49,237 bases of DNA, from contig CAMCFA010000011.1 in assembly GCA_945873955.1 (NCBI GenBank), positions 1 to 49,237 of the forward strand. The letters are read 5' to 3'. Shown one piece after another: positions 1 through 49,237 of this stretch. The DNA is from an uncultured Clostridia bacterium. GTDB taxonomy: Bacteria > Bacillota > Clostridia > Oscillospirales > Ruminococcaceae. The stretch's first letter is position 1; every line of letters begins with the position of its first letter. The notes under the pieces are model-generated. The model was not told the origin of the DNA, made no database searches, and saw only the letters and a list, made by a program, of their open reading frames with translations. Both the position numbers and the translations under genes were made by a program.

Positions 1-110
1 TCCTCGCACCACTCTTTGATCGTCTTTCCGCTCCTAAGATACTCTCGGTACATCTCCGCCCATGTCTCTAGTCTTATTCGCTTATCCTGCTCAGTTCCAT
101 CAACTCCCAT
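1..110 (-). CDS. IS66-type accessory protein TnpA-like, N-terminal fragment (cut by window edge)
   Basis: Reading the minus strand from ATG at 110 gives 36 codons that run off the window. The fragment contains a W..MYREYLRSGKTIKEWCE segment. That spacing resembles the N-terminal helix-turn-helix of IS66-family TnpA accessory proteins, where a tryptophan is followed by an SG.S.K.WC motif. Only the start of the gene is visible, so the rest of the element, including the TnpB and TnpC genes, would lie to the left. The frame stays open upstream of the ATG, so the exact start is uncertain. The assignment rests on a short motif. Confidence 0.5.
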   Translation of the reverse strand, partial: MGVDGTEQDKRIRLETWAEMYREYLRSGKTIKEWCE

Positions 111-252
111 CTTGTTCCACCGAGTCCCGGAACTTTTTGGGACTTCGTTGGACTTTGTGGTTATTGTAGCACTTTTCAGGGTATTTGTATAGCTGCGGGA
201 TTAGTTAGCGGATACGAAGCACTGCCTTGTAGAGTTGCATAGTGCCATTAGT

Positions 253-278
253 AAAGAAAACGCCCACCGAAGTGGGCG
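253..278 (-). terminator. Intrinsic terminator with UUCG tetraloop
   Basis: On the minus strand a 7-bp stem CGCCCAC/GTGGGCG closes a TTCG loop and is followed by TTTTCTTT. It lies about 50 bases past the PASTA-protein stop codon and ends the minus-strand cassette. Confidence 0.8.
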
Positions 279-324
279 AAAACCGATTTTTTGAGGAATT
301 TAAGGAACAATAACGCCTTGTAAA

Positions 325-1482
325 TTAGTAATCCTTAATGGATTTAGCGTCGCGGAGACTTAATGCTTTATCCAAACTGGTTGTTGAATACTTGTAATCA
401 AATCCGTCATTATCAACCATTATTAAGGTTTCTGGATGGTTGATATAATTAAAGTGAAGACTGTATGACCATTCGTCTCCGCCGTCATGATATGTAATGA
501 TTACCTTATCATTTAATGTTCCGGACTCGATTTTTAATCTGTCACAGGACGATTCGCCATTTCCCTCGGTAAAGTAATATACATACCCTTTATCGAAATC
601 GATTATCCAGTAAATGTCATAAGATTTCCCCGCACTCTTATAAGAGAATACACCTGTATCGCCTTTTTTAGCGGTCTCATAATCATTTGATGAATAGAAT
701 ACCGGCTGAGGTTCTACAACAACATAATACTTGATACAAACCCTATCATCAGGACTAAACACATCGCCGACATCAAAAGAGCGACCATCAATATTAACAA
801 CGAATACCTCGCCATTATTATGAGATGCATCCTCGGTAGTTGACTCTTCAAGTTCAATATTGGTAAACCCCAAATCTTTGAGAGCCTGCTGAACCTCAAG
901 ATAATTTAAACCGATATAATTGCTAGCCACTTTTTCCATTGTTATATTTGCCGGATTGGCATCTTCAGGCATATGGTAAGTGATGACTACTTCTGCATCT
1001 GATGCAAACACATCGCCTCGTTTGAAATCCTTGTTTCCTGCAATACTAACGCTATCTACTTCTCCGTCCTCTGTCCATCCAAGCACTATGTCATATAAGA
1101 CTTCGTGCTTGATATTGGTAAAACCAAGAGTTTTAAGAGCGTTTTCAACCTCTGTATAATTTTTGTATTTATATTCGGAAGCTGGCACGTCAAGCTTGAC
1201 CTCTCCCTCAGCCAATTCAGTTAATCTGTCAACATAGATCGTTTCAACAGACACCTTATCGCTGTGGCAAGAGATTTGATAAGATGCCTCAATATCACAA
1301 TCAACCGTAAGCGAAACTTCACCCTTTACAGAGGACGATTCAACGCTTTCAAAGGTTATGGTGTATTCGCCGGGAAGAACGGAATACTCAAAATCCTTAT
1401 CTATGCCATGTTCCAATGTATCTTTTTCGATTCCGTTCAGAAGAAGATCAACATCATATTTGCTTAGAATTAGATTTGGCAC
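325..1482 (-). CDS. PASTA-like repeat protein, C-terminal part of a probably broken gene
   Basis: The 385-residue frame has two PASTA-like repeats at about residues 105-175 and 190-260. Each has the pattern Y.NY.EV..ALK.LGFTNI followed by a GDVF..D..V.I.YH/YY end. A unique C-terminal domain follows from about residue 262. There is no signal peptide. The only start near the beginning is GTG at 1482, without a Shine-Dalgarno sequence, and the frame is open for five more codons upstream (TYVDF). The preceding 63-codon frame encodes a membrane segment and ends in a different frame. Membrane-anchored proteins of this type normally have the anchor, further membrane and PASTA segments, and then this region in one chain. 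That comparison is from memory of the family. The simplest reading is a deletion or frameshift that separated anchor from repeats. Confidence 0.6.
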   Translation of the reverse strand: MPNLILSKYDVDLLLNGIEKDTLEHGIDKDFEYSVLPGEYTITFESVESSSVKGEVSLTVDCDIEASYQISCHSDKVSVETIYVDRLTELAEGEVKLDVPASEYKYKNYTEVENALKTLGFTNIKHEVLYDIVLGWTEDGEVDSVSIAGNKDFKRGDVFASDAEVVITYHMPEDANPANITMEKVASNYIGLNYLEVQQALKDLGFTNIELEESTTEDASHNNGEVFVVNIDGRSFDVGDVFSPDDRVCIKYYVVVEPQPVFYSSNDYETAKKGDTGVFSYKSAGKSYDIYWIIDFDKGYVYYFTEGNGESSCDRLKIESGTLNDKVIITYHDGGDEWSYSLHFNYINHPETLIMVDNDGFDYKYSTTSLDKALSLRDAKSIKDY

Positions 1483-1486
1483 AAAG

Positions 1487-1678
1487 TCAACATATGTTTA
1501 CTTGCATAAGAATAGCTGAAATCAATCCCGCTAGCTGAATGACAGAGAAAAAAAAAGCCAGTCCTTTTCCTGCCAAAACAGCGATAAGCAAAAGAATTAC
1601 TACAACAATTATGGATATCGCTGATATTTTGCAGAACAAGTCCAAACCCTTCCAGAACGCAATAAGTTTTGACTTCAT
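1487..1678 (-). CDS. Membrane-anchor fragment (N-terminal part of the broken PASTA protein gene)
   Basis: The 63-residue frame begins with a strong ribosome binding site (GGGGAGGGAGAGAA before ATG at 1678). It encodes MKSKLIAFWKGLDLF, one long hydrophobic helix (about 17-37) and a second hydrophobic stretch (about 41-58), then stops after VNIC. The length, start and hydrophobic pattern suit the anchor of a longer cell-surface protein. The next frame continues in a different phase within a few bases. It starts 17 bases after the SPFH gene stop, so both probably belong to the same transcript. It may alternatively be expressed as a small two-helix membrane peptide. Confidence 0.55.
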   Translation of the reverse strand: MKSKLIAFWKGLDLFCKISAISIIVVVILLLIAVLAGKGLAFFFSVIQLAGLISAILMQVNIC

Positions 1679-1695
1679 TTTCTCTCCCTCCCCTA

Positions 1696-3063
1696 TTATT
1701 TCATCGGTGGTACAGGCGGTATTGCATTTGCAAGCACGTTTTTCAGTTCTTCCACAGTTTCAGCCTTTGCCCAATCAACCATTCCTGCTTTCCAGACAAG
1801 GCTTTCCGCTTTAAGCTGCCCGGACGCAGCCATTTGTTTCAGAGTATTCATGTCAAAAGGGCCGGTCGGCTGACCGTTTACTGCAACGTGATATGCGGAA
1901 GTTGGAACAGGCGGCGGTACTGTGCCGACAGAAGGCTGCTGTGCCGCTCCGGACATCATTGAATTCATTGTGCCTGCAATATTCTGCCCGACCGCTCCTC
2001 CTAGAACCATTCCTGCCATCATTGCCGCTGGATCAAAACTGCCTGCTCCTCCTAGATTAACTCTGCCTGCTCCGTTCGCGCCCATTTGCCCAAGAGCATT
2101 TGCTCCGGCAATTCCCACCTCTGTTTGAGCTTCGGTTTGGTACGCTGCAAAATTTGCGGTCTGAGTCTGCTTATGCTGCGCATACTGCGCTTCTTCTCGC
2201 TGAATACGAAGATTTTCTGCGTAGTTTTCTGCGTCAGTACGCTGTTGGTCGTAAATATTTCTGATATTTGCGGCGGTCTGAGCCTGTATAGTATCTGCGG
2301 CAGGCTGCTGTGTTACAGACATAAGACGAGCGTAGCCATCGCTTGTTTTATCTATCTCAATATCCCCGATATCTACACCTGTAACAGTAACTCCAAAGCT
2401 TTCTTTAAGCCTTTCGGAAATGTCGTATTCAACGGTATCATTTATCATGGATATCTTGCTTTCAAGCTGAATTACGGGAATATTATTTGCAGCAGGAGCG
2501 TTTGCAACTGCGTCCTTAACATAACGGATAACAGAATCCCTGATCTGCTTCTGGAAATCATCAAGGCTAAAGCTGCTGAGTCTGTGCAGCTTAATGAATT
2601 CCCGATAGTTGTCTATCCTGAAACTCAACGTTCCTCTTACCGCAACCGGAACTCCGAAATCAGCAAACCGCGGGTCGTAAACGTCAAAATACGGAACGCC
2701 GAATTTCACTTGAATTACCTTTGCAAGGTTGATGAAATAAACTTCTGCTTGAAAGGGCGTTCCACCGCCGTATGCCAGTCCCACCAAACTTGAAAACACA
2801 GGGGAATTGTCAGTTTTGATTTCTTTATCAAACGGTCCCTCAATATAGTCCTGCATGATCCCGTTGGGCTGCTTATAGACGAAAACCGCGACCTCTCCGT
2901 CTTTTACGCGAAGCGGCGAACCCCAGCGGATAGCGTTTTCACGCCGGCTTTCTCCCGGCTGAGTTCCTGCGGGGTGCCATTTCCAGATCAGATAGGATGG
3001 TTCATCGCAGCGGATCACGTTTATCAATCCGAGATGAGATTGGGACTTGTTAAATAAACTCAT
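1696..3063 (-). CDS. SPFH-domain protein with C-terminal GYF_2 domain (virion-core/YdjI-like)
   Basis: The 455-residue protein starts MSLFNKSQSHLGLINVIRCD. Up to about residue 250 it matches the SPFH/band-7 subfamily often annotated as virion-core-protein-like and related to Bacillus YdjI: a beta-rich core, then the helical segment ending in KTSDGYARLMSVTQQ. A Gln/Ala-rich helix follows (about 255-310), then a Gly/Ala-rich stretch. A GYF_2-type domain lies at about 390-440, with the pattern YHVAVNGQPTGPF..NTL.QM...G.L....LVWK.GM..W. The end is Pro-rich. SPFH proteins oligomerise at membranes, and GYF_2 domains are thought to bind proline-rich partners. It lies between the zinc-ribbon membrane protein and the PASTA anchor gene, with gaps of under 20 bases on either side, suggesting a single transcript for a membrane-associated assembly. 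Its exact role is unknown. Confidence 0.85.
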   Translation of the reverse strand: MSLFNKSQSHLGLINVIRCDEPSYLIWKWHPAGTQPGESRRENAIRWGSPLRVKDGEVAVFVYKQPNGIMQDYIEGPFDKEIKTDNSPVFSSLVGLAYGGGTPFQAEVYFINLAKVIQVKFGVPYFDVYDPRFADFGVPVAVRGTLSFRIDNYREFIKLHRLSSFSLDDFQKQIRDSVIRYVKDAVANAPAANNIPVIQLESKISMINDTVEYDISERLKESFGVTVTGVDIGDIEIDKTSDGYARLMSVTQQPAADTIQAQTAANIRNIYDQQRTDAENYAENLRIQREEAQYAQHKQTQTANFAAYQTEAQTEVGIAGANALGQMGANGAGRVNLGGAGSFDPAAMMAGMVLGGAVGQNIAGTMNSMMSGAAQQPSVGTVPPPVPTSAYHVAVNGQPTGPFDMNTLKQMAASGQLKAESLVWKAGMVDWAKAETVEELKNVLANAIPPVPPMK

Positions 3064-3078
3064 ACTATGTTACCTCCG

Positions 3079-4155
3079 TTAATTCGATTTATTTCCGTTT
3101 GAAAGGATGTTATTAAACTCGTCGATGTTTTCCTGAGCGTCTTCATGAGCTGTATTCATAGCATCGTTAAATCCATCAATAACTCCATCTATAAAATCTT
3201 TGCTGTTGGATTCTGTAGTTGATTCATCGTCTTCCTGTTTAGGAGTATATTCAAGAATGATACCATTTTCTGCAGCTTCGGTGAGTATTTTATCTATATA
3301 ATATTCACGTTTTACATTCCATTGACGTTCCTGCTCCTTGTCAGTTGGACCGCTATATATTAATGTCTCAGCATTTTTCAATGCCAAATAATATTCTTTG
3401 TCATCAAGTGCAGTCTCAATTTCGGAAACGATTGCTTCAAGCCTTTCTATTTCTTTTTTTGTATTTCCGGGTGCCAAAATACTAGTTAATGTTAGTGAAA
3501 TAACAATAATTGCCGGCCAAACTCCATATATTATTCCCCAAATTCTTAATCCTGATCTTTTAGCAGATTTAATTTTTTTATTTGTGCCGTCGTACAGTTT
3601 TTTTATTTTCGTAAAACGAACGTCGTTAGAGAAACACATTTCAGCTTTGTTATAAGCTTGATCAAATTTTGCTTTCCAGGCAAGAGGTACAATGAATTTG
3701 GGATTATCGGTGGAGTAACCGTGTGAATACAGATCAACATGGATATTGGCATGAGCAAGAAAAATAAATTCGAATAAGTCTTCTTTGGTATTAGGAATCG
3801 GAAAACTCCTTATTAAACTTGCTTTTTGTTCATCAATCTTTATTGACTGTTCTTCGTCATACTTCTTTTTGCGTGAGTGAGATTTTGATAGGTCTCTTTG
3901 CGATTCAATTTCTTCTAGCTTACGAGATAATTCTTTAACTGAAGAAACCGGTTCTACTCCCCTAAGCTCATGACCACATGAAGGACAATTAATCATAAAA
4001 GAATTTATGATTTCTCCACAATTTGGGCACTTATGTAATTCTCCGTCATATACAGTTCTTCTTTTGCTGTTATTATTGCCTGTTTCCATTCCGCAATTTG
4101 AGCAAAAATGTGCTCCATCAGCAATCTGCTGTCCACAATTAGCACAATAAGCCAT
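3079..4155 (-). CDS. Double zinc-ribbon, single-pass membrane protein
   Basis: The product begins MAYCANCGQQI and carries two zinc ribbons within the first 65 residues, with CxxC pairs CANC/CSNC and CPNC/CPSC. A charged, coiled-coil-like region and a cytoplasmic helical region follow. A single membrane helix lies near residues 205-227 (IWGIIYGVWPAIIVISLTL). The outer part is helical (KEIERLEAIVSEIETALDD) and the tail is acidic. The ATG at 4155 is preferred over the GTG at 4164 because GAGG lies 8 bases before it. Proteins of this design are common beside SPFH genes, but I know of no reaction for them. The order XRE, zinc ribbon, SPFH suggests a regulated envelope-associated cassette. Confidence 0.8.
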   Translation of the reverse strand: MAYCANCGQQIADGAHFCSNCGMETGNNNSKRRTVYDGELHKCPNCGEIINSFMINCPSCGHELRGVEPVSSVKELSRKLEEIESQRDLSKSHSRKKKYDEEQSIKIDEQKASLIRSFPIPNTKEDLFEFIFLAHANIHVDLYSHGYSTDNPKFIVPLAWKAKFDQAYNKAEMCFSNDVRFTKIKKLYDGTNKKIKSAKRSGLRIWGIIYGVWPAIIVISLTLTSILAPGNTKKEIERLEAIVSEIETALDDKEYYLALKNAETLIYSGPTDKEQERQWNVKREYYIDKILTEAAENGIILEYTPKQEDDESTTESNSKDFIDGVIDGFNDAMNTAHEDAQENIDEFNNILSNGNKSN

Positions 4156-4180
4156 ATATAACACCTCACCCTATAATTAT

Positions 4181-4405
4181 CTATTCATCTATATGCACAG
4201 CATCACATATATCCCCAATATTGCAGTTTAGGTATTCGCAGATACGCAGAAGTACCGACAGCGCGACCTCCTCATTCTTGCGTAATTTTGTCATTGTTCC
4301 TGTAGCTATATTGAGATCTTTTCTGAGAGTTGCCGGGGAAATATCTTTTTCGATCAGCATTATCCATAATTTTTTATAATTGATCTTTATAATAATACCC
4401 CCCAT
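4181..4405 (-). CDS. Small XRE/Cro-type helix-turn-helix regulator
   Basis: The 74-residue protein is nearly all one Cro/C1-type HTH domain: ISPATLRKDLNIATGTMTKLRKN, then ALSVLLRICEYLNCNIGDICD. This matches the short HTH_26 class of stand-alone regulators. It is the first gene of the minus-strand cassette and sits directly behind a near-perfect promoter and a palindrome that could be its own operator. It ends 25 bases before the ATG of the zinc-ribbon gene, so co-transcription and autoregulation are likely. These are inferences from position. Confidence 0.85.
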   Translation of the reverse strand: MGGIIIKINYKKLWIMLIEKDISPATLRKDLNIATGTMTKLRKNEEVALSVLLRICEYLNCNIGDICDAVHIDE

Positions 4406-4431
4406 CTACTTATATAGTGTTTTCAACAATA

Positions 4432-4460
4432 ATTATACATCATTAAAGTCAATTTGTCAA
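4432..4460 (-). promoter_or_regulatory. Strong sigma-A promoter for the XRE/zinc-ribbon/SPFH cassette
   Basis: On the minus strand TTGACA (4460-4455) and TATAAT (4437-4432) are separated by exactly 17 bases, about 27 bases upstream of the XRE start codon. Both hexamers match consensus. Confidence 0.85.
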
Positions 4461-4473
4461 TATGTTTCATAAT

Positions 4474-4493
4474 ATTCGCAAGAAGTTGCGAAT
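4474..4493. promoter_or_regulatory. Palindromic candidate operator
   Basis: A perfect 8-bp inverted repeat, ATTCGCAA and TTGCGAAT with a 4-base spacer, lies 14 bases upstream of the -35 box of the XRE promoter. Size and position suit a dimeric HTH regulator. Confidence 0.5.
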
Positions 4494-4621
4494 TTGTGTA
4501 TCGTTTTTTATTCAAAACAGTTAATTGTGATAATACAGAAAAAAACGATTAACTATATGTTCTATCGATATTACCATTGCAAGTTAATTAACTGCATAAT
4601 AAAACATCGTTCTTAAACTAA

Positions 4622-4710
4622 GGAAACGCTGATTAAAATAAAATCGCCACGTTCAAAAGCGCATACTCACGCGGCTGATTTTGTTACGCTGCGCTTTAAT
4701 CAGCGTGTCC
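4622..4710. repeat. 89-bp MITE-like element with 16-bp terminal inverted repeats
   Basis: GGAAACGCTGATTAAA at the left end and the complement of GGACACGCTGATTAAA at the right end match at 15 of 16 positions. The interior has further short pairing (AAATCGCC with GGCTGATTT). There is no coding capacity. It sits in the gap between the XRE promoter and the recombinase remnant, as expected for a non-autonomous insertion or a REP-like element. Confidence 0.6.
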
Positions 4711-4775
4711 CTAAATACCTCGAGTAAAAAAATACAATGTGACTTCAAGTGAAGATTTATTACAATGCAAGAATA

Positions 4776-4855
4776 GGAAATGGGTAGTGGAGCGATATTT
4801 CTCCTTGAGGACCAATGCTCCCCTGCGGAGAAATGGGTAGCGAAGGAACATTTCC
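4776..4855. repeat. Hairpin-rich palindromic stretch at the 5' side of the recombinase remnant
   Basis: Outer arms GGAAATG (4776-4782) and CATTTCC (4849-4855) enclose an inner pair ATTTCTCC (4797-4804) and GGAGAAAT (4827-4834). The sequence GAAATGGGTAG occurs in both halves. It replaces the region where the recombinase N-terminus should be encoded. Confidence 0.45.
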
Positions 4856-5141
4856 CATTACAAACCAGAAGGCGATTTTGCAGAAATACGCCGATGACAA
4901 CGGGCTTACAAACACCGCATTCTATGCAGAGGACGGTTTCAGCGGAACAAACTTTAACCGTCCCGATTTTATTCGTATGATTGAAGATATCAAGACGGGC
5001 AAGATAGGCACAATAATCACAATAGATTTGTTACGCTTTGGACAAGCTTTTCTCATGACAGGACAGTACATTGAGATGATTCTGCCGGGATATGGTGTAC
5101 GCTACATAGCTATCAATAGATGTGTCGCTTTTGTTGTTTGA
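4815..5141 (+). pseudogene. Large serine recombinase (TnpX-type) remnant
   Basis: The readable frame from about residue 14 onward gives ITNQKAILQKYADDNGL, then FYAEDGFSGTNF.RPDF..MIEDIK.GKIGTIIT, and YIEMI.PGYGVRYIAIN. This is the middle of the catalytic domain of Tn4451/TnpX-like large serine recombinases. The N-terminal segment with the nucleophilic serine is absent and replaced by palindromic sequence. The normally conserved DLSRLGRD block reads DLLRFGQA, so an active-site arginine is lost. The frame stops at 5141, before the rest of the catalytic domain and the zinc and recombinase domains. It therefore cannot be active and marks an old mobile element. Confidence 0.8.
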
Positions 5142-5456
5142 ACAATGTATTGAATGGATACTATCCATCTCGTTCAATAAAACGAAAAATGTTCATATTA
5201 TTATACGACTTAACGACAATTTACGTTAATATACCTAAATATCGCACTGATAATTTTTCACAATTGCGGCGAGCATATTACTTGATGTCATTTTCTCGGA
5301 AGAACTGTAGAGAAGCCAAATCGTTTTACACAAAATACGCATTATTGTTGCATTACTCTTAGCTAAATACTCATTTCCGACGCTATTGTTCATATTTTTG
5401 TATAATTCGACAGTATTTATAGGATTAGCTATAACACATCTGCGGAAACAATTCTG
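5142..5456. other. AT-rich gap with no recognisable gene
   Basis: This stretch of about 315 bases between the recombinase remnant and the HTH protein has a 15-base palindrome (ATGGATA, C, TATCCAT at 5154-5168) and short frames without recognisable protein. I see no promoter that I would trust. Confidence 0.5.
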
Positions 5457-5744
5457 ATGATGCGGAATGCCGCATTCTGGTGCGGTTCTGTGCGTATTGT
5501 CCACGGAAAGAAGCCGGGGTATTCCCTGCTGTGTGCTAAAGCTACTGACGAATTATCCAACGGTCAGCGGTTGAGGGTCATGCGGCTGCGTGCCGGGCTG
5601 ACTATCCGTGAGGCTGCGAATATGGTCGGTATCTGCCGGCATACGCTGATGAATTATGAGAGCGAGAGGACTAAAGTAAAAACTGTAGTCGCAAATAACT
5701 TGGAGAATATTTACTCAAAAATCATTCAACAGAATACCCCTTGA
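5457..5744 (+). CDS. Helix-turn-helix (XRE-like) protein, possibly a fragment
   Basis: Residues 35-90 contain an HTH of the XRE type: NGQRLRVMRLRAGLTIREAA, then MVGICRHTLMNYESERT. The first 30 residues (MMRNAAFWCGSVRIVHGKKP) look unlike a natural N-terminus, and there is no good ribosome binding site at 5457. The gene may be truncated at its 5' end, or may start at a later codon. Its last codons overlap the -35 box of the mntA promoter, so it is transcribed independently of that pair. It could be a phage- or plasmid-type regulator remnant, or a regulator of the neighbouring toxin-antitoxin pair. Confidence 0.5.
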   Translation: MMRNAAFWCGSVRIVHGKKPGYSLLCAKATDELSNGQRLRVMRLRAGLTIREAANMVGICRHTLMNYESERTKVKTVVANNLENIYSKIIQQNTP

Positions 5745-5769
5745 CAAAATACAAAGAATAAGGTAAAAT
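5741..5769 (+). promoter_or_regulatory. Promoter of mntA-hepT
   Basis: TTGACA (5741-5746), 17 bases, TAAAAT (5764-5769), 23 bases ahead of the mntA start codon. It overlaps the stop codon of the preceding HTH gene. Confidence 0.85.
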
Positions 5770-5792
5770 GAGTTTAGAAAGGGGCTGATTAT

Positions 5793-6110
5793 ATGAGCAG
5801 AATCTACACAGTTGAAGAAATTCAGAAAAAGGTCAGACCCATAGCTGAAAAATACGGAATTGACACCGTCTGGCTGTTTGGATCATACGCACGAGGGGAA
5901 GCGAACGAAAACAGTGATGTAGACCTGCTGGTCAACTACAAGCCTGGATTAGGGTTGAAATTTGTCGGATTTGTATGCGATCTTGAAGACGATCTCGGAG
6001 TCCATGTTGATGTACTGACACACAACGGTCTTTATCTATCACCCGAGACTTCAGCAAAAGCTTCTCTGATCAGTAATATTGAAAAAGAAAGGAAGTTATT
6101 AGTTGGGTAA
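5793..6110 (+). CDS. mntA: MntA-type minimal nucleotidyltransferase antitoxin
   Basis: The 105-residue protein has the nucleotidyltransferase signature GS-x10-DxD at residues 30-44 (GSYARGEANENSDVDLLV) and the usual MNT length. In characterised MntA/HepT pairs this protein transfers AMP from ATP to the HEPN toxin and silences it. A good ribosome binding site (AAAGGGG) precedes ATG 5793. The gene overlaps hepT by 8 bases, so translation is coupled. All catalytic acidic residues are present (D42, D44), so it is likely functional, in contrast to the broken copy at 8561. Confidence 0.88.
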   Translation: MSRIYTVEEIQKKVRPIAEKYGIDTVWLFGSYARGEANENSDVDLLVNYKPGLGLKFVGFVCDLEDDLGVHVDVLTHNGLYLSPETSAKASLISNIEKERKLLVG

Positions 6111-6462
6111 TAATATTAGCACTTTACAGCATATGTTTGATCACTGCCTGATAATTTCCGAATATCTCAGCGAAGCAAATATCAACACAATTCAGGATTT
6201 TTTTGGTAATAGAATGGTTCAGGATGCAATAGTCATGCGTCTGCTTGCGCTTGGCGAGCTAACAACTCATCTATCCGATGATTTTAAAGCTGCGAATTCA
6301 GATAAAATGGACTGGCGAAACCTAAAACAGCTTCGTAATGTTATCGCTCATCGATACGGTTCGATTCAATATGATGCTATTTGGGATATAATTCAGAATG
6401 ACGTTCCTATTATCCGTGATTTCTGTCAATCTAACCTAGACGCATCAGACGATAGTATATAA
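6103..6462 (+). CDS. hepT: HepT-type HEPN ribonuclease toxin
   Basis: The 119-residue all-helical protein has the HEPN ribonuclease motif R-x4-H-x-Y at residues 78-85 (RNVIAHRY), the catalytic site of HepT toxins. The tyrosine-containing motif is also the AMPylation target of MntA in studied pairs. The start is TTG at 6103, supported by GAAAGGAAG ending 7-8 bases upstream and by overlap with the end of mntA. Order and coupling are typical of the MntA/HepT type VII toxin-antitoxin system. A terminator follows. Confidence 0.88.
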   Translation: MGNNISTLQHMFDHCLIISEYLSEANINTIQDFFGNRMVQDAIVMRLLALGELTTHLSDDFKAANSDKMDWRNLKQLRNVIAHRYGSIQYDAIWDIIQNDVPIIRDFCQSNLDASDDSI

Positions 6463-6470
6463 CAATTCAG

Positions 6471-6499
6471 GCGCATTTTACTAGAATGCGCTTTTTTTG
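6471..6499 (+). terminator. Intrinsic terminator after hepT
   Basis: GCGCATT/AATGCGC stem with a short loop, directly followed by seven T residues. Confidence 0.9.
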
Positions 6500-6602
6500 T
6501 ATGCCGAAACCACTGACATTGGCGTGGGTTCAAATAATTCCTTAGGGCAGATTATACCCGCTCCTTGGAACTTTATTTCCGTGTAGTGCTTCTTTTCTCT
6601 AA

Positions 6603-6638
6603 GGTAACCATGCCGAAAAACACATGGTTACCTCTTTT
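6603..6638. terminator. Hairpin with T-rich tail
   Basis: A perfect 10-bp stem GGTAACCATG/CATGGTTACC with a 10-base loop is followed by TCTTTT. It may be a second terminator or a remnant of an inserted element between hepT and fic. Confidence 0.5.
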
Positions 6639-6663
6639 CATATAGCCAGTTACCCTCGGTGAC

Positions 6664-6726
6664 CAGATTATCGGCAATATTTTTTTACTTCTTTGCAAAT
6701 TCACTTGATTTTTTGCCGATAATCTG
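6664..6726. promoter_or_regulatory. Inverted pair of 14-bp sites overlapping the fic promoter
   Basis: CAGATTATCGGCAA (6664-6677) and TTGCCGATAATCTG (6713-6726) are perfect inverted copies 49 bases apart. The second lies exactly between the -35 and -10 boxes of the fic promoter, so a protein bound there would block transcription. Confidence 0.6.
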
Positions 6727-6734
6727 CTATACTA
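6705..6734 (+). promoter_or_regulatory. fic promoter
   Basis: TTGATT (6705-6710), 18 bases, TATACT (6729-6734), 19 bases ahead of the start codon. A second possible -10 (TATAAT) lies at 6733-6738. Confidence 0.7.
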
Positions 6735-6753
6735 TAATTCAGAGGTGACACAC

Positions 6754-7641
6754 ATGACCTATATTTCATCGGCACAGGCGGCTGAAAAATGGGGTATATC
6801 CGAACGAAGCGTAAGAAACTACTGCAATAAAGGCAGAATTGAGGGTGCTTACATTTCCGGCAAAACGTGGCATATCCCTGAAAACACCGAAAAGCCATCA
6901 AGAACAAACGCCCGGAACATTTCTGTTACTTTGAAGGACATTCTGAAAAGAGAAATGGAAAGCCGGCTTTCGGGCGGAATATACCACCGGATTCAGATAG
7001 AACTGACCTATAATTCCAACCACATTGAAGGTAATCGGCTGACACACGACCAGACCAGGTATATTTACGAAACAAATACAATCGGATTTACAGAAGAAGT
7101 CACCAACGTTGACGACATTATTGAAACAACAAATCATTTCCGCTGCATTGATATTATCATTGCAAATACCGACAAGAGGTTGACTGAGAGTTTCATCAAA
7201 GAGCTGCACCAAACGCTGAAATCCGGAACATCGGACAGCCGGAAAGATTGGTTTGCGGTCGGAGAATACAAGCGTTTTCCGAACGAGGTCGGCGGCGAAC
7301 CGACTACTGCCCCGAAATTAGTTTCATCAGAGCTTCGGCAGCTCATCACAGACTACAAACAAAAAGACTCTAAGACGCTTGAAGATATAGTCGAATTTCA
7401 TGCGAGATTTGAAAAGATACACCCATTTCAAGACGGCAACGGACGTGTCGGAAGGCTTATTATGTTCAAGGAATGCCTGAGAAATAACGTTGTTCCGTTC
7501 GTCATTGACGAAAGCATAAAGCTACTGTACTACAACGGTTTAAAGAACTGGGAAAGAGAACGAGGGTATCTGATAAAAACTTGCGAACTAGCGCAGGACG
7601 CATTCAAAGGTCTGCTGGATCGCTTCAAATCCGGCTTCTGA
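6754..7641 (+). CDS. Fic-family AMP-transferase with N-terminal helix-turn-helix
   Basis: The product of about 295 residues starts at ATG 6754, 8 bases after AGAGG. The GTG at 6745 lies in the ribosome binding site and is rejected. Residues 1-45 (ISSAQAAEKWGISERSVRNY, then GRIEGA..SGKTWHIP) are a MerR-like or excisionase-like winged HTH. The Fic core has the complete active-site motif HPFQDGNGRVGR at about 223-234. Before it, at about 88-93, SNHIEG fits the inhibitory helix motif S/T-x3-E-G/N, so this is a self-inhibited class II Fic protein. Such enzymes move AMP from ATP to Ser, Thr or Tyr of a target. The target is unknown here. The HTH and the paired sites at the promoter suggest autoregulation. 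Confidence 0.92.
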   Translation: MTYISSAQAAEKWGISERSVRNYCNKGRIEGAYISGKTWHIPENTEKPSRTNARNISVTLKDILKREMESRLSGGIYHRIQIELTYNSNHIEGNRLTHDQTRYIYETNTIGFTEEVTNVDDIIETTNHFRCIDIIIANTDKRLTESFIKELHQTLKSGTSDSRKDWFAVGEYKRFPNEVGGEPTTAPKLVSSELRQLITDYKQKDSKTLEDIVEFHARFEKIHPFQDGNGRVGRLIMFKECLRNNVVPFVIDESIKLLYYNGLKNWERERGYLIKTCELAQDAFKGLLDRFKSGF

Positions 7642-7705
7642 TTGTATCGCCATTTTTTAAGATCCATTCACTATCTGATTGCTAAAGTAATAAGTACAAT
7701 ACAAC

Positions 7706-7746
7706 AAGCCACATCTCTACTTTTGGTACAGGTGTGGCTTTTCTTA
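7706..7746 (+). terminator. Terminator between fic and the convergent RHH gene
   Basis: AAGCCACA/TGTGGCTT stem with TTCTTATTC after it on the plus strand; it could also act on the minus strand. Confidence 0.6.
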
Positions 7747-7766
7747 TTCTGACGGTAATCAATGGG

Positions 7767-7961
7767 TCATTTTCTGCCGGACTTGGCAGAGGAACTCTTT
7801 CCCAGCTCGATTGCGCCGTGCTTCTCCTCAAAACGCTCAATACATTCCCGGATAAGGACAATAATCTGCCCGTTTGCGGAGCGTGCTTCATAATCGGCGA
7901 TATAATGCAGTTTGTCCAGCATTTCATCATCTATTCTGATAGATAAACTCTTTACAGCCAT
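7767..7961 (-). CDS. Small ribbon-helix-helix (Arc-type) DNA-binding protein
   Basis: The 64-residue protein has an Arc/MetJ-type beta strand (KSLSIRIDDEML) followed by two helices (DKLHYIADYEARSANGQIIV and LIRECIERFEEKHG) and a short basic tail. A strong AGGAGG precedes ATG 7961. Such proteins are often antitoxins or mobile-element regulators. No toxin is fused or overlapping on the minus strand. The nearest partner is the divergent SLOG-type gene, and a repeated AT-rich sequence flanks their shared control region. Confidence 0.8.
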   Translation of the reverse strand: MAVKSLSIRIDDEMLDKLHYIADYEARSANGQIIVLIRECIERFEEKHGAIELGKSSSAKSGRK

Positions 7962-7974
7962 AAAAAACCTCCTG

Positions 7975-8059
7975 AATATATTTATTATGGCTTTATTTTA
8001 ACATCATTATGTGCTATAATGTATATCATGAACTTGAAACGTATTCATAATATATTTAT
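7975..8059. promoter_or_regulatory. Shared divergent control region with an 11-bp direct repeat
   Basis: AATATATTTAT occurs at 7975-7985 next to the RHH ribosome binding site and again at 8049-8059 just before the SLOG gene. A -10 box (TATAAT, 8015-8020) for the SLOG gene lies between them. The copies are candidate RHH binding sites. Confidence 0.4.
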
Positions 8060-8071
8060 AATGAGGTTAAT

Positions 8072-8428
8072 ATGAGAGTTGCTGTTATAGGTTCAAGGCA
8101 GATTACCGTATCTGATTTAGGCAGATTTCTCCCGGAGAACACCACCGAAATAATATCGGGAGGTGCAAAGGGTGTGGACACTTCGGCTAAGGAATATGCC
8201 CTGTCGCACGGAATAAAGCTGACGGAGTTCCTGCCGGAATATGCTCTTTATGGCAGAGCCGCTCCGCTGAAACGGAACATCACTATCATCGAAAACGCAG
8301 ACATTGTGCTTGCATTCTGGGACGGGAAATCAAGGGGAACAAAGTATGTAATTGACAGCTGTCACAGGCTTGGCGTGGAGGTCAGGGTGTATTTTGTTAC
8401 GGGCGCAACGCCGGATTCAACCAAATAA
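8072..8428 (+). CDS. SLOG/DprA-like Rossmann-fold protein
   Basis: The 118-residue protein begins MRVAVIGSRQIT and has the SLOG nucleotide-binding signature SGGAKGVDTSA at about 29-39. A second conserved region follows (ADIVLAFWDGKSRGTKYVID). This is the DprA/LOG-like fold found in YspA-type proteins (DUF2493) and in nucleotide-sensing modules of some defence systems. It lacks other domains, so it would be a ligand-binding or accessory protein. AGG lies 5 bases upstream of ATG. It is transcribed away from the RHH gene. Confidence 0.75.
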   Translation: MRVAVIGSRQITVSDLGRFLPENTTEIISGGAKGVDTSAKEYALSHGIKLTEFLPEYALYGRAAPLKRNITIIENADIVLAFWDGKSRGTKYVIDSCHRLGVEVRVYFVTGATPDSTK

Positions 8429-8486
8429 TAGCAATAATATTCCCATATCGCTTCAGAATACAAATCCTGAAACTTCTTATCTGGTC

Positions 8487-8515
8487 TTGATTTTCGAATA
8501 CAAACATGATATAAT
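8487..8515 (+). promoter_or_regulatory. Promoter of the broken nucleotidyltransferase gene
   Basis: TTGATT (8487-8492), 17 bases, TATAAT (8510-8515). The promoter looks intact although the gene is not. Confidence 0.7.
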
Positions 8516-8560
8516 TATAATAGCATAGTGGGTTTGTTCCTGAAAGTGAGGTGCTATGAA

Positions 8561-8857
8561 ATGCCTTATCAGATAAATGAGATCAAGGAATTACTGTATC
8601 CAGTTTTCCGGTAGCACAATGTCCGGAAAGCTGTATTATTCGGTTCAGCAAGTAAGGGTCATAATACGGCAGAAAGCGATATTGACATTATGGTTGACAG
8701 CGGATTAAAAGGACTGTCATTTTTCGGACTGCTTGAAGATGTGTGCAGTGCCATAAATTGTCCTATCGACCTGATAGATACTCAGGATATTGAATCAGGT
8801 TCAGAGCTTCAAACTGAAATATTACACACGGGGGTCACTATCTATGAATCCAAATGA
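8561..8857 (+). pseudogene. MntA-like nucleotidyltransferase with an in-frame amber codon
   Basis: Reading from ATG 8561 gives 99 codons in one frame, with one TAG at codon 18 (8612-8614). The rest is a complete minimal nucleotidyltransferase: AVLFGSASKGHNTAESDIDI contains GS-x10-DxD, followed by the usual SFFGLLEDV and CPIDLID segments. The single nonsense codon sits before the active site, so no active protein is expected unless translation restarts. The frame and key residues are otherwise kept, so the event looks recent. It overlaps the start of a truncated partner gene, as in a normal antitoxin-toxin pair. Confidence 0.8.
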
Positions 8858-8918
8858 TATTATAAGAACCGCACGCCGTGTTCCAAATCAAAGATTTGGA
8901 CGGCTGAGCGAACCTTGA
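8844..8918 (+). pseudogene. Truncated partner gene of the broken nucleotidyltransferase
   Basis: ATG 8844 overlaps the end of the nucleotidyltransferase frame by 14 bases and begins MNPNDIIRTARRVPNQ. It stops at codon 25, where a palindromic element begins. Position and overlap are those of a HEPN-type toxin gene cut off after its first helix. The family cannot be proven from 24 residues. Confidence 0.45.
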
Positions 8919-8989
8919 AATATATGTTCGCCGCTATGCGACGGTCGGCTATCGCCGACTATGTGAACTACGTTCTCATAACATATATT
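8919..8989. repeat. 71-bp three-armed palindromic element
   Basis: A perfect 10-bp outer stem, AATATATGTT (8919-8928) and AACATATATT (8980-8989), encloses three consecutive hairpins: TCGC/GCGA, GTCGGC/GCCGAC with loop TATC, and ATGTGAAC/GTTCTCAT with one T-T mismatch. It starts one base after the truncated partner gene. Confidence 0.6.
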
Positions 8990-9021
8990 ATCAGTACTTA
9001 CTTTTACAAATATAACAAAAC

Positions 9022-9059
9022 CTACCTTGCCTTACATTCAAAGACAAGGTAGTATTTTT
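9022..9059 (+). terminator. Intrinsic terminator
   Basis: CTACCTTG/CAAGGTAG 8-bp stem followed by TATTTTTA. Confidence 0.7.
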
Positions 9060-9147
9060 ATCGACACTCCAGAATTAGTAGTTAGATAATCAATATACCG
9101 GTTAATTTGCGATACTGATTTCTCAAAGACGAATTGTATTTTCCGAC

Positions 9148-9182
9148 AAAAAATAAACGCTGCCAGCATTAAACCGGCAGCG
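9148..9182 (-). terminator. Terminator overlapping the end of the 69-aa gene
   Basis: On the minus strand CGCTGCC/GGCAGCG is followed by TTTATTTTTT. The upstream arm lies inside the last codons of the small gene ending at 9169. Confidence 0.75.
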
Positions 9183-9378
9183 AGTTTTTCTTCCCGAGTT
9201 TTTCGGTTATCCTTTCCACAACATACTTTTTCTCGTCCGCAGTCAGGTTTGAATTCTCCAGCTTCTTTGCAATGCAGCTACATAAAGTACTGCTGAAAAT
9301 CCTTTGGATAGCCTGCATTTCCTCGGGTGATTCGGGTAGATGCAGTTCTATCTGTATCATAGATTTGTTCCTTGGCAT
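9169..9378 (-). CDS. 69-aa protein of unknown function
   Basis: The true start is ATG 9378, directly after GAGGAGGAAAG. The frame stays open to 9813, but that upstream part is antisense to the AlbA_2 gene and is not coding. The product begins MPRNKSMIQIELHLPESPEEM and continues with helices (QAIQRIFSSTLCSCIAKKL) ending KKYVVERITEKLGKKN. I do not recognise the family. Its size and its strong Shine-Dalgarno and terminator signals argue for a real gene. It is divergent from the AlbA_2 gene and could share its control region. Confidence 0.75.
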   Translation of the reverse strand: MPRNKSMIQIELHLPESPEEMQAIQRIFSSTLCSCIAKKLENSNLTADEKKYVVERITEKLGKKNSLPV

Positions 9379-9467
9379 AACGTCTTTCCTCCTCTCTAAT
9401 GTGATGATATGTGAATGAAAATCTGTATTATTACCCACACTACATTTCCTACAGAATAAGCAGTATT

Positions 9468-9486
9468 TTGTCGAACAACTCGACAA
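9468..9486. promoter_or_regulatory. Palindromic candidate operator upstream of the AlbA_2 promoter
   Basis: TTGTCGA and TCGACAA form a perfect 7-bp inverted repeat with a 5-base spacer, ending 16 bases before the -35 box. Further ATCGA words occur at the promoter (9493-9496 and 9516-9520). Confidence 0.45.
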
Positions 9487-9502
9487 TATCTCATCGAGCA
9501 TA

Positions 9503-9531
9503 TTGACAAGCAGCCATCGAAATGTTATAAT
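9503..9531 (+). promoter_or_regulatory. Promoter of the AlbA_2/ATPase gene
   Basis: TTGACA (9503-9508), exactly 17 bases, TATAAT (9526-9531). A strong AGGAGGTG follows at 9540-9547. Confidence 0.9.
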
Positions 9532-9555
9532 GGTATAGAAGGAGGTGTCTGGCAA

Positions 9556-11031
9556 ATGGCTATTCCAATAAATATTGAAGACCTTATAAACTGCAATGTT
9601 GTTGAATCCAACCGTGTAGAATTTAAGAGCGACTGGAATCCTACTCCCATTATCCACAGCATTTGTGCTTTTGCAAACGACATAGATAATGTCGGAGGTG
9701 GTTATATTGTTATCGGAGTTGAAGAGAAAAACGGTTCTCCAGTCATTCCGATAAAGGGTATTGAGCAGGAACGAATTGACGGCATTCTGAAAGAGCTTAT
9801 TGGTCTGTGCCACTTTATTGAGCCGCTGTATAATCCCGTTGTTGAACCTGTTATGTTCCAGGGGAAATATGTTATTGTTATTTGGGCAGCCGGTGGTTAT
9901 GGACGTCCCTATAAAGCCTCAAAGGATATTCATTCCGACAAATCAACAAAGCTGTACTATATCCGGAAATTCAGCAGCACCATTGTAGCCTCCCCTGACG
10001 AAGAACGTGATCTGTTCTATGTATCTACCGATATTCCGTTTGACGACCGCCCGAATCTTGCTGCTGATGTATCAGACCTGGATATAGGAATTATGAGGCA
10101 GCACCTGAAAGAGATAGGCAGCAATCTGTATGAGCTTTCAATAAACATGGACGCACTGGATATTGCAAAGAATATGCAGCTTGTTTCCGGACCTCCGGAG
10201 GACCTTAAACCCCTCAACGTCGGAGTACTCATGTTTTCGGAACGTCCTGAGAAATACTTCCGTTATGCCAGAATAGAAGTCGTTGATATTCCGGATCCCA
10301 CCGGCACAAATATGGTTGAAAGAGTATTCACCGGGCCTATCCAGCGCCAGCTGCGGGACGCCCTCTCATATATCAAGAACTACACCCTGAAAGAGGTCAC
10401 AATAAAATCTCCCGACAAAGCCGAAGCATTACGAATAGCCAATTACCCCTATGCAGCGATAGAAGAGATCCTTGCCAATGCAGTTTATCACCGTTCTTAT
10501 CAGATAAACGAGCCGATAACTGTCAGGATCACCCCTCAGAATATTGAAATAACCAGTTTCCCCGGCTTCGACAGGAGTATTTCTGATAAAAGCATTGCGG
10601 AGTATAATATTCGTGCAAGAGTTTACCGTAACCGCAGAATAGGAGATTTTCTCAAGGAACTGAAGCTTATTGAGGGCAGGAACACCGGTTTTCCTAATGC
10701 AATAAAAGCGCTCCGTAAAAATGGCTCTCCGCTCCCCGGATTTGAAATGGATGACAATCGAAGCTATCTTTCGGTGACTATACCGGTTCATGATTATTTC
10801 ATTTCTGAAAACAAACTCTCCGAAAAAGAAACAGAATACCGCCGCAGAATAGCCGATATTCTTATGGGGTCTCCCCTGTCACGAAGCGAACTGGCAAGAG
10901 CACTCGGCTACAAGAGCATTTCAGCGAAGCTCACCCGTACACTTGACAGTATGATTTCAGACAGAACTCTAGCAGAGGTCGTTATCGCCGGAAAGGTGAA
11001 GCTTTGCGTTTCAGGAAAACCACATGGCTGA
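9556..11031 (+). CDS. AlbA_2 (Schlafen-like) plus RecG-type ATP-binding domain protein
   Basis: The 491-residue protein has an N-terminal AlbA_2/divergent-AAA_4 domain (ESNRVEFKSDW near residue 20, then GGGYIVIGVEE near 55). The middle contains a HATPase_c_4-type ATP-binding region with YPYAAIEEILANAVYHRSY near 297 and GRNTGFPNAIKAL near 375. A C-terminal winged helix (SRSELARALGYKSISAKLTR) ends the chain. Such proteins are usually annotated as ATP-binding or putative transcriptional regulators and are frequent in accessory islands; none with this layout has a function I can name with certainty. It may bind nucleic acid through AlbA_2. A palindrome and consensus promoter precede it. Confidence 0.85.
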   Translation: MAIPINIEDLINCNVVESNRVEFKSDWNPTPIIHSICAFANDIDNVGGGYIVIGVEEKNGSPVIPIKGIEQERIDGILKELIGLCHFIEPLYNPVVEPVMFQGKYVIVIWAAGGYGRPYKASKDIHSDKSTKLYYIRKFSSTIVASPDEERDLFYVSTDIPFDDRPNLAADVSDLDIGIMRQHLKEIGSNLYELSINMDALDIAKNMQLVSGPPEDLKPLNVGVLMFSERPEKYFRYARIEVVDIPDPTGTNMVERVFTGPIQRQLRDALSYIKNYTLKEVTIKSPDKAEALRIANYPYAAIEEILANAVYHRSYQINEPITVRITPQNIEITSFPGFDRSISDKSIAEYNIRARVYRNRRIGDFLKELKLIEGRNTGFPNAIKALRKNGSPLPGFEMDDNRSYLSVTIPVHDYFISENKLSEKETEYRRRIADILMGSPLSRSELARALGYKSISAKLTRTLDSMISDRTLAEVVIAGKVKLCVSGKPHG

Positions 11032-11110
11032 TGGTTTTTCATAATCATGCTGAAACAATTGTCAAGCACGGACTTATGCCGTTCCACAGCACGGAAACAT
11101 AATGCGCTGT

Positions 11111-11827
11111 TCACCCCTCCTCAAACCGCTTGCGCAGCTTCTCCAGCGCCTTTTTCTCAATCCGCGAAATGTAGCTTCGTGAAATGCCAAGCTGCTTTGC
11201 TATCTCCCGCTGTGTCAGCGCTTTCCCGGCATATCCCCTCCCGTCCCGGATACCGTACCGCTTGCAGATAATTTCCCGCTCCCGTTCGTCAAGCTCCTCG
11301 GCGATGAATTTGTACAGTTTCTGCGAGTTTATGCGCAGCTCGGTTTCTTCCTCGATATTGACACCGCTTGACAGTATGTCTGCGATAGTCAGCGTGTTTC
11401 CCTCGCTGTCCGTTTCAAGCGGTTCGTTGATGTAGACCTCCGTGAGCTGGCGCTTTATTTTGCGGAAGTGCATTTTTATTTGGTTATCTATACACCTTGA
11501 AGCATAAGTAGAAAACTTCTTCCCCTTAGAATAATCAAACGTTTCCGCCGCCCGTATCAGTCCGATCGTACCGATAGAAATAAGGTCGTCTGCATCCTGC
11601 TGACCTCCGCGGGTGTGTTCCGGGTAATTCTTGTTGACGATGTATGCCACCAGCCGCAGGTTGTGCTCAATAAGACGGCTTCGCGCCTCCATATCGCCCT
11701 GCGCGATCTTTTCAATACATTCTTCCTCTTCCTTTTGTGTAAGCTGCTTTGGGAAAGAGCTTCTGGAATCAAGGTGAAGACCGATAAACAGCAGATTCTG
11801 AAGCGCAAATTCAAGTAACGTAAGCAT
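11111..11827 (-). CDS. sigK: Sporulation-type RNA polymerase sigma factor (SigK-like)
   Basis: The 238-residue sigma-70 family protein has region 2 (LIEHNLRLVAYIVNKNYP, then DDLISIGTIGLIRAAETFDY and KFSTYASRCIDNQI). Region 4 has EREREIICKRYGI followed by the HTH REIAKQLGISRSYISRIEKK. Length and the LRLVA..V...DDLISIGTIGLI block fit SigK/SigE-type factors of Clostridia. SigK acts late in the mother cell in spore formers. The N-terminal stretch MLTLLEFALQNLLF resembles the short pro-sequence region of this family. GGGAGG precedes ATG 11827. It stands alone and is convergent with the AlbA_2 gene. Choosing SigK over another sporulation sigma is by overall resemblance only. Confidence 0.75.
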   Translation of the reverse strand: MLTLLEFALQNLLFIGLHLDSRSSFPKQLTQKEEEECIEKIAQGDMEARSRLIEHNLRLVAYIVNKNYPEHTRGGQQDADDLISIGTIGLIRAAETFDYSKGKKFSTYASRCIDNQIKMHFRKIKRQLTEVYINEPLETDSEGNTLTIADILSSGVNIEEETELRINSQKLYKFIAEELDEREREIICKRYGIRDGRGYAGKALTQREIAKQLGISRSYISRIEKKALEKLRKRFEEG

Positions 11828-11891
11828 GTGATATCCTCCCGGTGATTTTTACATAAATCATATTAATTGCGGCTTGTATATTATGCAGGAC

Positions 11892-11920
11892 TTGCATTTT
11901 CCCAGCCTATGTGATACAAT
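11892..11920 (+). promoter_or_regulatory. Promoter of the GNAT gene
   Basis: TTGCAT (11892-11897), 17 bases, TACAAT (11915-11920), 31 bases before ATG 11952. Confidence 0.65.
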
Positions 11921-11951
11921 ATAGACATATCACCAGAAAAGAGGCTAAATA

Positions 11952-12494
11952 ATGGAACATACCACGATATACAGTTTTGAAAACCCTATGCCCGACGATA
12001 AGTTTACGCAGCTTTTTGATATAATGGAGCGTTCATTCCCGAAAGAGGAACACGGGACCTTCGCCATGCAACGCACCGAAATGTCCAAGCCGGATTTCCG
12101 CTGCATGTGCTACGAACCGGACGGGATACCCGCAGGCTTCATGAATTACTACACGTTCGACGGGGAGAATATAGTATTTCTGGAGCATTTCGCAGTAGCG
12201 CAGGAGCTTCGCGGGAACGGCGCCGGCAGCCGGCTCATGCAGTACCTTAAAGAAATAACCGCGCCGAAAATGATAGTTCTGGAGGTAGAACCTCCGGAGG
12301 GCGACATACAGCGCCGCAGAATAGCATTCTACCAGAGGCTGGGATTCTACCTGAACAATGGCGAGTATTTCCAGCCGGCTTTCTACGGTAACTCCTCCGA
12401 ACTGCCGCTGAAGCTGATGTCAACAGAGCCTATGGACGGCGATAAATTCAAATATGTTTCAAATCTTATCCGCAGGAAAGCATACGATAAATAA
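11952..12494 (+). CDS. GNAT-family N-acetyltransferase
   Basis: The 180-residue protein has the acetyl-CoA-binding motif A of GNAT enzymes near residue 90 (VAQELRGNGAGSRLMQYL; R-x-x-G-x-G/A form) and motif B near 128 (RRRIAFYQRLGFYLN). The substrate cannot be inferred. It is preceded by its own promoter and followed by a hairpin, so it is probably transcribed alone or leads into the TSUP pair 39-48 bases downstream. Confidence 0.85.
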   Translation: MEHTTIYSFENPMPDDKFTQLFDIMERSFPKEEHGTFAMQRTEMSKPDFRCMCYEPDGIPAGFMNYYTFDGENIVFLEHFAVAQELRGNGAGSRLMQYLKEITAPKMIVLEVEPPEGDIQRRRIAFYQRLGFYLNNGEYFQPAFYGNSSELPLKLMSTEPMDGDKFKYVSNLIRRKAYDK

Positions 12495-12504
12495 CAGCAT
12501 AATT

Positions 12505-12533
12505 CCCCGGTTTTCGCAAAGAATAATCCGGGG
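12505..12533. other. Hairpin overlapping the ribosome binding site of the first TSUP half
   Basis: CCCCGG (12505-12510) pairs with CCGGGG (12528-12533). The G-run of the right arm is also the Shine-Dalgarno sequence (GGGGTGATC) of the next gene, so the hairpin could end the GNAT message or hide the start site. Confidence 0.45.
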
Positions 12534-12541
12534 TGATCTTT

Positions 12542-12913
12542 TTGAAACGTTTTTTTGAGGGACTTCTCTGCGGGCTAATGAACGGATTCTTCGGCAGCGG
12601 CGGAGGTGTTATCGCCGTTCCCCTGCTGGAGCGGGAACAGCGCCGCCAAGACCCGGATATTCCTGCGGCAGAAGCAATGCGCCATGCCCATGCCGACTCC
12701 GTTGCGCTGATACTGATACTCAGCTTAACAGCGGCGGTCTCGTACTTTTTCAGCGGCGGCATTGATTTCGCGGCGGCGTGGCAGTACATTCCGTTCGGGG
12801 CGGCGGGCGCAGTCGCCGGAGCGCTGTTTCTGCGAAAAATCAGGGCGTCGTGGCTGCAAAGGCTGTTCGGGGCGCTCATTTGTGCCGCTGCAGTGAGGAC
12901 TCTGCTGTCATGA
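12542..12913 (+). CDS. TSUP (TauE/SafE) sulfite/anion exporter family protein, first half
   Basis: About 123 residues with the TSUP repeat signature at the N-terminus (FFEGLLCGLMNGFFGSGGGVIAVPLLE) and three or four membrane helices. A full TSUP transporter of about 250 residues has two such halves. Here the first ends in TGA inside the ATG of the second (ATGA). TTG 12542 is favoured over GTG 12533 because GGGGTGATC is a Shine-Dalgarno match ending a few bases before it, while nothing precedes the GTG. The substrate may be sulfite, a sulfonate or another small anion, but it is unknown. Confidence 0.75.
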   Translation: MKRFFEGLLCGLMNGFFGSGGGVIAVPLLEREQRRQDPDIPAAEAMRHAHADSVALILILSLTAAVSYFFSGGIDFAAAWQYIPFGAAGAVAGALFLRKIRASWLQRLFGALICAAAVRTLLS

Positions 12914-13290
12914 TACAGGCTTTAGTTGGATTCCTGTCCGGGATAATCGCTTCAATGGGATTAGGCGGCGGTTTCGTACTGCTGATTTGGCTCACCCTGT
13001 TTGAGGACGTGGCGCAGCGCTCCGCACAGGGGATAAATCTGCTGTTTTTCCTGCCTATCGCGCTTGTTTCGGTAATAATGCACCTACGCGCCGGGCTTAT
13101 CGACAAAAAGCTGGTACTCAGTCTTATTCCCGGCGGTATCGTCGGCGCAATTCTCGGAACGATAGGTTCACAGGTCGTGGGCAACGACCTGCTAAGAAAA
13201 CTGTACGCGCTGTTCCTGCTGGCGTTCGGCTTGAGAGAGCTGTTCAGAAAGTCTCCGGAAAAGCAGGACAAAAACAATCAAACAGAATGA
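12910..13290 (+). CDS. TSUP (TauE/SafE) family protein, second half
   Basis: The real start is ATG 12910, overlapping the stop of the first half by four bases. The open frame to its left is antiparallel noise. The 126-residue product opens with the second TSUP signature, MIQALVGFLSGIIASMGLGGGFVLL, and has three to four membrane helices plus a charged tail (FRKSPEKQDKNN). Coupled translation of two equal halves suggests a heterodimer that rebuilds the normal two-repeat transporter. A terminator follows at once. Confidence 0.8.
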   Translation: MIQALVGFLSGIIASMGLGGGFVLLIWLTLFEDVAQRSAQGINLLFFLPIALVSVIMHLRAGLIDKKLVLSLIPGGIVGAILGTIGSQVVGNDLLRKLYALFLLAFGLRELFRKSPEKQDKNNQTE

Positions 13291-13325
13291 CCCGCCTCTG
13301 GATATCCCTGTACGGCGGGTTTCCC
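13291..13325 (+). terminator. Terminator after the TSUP pair
   Basis: CCCGCC/GGCGGG stem followed by TTTCCC; it begins right after the stop codon. Confidence 0.7.
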
Positions 13326-13546
13326 GGTTTGTTATTTATTTAACATTCTAAAACGAAATAATATATACATTTTAGGTAAAATGTGGTCGAATAATTGCTC
13401 ACACAAAATTTACCGTTTACCGGTTGTTAGTTATATAAAACTATTACCTTGGCGGTGAATACTATATCTTGTGCCAAATCATATCAAATTCAATTAAAAA
13501 TATCTAAATATACCTCACTAAATTTAAGTAAAATCAGAAATTAGTA
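13326..13546. other. AT-rich upstream region of pflB, no gene seen
   Basis: About 220 AT-rich bases precede the pflB promoter. Short inverted words occur (TTTACCG, ACCGGTT), but I could not define a regulator site. Its length suits an anaerobically or redox-controlled promoter. Confidence 0.4.
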
Positions 13547-13575
13547 TTGACTTTAGCGTATATATATGTTATAAT
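13547..13575 (+). promoter_or_regulatory. pflB promoter
   Basis: TTGACT (13547-13552), 17 bases, TATAAT (13570-13575), with a leader of about 60 bases and AGGAGG before the start codon. Confidence 0.85.
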
Positions 13576-13641
13576 GTTGACAGGTTAAAAACCGTGGCGC
13601 GGCATTCCGTGAACAAAAGATACAGGAGGCACATATAAAAA

Positions 13642-15894
13642 ATGGCAAATTTTGAACAATGGGAAGGTTTCAAAGGCAATATCTGGCGTGAAGAAATAAA
13701 TACACGCGACTTCATTCAGAACAACTACACCCCCTACGACGGCGACGAGTCATTCCTTGCCGGTCCGACAGAGGCTACGGACAAGCTGTGGGGAAAGCTC
13801 CAGCAGCTCCAGAAGGAGGAACGCGCAAAGGGCGGCGTTCTTGATATGGACACCCACATTGTTTCCGGCATTACCTCTCACGAGCCGGGATATATCGACC
13901 CGGAGCTGAAGGATCTTGAAAAGATCGTCGGACTTCAGACTGACAAGCCGCTCAAGAGAGCTTTTATGCCCTTCGGCGGTATCAAAATGGCTGAGGAGGC
14001 TTGCACCACCTACGGCTACACTCCCGACCCCATGCTCCACAAGATATTCACAGAATACCACAAGACCCACAATCAGGGTGTTTTCGACGCATACACACCG
14101 GAAATGCGTGCGGTAAGAAAGAACAAGATCATCACCGGACTGCCCGATACATACGGCAGAGGACGTATCGTCGGCGACTACCGCCGTATCGCTCTGTACG
14201 GAATCGACAGACTTGTCGAGGCTAAGCAGGACGACCTTGCGAACTGCGGCAACGGCAAAATGCGCGACAGCATTATCCGTCAGCGCGAGGAGCTTTCTGA
14301 CCAGATCCGCGCTCTCAAGCAGATGAAGGTAATGGCTGCGTCCTACGGCTGCGACATCTCAAAGCCTGCGGCGAACGCCCGCGAAGCTGTTCAGTGGACA
14401 TACTTCGGCTATCTGGCGGCTATCAAGACCCAGAACGGCGCCGCAATGTCTATCGGACGTATCTCAACTTTCCTTGACATCTACATTAAACGCGATATAG
14501 ACAGAGGTATCCTCACCGAACAGGAAGCGCAGGAGCTTATCGACCACCTTGTACTCAAGCTGAGAATGGTAAAGTTCGCGCGTATCCCCTCTTACAACGA
14601 GCTGTTCTCCGGCGACCCGGTTTGGGCTACCCTCTCTATCGGTGGCAAGGGACAGGACGGACGTTCAATGGTAACAAAGAACGACTTCCGTTTCCTGCAT
14701 ACTCTTGAGAACATGGGGCCCGCTCCCGAGCCTAACATGACCGTACTGTACTGCGACAAGCTGCCGGAGGCGTTCCGCCGCTATGCTGCCGCGATATCTG
14801 TACGCACTTCTTCCGTTCAGTACGAGAACGACGACGTAATGCGTCCTGTTTGGGGCGACGATTACGCTATCTGCTGCTGCGTATCTGCAACGCAGACCGG
14901 TAAGGAAATGCAGTTCTTCGGCGCAAGAGCTAACCTTGCCAAGTGCCTGATGTACGCTATCAACGGCGGTGTTGACGCTAAGACTAAGGTACAGGTAGGT
15001 CCTAAGTACAGACCTATCACCTCTGAATACCTCGATTACGACGAGGTAATGCAGAAGTACGACGACATGATGACATGGCTCGCAAGCGTTTATGTACACA
15101 CGCTGAACCTCATTCACTACATGCACGACAAGTACAACTACGAGGCTGCGGAAATGGCTCTTATCGACACAAACGTAAGACGTACATTCGCGACCGGTAT
15201 CGCGGGCTTCTCACATGTAGTTGACTCACTTTCTGCTATCAAGTATGCTAAGGTAAAGACTATCCGCGACGAAAACGGGATTGTTGTTGACTTTGAGACC
15301 GAGGGCGACTTCCCCCGCTACGGCAACGATGACGACCGTGCGGACGATATTGCCGTTTGGCTGCTCGGCACATTCCTGAAAAAGCTGAAGCAGTGCCACA
15401 CCTACCGCGACTCTGAGCCTACGACTTCTATCCTCACTATCACCTCGAACGTGGTATACGGCAAGGCTACCTCTTCCCTGCCGGACGGACGCAAGGCGGG
15501 CGAGCCGCTTTCACCCGGCGCGAACCCCTCCTACGGTGCGGAGAAGAACGGTCTGTTGGCTTCCCTCAACTCCGTGGCAAAGCTCCCCTACGAATGGGCG
15601 CTTGACGGTATCTCCAACACCCAGACCATTAATCCCGACGCGCTCGGTCACACCGAAGAGGAGCAGGTGACAAACCTCGTCAACATTCTTGACGGCTACT
15701 TTGAAAAGGGCGCTCATCACCTCAACGTGAACGTATTCGGCAAGGAGAAACTCATTGACGCTATGGAGCACCCGGAAAAGGAAGAATACGCAAACTTCAC
15801 TATCCGTGTTTCCGGCTATGCAGTTAAGTTCATCGACCTCACCAAGGAGCAGCAGATGGACGTTATCTCCAGAACCTGCCACGCGACTATGTAA
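13642..15894 (+). CDS. pflB: Formate C-acetyltransferase (pyruvate formate-lyase)
   Basis: The 750-residue protein is full length for PFL. It converts pyruvate and CoA to acetyl-CoA and formate in anaerobic fermentation, in the cytoplasm. The catalytic cysteine pair lies within C411-C413 ([20 protein letters not shown]). The glycyl-radical motif RVSGYAVKF is at the C-terminus, with G725 as the radical site. The N-terminal segment [19 protein letters not shown] is typical. Its activating enzyme follows after a hairpin. The codon usage looks optimised and the promoter is strong, as expected for a major fermentation enzyme. Confidence 0.97.
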
Positions 15895-15921
15895 TTTCAC
15901 GCAGACTAGCAGCTAAACCAC

Positions 15922-15950
15922 AAACAGCGCCGTGAAAAGCGGCGCTGTTT
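15922..15950 (+). terminator. Intercistronic hairpin between pflB and pflA
   Basis: A perfect 11-bp stem AAACAGCGCCG/CGGCGCTGTTT with a 7-base loop, followed by a weak T/A tail. It probably lowers read-through into pflA, giving less activase than lyase, and may stabilise the pflB message. Confidence 0.75.
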
Positions 15951-15969
15951 ATAAATTAAGGAGAACTAA

Positions 15970-16728
15970 ATGGGAGATATCAAGGGACTTATCCACTCCA
16001 CCGAGAGCTTTGGCGCGGCTGACGGTCCGGGGATTAGATTTATCGTATTCACGCAGGGCTGCCGAATGCGCTGCCGTTTCTGCCACAATCCGGATACATG
16101 GAGCATTGAGGGCGACGGCACCTGCACCGAGATGACCGCAAAGGAAGTCTTAGATAAAGCGCTGCGTTACCGAAGCTACTGGAAAAAAGACGGCGGTATC
16201 ACCGTCAGCGGCGGAGAACCTTTGCTCCAGATTGATTTCCTGCTTGACCTGTTCCGGCTGGCGAAGGAACAGGGCGTTTCCACCTGCATTGACACCGCCG
16301 GGAATCCATTCACCCGCGAAGAACCGTTCTTCTCCAAGTTCCGGCAGCTTATGGAGGTCACTGACCTGCTGCTTCTCGACATAAAGGAGATCGACCCCGA
16401 ACGTCACAAAAATATCACCGGCTTCGACAATGCGAATATTCTTGATATGGCGCGGTATCTCAGCGATATCGGGAAGCCCGTGTGGATAAGGCATGTGCTT
16501 GTGCCGGGGCTTAGCGACTTTGACGAGGATCTTGACGCCCTCGCGGAGTTCATTGGTACACTCAGCAATGTGCAAAAGGTGGAAGTCCTCCCCTACCATA
16601 CGCTCGGAAAGTTCAAGTGGGAAAATCTCGGCTTGAAATACTCGCTGGAGGACACCGCCCCGCCCTCCGCTGAACGTATCGACAATGCACAGAGGATACT
16701 CGGCGCCGGGAAATACGCGGAAAAGTAA
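15970..16728 (+). CDS. pflA: Pyruvate formate-lyase activating enzyme (radical SAM)
   Basis: The 252-residue protein has the radical SAM cluster motif CxxxCxxC at about residues 30-37 (GCRMRCRFCHNPDTW), followed by the GGEPLLQ glycine-rich segment near 81. It uses SAM and a 4Fe-4S cluster to place the glycyl radical on PflB. AAGGAG lies before ATG 15970. Adjacent placement after pflB is the normal arrangement. Confidence 0.96.
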   Translation: MGDIKGLIHSTESFGAADGPGIRFIVFTQGCRMRCRFCHNPDTWSIEGDGTCTEMTAKEVLDKALRYRSYWKKDGGITVSGGEPLLQIDFLLDLFRLAKEQGVSTCIDTAGNPFTREEPFFSKFRQLMEVTDLLLLDIKEIDPERHKNITGFDNANILDMARYLSDIGKPVWIRHVLVPGLSDFDEDLDALAEFIGTLSNVQKVEVLPYHTLGKFKWENLGLKYSLEDTAPPSAERIDNAQRILGAGKYAEK

Positions 16729-16739
16729 ACAGATAACAA

Positions 16740-16779
16740 AAAGGCTCATCGGAAATCCGGTGAGCCTTTCGTTTTTTTA
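16740..16779. terminator. Bidirectional terminator between pflA and the surface-protein gene
   Basis: AAAGGCTCA/TGAGCCTTT extended by CGG/CCG, then CGTTTTTTT on the plus strand and A-rich sequence on the other side. Confidence 0.85.
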
Positions 16780-16787
16780 TTCAGAAA

Positions 16788-17144
16788 TTACTTTCTGGAC
16801 TTCTTGGAGAGAAGCATTACGCCGCCTGCGATTACAGCAGCGCCAGCAACGCCAGCTACGCCTGCAACGCCGGTGTCAGGAGAACCCTTGTCCTCGGTAG
16901 CAGCAGCCTCAGCAGTTGTAGCCTCTGCAGTTGCAGTCTCAGCGGTGGTTGCTTCTTCAGCAGTAGCAACTTCAGCAGTAGCAACTTCAGCAGTAGCAGC
17001 TTCAGCAGTGGTCTCTGCCTCAACGGTAGCAGCCTCAACAGTAACAGGAGCTACCTCAGCGGTTTCAGCGGACGCGATTGCAGACGCGGAAACAGCCATT
17101 GTTGCTGCGATAGCAGCGGTAAGAACCATCTTAGAAATCTTCAT
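16788..17144 (-). CDS. Small cell-wall-anchored surface protein with TTAEA repeats
   Basis: The 118-residue protein has a signal peptide ([20 protein letters not shown], cleavage near ASA-ETA). A middle region of low complexity is made of A, E, T and V in repeated AEVAT/TAEAT units. The end is a sorting-type signal: GSPDTG, a hydrophobic helix ([20 protein letters not shown]) and the basic tail SKKSRK. SPDTG is a variant of the LPXTG/NPXTG sortase motif. The mature chain would be only about 65 residues of flexible acidic spacer, so a structural or shielding role is more likely than catalysis. AGAGG precedes the ATG and a near-consensus promoter lies upstream. Confidence 0.8.
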
Positions 17145-17213
17145 GATAAGTACCTCTTTTGTTCATTTATTTGCCGATATTTTGTATATCGGTATTTCTT
17201 TTTTACAATGTGT

Positions 17214-17242
17214 ATTTTATCACTTTTCCTGTCTTTTGTCAA
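17214..17242 (-). promoter_or_regulatory. Promoter of the surface-protein gene
   Basis: Minus strand TTGACA (17242-17237), 17 bases, TAAAAT (17219-17214). The leader contains the hairpin CCGATAT/ATATCGG around 17174-17192. Confidence 0.85.
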
Positions 17243-17384
17243 GCGAAATAGCCAAAAATTATTCGCCAATTTATACAAAACTACTAAACAAAAAGGGGGA
17301 ATTTTCGCTGTATGTTTATCTGTATCAGTATATTTATTTCATTTTTTCGTACACTATAAGAAAACTCAGCAAAGGAGAACGATC

Positions 17385-17918
17385 ATGGATCTTAAAGGAA
17401 CAAGAACCGAAGCCAACCTGATGTCCGCATTCGCGGGAGAAACACAGGCGCGCAGCAAGTACGACTATTTCGCTAAGGCGGCGGAGAACGAGGGCTTCAA
17501 CCAGATAGCCGCGATATTCAAGGAGACCGCCGAGAACGAGAAAGCCCACGCGTTCATCTGGTTCAGAGAGCTGGGCGGACTATCCAACACCGCCGCGAAT
17601 CTCATCAGCGCGAAGTCCGGGGAGCATTTCGAGTGGGCGGAGATGTACGAGGAATTCGCGCAGGTCGCCGAGGAGGAGGGCTTCACAGAGATAGCCAAGA
17701 AATTCCGGCAGGTCGCCGCAGTCGAGAAAGTCCACGAGGAGCGGTTTATTCGGCTGCTGCAATCAGTTGAAATGCAGAAGGTTTTTGAGCAAACCGACGA
17801 GATCATGTGGCAGTGCATGAACTGCGGTCACATTGAATTCGGCAAAAAAGCACCGGACACTTGTCCCGTCTGCGGTTACCCAAAAGCGTATTTCCAGCAG
17901 AAAGCTGATAATTACTAA
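17385..17918 (+). CDS. rbr: Rubrerythrin
   Basis: The 177-residue protein starts at ATG 17385, 7 bases after AAAGGAG; the longer frame to 17208 is untranslated leader. The N-terminal ferritin-like domain has the di-iron ligands in ENEKAHAF and EKVHEERF helices. The C-terminal rubredoxin domain has CMNC and CPVC pairs holding one Fe (residues about 145-165). Rubrerythrin reduces hydrogen peroxide in anaerobes using electrons from NADH or rubredoxin partners. It is monocistronic with its own terminator. Confidence 0.96.
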
Positions 17919-17925
17919 TGAACGC

Positions 17926-17954
17926 AAGGCGCAGGATAATTACCTGCGCCTTTT
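17926..17954 (+). terminator. Terminator after rubrerythrin
   Basis: AAGGCGCAGG/CCTGCGCCTT 10-bp stem followed by TTCGCTTT. Confidence 0.85.
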
Positions 17955-17957
17955 CGC

Positions 17958-18012
17958 TTTACAAAGATTTAACATTGTGCTGCTTTTGGATTTTACACAG
18001 CGTTGATATAAT
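17958..18012 (+). promoter_or_regulatory. pstS promoter with Pho-box-like repeats
   Basis: TATAAT (18007-18012) has no good -35 hexamer at the correct distance. Upstream are TTTACA (17958), TTAACA (17969, exactly 11 bases later) and TTTACA (17992). The TT(A/T)ACA words at about one helical turn match the PhoP/PhoB box design of Firmicutes. Confidence 0.6.
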
Positions 18013-18080
18013 ATGCTTGTGACAAGGAAATCACAGGTAATCATGCGAAAACGCATACATAAGTAAGGAGATCTACTAAA

Positions 18081-19070
18081 ATGAACATCACCAGAAAATT
18101 ATCACTCAGCACCGCTGCACTGATCGCTGTCGCTGCACTTGCAGGCTGCTCCGGTAACACCGACAGCACTAGCTCTGCCAACAACGGTTCTTCCGCACAG
18201 GAAAGCACCCCTGCACAGGACAACTCTGCTGCTCAGAACAACGAATCCGAGCAGGACAGCACCACCGGCGCAGCAAAGCTGAATACAGAGATCACAGTTG
18301 TTTCCCGTGAGGACGGCTCCGGCACAAGAGGCGCTTTCGTTGAGCTTATGGGAATCGAACAGAAGAACGAAGCCGGCGAAAAGGAAGACATGACCCGCGG
18401 CGACGCTGAGATCATCAACTCCACCAACGGCGTAATTATGAGCGTTGCAGGCAACGTAGACGCAATCGGCTATATCTCGCTCGGTTCGCTGAACGACACC
18501 GTAAAGGCTGTTGAGGTAAACGGCGTTGAAGTAACCGTAGACAACATCAAGTCCGGTGAATACATGGTCGCAAGACCCTTTAACCTCTGCTACCAGCAGG
18601 CAAAGCTGGACGGCAATGCCGCAGCTTCTGACTTCGTAAAGTACATTATAAGCAAAGAGGGACAGCAGATCATCTCTGACAACGGCTATATCGCAGTTGA
18701 CACAACAGACAGCTACTCCCCCAGCGGTATCAACGGAGCAATTTCCATAAACGGCTCTACCTCTGTTGGACCGGTTATGGAGAAGCTTGCAGAAGCGTAC
18801 AAGGCTCTCAACCCCGACGTTGCAATTGATGTACAGCAGACCGGTTCCGGCGCGGGTATCACCGCTGCGACTGAGGGAAGCTGCGATATCGGTATGTCCT
18901 CCCGTGATCTGAAGCAGGAGGAGATAGATGCGGGGCTTACTCCTCTCAAGATCGCCGACGACGGCATTGCAGTTATCGTAAACCTTGATAATCCTGTTGA
19001 GGACATCACCTCCGACGAGATCATGAAGATCTACACCGGCGAGATCAACCGCTGGGACGAGCTGGCTTGA
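18081..19070 (+). CDS. pstS: Phosphate ABC transporter substrate-binding lipoprotein, lobes in permuted order
   Basis: The 329-residue protein has a lipoprotein signal (LAGC, C23) and a Ser/Gln/Asn-rich spacer (24-68). The binding-protein domain follows in unusual order. The part that normally comes second (SREDGSGTRGAF at 75-86, then AIGYISLGSL, then a C-terminal-type segment) comes first. The part that normally starts the mature protein (INGSTSVGPVMEKLAEAYKA at 223-242, QTGSGAGI, CDIGMSSRDL, then YTGEINRW) comes last and ends the protein. All phosphate-contact motifs (NGSTS, GSGAG, GSGTRG) are present, so it can form a complete site and is not truncated. It heads the pst operon; most transcripts probably end at the hairpin after it. 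Confidence 0.9.
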   Translation: MNITRKLSLSTAALIAVAALAGCSGNTDSTSSANNGSSAQESTPAQDNSAAQNNESEQDSTTGAAKLNTEITVVSREDGSGTRGAFVELMGIEQKNEAGEKEDMTRGDAEIINSTNGVIMSVAGNVDAIGYISLGSLNDTVKAVEVNGVEVTVDNIKSGEYMVARPFNLCYQQAKLDGNAAASDFVKYIISKEGQQIISDNGYIAVDTTDSYSPSGINGAISINGSTSVGPVMEKLAEAYKALNPDVAIDVQQTGSGAGITAATEGSCDIGMSSRDLKQEEIDAGLTPLKIADDGIAVIVNLDNPVEDITSDEIMKIYTGEINRWDELA

Positions 19071-19128
19071 TCAGTCTTTCCGAATAAGGTTTCTTCCTAC
19101 CCTTTCCAAAATAAATATGTTTCATTTG

Positions 19129-19170
19129 GCGCTGCGCAGCGGCTTTATGGCTGCCGTGCGGCGCTTCTTT
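19129..19170 (+). terminator. Attenuating hairpin between pstS and pstC
   Basis: A GC-rich stem of about 15 pairs (19129-19143 with 19149-19164, including G-T pairs and one mismatch) has loop TTTAT and is followed by TTCTTT. It would make PstS more abundant than the membrane components, the usual need of ABC importers. Confidence 0.7.
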
Positions 19171-19210
19171 GTAAATATCAAATTGTTAAATCTAAATAAA
19201 GAGGTGTACT

Positions 19211-20059
19211 ATGCAAAAGGTAAAGGAAAAGCTCATGCGCACGGTATTTCTTATCTGCGCCTGCGTGTCTATTCTGGCTGTTGTGCTGATCTGCGTTTAC
19301 CTGTTCGCCACCGGCGTCCCCGCTATGAAGGAGATAGGCTTCACAGACTTCCTGTTCGGGCAGAAATGGAAGCCCTCCAGCGGATATTTCGGTATTTTCC
19401 CGATGATAATCGGCAGTATCCTAGTCACCGGTATCGCGGTGGTAGTCGGCGTTCCGGCGGGGATCCTCTGCGCGGTGTTCATGGCTCACTACTGCCCCGC
19501 CTGGCTGTACAGGTTCGTTAAACCTGCGGTGAATCTGCTGGCGGGGATCCCCTCTATCGTGTACGGCTTCTTCGGGCTTATGGTCATTGTTCCTTTCATG
19601 AAAAACCTGTTCGGCGGTTCGGGTAAATCACTGCTGACCGCCGGCATACTGCTGGGAATAATGATCCTTCCCACGGTAATAAAAACCACCGAGGCAAGTC
19701 TGAACGCAGTGCCAAAGTCCTACTATGAAGGCTCGCTGGCGCTGGGTGCGACCCACGAACGCAGCGTGTTCTTCGCCTCGCTTCCCGCGGCGAAGTCCGG
19801 TATCCTTGCCGCGATAATCCTCGGCGTGGGACGTGCTATCGGCGAAACTATGGCGGTGGTAATGGTTGCCGGAAACCAGACTATCCTGCCGGAAAGCATA
19901 ACCTCCGGTATTCGCACCATGACCTCCAACATCGTAATGGAAATGGGCTACGCCACCGGGCTGCACCAGGAAGCGCTTATCGCGACGGCTGTGGTGCTGT
20001 TCGTGTTCATTCTTATAATCAACCTCTGCTTTTCCGCGCTTAAAAGGAGGAAAGACTGA
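19211..20059 (+). CDS. pstC: Phosphate ABC transporter permease PstC
   Basis: The 282-residue permease has about six membrane helices (first at 13-37). The cytoplasmic EAA-type loop is recognisable around 185-205 (EGSLALGATHERSVFFASLPA), and the PstC segment NLLAGIPSIVYGFFGL is near 110. It forms the phosphate channel with PstA. AGAGG precedes ATG 19211; its stop overlaps the pstA start (TGATG). Confidence 0.95.
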   Translation: MQKVKEKLMRTVFLICACVSILAVVLICVYLFATGVPAMKEIGFTDFLFGQKWKPSSGYFGIFPMIIGSILVTGIAVVVGVPAGILCAVFMAHYCPAWLYRFVKPAVNLLAGIPSIVYGFFGLMVIVPFMKNLFGGSGKSLLTAGILLGIMILPTVIKTTEASLNAVPKSYYEGSLALGATHERSVFFASLPAAKSGILAAIILGVGRAIGETMAVVMVAGNQTILPESITSGIRTMTSNIVMEMGYATGLHQEALIATAVVLFVFILIINLCFSALKRRKD

Positions 20060-20991
20060 TGACTGACACCGCTGACAACTCTGTTATGAAAGCGGAAAAC
20101 TCGGCTCCGGAGAACTACATCAACCGCGTTTCATTCACCGCACGGCTGAAACAGTACGCAAGAAGCCCGCTTTCTCTTATACTGATGATACTTGTAATGC
20201 TTTCTGCGCTGTTCGCGGTGGGAATGCTGGTGTTCATCATAATCTACATTCTGGTGAACGGTATACCGCACCTCAGCGCGGAGCAGTTCTCGTGGGAATA
20301 CACCACCGAAAACGTCAGCATGCTCCCGGCGATAATAAACACCCTGCTCATGACCGCAATGACGCTGCTGCTCGCCGTCCCTGTGGGGATATTTGCGGCG
20401 GTATATCTCGTGGAATACGCAAAGCGCGGCAGCAAGCTGGTAAAGGTGATACGCGTTGCAACTGAAACTCTGTCCGGCATACCGTCGATAGTATTCGGTC
20501 TGTTCGGATTTCTGATGTTCAATATCCAGCTCAAGTGGCAGTACAGTATCCTTGCGGGTGTTATCACCCTTTCAATGATGATCCTGCCTCTGATTATCCG
20601 CACCACTGAGGAGGCTCTCCTCGCCGTGCCGGACAGCTACCGTGAGGGCAGTTTCGGGCTTGGCGCGGGTAAAATGCGCACCGTGTTCCGGGTTATACTG
20701 CCCACCGCCGTGCCGGGTATCATGTCCGGCGTTATCCTCGCTATCGGAAGGATAGTCGGTGAGTCCGCCGCGCTGATATTCACCTCCGGCACAGGACACA
20801 ACATACCTAAGGCGCTTATCGGTTCGGGCAGCTCCGCTTCAACGCTGACGGTACACATGTATATTCTTTCCAACGAAGGTCTGCACACGAACGAGGCTTT
20901 CGCTTCGGCGGTCGTACTGCTGGGACTCACGTTCATCATCAATCTGATCTCCGACATGGTAGAGCGGCACATTGCTAAGAAAAAGGGGTAA
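20059..20991 (+). CDS. pstA: Phosphate ABC transporter permease PstA
   Basis: The 310-residue permease has a cytoplasmic N-terminal extension of about 45 residues before the first membrane helix. The PstA-type segment [18 protein letters not shown] and an EAA loop ([20 protein letters not shown]) followed by [15 protein letters not shown] are present. It pairs with PstC. AGGAGG lies inside the end of pstC, and the one-base overlap indicates coupled translation. Confidence 0.95.
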
Positions 20992-20995
20992 ACAA

Positions 20996-21742
20996 ATGAA
21001 ATTCGATATACGAAACGCCGAGCTGTACTACGGCTCTTTCAAGGCGCTGAAAGGCATTAATCTGGAGATACCGGAGAACAAGATCACCGCGTTTATAGGT
21101 CCCTCCGGCTGCGGAAAATCCACGCTGCTGAAATCTCTGAACCGCATGAACGATCTGGTGGAGGGCTGCCGCATAACCGGGCAGTTCCTGCTGGACGGCG
21201 AGGACATCTATGGCAAAATGGACGTGAATCTGCTCCGCAAGAGGGTGGGAATGGTATTCCAGAAGCCAAACCCGTTCCCCATGAGCGTATACGACAACAT
21301 AGCCTACGGTCCGCGGACTCACGGCATACACTCAAAAGTGAAGCTGGACGACATCGTTGAGAAATCCCTGCGGGACGCAGCTATCTGGGACGAGCTAAAG
21401 GACAGACTGAAAAAATCCGCGCTGGGGCTTTCCGGCGGTCAGCAGCAGCGTCTTTGCATTGCTAGAGCGCTGGCAGTCGAGCCGGAGGTGCTGCTTATGG
21501 ACGAACCGACCTCCGCTCTTGACCCGATTTCAACTTCTCACATAGAAGACCTTGCAATTGAGCTGAAAAAGGAGTATACTATTGTTATGGTAACTCATAA
21601 TATGCAGCAGGCTGCGAGGATCTCCGACAAAACGGCGTTCTTCCTGCTGGGAGAGGTCGTGGAATACGCGGACACCGACGACATCTTCTCGAACCCGCAG
21701 GACAAGCGCACCGAGGACTACATAACCGGGCGCTTCGGCTAA
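20996..21742 (+). CDS. pstB: Phosphate ABC transporter ATPase PstB
   Basis: ATG 20996 is preferred over the start at 20972: AAGGGG lies 7 bases before it and [13 protein letters not shown] is the usual PstB start. The 248-residue ATPase has Walker [10 protein letters not shown] near 36-44, the signature [15 protein letters not shown] near 148, Walker [13 protein letters not shown] near 168 and the H-loop VTHNMQQA. It drives phosphate import by PstC-PstA. Confidence 0.96.
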
Positions 21743-21756
21743 AAGGAGGGGTAATT

Positions 21757-22395
21757 ATGAGGAACCGTTTCGACGAGCAGCTTGAACAGCTCAACATACA
21801 GCTCATCAAAATGGGGGCGCTGTGCGAGGAAAGCATTGCCTGCGCCGTGAAAGCGCTGTTTGACGAGAGAACAAGCGAAATGATCGACAAGGTAAACGAA
21901 AACGAAATAGAAACAGACCACATGGAGCACGAAATAGAAGCGCTCTGCATGCGGCTTCTGCTGCATCAGCAGCCGGTGGCGCGGGATCTGCGCAGCGTTT
22001 CATCTGCGCTGAAAATGATATCCGACATGGAGCGTATCGGCGACCAGTCGCAGGATATCGCGGAGATAGCAGGGTTCGTTCATTCCACCGATCTGGCGGG
22101 ACGCGTATCTATTTCAGATATGGCTGACAAAGCGATCAGCATGGTGACAATGAGCGTTGACTCCTTCGTCAAGAGGGACGTTGATCTCGCCCACGCAGCT
22201 ATCGCCGCTGACGACGAGGTCGACAAGCTGTTCCTTGAGGTGCGCAACGAACTTATCGGGCTGGTGCGCAGCGACGCAGAGGAAGCAGAGTACTTCATGG
22301 ATCTGCTTATGGCAGCGAAGTATCTTGAACGTATTGCCGACCATGCCACAAATATTGCGGAATGGGTGCTGTATTCCATAACCGGGGAGCGCTGA
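21757..22395 (+). CDS. phoU: Phosphate signalling protein PhoU
   Basis: The 212-residue all-helical protein has the two PhoU repeats (FDEQLEQLNIQLIKMGALCE at the start; DMERIGDQSQDIAEI near 88-102; YLERIADHATNIAEWV near 190-205). PhoU links PstB activity to the PhoR kinase and represses the regulon when phosphate is plentiful. It starts 14 bases after pstB behind AAAAGGAGG, in the same operon. Confidence 0.95.
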   Translation: MRNRFDEQLEQLNIQLIKMGALCEESIACAVKALFDERTSEMIDKVNENEIETDHMEHEIEALCMRLLLHQQPVARDLRSVSSALKMISDMERIGDQSQDIAEIAGFVHSTDLAGRVSISDMADKAISMVTMSVDSFVKRDVDLAHAAIAADDEVDKLFLEVRNELIGLVRSDAEEAEYFMDLLMAAKYLERIADHATNIAEWVLYSITGER

Positions 22396-22420
22396 TCCCG
22401 CAAAAAAGGAGAAAATTCAC

Positions 22421-23089
22421 ATGATCTATATGCTTGAGGACGATCAGAACATCAGAAATTTCGTGCTGTACGCGCTGAATAATTCCGGTATGGAAGCAAG
22501 GGGCTTCGAGCGCCCGGCGGAATTCTGGGAGGCGCTGCGGGAGGAAACTCCCACGGTGCTGCTGCTTGATATAATGCTGCCGGAGGAGGACGGGCTTACT
22601 GTGTTGTCAAAGCTCCGCACAAACCCGGAGTACGCGACGCTCCCAGTGATAATGCTCACCGCGAAGGATTCGGAATACGATAAGGTGATAGGGCTTGACA
22701 GCGGCGCAGACGACTATGTGGCGAAGCCCTTCGGCACAATGGAACTGATTTCCCGGATAAAGGCGCTGCTGCGGCGCACTTCCTCCCAGACCGCAAAGGA
22801 ATACTCTGTCGGCGGTTTGTACGTCAACACCTCAAAGCATATCGTAAAGGTGAACGGAAGCGAGGTGCAGCTCACATATAAGGAATTCGAGCTGCTGTGC
22901 CTGCTGCTGGACAATATGGGTACCGTACTTACTCGCGAGCAGATACTATCACGGGTGTGGGGTTATGATTTCGACGGGGAAAGCCGCACCGTGGACGTAC
23001 ATATCAGAACGCTTCGGCTCAAACTCGGCGAATGCGGCAGCATGATCGAAACAGTGCGCGGAGTGGGTTACAAAGCAGAAAACCCCTAA
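22421..23089 (+). CDS. phoB: OmpR-family response regulator PhoB/PhoP
   Basis: The 222-residue protein has a receiver domain with the acidic pocket LEDD near 5-8, phosphoacceptor D50 (LLLDIMLPEEDG) and the KPFG lysine. A C-terminal winged helix is typical of OmpR/PhoB factors (YKEFELLCLLLDN, then DVHIRTLRLKL and TVRGVGYKA). Its place after phoU and before a PAS-containing kinase indicates the phosphate regulator. It would bind the Pho-box-like repeats before pstS. Confidence 0.93.
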   Translation: MIYMLEDDQNIRNFVLYALNNSGMEARGFERPAEFWEALREETPTVLLLDIMLPEEDGLTVLSKLRTNPEYATLPVIMLTAKDSEYDKVIGLDSGADDYVAKPFGTMELISRIKALLRRTSSQTAKEYSVGGLYVNTSKHIVKVNGSEVQLTYKEFELLCLLLDNMGTVLTREQILSRVWGYDFDGESRTVDVHIRTLRLKLGECGSMIETVRGVGYKAENP

Positions 23090-23127
23090 ACGCATGAAAT
23101 TTCCTCTTAAAAAAGGAGAACAAAGAA

Positions 23128-24816
23128 ATGACAAAGCGTATCTTCGGCGGAGCTTTCGCGGTTTCGCTGATCGCTATACTATCTTCTGTGGCGCTGGTGC
23201 TTGGGATAGCCTACAACAACGAGCAGCAGCTTTTCATTCGGCAGCTTTCGCAGCAGGCTATGCTGCTGGCGGCGACCATGGACAACACAACTCCGGAGGA
23301 CGACGTAAAAAGCCTTGAAAAGCTGAGCGCCGATATCCACGGGGTATTCGAGAACCGGATCACCTACATTGACCCGGAAGGCAACGTCCTGTACGACAAC
23401 AAAGCGGACATCACCACAATGGAAAACCACCTGAACCGCGAGGAGATCGCAGAAGCGCTCAACTCCGGCACTGGAACGGCTATCCGCCAAAGCTCCACAA
23501 TGTCCGAAACCACGGTCTACTGCGCCAGAGTTATCGGTTTTGGCTGCGTGGTGCGGGTCTCCGGCACTATGGACACGGTTTTGGCGAGGATCGGCAGCAT
23601 GTGGTGGGAGGTGCTGCTTGTCGTGATCGCGGCGGCGCTGGTTTCCATGGGAGTTGCTGCGCTGGTCGCACGGGCTGTGGTAAAGCCGATCAACAGCATT
23701 GACCTCAAAAACCCCGACATCGGTGAAAGCTACGGCGAGATAGCTCCCCTGCTGCACCGGATAAGAGATCAGAACAAGGAGATAGACCTCCGTATCGAGG
23801 AGCTTACCCGCAGCCGCCGTGAGTTCTCACTCATCACCGAGAACATGAGCGAGGGCTTCATAATAATCGACAGCAGGACTGAGGTGCTGTCATACAACAG
23901 CGCGGCGCTGAAAATACTCGGCGGCGACGCAGAGCACAGCGAGATAAAAAGCGTGCTTGCGCTCAACCGCAGCGAGGCTTTCCGCAAGGCAGTGGAGGAT
24001 TCGCTTGCCGGTAAACGCAGCGAGACAGATCTGACGCTTTCAGACCGGGTATATCAAATTATCGCTACCCCGGCGCTGAACGGCGATAAAGTCAGCGGCG
24101 CGGTCATAATCATTCTTGACATCACCGAAAAGGAAAGCCGCGAGGAGCTTCGCCGGGAATTCACATCTAATGTTTCACACGAGCTAAAAACACCGCTCAC
24201 AACCATTTACGGCATTTCCGATATGCTGGTTGGCGGTATCGTAAAGCCGGAGGACATCACGGGCTTTGCCCGCAATATCCGCGACGAAGCCGGCAGAATG
24301 ATCACCTTGATCGAGGATATTCTGAAGCTGTCGCAGCTTGACGAAAACTCATTCACCGACAGGCAGGAGCAGGTGGACATACTCACCCTTGCGCAGCTTG
24401 CGGCGGAGCGCCTCACGCCTATGGCGGAAAGCAGCCACGTCACGATCTCCGTGACCGGCAGCCGGGCGGAATTCACCGGGATATCCTCGGTGCTGGAGGA
24501 GATGATCTACAATCTCGTGGACAACGCTGTGAAGTACAACAAACCCGGCGGAAGAGTTGACGTAGAAGTCACCGACGGCGCAGATGATATCACAGTGACC
24601 GTTGCGGACACCGGTATCGGTATCCCCGCCGGAAGCGCGGACAGGATTTTTGAGCGCTTCTACCGGGTGGACAAGAGCCATTCCAGAAAGATAGGCGGCA
24701 CCGGGCTGGGGCTTTCTATCGTGAAGCACGGAGCTGCCCTGCACGGCGGTACAGTGAGCGTTTCCAGCAAGGAAGGGATAGGAACAACGTTCACGCTTAC
24801 TCTCCCAAAGAAATAA
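23128..24816 (+). CDS. phoR: Phosphate sensor histidine kinase PhoR
   Basis: The 562-residue kinase has two membrane helices (about 5-27 and 166-190) flanking an extracytoplasmic domain. Next come a short linker, a PAS domain (about 230-335, starting SLITENMSEGFIIID), the HisKA box with H351 (EFTSNVSHELKTPLTT) and a HATPase domain with N-box NLVDNAVKYNKPGG, G1 ADTGIGIP and G2 GGTGLGLSIV. AAAAAAGGAG lies upstream. Architecture and neighbours match the PhoR/WalK class; position in the pst operon decides for PhoR. Confidence 0.93.
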   Translation: MTKRIFGGAFAVSLIAILSSVALVLGIAYNNEQQLFIRQLSQQAMLLAATMDNTTPEDDVKSLEKLSADIHGVFENRITYIDPEGNVLYDNKADITTMENHLNREEIAEALNSGTGTAIRQSSTMSETTVYCARVIGFGCVVRVSGTMDTVLARIGSMWWEVLLVVIAAALVSMGVAALVARAVVKPINSIDLKNPDIGESYGEIAPLLHRIRDQNKEIDLRIEELTRSRREFSLITENMSEGFIIIDSRTEVLSYNSAALKILGGDAEHSEIKSVLALNRSEAFRKAVEDSLAGKRSETDLTLSDRVYQIIATPALNGDKVSGAVIIILDITEKESREELRREFTSNVSHELKTPLTTIYGISDMLVGGIVKPEDITGFARNIRDEAGRMITLIEDILKLSQLDENSFTDRQEQVDILTLAQLAAERLTPMAESSHVTISVTGSRAEFTGISSVLEEMIYNLVDNAVKYNKPGGRVDVEVTDGADDITVTVADTGIGIPAGSADRIFERFYRVDKSHSRKIGGTGLGLSIVKHGAALHGGTVSVSSKEGIGTTFTLTLPKK

Positions 24817-24819
24817 CTC

Positions 24820-24852
24820 AGATCCCGCGGCAAAGGCTGCGGGATCTTTCTC
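24820..24852 (+). terminator. Terminator of the pst-pho operon
   Basis: AGATCCCGC/GCGGGATCT 9-bp stem followed by TTCTCTT. Confidence 0.85.
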
Positions 24853-24881
24853 TTGACAAACGCCCCGCGTTGATTTATAAT
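24853..24881 (+). promoter_or_regulatory. Promoter of the ttcA-like gene
   Basis: TTGACA (24853-24858), exactly 17 bases, TATAAT (24876-24881). It starts transcription after 24885, which rules out the earlier in-frame start at 24870. Confidence 0.9.
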
Positions 24882-24911
24882 AAGATGAAATCAACACACA
24901 GGAGCAAAACC

Positions 24912-25748
24912 ATGACGAACGAAGAAATAGAACGCAGCCTTACCCGAACCGACCGGGATTCCCCGGACTTTCCCAAGCTGATATTCAAGAAATTCGGCGA
25001 AGCGATAGAAAAATATGAGCTGGTACAGCCCGGCGACAGGATCGCCGTCTGCATTTCCGGCGGCAAGGACTCAATGCTTATGGCAAAGCTGTTCCAGCTT
25101 CATCAGCGGCACAGTGCCGTAAAGTATGACCTACGATTTCTCGTTATGGATCCCGGTTACAGTCCCGATAATCTCCGCAGAATAATGGACAACGCCGAGC
25201 TGCTGGAGCTGCCGGTCGAGGTGTTTGAAACGGATATTTTCGACTCGGTAAACAATGCCCGGCGCAATCCCTGCTTCCTCTGCTCGAAAATGCGCCGCGG
25301 ACATCTCTACAACCGTGCGCAGGAGATCGGCTGCAACAAGATCGCGCTGGGTCACCACTTCGACGACGTTATCGAAACGATACTCATGAGCATGATCTAC
25401 GGCGGTCAGGTGGAAAGTATGCTGCCTAAAGTGCGCAGCGCGAACTTCACCGGTATGGAGCTTATCCGCCCGCTGTATCTCGTGCGGGAACGGGATATTC
25501 TGGAATGGTGCGGCTTCTGCGGGCTGAAATTCCTGCGCTGCGCCTGCCGCATGACTGAGAACACCTCCGAACAGGAACGCTCCTCCACCCGCTTCCGGGT
25601 GAAAAAGCTGATTGCTGAACTGGCGCGGGATAATCCGCAGGTGGAGATGAACATCTTCAACAGCGTGCAGAAGATCAAGCTGAACAAGATCATGTCCTAC
25701 AAGGATAAAACGGGAGTTCACAGCTTTCTTGACGGGTATGATGAATAA
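24912..25748 (+). CDS. TtcA-family PP-loop tRNA 2-thiolation protein
   Basis: The 278-residue protein starts at ATG 24912 behind AGGAG. It has the PP-loop ATP-pyrophosphatase motif SGGKDSM near 49-55. The TtcA-type CxxC pair is in NPCFLCSKMRRGHLYNRA, and a further motif KIALGHHFDDVIET follows. A third cysteine cluster appears in LRCACRMTE. TtcA enzymes bind an Fe-S cluster and thiolate cytidine 32 of tRNA in other bacteria; the target in this subfamily is not established. It is monocistronic. Confidence 0.85.
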   Translation: MTNEEIERSLTRTDRDSPDFPKLIFKKFGEAIEKYELVQPGDRIAVCISGGKDSMLMAKLFQLHQRHSAVKYDLRFLVMDPGYSPDNLRRIMDNAELLELPVEVFETDIFDSVNNARRNPCFLCSKMRRGHLYNRAQEIGCNKIALGHHFDDVIETILMSMIYGGQVESMLPKVRSANFTGMELIRPLYLVRERDILEWCGFCGLKFLRCACRMTENTSEQERSSTRFRVKKLIAELARDNPQVEMNIFNSVQKIKLNKIMSYKDKTGVHSFLDGYDE

Positions 25749-25752
25749 AAAA

Positions 25753-25789
25753 ACGGCGCGCCTCCGGACGGAAACGCGCCGTATTTTTT
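25753..25789. terminator. Bidirectional terminator
   Basis: ACGGCGCG/CGCGCCGT stem with A-rich left and T-rich right flanks, between the convergent ttcA-like and ECF genes. Confidence 0.85.
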
Positions 25790-25794
25790 AACAA

Positions 25795-26370
25795 TTACTG
25801 CACCGCGTAAGTGCCGAATTTGTTCAGTACCTTTGTCTTTGCGATTATCCGAATGATAACAACGCCGCAGACGATACCGAACGCGCCCTGCACCAGATTT
25901 CCCGGCACAGAAGCCCAAGCTCCCTCAAAGCTCTTGCCCAGCAGCAGCGCCGCATAGAGATAATAGCCGCCGACCATGATGATCTCACCAACCACCGCGC
26001 TTGCTATGTACGCCGGGAAAACCAGCTTCTGTGACTTTTTCAGCAATGCATGGCATATAAGCGCCGCAGCCACTGCGATAAGACCCTTGATGATAAACGT
26101 GCCCGGTACATAATGCACATACCCGGTGAAAAGGTCAGCCAGCGCAGAGCCTATACCGCCCGCCGCAAAACCGTACACCGGACCTAATATCCAAGCCGCG
26201 ATCAGAATGAAGCAGTCGCCGAAATTGACATACCCGTTCAGCGGCGACGGAATCTGTATCAGCATGGTCGCAACGCAGATCAGCGCCGCAAACATAGCTG
26301 TTACGCAAATCTTAAGCAGCTTATCTTTAGCCGTTCCTTTGTTGTCATTCAGTTTGTTCTCCATAGTCAT
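25795..26370 (-). CDS. ECF transporter S component (substrate-binding membrane subunit)
   Basis: The 191-residue protein has about six membrane helices and the ECF S-component pattern: a charged N-terminus, LLKICVTAMFAALICVAT, then FGDCFILIAAWILGPVYGFA and HYVPGTFIIKGLIA. S components bind a vitamin or other small molecule and dock on a shared energising module, which is not in this window. The substrate cannot be told; the pattern recalls the DUF1393/PF07155 class. AAGGAG precedes ATG 26370, and no riboswitch was recognised in the short leader. Confidence 0.85.
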   Translation of the reverse strand: MTMENKLNDNKGTAKDKLLKICVTAMFAALICVATMLIQIPSPLNGYVNFGDCFILIAAWILGPVYGFAAGGIGSALADLFTGYVHYVPGTFIIKGLIAVAAALICHALLKKSQKLVFPAYIASAVVGEIIMVGGYYLYAALLLGKSFEGAWASVPGNLVQGAFGIVCGVVIIRIIAKTKVLNKFGTYAVQ

Positions 26371-26477
26371 GTTCTCCTTTTTCGGCTTTGTGCCGTTCTA
26401 TCTATTCATATATTATATATCGGTTTTGGACATATTGGTATAGTCAGATAAAGATTAATTAATAATACCAGAACGCA

Positions 26478-26505
26478 AAAACTCCCCCCGCACTGCGGAG
26501 GGAGT
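26478..26505 (-). terminator. Terminator of the DUF4358 gene
   Basis: Minus strand ACTCCCTCCGC/GCGGGGGGAGT hairpin with loop AGT, followed by TTTTGC. Confidence 0.7.
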
Positions 26506-26521
26506 AAAAATTTAGCACAGA

Positions 26522-27238
26522 TTATTCAGCGCTGTTTGCAGAGTCAGCGGTGGTGCCGTTTGCAGTTTCTCCGGTAGTGCCGTTGTCAACTGCGCCCTGC
26601 TCCTCAGTGGGAACAACGACAACGCCGTTATCGCCGGGAAGCTCCTCCTGCGGAACTTCCAGATGAGGAACCTCCTCGCCGGGCTGGTATGCGGTCATTA
26701 CGTCCGCGATCTCAGAGCCGATCTCATGAACGATGATATAATAGAAGCCGTCATCGGTCTTGCCCTGTACTGCGCCTGCTGCGGACTTCTCCTGTGCGGG
26801 ATAGAACGCAGCGCCGTCCTTGATATACGCGAAATGCTCGTCAAGAGCAGCCTGTACAGCAGGCTCGTTGCCAGCGGAGGGCTTTAATACGATGACCTCG
26901 TTCAGATGAACACTCATCATTGCGGTAGCTACATAATATTCGTCGCAGAGGGAGGTATCGATACCCAGCATGCTGTTGATGACTTCCTCGTCCTCGACCT
27001 GTGCAAGATCGCCCCAGTCAATGCAGGTAGAAGCAGCCATACCAAGATCAGCGGCGGTGCGTGCTTCAGTTACGGACGGCTCAGATGTGCCAGCCGCGCC
27101 GGAGGTTACAGCCTCGGAAGTATTGCCGGACTCAGCGGCAGAGGAGCTGTTGTTTGACGAATTGTTGTTTCCGGAACAGCCGGTAAAGGCTGCGGTGATC
27201 GCCGAAAGGGCGATAACTGTTGCTAAAAACTTCTTCAT
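26522..27238 (-). CDS. DUF4358-type lipoprotein
   Basis: The 238-residue protein has a lipoprotein signal (ITAAFTGC, C20), a Ser/Asn/Ala-rich spacer to about 60 and a globular domain to about 180. The globular part carries the DUF4358 pattern (MLGID...DEYYVATAMMSVHLNEVIVLKP, then a helix and FYYIIVHEIGSEIADVM). A Pro/Glu/Gly/Thr-rich tail follows. It would sit on the outer face of the membrane. The function of the family is not known to me. AGGAACG and GGAAAGG precede the start. Confidence 0.7.
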   Translation of the reverse strand: MKKFLATVIALSAITAAFTGCSGNNNSSNNSSSAAESGNTSEAVTSGAAGTSEPSVTEARTAADLGMAASTCIDWGDLAQVEDEEVINSMLGIDTSLCDEYYVATAMMSVHLNEVIVLKPSAGNEPAVQAALDEHFAYIKDGAAFYPAQEKSAAGAVQGKTDDGFYYIIVHEIGSEIADVMTAYQPGEEVPHLEVPQEELPGDNGVVVVPTEEQGAVDNGTTGETANGTTADSANSAE

Positions 27239-27298
27239 GTTTTTCGTTCCTTTCCTTCATACATTGCTTTTGCTTTCTATCTATGTCGGGATCTCTCC

Positions 27299-27320
27299 CA
27301 AAAAACACCGGAAACCGGTG
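27299..27320 (-). terminator. Terminator after the GH26 gene
   Basis: Minus strand CACCGG/CCGGTG with loop TTT, followed by TTTTTTGGG. Confidence 0.8.
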
Positions 27321-27328
27321 CTTTTATC

Positions 27329-28456
27329 TTATTTTTCCCGGCTTTGCAGCCAGTGCTGGAGCGCATAAGGCAGCGGTTTTTTCTCCTTGTCGTACCACGG
27401 CAGATCCTCCAGAGTGACCACCCGCGGATCGCTGAACACCCGCTTCATGAACTGCTCGTCCATATATTTCGGGTTGGGGCGCGGCATTCCGTTTTCATCA
27501 AGCACTGCCCTGCCCCGCTCGTCGCAGTCGTACACGAATGAACCCCACCACGGCAGCCACCACAGCCAGTCCGCGCCGTCCCGCTGCATTTCCTCCGGGT
27601 CGGGAATGCTCCCGCACTCGGACAGAGTTACCAGCTTTCCGGCGGTGTAGCCGCTCACCTCGCGGTATTTCGCGATCTGTGAAGCGTGGGTGGGCTGTTC
27701 CGGGTAGATGTCCTCCCCCGCGATGTCGTAGGTGTTGGGATTTACCGCCATTTCCGGCGATTGACCGTTCCACACCCAGATGAGATTTTTCAGCTTGTGG
27801 AGGTTCATGAATCTGTCAAAAATGGTATACCACAGCTTTTTGTACGCATGAACGCTCTCCTCGCCGCGGTTTCCCCACCAGAACCAGTTGCCGTTTGCCT
27901 CGTGCAGAGGTCGCCATATCACCGGGATATCCGCCTGCTCAAACATTTTAAGCGCACCCGCAACAAGATCAATTTCCTCTATAACAAAGCGGTTTTCGGG
28001 CGTTCCCTCCTGCATTGCGCGGATAATGTCAAAGCCGGTCTTGTGAGGATATTCTGTGGTCTTGTAATAAAAAGAACACTTTCGGCTGATGTCCTCCATG
28101 TCGTCGGGAGCGTTCCAGTGCCAGCACATGGTGAGTATTCCCCCGGTCCGCCTCGCCCAGTCGTAGGCTCTGCCGATCTGGTCGTAGCCGCGGGCAAGCC
28201 CGCTTATTCCCATGAAATCGTAGCCGCGTATCGCAGGTATCTTCCCGGTGACGCTGTAATATACAATGTCCTCTTTTTCGTCCTCCCAGAGATACTGCTG
28301 CCCGGAGATATATTTCTTACCTTTGCAGGATCTCAGGAATTCCCACAGCCGCCGGGTGTTCGGCGTAGGGTCGTCGGTGATAAGTCTGCCGGGTGTGACC
28401 GGCTTTTCGGACAGGCGCTTTTCAAGCGCACTGAAATCGGTTCTGTATTTTGTCAT
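27329..28456 (-). CDS. Glycoside hydrolase family 26 (beta-mannanase-type)
   Basis: The 375-residue protein is a full GH26 catalytic domain without signal peptide, so it acts in the cytoplasm on imported oligosaccharides. The acid/base is E186 in WRPLHEANGNWFWWG and the nucleophile is E280 in LVTLSECGSIPD; both contexts are classic GH26. Aromatic substrate-site segments (CWHWNAP; WLWWLPWWG) are present. Most GH26 enzymes cut beta-1,4-mannan and some act on other beta-glycans. AGGAGG lies before ATG 28456. Its own promoter and a structured three-hairpin leader lie upstream. Confidence 0.9.
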   Translation of the reverse strand: MTKYRTDFSALEKRLSEKPVTPGRLITDDPTPNTRRLWEFLRSCKGKKYISGQQYLWEDEKEDIVYYSVTGKIPAIRGYDFMGISGLARGYDQIGRAYDWARRTGGILTMCWHWNAPDDMEDISRKCSFYYKTTEYPHKTGFDIIRAMQEGTPENRFVIEEIDLVAGALKMFEQADIPVIWRPLHEANGNWFWWGNRGEESVHAYKKLWYTIFDRFMNLHKLKNLIWVWNGQSPEMAVNPNTYDIAGEDIYPEQPTHASQIAKYREVSGYTAGKLVTLSECGSIPDPEEMQRDGADWLWWLPWWGSFVYDCDERGRAVLDENGMPRPNPKYMDEQFMKRVFSDPRVVTLEDLPWYDKEKKPLPYALQHWLQSREK

Positions 28457-28505
28457 TTCTGTCCTCCTAAGCGTCCGGAGTATTCCCCGCCGCAGCTTGA
28501 TACAC

Positions 28506-28601
28506 TATTGAACGGCTTTCCTGCGGCTTCGCCGCGCCCAGCGCAAAGCGCTGGGGTCAACCAATAGACTTTGCCTATTGGTTGACTAGGAAACAGTATA
28601 A
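28506..28601 (-). ncRNA. Three-hairpin leader element (copy A) before the GH26 gene
   Basis: An outer TTTCCT/AGGAAA stem encloses GTCAACCAATAG/CTATTGGTTGAC, CCCAGCGC/GCGCTGGG and GCGGC/GCCGC hairpins. A promoter whose -10 box forms the element's right end should transcribe it as the start of the GH26 message. A related copy with compensating base changes lies at 45482-45578. Confidence 0.6.
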
Positions 28602-28623
28602 CGCATTTCCGGAGAAAAATCAA
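28595..28623 (-). promoter_or_regulatory. Promoter of the GH26 gene
   Basis: Minus strand TTGATT (28623-28618), 17 bases, TATACT (28600-28595). The -10 box is the edge of the repeated three-hairpin element. Confidence 0.7.
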
Positions 28624-28837
28624 CCCCGCCGCGTTATGCATTTCTGATATGGCGGTCAACAAGCCGCATTCTATCGGTGATCGGCGCTGTTATGCCAATT
28701 ATTGCAGACATACCTCCGCAATGATTATTTTGCACAATATGCGCTGAAAAAGAAGCGGTAATTCTATCCGGGCATTTCAGCCTTTTTCGCGGTTCCACAC
28801 AGACTTCATAACTAATACTGCGCCGACAGGAAAAAGG
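28624..28837. other. Non-coding gap between the two GH26-type genes
   Basis: About 210 bases with no recognisable gene on either strand. A short minus-strand frame (69 codons) has no ribosome binding site or familiar pattern. Confidence 0.5.
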
Positions 28838-28891
28838 CTGCAAATTTCAAATTATTTCTTAAAATTTGCAGGGGCGGAATCCCGTCCCTGC
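28838..28891 (-). terminator. Terminator region with two alternative hairpins
   Basis: GCAGGG/CCCTGC (28868-28873 and 28886-28891) can form a hairpin followed on the minus strand by AAATTTT. CTGCAAATTT/AAATTTGCAG (28838-28847 and 28862-28871) can form a second one sharing the GCAG. The two exclude each other. Confidence 0.55.
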
Positions 28892-28899
28892 AATGTATT

Positions 28900-30342
28900 T
28901 TAGCCCTCAATGATCGGCTTGAATCTGATTCTGATATTCGGCAGCTTGGTGATAGTGGTGTAGTAGTTCGTCTGCCAGTCGTCGCCCTGAGAGGGGTCGT
29001 TCTCGCCGGAAGCGGGAGGTGCGAAGATCTTTAGTGTAAGATCCGCCGCGCCGTCCAGAGGCTTCTCAAAGAACGCAGGCATGAAGTCTATCGTCTTTGC
29101 CTCCGGACTCTTGTAGAACCACTTGCCGTTCAGCTCCATCATGAGGTTCAGCGGCTCGTCAAAGGTAGCCTCGCAGAATACCGGGTTCTTGTCGAAGTGC
29201 AGCGGGATCGCGATACCGGTGCTGTCCTCGCTGCCGCCCCAGCGGAGCTTTACCGGGAGAGTAAGCTCCTCGCCCTGCTTTATTGCCGGGTAGAAGTACT
29301 CGTCGTGGATTATCTCCTTATAGGTCTGGAGTGCGGGCTGCTCAATGCCTACGTTTGCATTGTTGGGATCCTCGATCTCAAGACCCAGCCTGCCGCGGTC
29401 GCGGAACTGATAGAATGTGAAACCACTGAACCAGCCCTGCTCCGGGTCGTTTTTCAGCATGTCGCAGAATTCCTTTATCATTGCCGCCTGATCGTAAGGA
29501 CCGGTAACGTCGCCGTCGGCGTTGAACTCGCTCATAACCATAGGCTTTACATTGCCGCCGCAGATCTCCTTATAGCGCTTCTGGGACAGCTTGGTGAGGT
29601 TATAGACATCAGACACCTTGCTTCTGCCGAAGCTGGTGCCGCCCTCGTCTGCAACGTCGTAGGGCCAGCCCCAGTGGAGGCTCATGTACTTGTCAACAGA
29701 CCAGATGTCCGTCGCGCGTACCGCCTCGGCGAACTCCTTCTCCATTTCGATCTCGCCGGTCTCCGGGTGCTCCACGCCGCCTATGCAGAGGATCGTAGAT
29801 ACGTTGGGTGCTTCTTTCTTTATGATATTGTGGAAACGAACATAGAAATCCGCGATCTGCTGATAGGTCGCGCGCTTCGTGAAGCTGAACCAGTTTCCGG
29901 TAGCCTCATGGTTGATACGGAGCTGCATTCTGCCGAAGGTGCGAAGCTCCTGCGCGATCTTTATCAGATACTCGTCAGTGAGGTTCGGGTCGATAGTGAG
30001 GGTGAGGATAACGTCCTGACCGTGACGGCGCACGTCCTTCATGCAGGTGAACGGCTCACCGTCAGTCGTGCCGCCGATTCCGCCCTTGTAAGTGAAATAA
30101 TCGTCGTAGGGATAGTCCCACTGGAAGCTGACCTCCTGATCTGCGAAAGCGTCCCTTGCGCGTACAGACCAAGTCTTGTCCAGAGGATAGTAGCAGTACA
30201 TAAGGCTAACTGCACGGTGGGGTCTGCCCAGCTTGTGCAGGATATAGTCCTGATCAACATACTCGCCGCGCTCGCTGCCGTCGCCGAGGTCTACCGCGCA
30301 CTTCGCCGCGCCCATTTCAACTGAATAGATTTTCTGTTCCAT
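28900..30342 (-). CDS. GH26-like cytoplasmic glycoside hydrolase of uncertain family
   Basis: The 480-residue protein has no signal peptide. Residues up to about 330 look like a clan GH-A TIM barrel: E146 in LRINHEATGNWF resembles the GH26 acid/base context, and E272 in KPMVMSEFNADGD fits a nucleophile at the end of a strand. A C-terminal beta-rich domain of about 150 residues follows (PVKLRWGGSED, then PNIRIRFKP). It is weakly like GH26 and may belong to an undescribed neighbouring family. Its message begins with a three-hairpin leader and its promoter overlaps a cre-type site, indicating carbon-source control. AAAGGAAC precedes the start. Confidence 0.7.
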   Translation of the reverse strand: MEQKIYSVEMGAAKCAVDLGDGSERGEYVDQDYILHKLGRPHRAVSLMYCYYPLDKTWSVRARDAFADQEVSFQWDYPYDDYFTYKGGIGGTTDGEPFTCMKDVRRHGQDVILTLTIDPNLTDEYLIKIAQELRTFGRMQLRINHEATGNWFSFTKRATYQQIADFYVRFHNIIKKEAPNVSTILCIGGVEHPETGEIEMEKEFAEAVRATDIWSVDKYMSLHWGWPYDVADEGGTSFGRSKVSDVYNLTKLSQKRYKEICGGNVKPMVMSEFNADGDVTGPYDQAAMIKEFCDMLKNDPEQGWFSGFTFYQFRDRGRLGLEIEDPNNANVGIEQPALQTYKEIIHDEYFYPAIKQGEELTLPVKLRWGGSEDSTGIAIPLHFDKNPVFCEATFDEPLNLMMELNGKWFYKSPEAKTIDFMPAFFEKPLDGAADLTLKIFAPPASGENDPSQGDDWQTNYYTTITKLPNIRIRFKPIIEG

Positions 30343-30367
30343 TGGTTACTGTTCCTTTCGATATTGC

Positions 30368-30435
30368 AGCGCCGCACCCGACTTTCGGGCTGCACCCGGC
30401 TTCCGGGCTGAACCCAGATCAAGGGCAAAGGCGCT
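30368..30435 (-). ncRNA. Three-hairpin junction in the 5' leader of the GH26-like gene
   Basis: Three tandem 18-base units (30374-30391, 30392-30409, 30410-30427) each form one hairpin: CCCGA/TCGGG, CCCGG/CCGGG and CCC/GGG. AGCGCC (30368-30373) pairs with GGCGCT (30430-30435) to close the junction. The whole structure begins about 11 bases after the predicted transcription start on the minus strand. Confidence 0.6.
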
Positions 30436-30452
30436 TTTTTTATTCTGTCATT

Positions 30453-30481
30453 ATTATATCATAGGTTGTAAACGTTTTCAA
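30453..30481 (-). promoter_or_regulatory. Promoter of the GH26-like gene
   Basis: Minus strand TTGAAA (30481-30476), exactly 17 bases, TATAAT (30458-30453). Confidence 0.85.
30467..30480. promoter_or_regulatory. cre-type catabolite operator overlapping the promoter
   Basis: TGAAAACGTTTACA on the minus strand fits the CcpA cre consensus TGWAANCGNTNWCA at every defined position. It covers the -35 box and spacer, a repressing position. A dedicated LacI-family regulator could bind the same kind of site. Confidence 0.7.
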
Positions 30482-30562
30482 GAGGAAAAGTGATTTTTTT
30501 GTTTGACATTTTGCACAAAAAATAAAAATGTAACACAGACATTTTTCACCTGGGGTACATAT

Positions 30563-30595
30563 CAAAAAAGCCGCACCCGGAAATTGGATACGGCT
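30563..30595 (-). terminator. Terminator of the NlpC-like gene
   Basis: Minus strand AGCCG/CGGCT extended by five further pairs (including G-T), followed by TTTTTTGAT. Confidence 0.75.
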
Positions 30596-30601
30596 CTGAA
30601 T

Positions 30602-31228
30602 TCAGCTTATTGCAACACCACGGAAGAAGTTTTTCGTATAGTAATCGGTGGTGATGTTAACCTCTTTTACCTGAGTCCCCGGCATAAGGCAGGCAATCAT
30701 TACCCCGTTTCCGGCGTAGATACCGCCGAACTCCGCCGCCGTGCCGCTCTCTGAAAAGAACACAAGGTCGCCGGGCTGGAGCTCGCTGTAAACCAGCGCC
30801 GCGCCCATTTCAGCCTGTGACGAAACACCTCTCGGACAGGTGATATAGCCGTTTTCCCGCAGGACGAAATAGATAAATCCGCTGTTGTCGAAGCCCTCAA
30901 CCGGAGAAGCTCCGCCGTCCACAAAGTCCGTTCCGATAAGCGAACGCGCAAGGGAAATGATATTTTCGGCGGTCTGGGGGTCTGTCACTCTGTCCGGTTC
31001 GGAGGATTCCTCAGTCGCGGGCGCAGAATGAACGTTGTTTTCCTCTGGCGCAGAGGAGCTTTCCACAGACTGCTGCGTGGTGTTCTGGGTCGTCACAGAG
31101 AGCTTGCTGTCCCCGGAGGGCGCACTGCTTTCCTCACTGCTCTTACCGGCGCTTACGGCTACGCTGATTATAATTACTGCAATGCTTATCACAGTCACTA
31201 CCAGAATAAGTATTATGTTATTTTTCAT
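30602..31228 (-). CDS. Membrane-anchored NlpC/P60-fold protein lacking catalytic residues
   Basis: The 208-residue protein has an N-terminal membrane helix (about 5-27), a Ser/Thr/Glu-rich spacer and an NlpC/P60-type fold from about 84. The catalytic cysteine of the canonical DCSGF motif is asparagine here (FDNSGF, N115). In the block corresponding to HVGIY the histidine is phenylalanine (F167 in EFGGIYAGNG), and the later polar residue is alanine (A179). It should therefore not cut peptidoglycan. A binding or regulatory role at the cell wall is possible. The substitutions are read directly; inactivity is an inference. Confidence 0.8.
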   Translation of the reverse strand: MKNNIILILVVTVISIAVIIISVAVSAGKSSEESSAPSGDSKLSVTTQNTTQQSVESSSAPEENNVHSAPATEESSEPDRVTDPQTAENIISLARSLIGTDFVDGGASPVEGFDNSGFIYFVLRENGYITCPRGVSSQAEMGAALVYSELQPGDLVFFSESGTAAEFGGIYAGNGVMIACLMPGTQVKEVNITTDYYTKNFFRGVAIS

Positions 31229-31431
31229 TCATACACCGCCCTTGTCCGATCAATTTCGCAATAGAATGCAGTTACTCGTGACAGAGATGTCTTTAATATA
31301 TTATACAACATGTCGCCCCAAAAATTCAATAGCAATTCGGTTACAATATTCTTACAAAATGGTTACAATTAACGAAAATCCGCCGAAAGATCAGCATTTC
31401 AGACCTTCCGACGGAAATTTTCAGAAATTTA

Positions 31432-34400
31432 TCACACAAATCTGAACCAGTCAAAATCGAACTTAGAACCGGGCATAAACACGAAGCTGACGTCGTTCAC
31501 CCCGGTGATCTCCGAGATATCAAAGCTCTGCTCGCGACCGCCGTCCTGTGTGAAGTCAAGCAGCACGGTCTTTTGTTCCCCGCCCGCGGGAGTGTAGCGG
31601 AGCTGCACAGAGTTCACGGGATTGCCGGTCACGCCGCTGATGATCAAGGTCTTTGCGCCGTGTTCGCCGAAGTCCAGACCCTCGTAATTGATGATAACAT
31701 TGTTGCCGATGTCGGTAACGCTCCGTCCGGTGATCTTGTAATCGTCGCCGTAAACGCTGTCCGCCTCGCCTGTCCAGTTTGTGTCGTAAGCGCGCTGGAT
31801 CGGTATGAAACAGAAGCCGCCGAAGATTATCCTGTCGCCAATGACAACGCTGATATCATGCACCCCGGTGAGCCGCTCCGCCAGCGGGAATTCCTGCCCC
31901 GCGAAGCCGCACCAGTGACCGTTGTTACCGAACTGCACGCGGCAGATGAGCGTTCCGCTGTCGGGCGTGCCGTCCCAGACCTCCACCGGAACATCTGCGC
32001 AGGCGCCTATGCTTAGCTCCAGAGACTCCGAACCTGTCCTGCCGAAATCAACGTCCTTGTAGGTCATGACCGTATGCCCGGTAAATCCGGAGATCGCGCC
32101 GTCCTCAATCAGGCTGGCGGAGATGTTCTGATTATCCAGCGTGCACGCCGGAATGAAGCTGTATGCGTCCCTCACGGCAGCGCCAAGCCCCTCTGCCCTG
32201 AACGGAATGTCGGTAATTATCTGCGGGTGCTCCGCGCCGTTGTACACCATTGCACGGATATAGAACTCCCCGTCGCCCTTTGCGGTGACAAGAGCGCGCT
32301 CGCCGTCCCAGCTTACCTCGGCAAGGCTGGTTTCAGCGCCGTTTCTGCGGACTGCGCTCCACTGGATATCATTGTAGGTGCAGCCCTCCGGCAGCAGCTT
32401 CACGCATATCTCCGCGGTGGCGCGTTCGGAGGTGAACATGTTTCCGCCCTCTACCGTAGGGACTAGCTTTCTGGCGGGAATCTCGGCGGTATACTCGGTT
32501 TTCTTCACCGGGAAAGCGTTCTCTGTGACTACGTTTACGCCCGCCGGGCTGCCGCAGTCCTCGGCGGTAAGGTGCAGCTCTGCCGACTTTAAGCCCTCGG
32601 AATAAGCGCGCACCGTGATCTCTCCCGGCTCTAGGGTACTCTGGATCATGGCAAGCAGCTTTCCGGAGAACAACCGCCGGTTGTCGCCCTTGTAGCTGTC
32701 GTAGTCGGTGGAGTCGCCGTTGTCCAGTCCGACAAGCCGCGCCGCGCCGGAAACCTCGACCTTTATCCTGTTTCGCGCGTTTCCTACCTCAACGCCGTTA
32801 GAGTCATTCACAGAGATCTCAACGAACGCAATATCCCTGCCGTCCGCCATTATCACGTCACGGTCGGCTTTCATGACTACCTCCGCCGGGTCGGACGGGG
32901 TGGTCAACTGCACGTTTGCGACAGAGATATCCATTTCGTCGAACGCCTCTGCATACAGCGTGCCGGGCTGATAGGATACAATAAAATGCGCCCGCATATC
33001 CTCGTCATGCTCAAGATCCATAACATGACTGCCGATCAGCTTTCCGTTGAGTGAAAGCTCCACCCGCTTTGCATTGCTATAAATCAGCACGTCGATATCC
33101 TCGCCGGGGTTGAAATCCCAGCAGGACGGCACGACATGCAGCACCTGCTTCTGCCGCGGGCTGAGCCAAACGCTCTGGTAGAAATAGTAGATGTCCTTCG
33201 GGAAGCCGGCAGTGTCAACTATGCCGAAATAGCTGTTCTTGGTGTTATAGGGGGTAGGCTCGCCAATGTAGTCAAAGCCTGTCCAGATAAACTGCCCGCA
33301 GCAGAAGCCGCAGTCGCGATCCAGCCGCCACGATTTCCGCGCGGAAGAGCCCCAGCCTACCACGCTGTTGTCCAGTGAGGAGCACTGATAATCCGGCGCG
33401 GTGAGCAGCGGAAGTTCCGCCGGGAAATGGTATATCCCCCTTGAGCGAACCGCCGAAGCGGTCTCGCTGCCATAAATCACCCAGTCGGGGTATTTCTCGT
33501 GATGTTCGTTGTACAGGTATTCTGTGTAGTTGTACCCCGCCAGCTTCACCACGTCTGAGCATTTCTGCGCGTTGGCGTCCCCCATGTAGTTAGAACCTAT
33601 CGTGGGTCTTGCGTTGCCCTTCGGGTCGTATTTCAGAACGTACTCCGTCAGACGCTTGGTGATATCCAGACCGTGCGGGTCGATCGTGTCGTTGATCTCG
33701 TTTCCGATACTCCACATAATAATGCAGGGGTGGTTTCTGTCCCGCTCTATCCAGCTTTTTACATCGCGCTCGGCATGTTCAACGAAGAAACGGTGGTTGT
33801 CGAACTCGGTCTTGGGCTTCTCCCACATGTCAAAGGCTTCGCTGTCCACCAGCAAGCCCATTTCGTCGCACAACTGTATCAGTTCCCGTGAGGGCATGTT
33901 GTGTGAGGTGCGGATCGCGTTCGCGCCCATTTCTTTCATAATGCGGAGCTGACGGCTGAGGGCGGCGGTGTTCATTGCAGAACCAAGCGCACCCAGATCG
34001 TGGTGCAGGCACACACCATGCAGCTTCAGCGGCTCCCCGTTGAGCAGCATACCGTGATCCGGGAAGAAATGCACAGTGCGGTAGCCGAACACCTCGTTCA
34101 CGCAGTCAAGAAGCTCTTTCCCGCTGAACAGGCTTATCCGGAGGGTGTACAGCGCGGGATCCTCTATCCCCCACAGCATGGGATCGGTTATCGTGAAGCT
34201 GTTCGAGAATGTCTCCATGCCGCCGCTGAAATGGGCTTCCAGCTTGAAGCCCGCGGCATTCGCGCCGAATGGATCAATGACCTCCAGCGTCATGCTGATA
34301 TCCGCCGGTTCGCCCACAATGTCGGTTTCAATCTCGGTGCGCCACACTTTGGAAAGCTGCTTCTCGGAATGGATATAAACGCCGTTGGTGCGGATATAGG

Positions 34401-34848
34401 TCTGCGGGCGGAGCTTCAGCGTCACGTCGCGGTAGATACCCGCACCGGAATACCAGCGGGTATTCGGGCTTTCGTGCAGGACTCTCACAAGTATCTCGTT
34501 ATCGCCCTCCCGCAGAAAATCGGTTATGTCGAACTCGAACGCGGAATAGCCGTAGGTCCAGCTACCGGCTTCCTTTCCGTTCACGAACAGGGTGGAATTG
34601 AAATACACGCCGTCGAAATTGAGCAGCACCCTTCCGGAGAGCATTTCCCCGTCGCAGTTAAGCGTGCGGCGATACCAGCCCTCACCGGTTTCGTACAGCT
34701 TTGAGGTATCCCCTATCAGCCAGTCGTGGGGCAGCTCAACATTGTACCAGCGCTTCCCCGGAAGCTCAGAAAGCTCCGTTCCCGGAGTACACAGGCAGAA
34801 CTGCCAGTTATCGTTGAACAGCATATTTTTAGCGGTCATCGCGGTCAT
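31432..34848 (-). CDS. Glycoside hydrolase family 2 (beta-galactosidase/mannosidase type) with CBM6-like modules
   Basis: The 1138-residue cytoplasmic enzyme has the sugar-binding jelly-roll (about 10-150), an immunoglobulin-like domain, the TIM barrel (about 265-560) and beta-sandwich domains to about 850. Two CBM6-like modules complete it (about 875-1000 and 1010-1138, the last ending VSFVFMPGSKFDFDWFRFV). The acid/base is E384 (IIMWSIGNEIND) and the nucleophile E462 (VIYGSETASAV). Specificity between galactoside, glucuronide and mannoside cannot be settled; CGQFIWTGFDYIGEPTPY is typical of the beta-galactosidase side. ATG 34848 lies behind ACGGAGG and overlaps the HD gene stop, so they share a transcript. 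No secretion signal is present although CBMs usually meet polymers. Confidence 0.9.
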   Translation of the reverse strand: MTAMTAKNMLFNDNWQFCLCTPGTELSELPGKRWYNVELPHDWLIGDTSKLYETGEGWYRRTLNCDGEMLSGRVLLNFDGVYFNSTLFVNGKEAGSWTYGYSAFEFDITDFLREGDNEILVRVLHESPNTRWYSGAGIYRDVTLKLRPQTYIRTNGVYIHSEKQLSKVWRTEIETDIVGEPADISMTLEVIDPFGANAAGFKLEAHFSGGMETFSNSFTITDPMLWGIEDPALYTLRISLFSGKELLDCVNEVFGYRTVHFFPDHGMLLNGEPLKLHGVCLHHDLGALGSAMNTAALSRQLRIMKEMGANAIRTSHNMPSRELIQLCDEMGLLVDSEAFDMWEKPKTEFDNHRFFVEHAERDVKSWIERDRNHPCIIMWSIGNEINDTIDPHGLDITKRLTEYVLKYDPKGNARPTIGSNYMGDANAQKCSDVVKLAGYNYTEYLYNEHHEKYPDWVIYGSETASAVRSRGIYHFPAELPLLTAPDYQCSSLDNSVVGWGSSARKSWRLDRDCGFCCGQFIWTGFDYIGEPTPYNTKNSYFGIVDTAGFPKDIYYFYQSVWLSPRQKQVLHVVPSCWDFNPGEDIDVLIYSNAKRVELSLNGKLIGSHVMDLEHDEDMRAHFIVSYQPGTLYAEAFDEMDISVANVQLTTPSDPAEVVMKADRDVIMADGRDIAFVEISVNDSNGVEVGNARNRIKVEVSGAARLVGLDNGDSTDYDSYKGDNRRLFSGKLLAMIQSTLEPGEITVRAYSEGLKSAELHLTAEDCGSPAGVNVVTENAFPVKKTEYTAEIPARKLVPTVEGGNMFTSERATAEICVKLLPEGCTYNDIQWSAVRRNGAETSLAEVSWDGERALVTAKGDGEFYIRAMVYNGAEHPQIITDIPFRAEGLGAAVRDAYSFIPACTLDNQNISASLIEDGAISGFTGHTVMTYKDVDFGRTGSESLELSIGACADVPVEVWDGTPDSGTLICRVQFGNNGHWCGFAGQEFPLAERLTGVHDISVVIGDRIIFGGFCFIPIQRAYDTNWTGEADSVYGDDYKITGRSVTDIGNNVIINYEGLDFGEHGAKTLIISGVTGNPVNSVQLRYTPAGGEQKTVLLDFTQDGGREQSFDISEITGVNDVSFVFMPGSKFDFDWFRFV

Positions 34849-35399
34849 TTCGTTTCCTCCGTAAATAATTCGTTGAATACAGTCATGTACTGCCTTTCCG
34901 TTTTCTCAAACGGGATAAACTCAAACGCCGGGCGTGTCAGTATCGCGGGGGCAGCGTCATACAGCGCATGACCTCCCAGCGCAAGAAACTCATGATACAG
35001 CATTGCGTCGTCGATACGGGACACCTCGCACATTATCACGCTGTCCTCCGGGTCAACGCCGAAACGGCGGTATATCGTGTCTTGCATCCGCTTTTCTATC
35101 ACCCGGTACTCCGGCAGCCCCAGCTTCACCGGGCGGGTTATGTCGGAGATGTACGCCTCACTCGCGTCATGCAGCAGGCATGCCAGCCGCGTTTCTGCGT
35201 GAAGTCCGGCGGCACGCGCCTCGGCTTCGCAGGCAAGGCAGTGCTGCCCCACGGAATAGAAGCAGCGGAAATGCCCGTTCGCCCTGCACAAAAGCGACAG
35301 CGCGTGGGCTATATCCTCCGGGGCGATGTTCTCCGGTGAGGGTTCCAGCGGCGAAAAGAATATCCCGCTGTATGTGCGTATCAGCCTTTTATCTGTCAT
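34845..35399 (-). CDS. HD-domain phosphohydrolase (YfdR-like)
   Basis: The start is ATG 35399 (MTDKRLIRTYSGIFFSPLEP), 7-8 bases after ACGGAG; the frame extends to 35450, but that part crosses the upstream terminator. The 184-residue protein has the HD metal site: H in YSVGQHCLA, LLHDASEAYISD, and a later SRIDDAMLYHE. Such proteins usually hydrolyse nucleotides. It overlaps the GH2 gene by 4 bases (ATGA), an unexpected pairing for which I have no functional explanation. Confidence 0.85.
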   Translation of the reverse strand: MTDKRLIRTYSGIFFSPLEPSPENIAPEDIAHALSLLCRANGHFRCFYSVGQHCLACEAEARAAGLHAETRLACLLHDASEAYISDITRPVKLGLPEYRVIEKRMQDTIYRRFGVDPEDSVIMCEVSRIDDAMLYHEFLALGGHALYDAAPAILTRPAFEFIPFEKTERQYMTVFNELFTEETK

Positions 35400-35433
35400 A
35401 TTTATCTCCGTAAAATCGTTTACACTGTATTCC

Positions 35434-35463
35434 CAATAAAATCCGCCCAAATACAGGGCGGAT
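35434..35463 (-). terminator. Terminator of the FapA-like gene
   Basis: Minus strand ATCCGCCC/GGGCGGAT with a 7-base loop, followed by TTTATT. Confidence 0.85.
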
Positions 35464-35470
35464 CACATTA

Positions 35471-36970
35471 TCAAAGCGGTACTACCTGCACCGTGTTGTC
35501 GATTATGCACACCTTTGAGCGGGTGTTCATCTCCGTGACGTCAAGCGACAGGTAATTGATACAGAAATGGCTGCCGGGGAAGATCGTGCCGTTGACCACG
35601 GCGCAGAGGTCGTCCCGGTGCTTTAAATCGGCTTCAAGCTCCTCTATGTATGCTTCCAGCTCCTTGCGCCGCACTGAATAGAATACCTTGTTCTGAGTTT
35701 CGGACTTCATCTGCTTCGCCTGAACATCAGTGAGCCTGCCGCCCTGACGATTCTTGCGTATTTTGAGGAACTCAACGTTCTTCATTGCCTGCTCGTAGAT
35801 GTTTATCACCGATTTCAGCTCTGCCTCTGCCTCGCGCTTTCTCGCGCAGATAACCGAACCGTCGCCGATGTTTATCTCGGTAGAGGTGTACTTCTCAGAG
35901 CCGATTATCCCGGCGGTGACGTTCTTCATGCAGGTAATAGTCCCGCCGGCAATGACGCCGGTCTTTCCCTTTGCGACAAGCTCGCCGTAGCAGAACACGT
36001 TGCAGAATGCGAACTGCGCCGACTCCACGCTGCCCTGCGCTTTTATCTCGCTGTTCTCGCAGAAGCCTACCTTTAAGTCGCCGCCGCAGTCTATCTTTGA
36101 ATTTATCGCGCCGCCGTTTATAACGATATTTCCGCCGGAGGAGATATCTGCGCTGAATACAGTGCCCTCGATCTTGAGATTTCTTCCCGCCTTGACTGAG
36201 AAGCCCTCCATAACATTGCCCTTGATATGTATATCACCGAAAAAGTCTATATTGCCTATCGAAAGGTCAAGGTCCGCCTTAACAGTTACCGTGTCCTCGA
36301 CATTAAAGCAGCCGGTGCCGTAGAGAATATGCCCGTCGCACGCGGAAACTATCTGCTTGCCGTCCGCAGTGAGAAGCGTGTTCTTCCCGACGGTGATGTT
36401 CGGCATTTTGCCCGGTTCGGGCTTTATCTCTCTGCCGAAAATGTTTATTCCCGGCTCGCCGGGGGTGGGGGGAGTTATCTCAGCAATAACCTCGCCCTTT
36501 CTTATCGGTACGATCAGATTAAGCTCACGAAAATTCGCCACGCCGAACTCATCATGCTTCGGCTTGGGGACGCGGTTCTTCTCAAACAGGTAGTTTATCG
36601 TGCCGTTCCTGCCGCGCTTCGCCGGGATTGCCCGCGCAACGCAGATAGGCATATCGTATACCTTGCCCTCCACCATGTCTTTGATGTCGATCTCGTCAAT
36701 GCCGGTGGTTATGCCCTTTCGGGAAAGCTCCAGCATTACCGTGGCGGGGGTTATCGGTCTGCCGCCGTTATAGGGGCGGTGAAGTATCATGGTGGCAGTG
36801 TTCCCGTCCGGATCAAAGGTTATCTCCACAGCGCCGTCCACAGCCTCACGCTTTATGTCAGGACCGCCGCTCTCCCCGTTTTCCGAATCCATCTGAACCA
36901 TGCCGTCCTCACTGCCGCGCAGCTCCTTCGCATTGCCCATCATTTCCCCATATCCGGAATCAAACGCCAT
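35471..36970 (-). CDS. FapA/DUF342 family polymer-forming protein
   Basis: The likely start is ATG 36970 (MAFDSGYGEMMG) behind GGTGGTG; an upstream ATG at 37030 lies in the leader. The product of about 499 residues has the FapA N-terminal domain (GGRPITPATVMLELSRKGI near 85-105 and PTPGEPGINIFGREI) and a right-handed beta-helix from about 240 to 390. A coiled-coil segment (ARKREAEAELKSVINIYEQA; RRKELEAYIEELEADLKH) and a short beta end follow. FapA proteins are annotated as flagellar assembly protein A, but no flagellar gene is present, so a cell-envelope scaffold role is as likely. Confidence 0.85.
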   Translation of the reverse strand: MAFDSGYGEMMGNAKELRGSEDGMVQMDSENGESGGPDIKREAVDGAVEITFDPDGNTATMILHRPYNGGRPITPATVMLELSRKGITTGIDEIDIKDMVEGKVYDMPICVARAIPAKRGRNGTINYLFEKNRVPKPKHDEFGVANFRELNLIVPIRKGEVIAEITPPTPGEPGINIFGREIKPEPGKMPNITVGKNTLLTADGKQIVSACDGHILYGTGCFNVEDTVTVKADLDLSIGNIDFFGDIHIKGNVMEGFSVKAGRNLKIEGTVFSADISSGGNIVINGGAINSKIDCGGDLKVGFCENSEIKAQGSVESAQFAFCNVFCYGELVAKGKTGVIAGGTITCMKNVTAGIIGSEKYTSTEINIGDGSVICARKREAEAELKSVINIYEQAMKNVEFLKIRKNRQGGRLTDVQAKQMKSETQNKVFYSVRRKELEAYIEELEADLKHRDDLCAVVNGTIFPGSHFCINYLSLDVTEMNTRSKVCIIDNTVQVVPL

Positions 36971-37035
36971 ACTAACACCACCGTTTCTATATATTCCCAC
37001 AAATCGCCGCTTTTCCCTGCGGCTATACAATATCT

Positions 37036-37072
37036 GTTATATCATTATATCATATCTTTGTCAAAACTTCAA
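37036..37072 (-). promoter_or_regulatory. Overlapping promoters of the FapA-like gene
   Basis: On the minus strand TTGAAG (37072-37067) with TATAAT (37049-37044), and TTGACA (37064-37059) with TATAAC (37041-37036), both have 17-base spacers and are offset by 8 bases. Confidence 0.7.
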
Positions 37073-37106
37073 TACCTCATGTTAAGTTTTTTCAGAAAAA
37101 ATAACA

Positions 37107-37139
37107 TAGCCGGTGCGGAATTTTATCCGGCACCGGCTG
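37107..37139 (-). terminator. Terminator of the AI-2E family gene
   Basis: Minus strand AGCCGGTG/CACCGGCT with inner pairing, followed by ATGTTATTTTTTC. Confidence 0.8.
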
Positions 37140-37143
37140 AGTT

Positions 37144-38550
37144 TTATTTCTCGTCTGGTTTGTTTGGAGTCTCCCCGGCTTCTTCCGCCGCTTCAAAGGA
37201 TTCCTCCGGGAAGTCGTCCTCCTCGTAGCCGTCAAGGAACAGCGACGTATCCCCGGAATAAGCGCCGGTTTTCTCCGGCATTTTCTTCTTTTTGAGCTTG
37301 CTGGAAACGAACTCCGCGAACAGCAGGTAGATCACTGCGAACACCGGAACTCCCAGCAGCATACCGGGAATACCGAACAAACCGCCGCCGATAGTAATGG
37401 AAACCAGCACCCACACCGCCGGAAGCCCCATTGACTCGCCGAAAAGGTGCGGCTTGATGATATTGCCGTCCACCTGCTGTAAGATCAGCACGAACAGCGC
37501 GAACCAGATAACCTTTACCGGGTCAACAAGCAGAATGATGATTCCGCAGGGTATCGCGCCGATAAACGGACCGAAGAACGGGATCAGATTTGTGACGCCG
37601 CACACCACCGCCAGCAGCATAGGATAAGGCATGCCCATTGCGACCATTCCTATCGCCATAGCCGCGAATACTACCAGCGCGTCAACAAGGTTGGATACAA
37701 CGTAATTCTTGAATATGGCGTTGCTCTTGCCCGCAACATAGAATATACGCTGGCAGGTGCTGTTCTTTAAGAACGCGAACAGTATCTTCTTGCACTGAGC
37801 GAGCAGGCGTTCCTTTGCGAACAGCAGGTAAATGCCGATGATAAGACCGATCACCACGTTTTTAAGTCCGGTGATTAGCCCGGCGGCGAACTTGATAACT
37901 CCGCTGGAAACATTGCCCAGAATGTCCCCGGCGACAGGCTCAATCATATCAGAGATCTTCTGAATAAGCGAACCGATCTCAGTAAAGCCGTCTGAAATAA
38001 GCCCTGCGATCTCCGGATTGTTGGAGAAGAAATCGTCAAGGAAAGCCTCCAGCTTGCTGATGTAGCCGGGCATTTGGTCAGCAAGGTCTATCACGCTCCC
38101 CGCAACGCTGGGGACTACCGCGACGCAGATACCTACAATTATCGCGAGAAGCAGGAGATAAGCGATCGTTATAGACAGCGCCCTTGCGGTGATCCGGCGG
38201 CGGCGCTTCTTTTTTTCCATGCTTGCCGAATGTTTCTCTATGGTCTTGACTACCGCGGTCGAACCAACTTTGGTGCTTTCCAGCTTTTTGAGGACTATCC
38301 CCTTTTCTGGCGGCGGATCTTCTATCAGCTTTTTGAAGAAAGTCCTCTCTATCCACATCATCAGCGGATTGACGATATAAGCAATGACTATGCCGACAAT
38401 AAGCGGGGCTGAGACCGCGCCTATCCACGAAAAGCCCTGCTTGAAAGAATCAAATTTAAATACGAACACCACAAACAGAACAGCAACAGCTATCACAAGC
38501 AGCGAATAAACCGCAACTGTGGTGTATTTCTTGTTCCAGTTGATCTTCAA
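37144..38550 (-). CDS. AI-2E family transporter (PerM-type membrane protein)
   Basis: The 468-residue protein has paired N-terminal membrane helices (about 10-60), a further helix near 125-150 and a large helical domain. The C-terminal helices form the AI-2E/PerM core (LLAVVCGVTNLIPFFGPFIGA; QQVDGNIIKPHLFGESMGLP). A long charged tail ends the chain. The family includes exporters and Na/H antiporter-like proteins, and function in this branch is not settled. The start is TTG 38550, placed 7 bases after AAGGAGG. Confidence 0.85.
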   Translation of the reverse strand: MKINWNKKYTTVAVYSLLVIAVAVLFVVFVFKFDSFKQGFSWIGAVSAPLIVGIVIAYIVNPLMMWIERTFFKKLIEDPPPEKGIVLKKLESTKVGSTAVVKTIEKHSASMEKKKRRRRITARALSITIAYLLLLAIIVGICVAVVPSVAGSVIDLADQMPGYISKLEAFLDDFFSNNPEIAGLISDGFTEIGSLIQKISDMIEPVAGDILGNVSSGVIKFAAGLITGLKNVVIGLIIGIYLLFAKERLLAQCKKILFAFLKNSTCQRIFYVAGKSNAIFKNYVVSNLVDALVVFAAMAIGMVAMGMPYPMLLAVVCGVTNLIPFFGPFIGAIPCGIIILLVDPVKVIWFALFVLILQQVDGNIIKPHLFGESMGLPAVWVLVSITIGGGLFGIPGMLLGVPVFAVIYLLFAEFVSSKLKKKKMPEKTGAYSGDTSLFLDGYEEDDFPEESFEAAEEAGETPNKPDEK

Positions 38551-39029
38551 TGACAGACCTCCTTTTTAGGAACCATGATATATGTTTATAACAAGTATTG
38601 ACAGAAAATCCCGATAAATAATTTTACCATATTATTGCCGTCATGTCAACCTTTTTCATCAACAAATGCCGAAAAAAACACAGTTTATTTATACATATTT
38701 AACAATGCGCAGGTAAAACTATATTTCCAGATGGACACCTATTGTCATATTAGCACAAATATTTTACTTTTAGAACGCGATTTTATGCACAATGCACATC
38801 ACAACATCTACTCTAAGCCAGAATAAATTGAAACTATCCACGATTTTTAAAAGAATTGCATGATTTTTCCATATTATGTAATCTGTAAAAAAATATCATC
38901 TGTTTGATTTTTGTTAGATGTCACTATGACCTAGCTTTTGTAGTAAAATAGGATTAGGTGGTATGGGATAATAAACCATACAATTCACATTCACACAACT
39001 TATTTTGTTATTGAAAAAGGAGACCCCCC
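38551..39029. other. AT-rich non-coding region between divergent genes
   Basis: About 480 bases between the TTG start of the AI-2E gene and the XRE regulator. There is no recognisable gene. A possible -10 (TAAAAT at 38944-38949) exists, but no convincing -35 box and no clear palindromes were found. Confidence 0.5.
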
Positions 39030-39272
39030 ATGTTCAGCAACCGCACAAAAGACGGAAGAAACAATATCTGCGGAATCAAAGTAGCACAGCTCCGCAAGAC
39101 ACTGAAAATTTCCCAGAGAGAGTTAGCAGACAGGCTTCAGGTGATCAACCTCGACATTGACAAGAACGCAGTTCAGCGTATCGAATCCGGTCAGAGATTC
39201 GTGACTGATATCGAACTCGGTTATCTTGCAAAGGTATTTTCTGTCACAGTTGAAGAACTGCTGAATGTTTAA
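39030..39272 (+). CDS. XRE-family transcriptional regulator
   Basis: The 80-residue protein is a single Cro/C1 HTH domain: GIKVAQLRKTLKISQRELAD as helices 1-2, then KNAVQRIESGQR and a closing segment FSVTVEELLNV. A strong AAAAAGGAG precedes the ATG. It has its own terminator and no obvious partner gene; the long upstream region could be its operator. Confidence 0.88.
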   Translation: MFSNRTKDGRNNICGIKVAQLRKTLKISQRELADRLQVINLDIDKNAVQRIESGQRFVTDIELGYLAKVFSVTVEELLNV

Positions 39273-39334
39273 CGTTTGTTCCAACAAATTTGCGGGGAGG
39301 TGAAGCCGTTTTATCTCCCCTCTATATTATTGTC

Positions 39335-39369
39335 AAAGCCCCGCCGGATAAGCAGGGCTTTCCTTTTTT
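39335..39369 (+). terminator. Terminator after the XRE gene
   Basis: AAAGCCC/GGGCTTT stem followed by CCTTTTTTT. Confidence 0.8.
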
Positions 39370-39413
39370 TACAATTAATTTACATTCGAGCGGATATTTG
39401 ATCGGCTCTCCTA

Positions 39414-39442
39414 TTTACAAAGCGCAAAAAATAATGTATAAT
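39414..39442 (+). promoter_or_regulatory. Promoter of the RlmD/TrmA-family gene
   Basis: TTTACA (39414-39419), 17 bases, TATAAT (39437-39442). Confidence 0.8.
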
Positions 39443-39525
39443 GATAATCATCAAGACTGACGAACTCCGCATTGAACACAGCGGAGCTGGCTATTAGGTT
39501 TCAGAGAAAAAACGGAGAATTTCAA

Positions 39526-40686
39526 ATGACAAATATAAAATCATGCCCCTCGGCAAAGAAATGCAGCGGCTGCCAGCTATCTAACCTCACCTATGAGCAG
39601 CAGCTCGAATGGAAGCAGAAAGACGTCAACGGTCTGCTCGGCAGCTTCTGCAAGGTCGAACCGATAATACCAATGGAGGATCCCGCAGGCTATCGCTGCA
39701 AGGTGCAGGCGGTGTTCCGCAGCGACCGCAGCGGCAGGATAATTTCCGGGGTGTACCAATCCTCCCGCAACGGTATCGTGGGTATAGACCGCTGCATGGT
39801 GGATCACCCCCGCGCTGATGAGATAATCGTCGGCATACGGGAGCTTATGCGCTCCTTTAAGCTCCAGCCGTGGGATCCCGGCACGGAACGGGGCTTACTG
39901 AAGCATGTTCTGGTGCGGGTCGGGGCAAAAACCGGCGAAATTCTCGTCACGCTGGTGGGCGGCGGATCAATGTTCCCGAAAAAGCGTGACTTCACTGCGG
40001 CGCTGGTGAAGAAGTTCCCGGATATAAGGTCGGTGACATTCTCGGTGAACCGCAGTCCGGATTTTCTCACCCTCGGTGAGCAGAACGAAGTGCTTTACGG
40101 CGACGGGTATATCGTTGACGAAATATGCGGAAAGAAGTTCCGTATCTCGCCGCAGTCGTTCTATCAAGTGAATCCCGTGCAGGCGGAGCAGCTGTACAAC
40201 TACGCGATAAAGGCGGCGAAGCTCACCCCGGAGGACAATATTCTTGACGCGTACAGCGGCACCGGGACGATCGGCATTATCGCCTCTGACTATGTGAACA
40301 GCGTGCAGGGGATAGAATACAACTCAGCGGCAGTGCGCGACGCAGTGCAGAACTGCAAGCTCAACGGGATCACCCGCAGAGTGTCCTTTAACCGCGGCGA
40401 CGCCGGGGAGTACCTTCGGGAACGTGCCAAGCTCGGCACGCATTTCGACGTCGTGTTCATGGACCCCGCAAGAGCCGGCGCGGACAGGAGATTCCTGCGG
40501 GCGCTTTCGGTCATAAAGCCGGACAGGATCGTGTATGTTTCCTGCAATCCCGCCACGCTGGCGCGGGATCTGAAGTCACTGGTCAAGGACTATGACGTGA
40601 CGGATGTCCAGCCGTTTGATATGTTCCCGTTTACTAGGCACGTTGAGTGCGTGGTAACTATGGAACTCAAAAAAGAAGTTTGCTGA
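39526..40686 (+). CDS. 23S rRNA (uracil-5-)-methyltransferase, RlmD/RumA family
   Basis: The 386-residue protein starts at ATG 39526, 8 bases after GGAG; the frame from 39472 is leader. It has the 4Fe-4S cysteines of the RumA group (CPSAKKCSGC, later C in RCMVDHP). The SAM-binding motif DAYSGTGTIGIIAS is near 245-258, and the catalytic cysteine is in YVSCNPATLARDL. It methylates C5 of uridine in rRNA, but the exact position cannot be read from sequence. The N-terminal TRAM domain is absent, a common short form in Firmicutes. Confidence 0.88.
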   Translation: MTNIKSCPSAKKCSGCQLSNLTYEQQLEWKQKDVNGLLGSFCKVEPIIPMEDPAGYRCKVQAVFRSDRSGRIISGVYQSSRNGIVGIDRCMVDHPRADEIIVGIRELMRSFKLQPWDPGTERGLLKHVLVRVGAKTGEILVTLVGGGSMFPKKRDFTAALVKKFPDIRSVTFSVNRSPDFLTLGEQNEVLYGDGYIVDEICGKKFRISPQSFYQVNPVQAEQLYNYAIKAAKLTPEDNILDAYSGTGTIGIIASDYVNSVQGIEYNSAAVRDAVQNCKLNGITRRVSFNRGDAGEYLRERAKLGTHFDVVFMDPARAGADRRFLRALSVIKPDRIVYVSCNPATLARDLKSLVKDYDVTDVQPFDMFPFTRHVECVVTMELKKEVC

Positions 40687-40704
40687 AAAGGATACAGTTA
40701 TACT

Positions 40705-41358
40705 ATGAAAATAGAAATCGGTGAAAGCCTGATTTACTCATGGCTGCGGCATATAAAAAGATGTCAGATAGTTCAGACAAACTGGAAGACATCTCCTCAA
40801 TGGGAACTGGAGCACGAAGATGATTTACAGATACTGATGAACGAAGCCGACGAATACTTTTACTCGAAATACAACTTAAAAATTTTCAAACAGAACACCT
40901 TACTTTCTCAGTTCCTAAAACAGGGTGAATGTGACGCAATAGGAATTTCCGTCAAAAACGGAGAGAACAGCTTCTTTGCCGTTGATGTTGCATTTCACAG
41001 CAGTGGGCTCAGCTATGGAACAAAAAATGCAACGATCATGAAAGTCATAGAAAAGACCGTAAGAACTGCAATGTGCCTGTGGGGTTATCTTGGCACTAAA
41101 AAGGCAGACATAACATTTGCCTCCCCAAAAGTCACCCCCGCTGTTCTAAATGGTCTTGAACCCTGTATAGACGATCTGAATCATCTTTTTATGCGGCTTG
41201 GATATGAATTCCATGCCAGCATTGTTACAAATAACGAATTCAATGATTCCGTTTTGCAGCCGACATTACATATCAGCGAAGGTGTGGCTGATACGTCAGA
41301 ATTATTCCTCCGCTCTTATCAGATGTATAAAATGTTTTTAAACCCAAACACAAAGTAA
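40705..41358 (+). CDS. Uncharacterised 217-aa protein, possibly PD-(D/E)xK nuclease-like
   Basis: I do not recognise a named family. The middle reads GECDAIGISVKNGENSFFAV followed by DVAFH and GLSYG. An acidic residue after a helix, then two strands with alternating acidic residues, resembles the core of PD-(D/E)xK nucleases, but a lysine at the expected place is uncertain. After it come helices (IMKVIEKTVRTAMCLWGYL) and a strand-rich part ADITFASPKV. It begins 18 bases after the methyltransferase and may be read from the same promoter; GAAAAGGA lies 12 bases before ATG, which is far. Confidence 0.6.
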   Translation: MKIEIGESLIYSWLRHIKRCQIVQTNWKTSPQWELEHEDDLQILMNEADEYFYSKYNLKIFKQNTLLSQFLKQGECDAIGISVKNGENSFFAVDVAFHSSGLSYGTKNATIMKVIEKTVRTAMCLWGYLGTKKADITFASPKVTPAVLNGLEPCIDDLNHLFMRLGYEFHASIVTNNEFNDSVLQPTLHISEGVADTSELFLRSYQMYKMFLNPNTK

Positions 41359-41394
41359 TGAACATTCCCAAAGGACTTGTGCCTTTCAAGACAC

Positions 41395-41430
41395 TTCCCT
41401 CCCCCGGCTCCCCGGAGGAGGGAAATTCTT
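41395..41430 (+). terminator. Terminator after the 217-aa protein gene
   Basis: TTCCCTCC (41395-41402) pairs with GGAGGGAA (41417-41424), followed by ATTCTTT. Confidence 0.55.
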
Positions 41431-41441
41431 TCCCAAACATA

Positions 41442-41470
41442 TTGACAAGCGACAAAAAACGTGCTATAAT
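41442..41470 (+). promoter_or_regulatory. Promoter of the TetR gene
   Basis: TTGACA (41442-41447), exactly 17 bases, TATAAT (41465-41470). Confidence 0.9.
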
Positions 41471-41479
41471 ACCCCAAGA

Positions 41480-41492
41480 TGAACAATGTTCA
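41480..41492. promoter_or_regulatory. TetR-type operator
   Basis: TGAACAATGTTCA is a perfect palindrome around a central A, placed just after the -10 box, where a bound TetR dimer would stop transcription. TGAAC...GTTCA is a frequent core of TetR operators. Confidence 0.7.
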
Positions 41493-41545
41493 GTTTGAGG
41501 AGGTGAACGGATATCAACCCTGAGATCACATCAAAAGAAGAGATA

Positions 41546-42133
41546 ATGCAGGTCTGTCGGAGGATAGCGGCGGAGCAGGGACTTCCGGCGCTTAATATGC
41601 GCACCGTGGCAAAAGAGTGCGGTATCGCGCTGGGAACGCTGTACAACTACTATTCCGACAAGGACGAACTGCTTATCGCGACCATAGGCAGCGTATGGCA
41701 GGACATCTTTCACGTCCCGCAGGAGGACAAAAGCAGCGGCGGAGCGCTCCCCTTTCCGGAGTATGTCGGCAGGCTTTTCCGGCATGTGCAGGCGGGGTTC
41801 CGGGAGTACCCGGATTTCTTCACGGCACATTCCGTCGCCGTCACCGGCTCAAATAGGTACAGGCAGGGCGCGGCAAAAGACCCCACGCAGCCCCCGGACT
41901 CCCGGCATAAAGCGAAGAACGCAATGGATATGTGCTTCGCGCATATCAGAAGCTCCCTGCTGGCGGCACTTCGGCAGGACAAGTCGATACCCCCCGGTGC
42001 TTTCTCCGGGGATCTCACGGAGGAAGGCTTCGTGGAGTTCGTGCTGGACAATATTATTGTGCTGCTTGTCCAGAACAAGTCCTGTGAAGCGGCGCTCACA
42101 GAGATGATCCGCCGGATCATTTACACAAGCTAA
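41546..42133 (+). CDS. TetR/AcrR-family regulator
   Basis: The protein has the TetR DNA-binding domain: MQVCRRIAAEQGLPALNMRT, then VAKECGIALGTLYNYYSDKDELL. A helical ligand-binding C-terminal part follows. The first ATG (41546) lies inside helix 1, and the frame continues upstream as DINPEITSKEEI, which looks like natural protein. The strong GAGGAGGTG (41498-41506) lies 6 bases before a possible non-standard start at ATC 41513, while no good ribosome binding site precedes the ATG. The true protein may therefore be 11 residues longer with an unusual start codon, or the original ATG was lost by mutation. It probably regulates itself and, before the IS110 insertion, the membrane genes at 43811-45391. 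Confidence 0.82.
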   Translation: MQVCRRIAAEQGLPALNMRTVAKECGIALGTLYNYYSDKDELLIATIGSVWQDIFHVPQEDKSSGGALPFPEYVGRLFRHVQAGFREYPDFFTAHSVAVTGSNRYRQGAAKDPTQPPDSRHKAKNAMDMCFAHIRSSLLAALRQDKSIPPGAFSGDLTEEGFVEFVLDNIIVLLVQNKSCEAALTEMIRRIIYTS

Positions 42134-42183
42134 AGACCTGCTAAGAAAAGTCAAGCCCTAAAATGGTTTTTTTTGAAAAAATA

Positions 42184-42236
42184 ATTCCAATGGAAAGCTT
42201 TCCTCCGCTTCGCTGCGGAAAACTTTCCATTGGAAT
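42184..42236. repeat. Long palindrome beside the IS110 element
   Basis: ATTCCAATGGAAAG (42184-42197) and CTTTCCATTGGAAT (42223-42236) are perfect 14-bp inverted arms. A smaller hairpin lies inside (TCCGC/GCGGA). Confidence 0.6.
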
Positions 42237-42257
42237 CAAAACAGGTATAGCAAAGCT

Positions 42258-42287
42258 GACCGCCGAGAGGGAATTTTTTCGACGGTC
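42258..42287. other. Inverted repeat past the transposase stop codon
   Basis: GACCGCCGA (42258-42266) and TCGACGGTC (42279-42287) pair at eight of nine positions. It may be part of the IS110 right end. Confidence 0.4.
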
Positions 42288-42308
42288 GTGACAATTGGAT
42301 AGGCGTAT

Positions 42309-43514
42309 TCAAGCGTTCAGCACCTCGTTTACCTTGGCGTAATAAATACGCAGGAACTTGTTTGCGGCAGCAATCATGTACACCTTGTAGAGCTTTCCTT
42401 CGGAGCGTTTCTTGTCAAGGAATTGGTAAACAGGCTCATCAGCCGGTTTTCTCTTGAGGTAAGTTTCAACCACCAAAAACAGAGTCCTGCGCAGGTGCGG
42501 AGAACCACGCTTGGAAATACTGCGGGACTTAACATCAACCGTTCCCGATTGATACGGCGGAGCGTCAAAACCGGCGAAAGCAGTTATAGCTTTGCGACCA
42601 TGGAAACGGCGGGTGTCGCCGATTTCAGCCATAAGCTGCGGAGCGAGAACTCTCCCCACATCGTACATTCCAATTACGGTGTCGTATTCCGGCAGCTGCT
42701 CGGCGGTTGCGGTCATAGATTTGCGAAGCGCCTCGACTGTTTCCAGAGCACTGTTGAGCTGTCCCGCCAACTGCTGAATCAAGCCTCTGATGCACTCGCT
42801 GTTAGGCAATGTCGCAACGCAGGCGCGAGCATGGTCATATATTTCATCTGCTTTCTCTTCGGTGTAGTAGTAATTCGCTTTCTTGCACCAACGGCTGTAC
42901 TTGTCCTTGAATGCAGAACGTGAAATACCCGAAACACAATCGCGATGGGGAAATTTGATGATAAAATCTACCCATTTAACATGTCCGTCAGACTGTCTTG
43001 GCGGCGAATCGAAAAACTCATTTGCATTCGGAAAGGACTGGTCTATCAGTGAAATAAGATTGTTGCTGAGCTGAGTTTTATACTTGCAAGCGGCTGTGTA
43101 TTGCCGATTAAGCAGCGTCAGCGTGCTGCGTATCTCATCATCGGGAATATATTCCCTCAAGTCAAGCCAGCGGTCAAGCGCATACTGAGCGATCCGCACA
43201 GAGTCTTTCTTGTCTGTCTTGGCTTTGCGAACAGAGTTTCCGCTGTAGTTATGTATCAGTATTGCATTGACTACGGAAACATAGATTCCCTCGTTGTGAA
43301 GGAAGCGGGCAATGGGTTCATAATAGCTGCCCGTGTACTCCATAACAACCTTGGTTTCACCCGAAAAGCTTTTCAGGAATTTAGCCAGTTCTTTGAGTTC
43401 GTTTTCGGTGTGAGCTACCTCAAAAGGTGAAGCTGCCACAACACCGAACGGCTGCATTACCGCAACCGTGCTCTTGCCTTTGGAAACATCAATTCCAACC
43501 GCATTCATTAACAT
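42309..43514 (-). CDS. IS110-family transposase
   Basis: The 401-residue protein has the RuvC-like DEDD domain at the N-terminus: AVGIDVSKGKSTVAV, VVMEYTGSYYEP and TDKKDSVRIAQ supply the acidic residues. A coiled linker follows, then the C-terminal Transposase_20 domain (MYDVGRVLAPQLMAEIGDTR; PPYQSG with the probable catalytic serine; SKRGSPHLRRTLF). Both catalytic halves are intact, so it could be active. IS110 recombinases act together with a bridge RNA encoded in the element that pairs with donor and target DNA. The start at 43514 or 43505 (MNAVG) has AGGAGAGATG upstream. Confidence 0.93.
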   Translation of the reverse strand: MLMNAVGIDVSKGKSTVAVMQPFGVVAASPFEVAHTENELKELAKFLKSFSGETKVVMEYTGSYYEPIARFLHNEGIYVSVVNAILIHNYSGNSVRKAKTDKKDSVRIAQYALDRWLDLREYIPDDEIRSTLTLLNRQYTAACKYKTQLSNNLISLIDQSFPNANEFFDSPPRQSDGHVKWVDFIIKFPHRDCVSGISRSAFKDKYSRWCKKANYYYTEEKADEIYDHARACVATLPNSECIRGLIQQLAGQLNSALETVEALRKSMTATAEQLPEYDTVIGMYDVGRVLAPQLMAEIGDTRRFHGRKAITAFAGFDAPPYQSGTVDVKSRSISKRGSPHLRRTLFLVVETYLKRKPADEPVYQFLDKKRSEGKLYKVYMIAAANKFLRIYYAKVNEVLNA

Positions 43515-43740
43515 CTCTCCTCATTTGGGATTTGGGTAATTGGCACCACGCTTTTGCCTTGGAGGCAGCTTCTGCCCATTGCCTATTCAATCTGTTGGGT
43601 GATTCGAACGTACCTTGTGGCAGCTCAACCTGCTGAACCGAACGCTGTAATGGAAGCGTGGATGACTGTCTCACTAACGGGCGTTTCGCCCAAGGAGGTC
43701 AACGTCAATCCAACTACTGCTTCCATTATAGCTTAAACTT
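43515..43740 (-). ncRNA. Candidate IS110 bridge RNA region
   Basis: About 225 bases upstream of the transposase carry no gene but several pairings: GCTGTAATGGAAGC with GCTTCCATTATAGC (13 of 14, 43644-43657 and 43719-43732) enclosing GGGCG/CGCCC (43679-43691), CCACGCTT with AAGCGTGG (43546-43553 and 43654-43661), and GGCAG/CTGCC near 43565. Size and location fit the bridge RNA of the IS110 group. The exact RNA ends are unknown. Confidence 0.55.
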
Positions 43741-43765
43741 TGAGCCCGGTCTATACCTACGTGGC

Positions 43766-43794
43766 TTGTAGGGTTTTACCGGTAATTATATTAT
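43766..43794 (+). promoter_or_regulatory. Possible promoter of the membrane-protein operon
   Basis: TTGTAG (43766-43771), 17 bases, TATTAT (43789-43794), directly before the AGGAGG of the first gene. Weak boxes; it may lie at the outer edge of the IS110 element. Confidence 0.35.
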
Positions 43795-43810
43795 AACAGG
43801 AGGTCATTTA

Positions 43811-44542
43811 ATGCAGGCTGTTTTTGAAACTCTGTTCGACGCGGTGTATTTAGTGACGGTAGTCACGCTTGGGATGATCATGATCCGCCGCAGCGTAAAA
43901 GCCGCTCCCGCGCAGGGAACATCCGAAACGGCGCCCGGTATCAGCCACGGGAACCGCCAGTATCTTCTGTTCGGGATCATGGCGGTAACGCTTGGCGCAG
44001 GCGACTCGTTCCACCTTGTTCCGCGGGCGCTGGCGCTCTGCACCACCGGGCTGGAAAGCTACACCGCCGCGCTTGGTATCGGTAAGCTGATCACCTCGGT
44101 GACTATGACAGCGTTTTATGTGCTGCTTTATTATGTATGGCGCAGCCGCTATCAGATCAGCAGGAAGAAAGGGCTTACTGCCGCGGTCTGGGCGCTGGCT
44201 CTGCTGAGGGTGATACTCTGCTTTATGCCCCAGAATCAGTGGACAAGTCCCGACGCACCGCTCTCATGGGGTATCTGGCGCAACATACCCTTTGCGATAC
44301 TCGGCGGGGTGATTATAGTGCTGTTCTTCCGCAGCGCATGCAGCTCAGGCGACAGGCAGTTCAGATTCCTGTGGCTGACTGTGGTGCTCAGCTTCGGGTT
44401 CTATATCCCGGTGGTTCTGTTTGCGGACTCCGTTCCGCTTATCGGTATGCTGATGATCCCTAAGACCTGCGCATACGTCTGGACTGTTCTTATCGGCTTT
44501 AATGCAATGAAAGGAGATATCTCAAATGAAAAAATGTCTTAA
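43811..44542 (+). CDS. Seven-helix membrane protein of unknown function
   Basis: The 243-residue protein has about seven hydrophobic helices (from VFETLFDAVYLVTVVTLGMI at the start to MLMIPKTCAYVWTVLIGF at the end) and short loops. A conserved-looking GAGDSFHLVPRAL lies near 62. I do not recognise an enzyme or transporter family. AGGAGG lies 7 bases before the ATG. The end overlaps the next gene by 17 bases, so it is the first gene of a three-gene operon downstream of a TetR regulator. Confidence 0.75.
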   Translation: MQAVFETLFDAVYLVTVVTLGMIMIRRSVKAAPAQGTSETAPGISHGNRQYLLFGIMAVTLGAGDSFHLVPRALALCTTGLESYTAALGIGKLITSVTMTAFYVLLYYVWRSRYQISRKKGLTAAVWALALLRVILCFMPQNQWTSPDAPLSWGIWRNIPFAILGGVIIVLFFRSACSSGDRQFRFLWLTVVLSFGFYIPVVLFADSVPLIGMLMIPKTCAYVWTVLIGFNAMKGDISNEKMS

Positions 44543-44954
44543 CATCTCACTGGTTTACGCAATAGCGGCTATGGCGGGAGGCGTGTTCTACCGTGAATTC
44601 ACCAAATTCAACGGCTTTGAGGGAACAACCGTTCTCGGCAAGGTACATACTCACCTGTTTCTGCTCGGCATGCTGATGTTCCTCGTTATCGCGCTGTTTT
44701 CAGCTCATTTCAAGGGGCTGCACCAGCAGAAGCTGTTCAAGGCGTTCCTGTGCGTTTACAATGTGGGAGTGCCGCTCACCGCTGTCATGATGGCAGTCCG
44801 CGGGGTAACTCAGGTGCTTGGCATGGAGCTTTCCAAAGGCGCAAACGCCGCAATTTCCGGCATTGCCGGGATAGGGCATATAATCGCGGGAACAGGTATC
44901 GTACTGCTGCTTCTGGCGCTGAAAAAATGCGCAAAACCGGGGGCTGAGGAATGA
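44526..44954 (+). CDS. DUF2871-type four-helix membrane protein
   Basis: The 142-residue protein has four membrane helices. The pattern AGGVFYREFTKFNGFEGTT, then LGKVHTHLFLLGMLMFL and GIAGIGHIIAGTGIVLLL resembles DUF2871 proteins, which have a conserved HTHLF segment. Conserved histidines within membrane helices could bind heme or metal, but this is speculation. AAAGGAG lies inside the preceding gene; a 4-base ATGA overlap links it to the next. Confidence 0.75.
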   Translation: MKKCLNISLVYAIAAMAGGVFYREFTKFNGFEGTTVLGKVHTHLFLLGMLMFLVIALFSAHFKGLHQQKLFKAFLCVYNVGVPLTAVMMAVRGVTQVLGMELSKGANAAISGIAGIGHIIAGTGIVLLLLALKKCAKPGAEE

Positions 44955-45391
44955 ACAAGCCTTTTCATCACGTTAAGAAACGCACTCTGCTGGCTATCGC
45001 AGGCTGCGTCTGGCTTATCGCGGGGTTCAATGTTGCGCGGCTGGGTATTCTCGCCTACATGAATATGCAGATCACCTTTGTGCATATCCTTATTTCGCTG
45101 GCGGTGTTCTGCGCATTCGGATTTATGTTCTACAAGATGAGCATGAAGCACAACCGCCGGATAAAGGACTACGCTGAACCTACAAGACCGTTCTGGAACT
45201 TCTTCGACTTGAAAGCCTACTGCATTATGGCGTTCATGATGGGCGGAGGTATCTGGCTGCGCTACTCCGGGCTGGTGCCGGAGGTCTTCATTGCGGTGTT
45301 CTACACCGGGCTGGGCTGCGCTCTGGCGGGAGCGGGAGTTCTGTTCTGGGTGATGTTCTTCCGTTACAACATCAGCGCTGATTCTGTATAA
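44951..45391 (+). CDS. Four-helix membrane protein of unknown function
   Basis: The 146-residue protein has four hydrophobic helices (LLAIAGCVWLIAGFNVARLG; FVHILISLAVFCAFGFMFY; AYCIMAFMMGGGIWLRYSGL; a C-terminal one). It has basic loops and an N-terminal NKPFHHVKKR. The family is not recognised with confidence. ATG overlaps the stop of the previous gene. The stop codon coincides with the outer stem of the first three-armed element. Confidence 0.7.
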   Translation: MNKPFHHVKKRTLLAIAGCVWLIAGFNVARLGILAYMNMQITFVHILISLAVFCAFGFMFYKMSMKHNRRIKDYAEPTRPFWNFFDLKAYCIMAFMMGGGIWLRYSGLVPEVFIAVFYTGLGCALAGAGVLFWVMFFRYNISADSV

Positions 45392-45484
45392 TACTAATTC
45401 TTAATCACATTATAGACTTTGTCTATAATGTGAGCCGCCTGAAAGGCGGCTAGTCAAAACCTTTGGTTTTGACAGAATCAGTAT
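45391..45484. repeat. Three-armed palindromic element (type 2)
   Basis: Outer stem ATACTAATTCT (45391-45401) and AGAATCAGTAT (45474-45484) pair at 10 of 11. Inside are three hairpins in a row: CACATTATAG/CTATAATGTG (loop ACTTTGT), AGCCGCC/GGCGGCT and GTCAAAACC/GGTTTTGAC. Confidence 0.6.
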
Positions 45485-45578
45485 TGAACGGCTTTCCTGC
45501 GGCTTCGCCGCTCCAACCGCCATGGCGGTTGGTTCAACCTATAGACTTTGTCTATAGGTTGATTAGGAAATAGTATAA
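45482..45578. repeat. Three-hairpin element copy B
   Basis: Same design as the leader at 28506-28601: outer TTTCCT/AGGAAA, then GCGGC/GCCGC, CCAACCGCC/GGCGGTTGG and TCAACCTATAG/CTATAGGTTGA. It abuts the type 2 element. Confidence 0.65.
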
Positions 45579-45585
45579 ATAACAA

Positions 45586-45618
45586 CGCGCCGCACGGTTT
45601 CAAAACCATGCGGCGCAT
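45586..45618. terminator. Bidirectional terminator
   Basis: GCGCCGCA/TGCGGCGC plus inner GGTTT/AAACC pairing between the membrane operon and the convergent large gene. Confidence 0.75.
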
Positions 45619-45624
45619 TATTTA

Positions 45625-48387
45625 TTATCTTTCTCCGGGAAAATAAAGCTCCGGATATGTGCCGATTATCGTTCCGTCGCTCATCAGTCCGGGAATCTTT
45701 CCGGTGAAGTCATACTCCCCTCTTTCCCAGTTGGTGATGTTCGTTGCAGGATAGTTGGAGGTTCCGCCCTCGATTATTGCCGCACCGATACATTCATTAT
45801 TCTTGATCGCGATCTCTACAAGACCGTTCTGGAAATCCGAAACGTATTCAGCCACGAACAGGCAGAAATCATATTCACTATCGACGGCATTGCACCATGC
45901 TGCCTTGCTGCCGTCGCCGAAGCTGCTGGACGTACTGCTCTCCATGCTCCATACGCCGTTTTCCACGCGAAATTTCAGCACCTCGCCGTCGCTGAAGCTG
46001 CTGGACGTACTGCTCTCCATGCTCCATACGCCGTTTTCCACGCGAAATTTCAGCACCTCGCCGTCGCTGTCAAGGCCGTTAAGCGGTTCTTCTGAAATGT
46101 CTGCCATAAGCAGGAAAGAGTCTGCGAAACTCTTTATGTAACAGGCGGTCGTGTTGGCTGTTGCTATATCGTATTCAAGATCGTAGTCGCCGTAGTCGCC
46201 GTAATCGCTGTAATCGTCGTAGTAATCGTAATCGTCGTAATAATCGTAGTAATCCTCGTAATCATCTATGTCGTCATATACGTCGTAATCATAGTCGATA
46301 TCACCATAGCCGCCCACCTGTGACATATTGACAGAAGCCAGATCATATATCGCGCCGATCAACTTGTTACTTTCCGTAAGATTCGTAAAATAATCGGTGA
46401 TGTCCTCAGACATTTTGTACATATCATCTTCGGAGGCATTCTCTATGTCGATAAGCGTGTAATTTCTGCCGGGCTTGGGGGCTACCTCGCCGGTCGGCTC
46501 GTCAAGGGACATCACAAGCTCGCCCCTGCCGTAGCCGCTGATGTCCGCGCCTAATTTGCACACAGCGCCCTTCCCCTGCGGCTGTACTGAGAAGCTCAGC
46601 TTGGACTTCGCAAGCGTCTGCTTAAGGTCGTTGTCGCCGGAGCTGATCATCTCCGCAAGGTCGGAGGACATGTACAGGGTGTAACTTCCAACAGCGGTGG
46701 GAACGCCGAAAATATCCGCAGTTCCCGCGTCGGTATAGTCCATATAGATCGCATACTTGATGGAATCCGCTGATTCATTCTCGCTGCGGAGCATTACTGC
46801 TTCTTTCAGCAAACCGGTCATGTCGTACTCTACTTTGCCTTCGGTCTCGGAAGTCCCGTTTATGCGTATCGCAAAATACTCCGCGTCGTTCACGGAAACT
46901 ACTATCTCGGTATCCTTTTCGCCGGAAAGCGCCGCAACCTCTGCGGTACTCCCCTCGGACTCAATGGACAGCTTTCCGCCTGCTAAGGTGTTGTTGCTGT
47001 TTACAAAGAACGTAAACGCCGCCTCGAAATCAGCGCTGCTGTCCTTTATGCCGTCAACGGTGCTGTTAAGGGACTCAACAATGTCGTCAAGGTCAATGGA
47101 GCTGTCGATAGCTTCAAGATACTCTTCAAGCTCCTCGTCCTCGCTTACAGCGTCTGCAACGATCTGAATGATCTCGGCAAACTCCTCCTTGCCCAGTTTT
47201 ATCTCAACGGTAAGCCCACTGAACTTAAGCCCGCCGACTAGCGCTTCACCGTTTCCGCACTCAATGTCATACTCCTTGAATGCTGCCTTCAGCTCCTTGT
47301 CGATCTTGGAATAGAGCTTTGTAACGTCATACTCCGGTATCTCCGGCAGGTCAACATTTTCCGAATGAGCCGGAAGCTGTGCGGTCACGCCATACTCCGA
47401 CATACCGGGTAATACCATTGTCAGAGTACCGTCCTCCTCATAGCGTATCTGCGCGCTGATTATGGAGTCGTCCTCGGAGGTGATATTCAATGCGTATTCG
47501 TATGCGCTGCCGCTGTCAATTTCAGACGCGGTGTATTTCAGCGTATTAACGCCGTCAATGATATCGCTGACAGAAGAATAATACTCTGAACCTACCGAAT
47601 CGCGGATCATCTGCATAACGCTGTCGTCAAGCTCCAGACTGCCGGAAACACTGACTTCCGCCCCGCTCATTCCGGTAAGCTCATTTATGTACACCGCGCC
47701 GAATTCCAGTGCGCTGGCAATCTCCGAAAGTCCGCTGTCCAGACTTGAACTGCCGGGTTCGACTTCGACAATATCACCGTAGGAGAAATCTCCGTTTGCA
47801 GCGTCCGCCGCGGACTCAATGACATTTTCAGCCGCGGAGGGACTTACACCGGCTTTCATTGCGCTGCGAACCACCGCGTTCATGGACTCGTCGGGAACGG
47901 TCAGATTTGAAGCTGCCTGCATTGCAACGGAATACGCATAGTTCGCGTCGCCCATTATCATGCGGGTGATGCTCGCCTTGTTGAGGTTATAAACTATCGC
48001 CCCCGCGCCGCCAAGAACTACAACCGCTCCCGCAGCGATACAAAGTCCCGGTATCAGCTTGCTGCGCTTTTTCTTCGGGGCAGGCGTCAACGGGACAGGC
48101 TCGGCGGTGTAGCGCACCGGCTGGGGTCCCTCCTGGCTGTACGAAGGCTGCTGAGCGGCGGTCTGCGGCTCTGCGGCTTTGTAGTACTCGTTCATAAGCA
48201 GCTCTGTGGGGTTCTGGGGCTGTGCGGGTTGTGCGGGTTGAATGGGTTGTGCGGGTTGGATCGGCTCAACATTCTGAACCGGCTGCGGAACTGTGTTGTT
48301 CTGCGCCGCGAATTCATTAGCAGCGCCGCAATTAGCGCAGAATTTCGCGTTTTCCGGCAACTGCGCGCCGCATTTCTGACAAAACAT
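45625..48387 (-). CDS. Large zinc-ribbon, single-pass membrane protein with extracellular domain
   Basis: The true start is ATG 48387 behind AAGGAG; the earlier ATG at 48462 falls at the transcription start. The 920-residue protein has a zinc ribbon (C3, C6, C17, C20), a Pro/Gln-rich spacer with PAQP repeats, a basic KKKRSK segment, a membrane helix (about 111-135) and a large outer part. The outer part contains beta-rich regions, an Asp/Tyr-only stretch of about 45 residues (about 692-740) and a perfect 25-residue tandem repeat. Proteins of this layout are frequent in Ruminococcus-type genomes, but the function is unknown to me. The cytoplasmic ribbon might sense or bind a partner while the outer part faces the wall. 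Confidence 0.8.
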   Translation of the reverse strand: MFCQKCGAQLPENAKFCANCGAANEFAAQNNTVPQPVQNVEPIQPAQPIQPAQPAQPQNPTELLMNEYYKAAEPQTAAQQPSYSQEGPQPVRYTAEPVPLTPAPKKKRSKLIPGLCIAAGAVVVLGGAGAIVYNLNKASITRMIMGDANYAYSVAMQAASNLTVPDESMNAVVRSAMKAGVSPSAAENVIESAADAANGDFSYGDIVEVEPGSSSLDSGLSEIASALEFGAVYINELTGMSGAEVSVSGSLELDDSVMQMIRDSVGSEYYSSVSDIIDGVNTLKYTASEIDSGSAYEYALNITSEDDSIISAQIRYEEDGTLTMVLPGMSEYGVTAQLPAHSENVDLPEIPEYDVTKLYSKIDKELKAAFKEYDIECGNGEALVGGLKFSGLTVEIKLGKEEFAEIIQIVADAVSEDEELEEYLEAIDSSIDLDDIVESLNSTVDGIKDSSADFEAAFTFFVNSNNTLAGGKLSIESEGSTAEVAALSGEKDTEIVVSVNDAEYFAIRINGTSETEGKVEYDMTGLLKEAVMLRSENESADSIKYAIYMDYTDAGTADIFGVPTAVGSYTLYMSSDLAEMISSGDNDLKQTLAKSKLSFSVQPQGKGAVCKLGADISGYGRGELVMSLDEPTGEVAPKPGRNYTLIDIENASEDDMYKMSEDITDYFTNLTESNKLIGAIYDLASVNMSQVGGYGDIDYDYDVYDDIDDYEDYYDYYDDYDYYDDYSDYGDYGDYDLEYDIATANTTACYIKSFADSFLLMADISEEPLNGLDSDGEVLKFRVENGVWSMESSTSSSFSDGEVLKFRVENGVWSMESSTSSSFGDGSKAAWCNAVDSEYDFCLFVAEYVSDFQNGLVEIAIKNNECIGAAIIEGGTSNYPATNITNWERGEYDFTGKIPGLMSDGTIIGTYPELYFPGER
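45919..46068. repeat. Perfect 75-bp tandem duplication inside the large membrane protein gene
   Basis: Units 45919-45993 and 45994-46068 are identical base for base and keep the frame, adding 25 residues (SDGEVLKFRVENGVWSMESS and five more). Confidence 0.95.
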
Positions 48388-48467
48388 ATTATTCTCCTTA
48401 ATCAAACGACTGCGCCGCATTACGCGCAGCCTCAAACCAAAGCAATAAGCATTCTCTGCCATTCAGA

Positions 48468-48496
48468 ATTATAACATATTTCCAATAATATGTCAA
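48468..48496 (-). promoter_or_regulatory. Promoter of the large membrane protein gene
   Basis: Minus strand TTGACA (48496-48491), exactly 17 bases, TATAAT (48473-48468). Confidence 0.9.
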
Positions 48497-48510
48497 TATC
48501 TGCTTGTACA

Positions 48511-49086
48511 TCAAAGGTCTTTGAGGATAATTATGGGTATGGGCGGGCAGTTCGGGCGGTTCACAAAGGGCATTTCGATAACAGTGAACCTGCTGCTGTC
48601 GATGGTCGGGAGGTACTCCAGCAGCGCGTCGCGCTCCTCAAAACCTGTTTCCTTGCCGTAATAGATGATAAGCGTCATGATACCGCCGCTTTTCAGCAGT
48701 TTCAGTCCCTGCTCTATCGCCGGGATACTGGTGGATTTACTGGTGAAGATATTGTGGTCGCCCTTGGGCAGCCAGCCGAAATTAAAGGTAATGCAGGAAA
48801 CGGTGTTCTCCTCGAACATTTCGCCCATTTCGCTGTGGCTCTTCAGAAGCACGTCGGTTCGCTCCGTCATACCGTTTGCGGCAAGCAGAGCCTTTGTGCT
48901 GTCCACTGCGTCCTGCTGGATATCGAAAGCGGTGACGTGACCGGATTCCCCAACTAGCTTCGCCAGCAGGAGGGTGTCGTTGCCGCGCCCGGCGGTGGCG
49001 TCAATGCAGATGTCGCCCGGCTGTACCTTTTCCTTGATTAATCTGTGAATTATGTTAAGTGCGCTGAAATGCTTTCTGGGGTCCAT
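48511..49086 (-). CDS. mnmM: MnmM/YtqB-type tRNA methyltransferase
   Basis: The 191-residue class I SAM methyltransferase has motif I DATAGRGNDTLLLAKLVG near 29-46, AFDIQQDAV near 53 and the family-typical ITFNFGWLPKGDH near 98-110. The last block with its LPKGDH is characteristic of YtqB/MnmM (formerly rRNA methylase family PF06962). MnmM methylates the aminomethyl group of the wobble uridine in tRNA of Firmicutes. ACGGAGG lies before ATG 49086, and a promoter with an internal palindrome precedes it. Confidence 0.88.
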   Translation of the reverse strand: MDPRKHFSALNIIHRLIKEKVQPGDICIDATAGRGNDTLLLAKLVGESGHVTAFDIQQDAVDSTKALLAANGMTERTDVLLKSHSEMGEMFEENTVSCITFNFGWLPKGDHNIFTSKSTSIPAIEQGLKLLKSGGIMTLIIYYGKETGFEERDALLEYLPTIDSSRFTVIEMPFVNRPNCPPIPIIILKDL

Positions 49087-49118
49087 AGTTTCCTCCGTGT
49101 TTTTGATTTTGCAGTATT

Positions 49119-49147
49119 ATTATAGCACCTCGGCGAGGTTTTGTAAA
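49119..49147 (-). promoter_or_regulatory. mnmM promoter with palindrome in the spacer
   Basis: Minus strand TTTACA (49147-49142), 17 bases, TATAAT (49124-49119). The spacer contains the palindrome ACCTCGGCGAGGT (49127-49139). Confidence 0.75.
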
Positions 49148-49211
49148 GAGAGGCGGGGGTTATCATACAATTTGTAATTTGTCGGTGCGTTGTAATTATT
49201 ATGTGAGGTTG

Positions 49212-49237
49212 TCCGTGGCTGCCTACGGCAGCCGCGG
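49212..49237. repeat. GC-rich hairpin cut by the window end
   Basis: GGCTGCC/GGCAGCC with loop TAC. It could be the first arm of another hairpin element continuing beyond the window. Confidence 0.3.

Follow-up and report, generated by a model that had tools for sequence, protein, structure and literature searches.

The repeat that occurs twice in the window, a stretch of 49,237 nucleotides of contig CAMCFA010000011.1 from an uncultured Clostridia bacterium of the Ruminococcaceae, belongs to a family of short palindromic elements which is probably a non-autonomous, MITE-like transposable element. We prefer this reading because cousin families with the same ends carry 3-bp TNA direct repeats at both borders (22 of 24 pairs in one genome). 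The matched base changes in its hairpins reflect mobile DNA and are, taken alone, no evidence of a regulatory RNA.

Structure and distribution of the element

The preliminary description had reported a covarying three-hairpin element at 28506-28601 (copy A) and 45482-45578 (copy B). The repeat proved to be real: exactly 30 identical bases are shared from 28506 and from 45482, and the hairpin arms and the ACTTTG loop agree with those quoted. A 19-base core (up to 3 mismatches) matched the window twice and was absent from 100 shuffles. The extent given for copy B had to be revised, since 45482-45578 makes up no more than the right half of an element of 190 bp (45389-45578; Table 1). Its leftward continuation to 45389 contains a closing stem and three further hairpins. 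The full element consists of two three-hairpin modules, bounded by TAATACTAAT and AATAGTATAA and separated by a conserved centre, AGTATTGAAC. Copy B starts with TAATACTAATTC and terminates with GGAAATAGTATAA. Copy A, in which only a stub of the left end and hairpins 4 to 6 remain (28498-28601), is a derivative of the full element without the left three hairpins. Other deleted copies were also observed, two with a single hybrid hairpin (L061, L062) and one which had lost the left hairpins and kept the closing stem (L021). Folding was far stronger than in shuffled sequences for copy A (z -6.7 and -6.8 on the two strands) and for full copy B (z -12.7).

Table 1. Features of the two copies and their neighbouring genes (window coordinates)
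Feature	Position	Strand	Basis or remark
Full element copy B, six hairpins, ends TAATACTAAT / AATAGTATAA	45389..45578	+	Covariance model R1 match, 218 bits (copy B among 28 model-building copies)
TAA at left end, stop codon of ORF 44951-45391	45389..45391	+	
Right-end TAA, presumed to be the second target repeat	45576..45578	+	
Left module closing stem, 5' arm	45390..45401	+	Helix 1
Left module closing stem, 3' arm, running into conserved centre	45474..45485	+	Helix 1
Hairpin 1, loop TTT between AGAC and GTCT in copy B, AAA in most sister copies	45405..45433	+	Helix 2
Hairpin 2	45434..45450	+	Helix 3
Hairpin 3	45453..45473	+	Helix 4
Conserved centre AGTATTGAACGGC	45480..45492	+	
Right module closing stem, 5' arm	45493..45498	+	Helix 5
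Right module closing stem, 3' arm	45565..45570	+	Helix 5
Hairpin 4	45499..45511	+	Helix 6
Hairpin 5	45513..45532	+	Helix 7
Hairpin 6	45534..45562	+	Helix 8
ORF ending in the TAA stop that is the left end of copy B	44951..45391	+	No Pfam family
Copy A, residual end TGATAC and right module; end triplets TGA / TAA, unmatched	28498..28601	+	
Copy A hairpin 4	28523..28535	+	
Copy A hairpin 5	28537..28555	+	
Copy A hairpin 6	28556..28586	+	
GH26 gene, downstream of copy A	27329..28456	-	PF02156
Promoter-like site TTGATT-17-TATACT, -10 hexamer is the element's right end	28595..28623	-	Not above chance

Two further repeats were noticed in the window, a tandem 75-bp duplication (45910-46059, 99% identical) within a 945-aa zinc-ribbon ORF (45625-48462) and a run of 15-base repeats with seven 30-base copies in register (16892-17047) in the region of ORF 16788-17144.

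A hand tally gave about 35 distinct sites in the genome of origin, six of them at or near contig ends and so possibly counted twice. BLAST with copy A returned 31 matches in this genome, including two palindromic echoes on the opposite strand, and a search with the left half returned 85, many of which were hairpin echoes. Matches were found in 5 of 43 genomes of the genus (E ≤ 1e-5). The covariance model, applied with strict filters and to eight candidates per genome, recognized the element in 10 of 297 family genomes, representing 8 of 126 genera (own genome included in both counts). A 21-base centre pattern recovered 67 stretches from, by our count, 10 assemblies in the named collection, all titled as metagenome-assembled Ruminococcus, Oscillospiraceae or Clostridia. 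The covariance-model search that the preliminary description had proposed thus yielded further copies, and their stems covary. No match to the element was obtained among phages and plasmids, and none to its centre among viral contigs; 18 viral stretches contained an end motif, four of these with a second end motif within 4.5 kb, and three of the four were inspected by eye and contained no transposase-like ORF. The element measured 175–198 bp in 70 of 77 copies. Like a MITE it is short, leaves no room for a transposase gene and occurs as dispersed copies. Our search of the open-licence PMC literature returned no paper on this element family.

Base pairing and loop inversion

In an alignment of 28 full copies the two-module structure was paired in 94.5% of cells and 31 of 73 pairs showed two-sided change, compared with 17.8 ± 1.9 two-sided pairs in shuffles and with 32–46% pairing when partners were slid. 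The number of further pair types (51 versus 47.9, reached by 67 of 500 shuffles) was not above that of shuffles. A single outer stem joining the two ends was also considered and was weaker (82.8% paired, 3 of 13 pairs two-sided). The closing stems covary as well, for example TTTCCT/AGGAAA, TTTTCA/TGAAAA and TTATCCC/GGGATAA. When the set was enlarged to 85 distinct, best-orientation copies, taken from the 150 best of 190 matches and fitted to the model, 96.1% of cells were paired and two-sided change was seen in 67 of 73 pairs. Across genera hairpin arms are wholly replaced with pairing retained; in the more distant genera the arms appear unrelated by eye, while the ends and the centre are kept. 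Since the left half is similar to the right half in reverse complement, many copies also matched the model on the reverse strand, at roughly 35–90 bits.

Covarying positions are commonly regarded as the best evidence that an RNA stem is functional (excerpts of PMC8794818). We weighed the possibility that the element is a structured RNA, whether a cis-regulatory leader, a 3'UTR stabilizer or a small RNA, selected for RNA pairing and spread by duplication. The excess of two-sided pairs (31 of 73 versus 17.8 in shuffles) and the folding score (z -12.7) agree with such an RNA, as does the position of the neighbouring genes, the left gene pointing toward the element at 41 and away from it at 19 of 70 sites (10 had no clear gene), and hairpins lying directly after stop codons could protect mRNA 3' ends. 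However, the Rfam search (4227 families) gave no match at gathering score in the window, and in locus L006 it gave only two weak matches, with E values up to 5, both outside the element. The G.U pair is the tolerated intermediate in RNA families (general knowledge, and stated in excerpts of PMC8794818), yet G.T was not preferred to A.C in the 28-copy set (20 and 42 of 2034 cells) or in the 85-copy set (80 and 82 of 5837 cells, 5527 being Watson-Crick), unlike in 10 tRNA acceptor stems used as a control (7 and 0 of 70 pairs), which is a small sample from which stems with fewer than five standard pairs would have been dropped. The element also occurs in several gene contexts and orientations and is absent upstream of the GH26 gene in three relatives. 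On this evidence we regard a structured RNA as improbable.

The loops provided a further distinction, since they are inverted in some copies. Between AGAC and GTCT the left-half loop read AAA in 31 and TTT in 10 of 56 copies, the right-half loop TTT in 34 and AAA in 11 of 52, with few intermediates at either place, and in the 28-copy set the hairpin 3 loop read AAA in 12 and TTT in 10. Each AGAC/GTCT loop thus has one common orientation, with inversions in a minority of copies. Two copies (L006 and L011) were 97.9% identical, yet differed in the loop of hairpin 1. Template switching leaves homogenized arms and an inverted spacer, or loop, as its signature (described in parts of PMC8604942 and PMC8794818), and compensatory changes with loop inversion are said to be rare in RNA genes in excerpts of PMC8794818. 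The equal rarity of G.T and A.C together with the loop flips favours DNA-level palindromes over RNA selection. The preliminary description had concluded that the pairing is selected or copied as structure, which was a fair statement, and loop inversion favours copying. It had also left the choice between structured RNA and palindromic mobile DNA; the mobile half of that proposal held, on the strength of dispersed copies, element-free loci and target repeats in the cousin families, and the RNA half found no support, there being no Rfam match in the window, no G.U preference and inverted loops.

Among 19 nearest-neighbour pairs of copies there were 44 one-sided stem changes (8 G.T, 12 A.C and 24 other) versus seven two-sided, so that resident copies do not as a rule change both sides of a pair at once. 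The one-sided excess probably reflects the decay of resident copies, and pairing would be maintained in the moving lineage alone. A family in which covariation is very strong, G.U shows no signal and loops are inverted suggests that covariation screens can mistake palindromic mobile DNA for an RNA family, and counts of G.U against A.C together with loop inversion would provide a simple way to tell the two apart.

Ends, target triplets and candidate movers

By eye, the flanks of different copies diverge from the first base outside the element ends. When the joined flanks of six sites were compared with the corresponding loci of relatives, 14 of 20 alignments crossed the junction, two reached it and four did not, and a motif scan of the 20 relatives' stretches detected neither the centre nor the left-end motif. 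Most intergenic stretches were too diverged to fix the exact insertion site. The site of L020 was a single TAA in relative G020, and the stop codon TAA at the site of L014 was present in G020 and G024. Terminal inverted repeats were recognized by eye (TACTAATTCTTAATCA versus TACTATTTCCTAATCA) and are longer in the cousin families. The end triplets of 77 main-family copies were TAA/TAA in 75, TTA/TTA in one and TTA/TAA in one (L198), the last being unmatched, as are those of copy A (TGA/TAA). As nearly all main-family copies are TAA/TAA, a duplication in this family is not separable from a fixed TAA target next to a fixed end.

The cousin families, which have the same TACTAA ends and are mostly 105–238 bp long, gave the strongest evidence of target repeats. 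Their end pattern (one mismatch allowed) was found in 15 of 297 family genomes, one of which held 147 ends, and six of the 15 had a single match which may be due to chance, as a reversed control pattern also gave scattered single matches. The same TNA triplet was present on left and right in 21 of 24 end pairs, the exceptions being a 47-bp form and two likely mis-pairings. In genome G239 the triplets matched in 22 of 24 pairs (from 100 of 154 ends listed; three G239 pairs belong to both sets), with TAA in 11, TTA in seven, TGA in three and TCA in one; two pairs were uncoupled, and none of 100000 shuffles reached as high a count. Duplications of 3 bp of the form TNA or TWA are made by IS5/IS1031-type and PIF/Harbinger elements. 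The 154 ends of G239 lie in a single genome, in which several contigs seemingly start inside a copy; its cousin family (L279 and others), to which copies in G000 also belong (C1:114949-115114, C4:61204-61369, C15:11386-11551), has near-perfect inverted repeats, TNATACTAATAACC, and is mostly 165 bp long. Another variant, of 175 bp with ends TAATACTAATCCCC / GGGGATTAGTATAA and about five hairpins, was seen in G302 (L158, L173).

The main family is inserted almost exclusively in one orientation relative to the target (75:1). This bias, for which asymmetric ends are the one explanation we can offer, would not be expected of an ordinary DDE element. Judged by eye, the 105–123-bp cousin forms of two genomes look fixed as well (9 of 9), and the 165-bp forms look mixed.

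In the loci examined we were not able to find an autonomous partner with shared ends, nor pairs of ends 0.5–4 kb apart, which counts to a degree against the MITE-like reading. Of the 154 ends in G239, the 100 listed included no plus end with a minus end following at a distance above 260 bp. DDE_Tnp_1 gave 21 matches in 9 of 12 carrier genomes, none of them bounded by a pair of element ends. Short copies lie near three of these loci, and none qualified as the partner: L314 looks like an unrelated insertion sequence inside a 105-bp copy, L317 is a transposase fragment between 105-bp copies, and L316 has a short copy nearby.

Two other kinds of mover were considered. Single-strand transposition by a Y1 enzyme of the IS200/IS605 type, moving a palindrome-associated element at TAA without target duplication, would fit the hairpins close to both ends, the strict TAA orientation of the main family (75 versus 1) and the resemblance of the target to the right end (T or A, then A or G before TAA). 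However, Y1_Tnp was detected in only 4 of 14 carrier genomes, the better match in the own genome is interrupted by an internal stop and its 2.5-kb stretch contains no TAATACTAAT end, and both the terminal inverted repeats and the coupled TNA repeats of the cousins speak against it; we consider it very unlikely. Site-specific recombination by a large serine recombinase at a TAA core could likewise set the orientation, and 4 of 77 copies have a serine recombinase ORF no more than about 0.6 kb away; three of these four ORFs were tested and carry Resolvase and Recombinase domains. Their positions and sides differ, however, so that the four loci have no common arrangement, at L195 the target is just the stop codon that closes the ORF, and the cousins use four different TNA triplets, which makes this route the least probable of those considered and scarcely credible.

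Stop codons, the GH26 gene and comparison with known systems

Between a quarter and a third of the main-family copies are placed precisely at the TAA stop codon of an upstream gene. The left TAA closes a frame open for at least 80 codons in 24 of 74 copies, compared with 4 and 5 for the other frames (p 6e-6), and under the stricter rule of ORFs of at least 100 codons 17 of 70 sites lie exactly on a stop. A 3-bp target which can be a stop codon allows an insertion to end a gene without breaking it. Under the MITE-like reading, a transposase supplied in trans would cut at the ends and duplicate the 3-bp target; where this is a TAA stop the duplication would restore the stop, because TAA and TGA are themselves TNA triplets, and the upstream gene would survive and the insertion persist. 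Pairing would be kept in the mobile lineage at the DNA level by polymerase template switching between arms, a process that would also invert loops, perhaps with an added need for foldable ends in transposition, and single resident copies would then decay unprotected. A more speculative version, which we put forward tentatively as it is more doubtful than likely, is a superfamily in which the ends, the centre and the palindromes' number and order are all that is inherited, the hairpin sequence being rewritten by template switching, with DNA folding as the heritable trait; the asymmetric modules of the main family would force one orientation, so that TAA stops would become preferred landing sites.

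Copy A is probably one such insertion, placed upstream of the GH26 gene. The identity of this gene, as proposed in the preliminary description, was confirmed (PF02156, E 3.4e-47). The promoter reported there was present as written (28623 to 28595, minus strand); it is not significant, as one match compares with 0.5 ± 0.6 in shuffles. The proposal that copy A forms the leader of the GH26 message was not upheld, and the overlap would be at most an accident of insertion. The GH26 upstream region of three relatives (G020, G021 and G015) aligned with the window without the element, which rules out a conserved leader; GH26 loci from four further relatives aligned on one side only and were uninformative on its presence. 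Judged from these alignments, copy A is a lineage-specific insertion, or else it was lost in all three relatives. The GH26 message may still be altered by copy A, in which case the effect would be incidental.

Compared with known systems, the element resembles MITEs as portrayed in parts of PMC10969869 and, for MITEAba12, of PMC6382973, which are short, gene-free, dispersed and hairpin-folding, with terminal inverted repeats and target duplication (observed here in the cousins). It differs in having six separate hairpins in two clover-like modules, arms wholly replaced between genera, a TNA target and no autonomous parent in the loci examined. BOX elements of Streptococcus pneumoniae (excerpts of PMC3049150) are likewise modular, size-variable, multi-hairpin and mobile, and in many cases the upstream gene takes its stop codon from them (36 of 58 CDS overlaps), a pattern similar to that found here. 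In contrast to the boxA and boxC around a variable boxB described there, the description being the sole basis of this comparison, in the present element it is the ends and the centre that stay constant, and the host group is another. Template-switch-maintained hairpins share arm homogenization and loop inversion but, in the portions of PMC8794818 and PMC8604942 consulted, are described mainly in RNA genes and yeast coding sequence, whereas here a mobile element family is concerned. IS200/IS605-derived elements such as PATE and REP/RAYT fit poorly, with Y1 in 4 of 14 carriers, terminal inverted repeats present and duplication in the cousins. The PATEs and small mobile repeats of Haloquadratum also carry palindromes near their termini, but according to excerpts of PMC3119063 they have neither terminal inverted repeats nor target duplication and are similar to IS605-type transposons. 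There, too, a second small repeat inserts into the palindromes. The one observed here is about 95 bp long with ends GGGACACGCTGATTAA / TTAATCAGCGTTTCCC, lies at TA, and was seen inside or beside the palindromes of the element in about five places (L014 and L015, at C9:32505-32602 and C105:6133-6230 of the genome of origin, also C80, C149 and near C7; L065).
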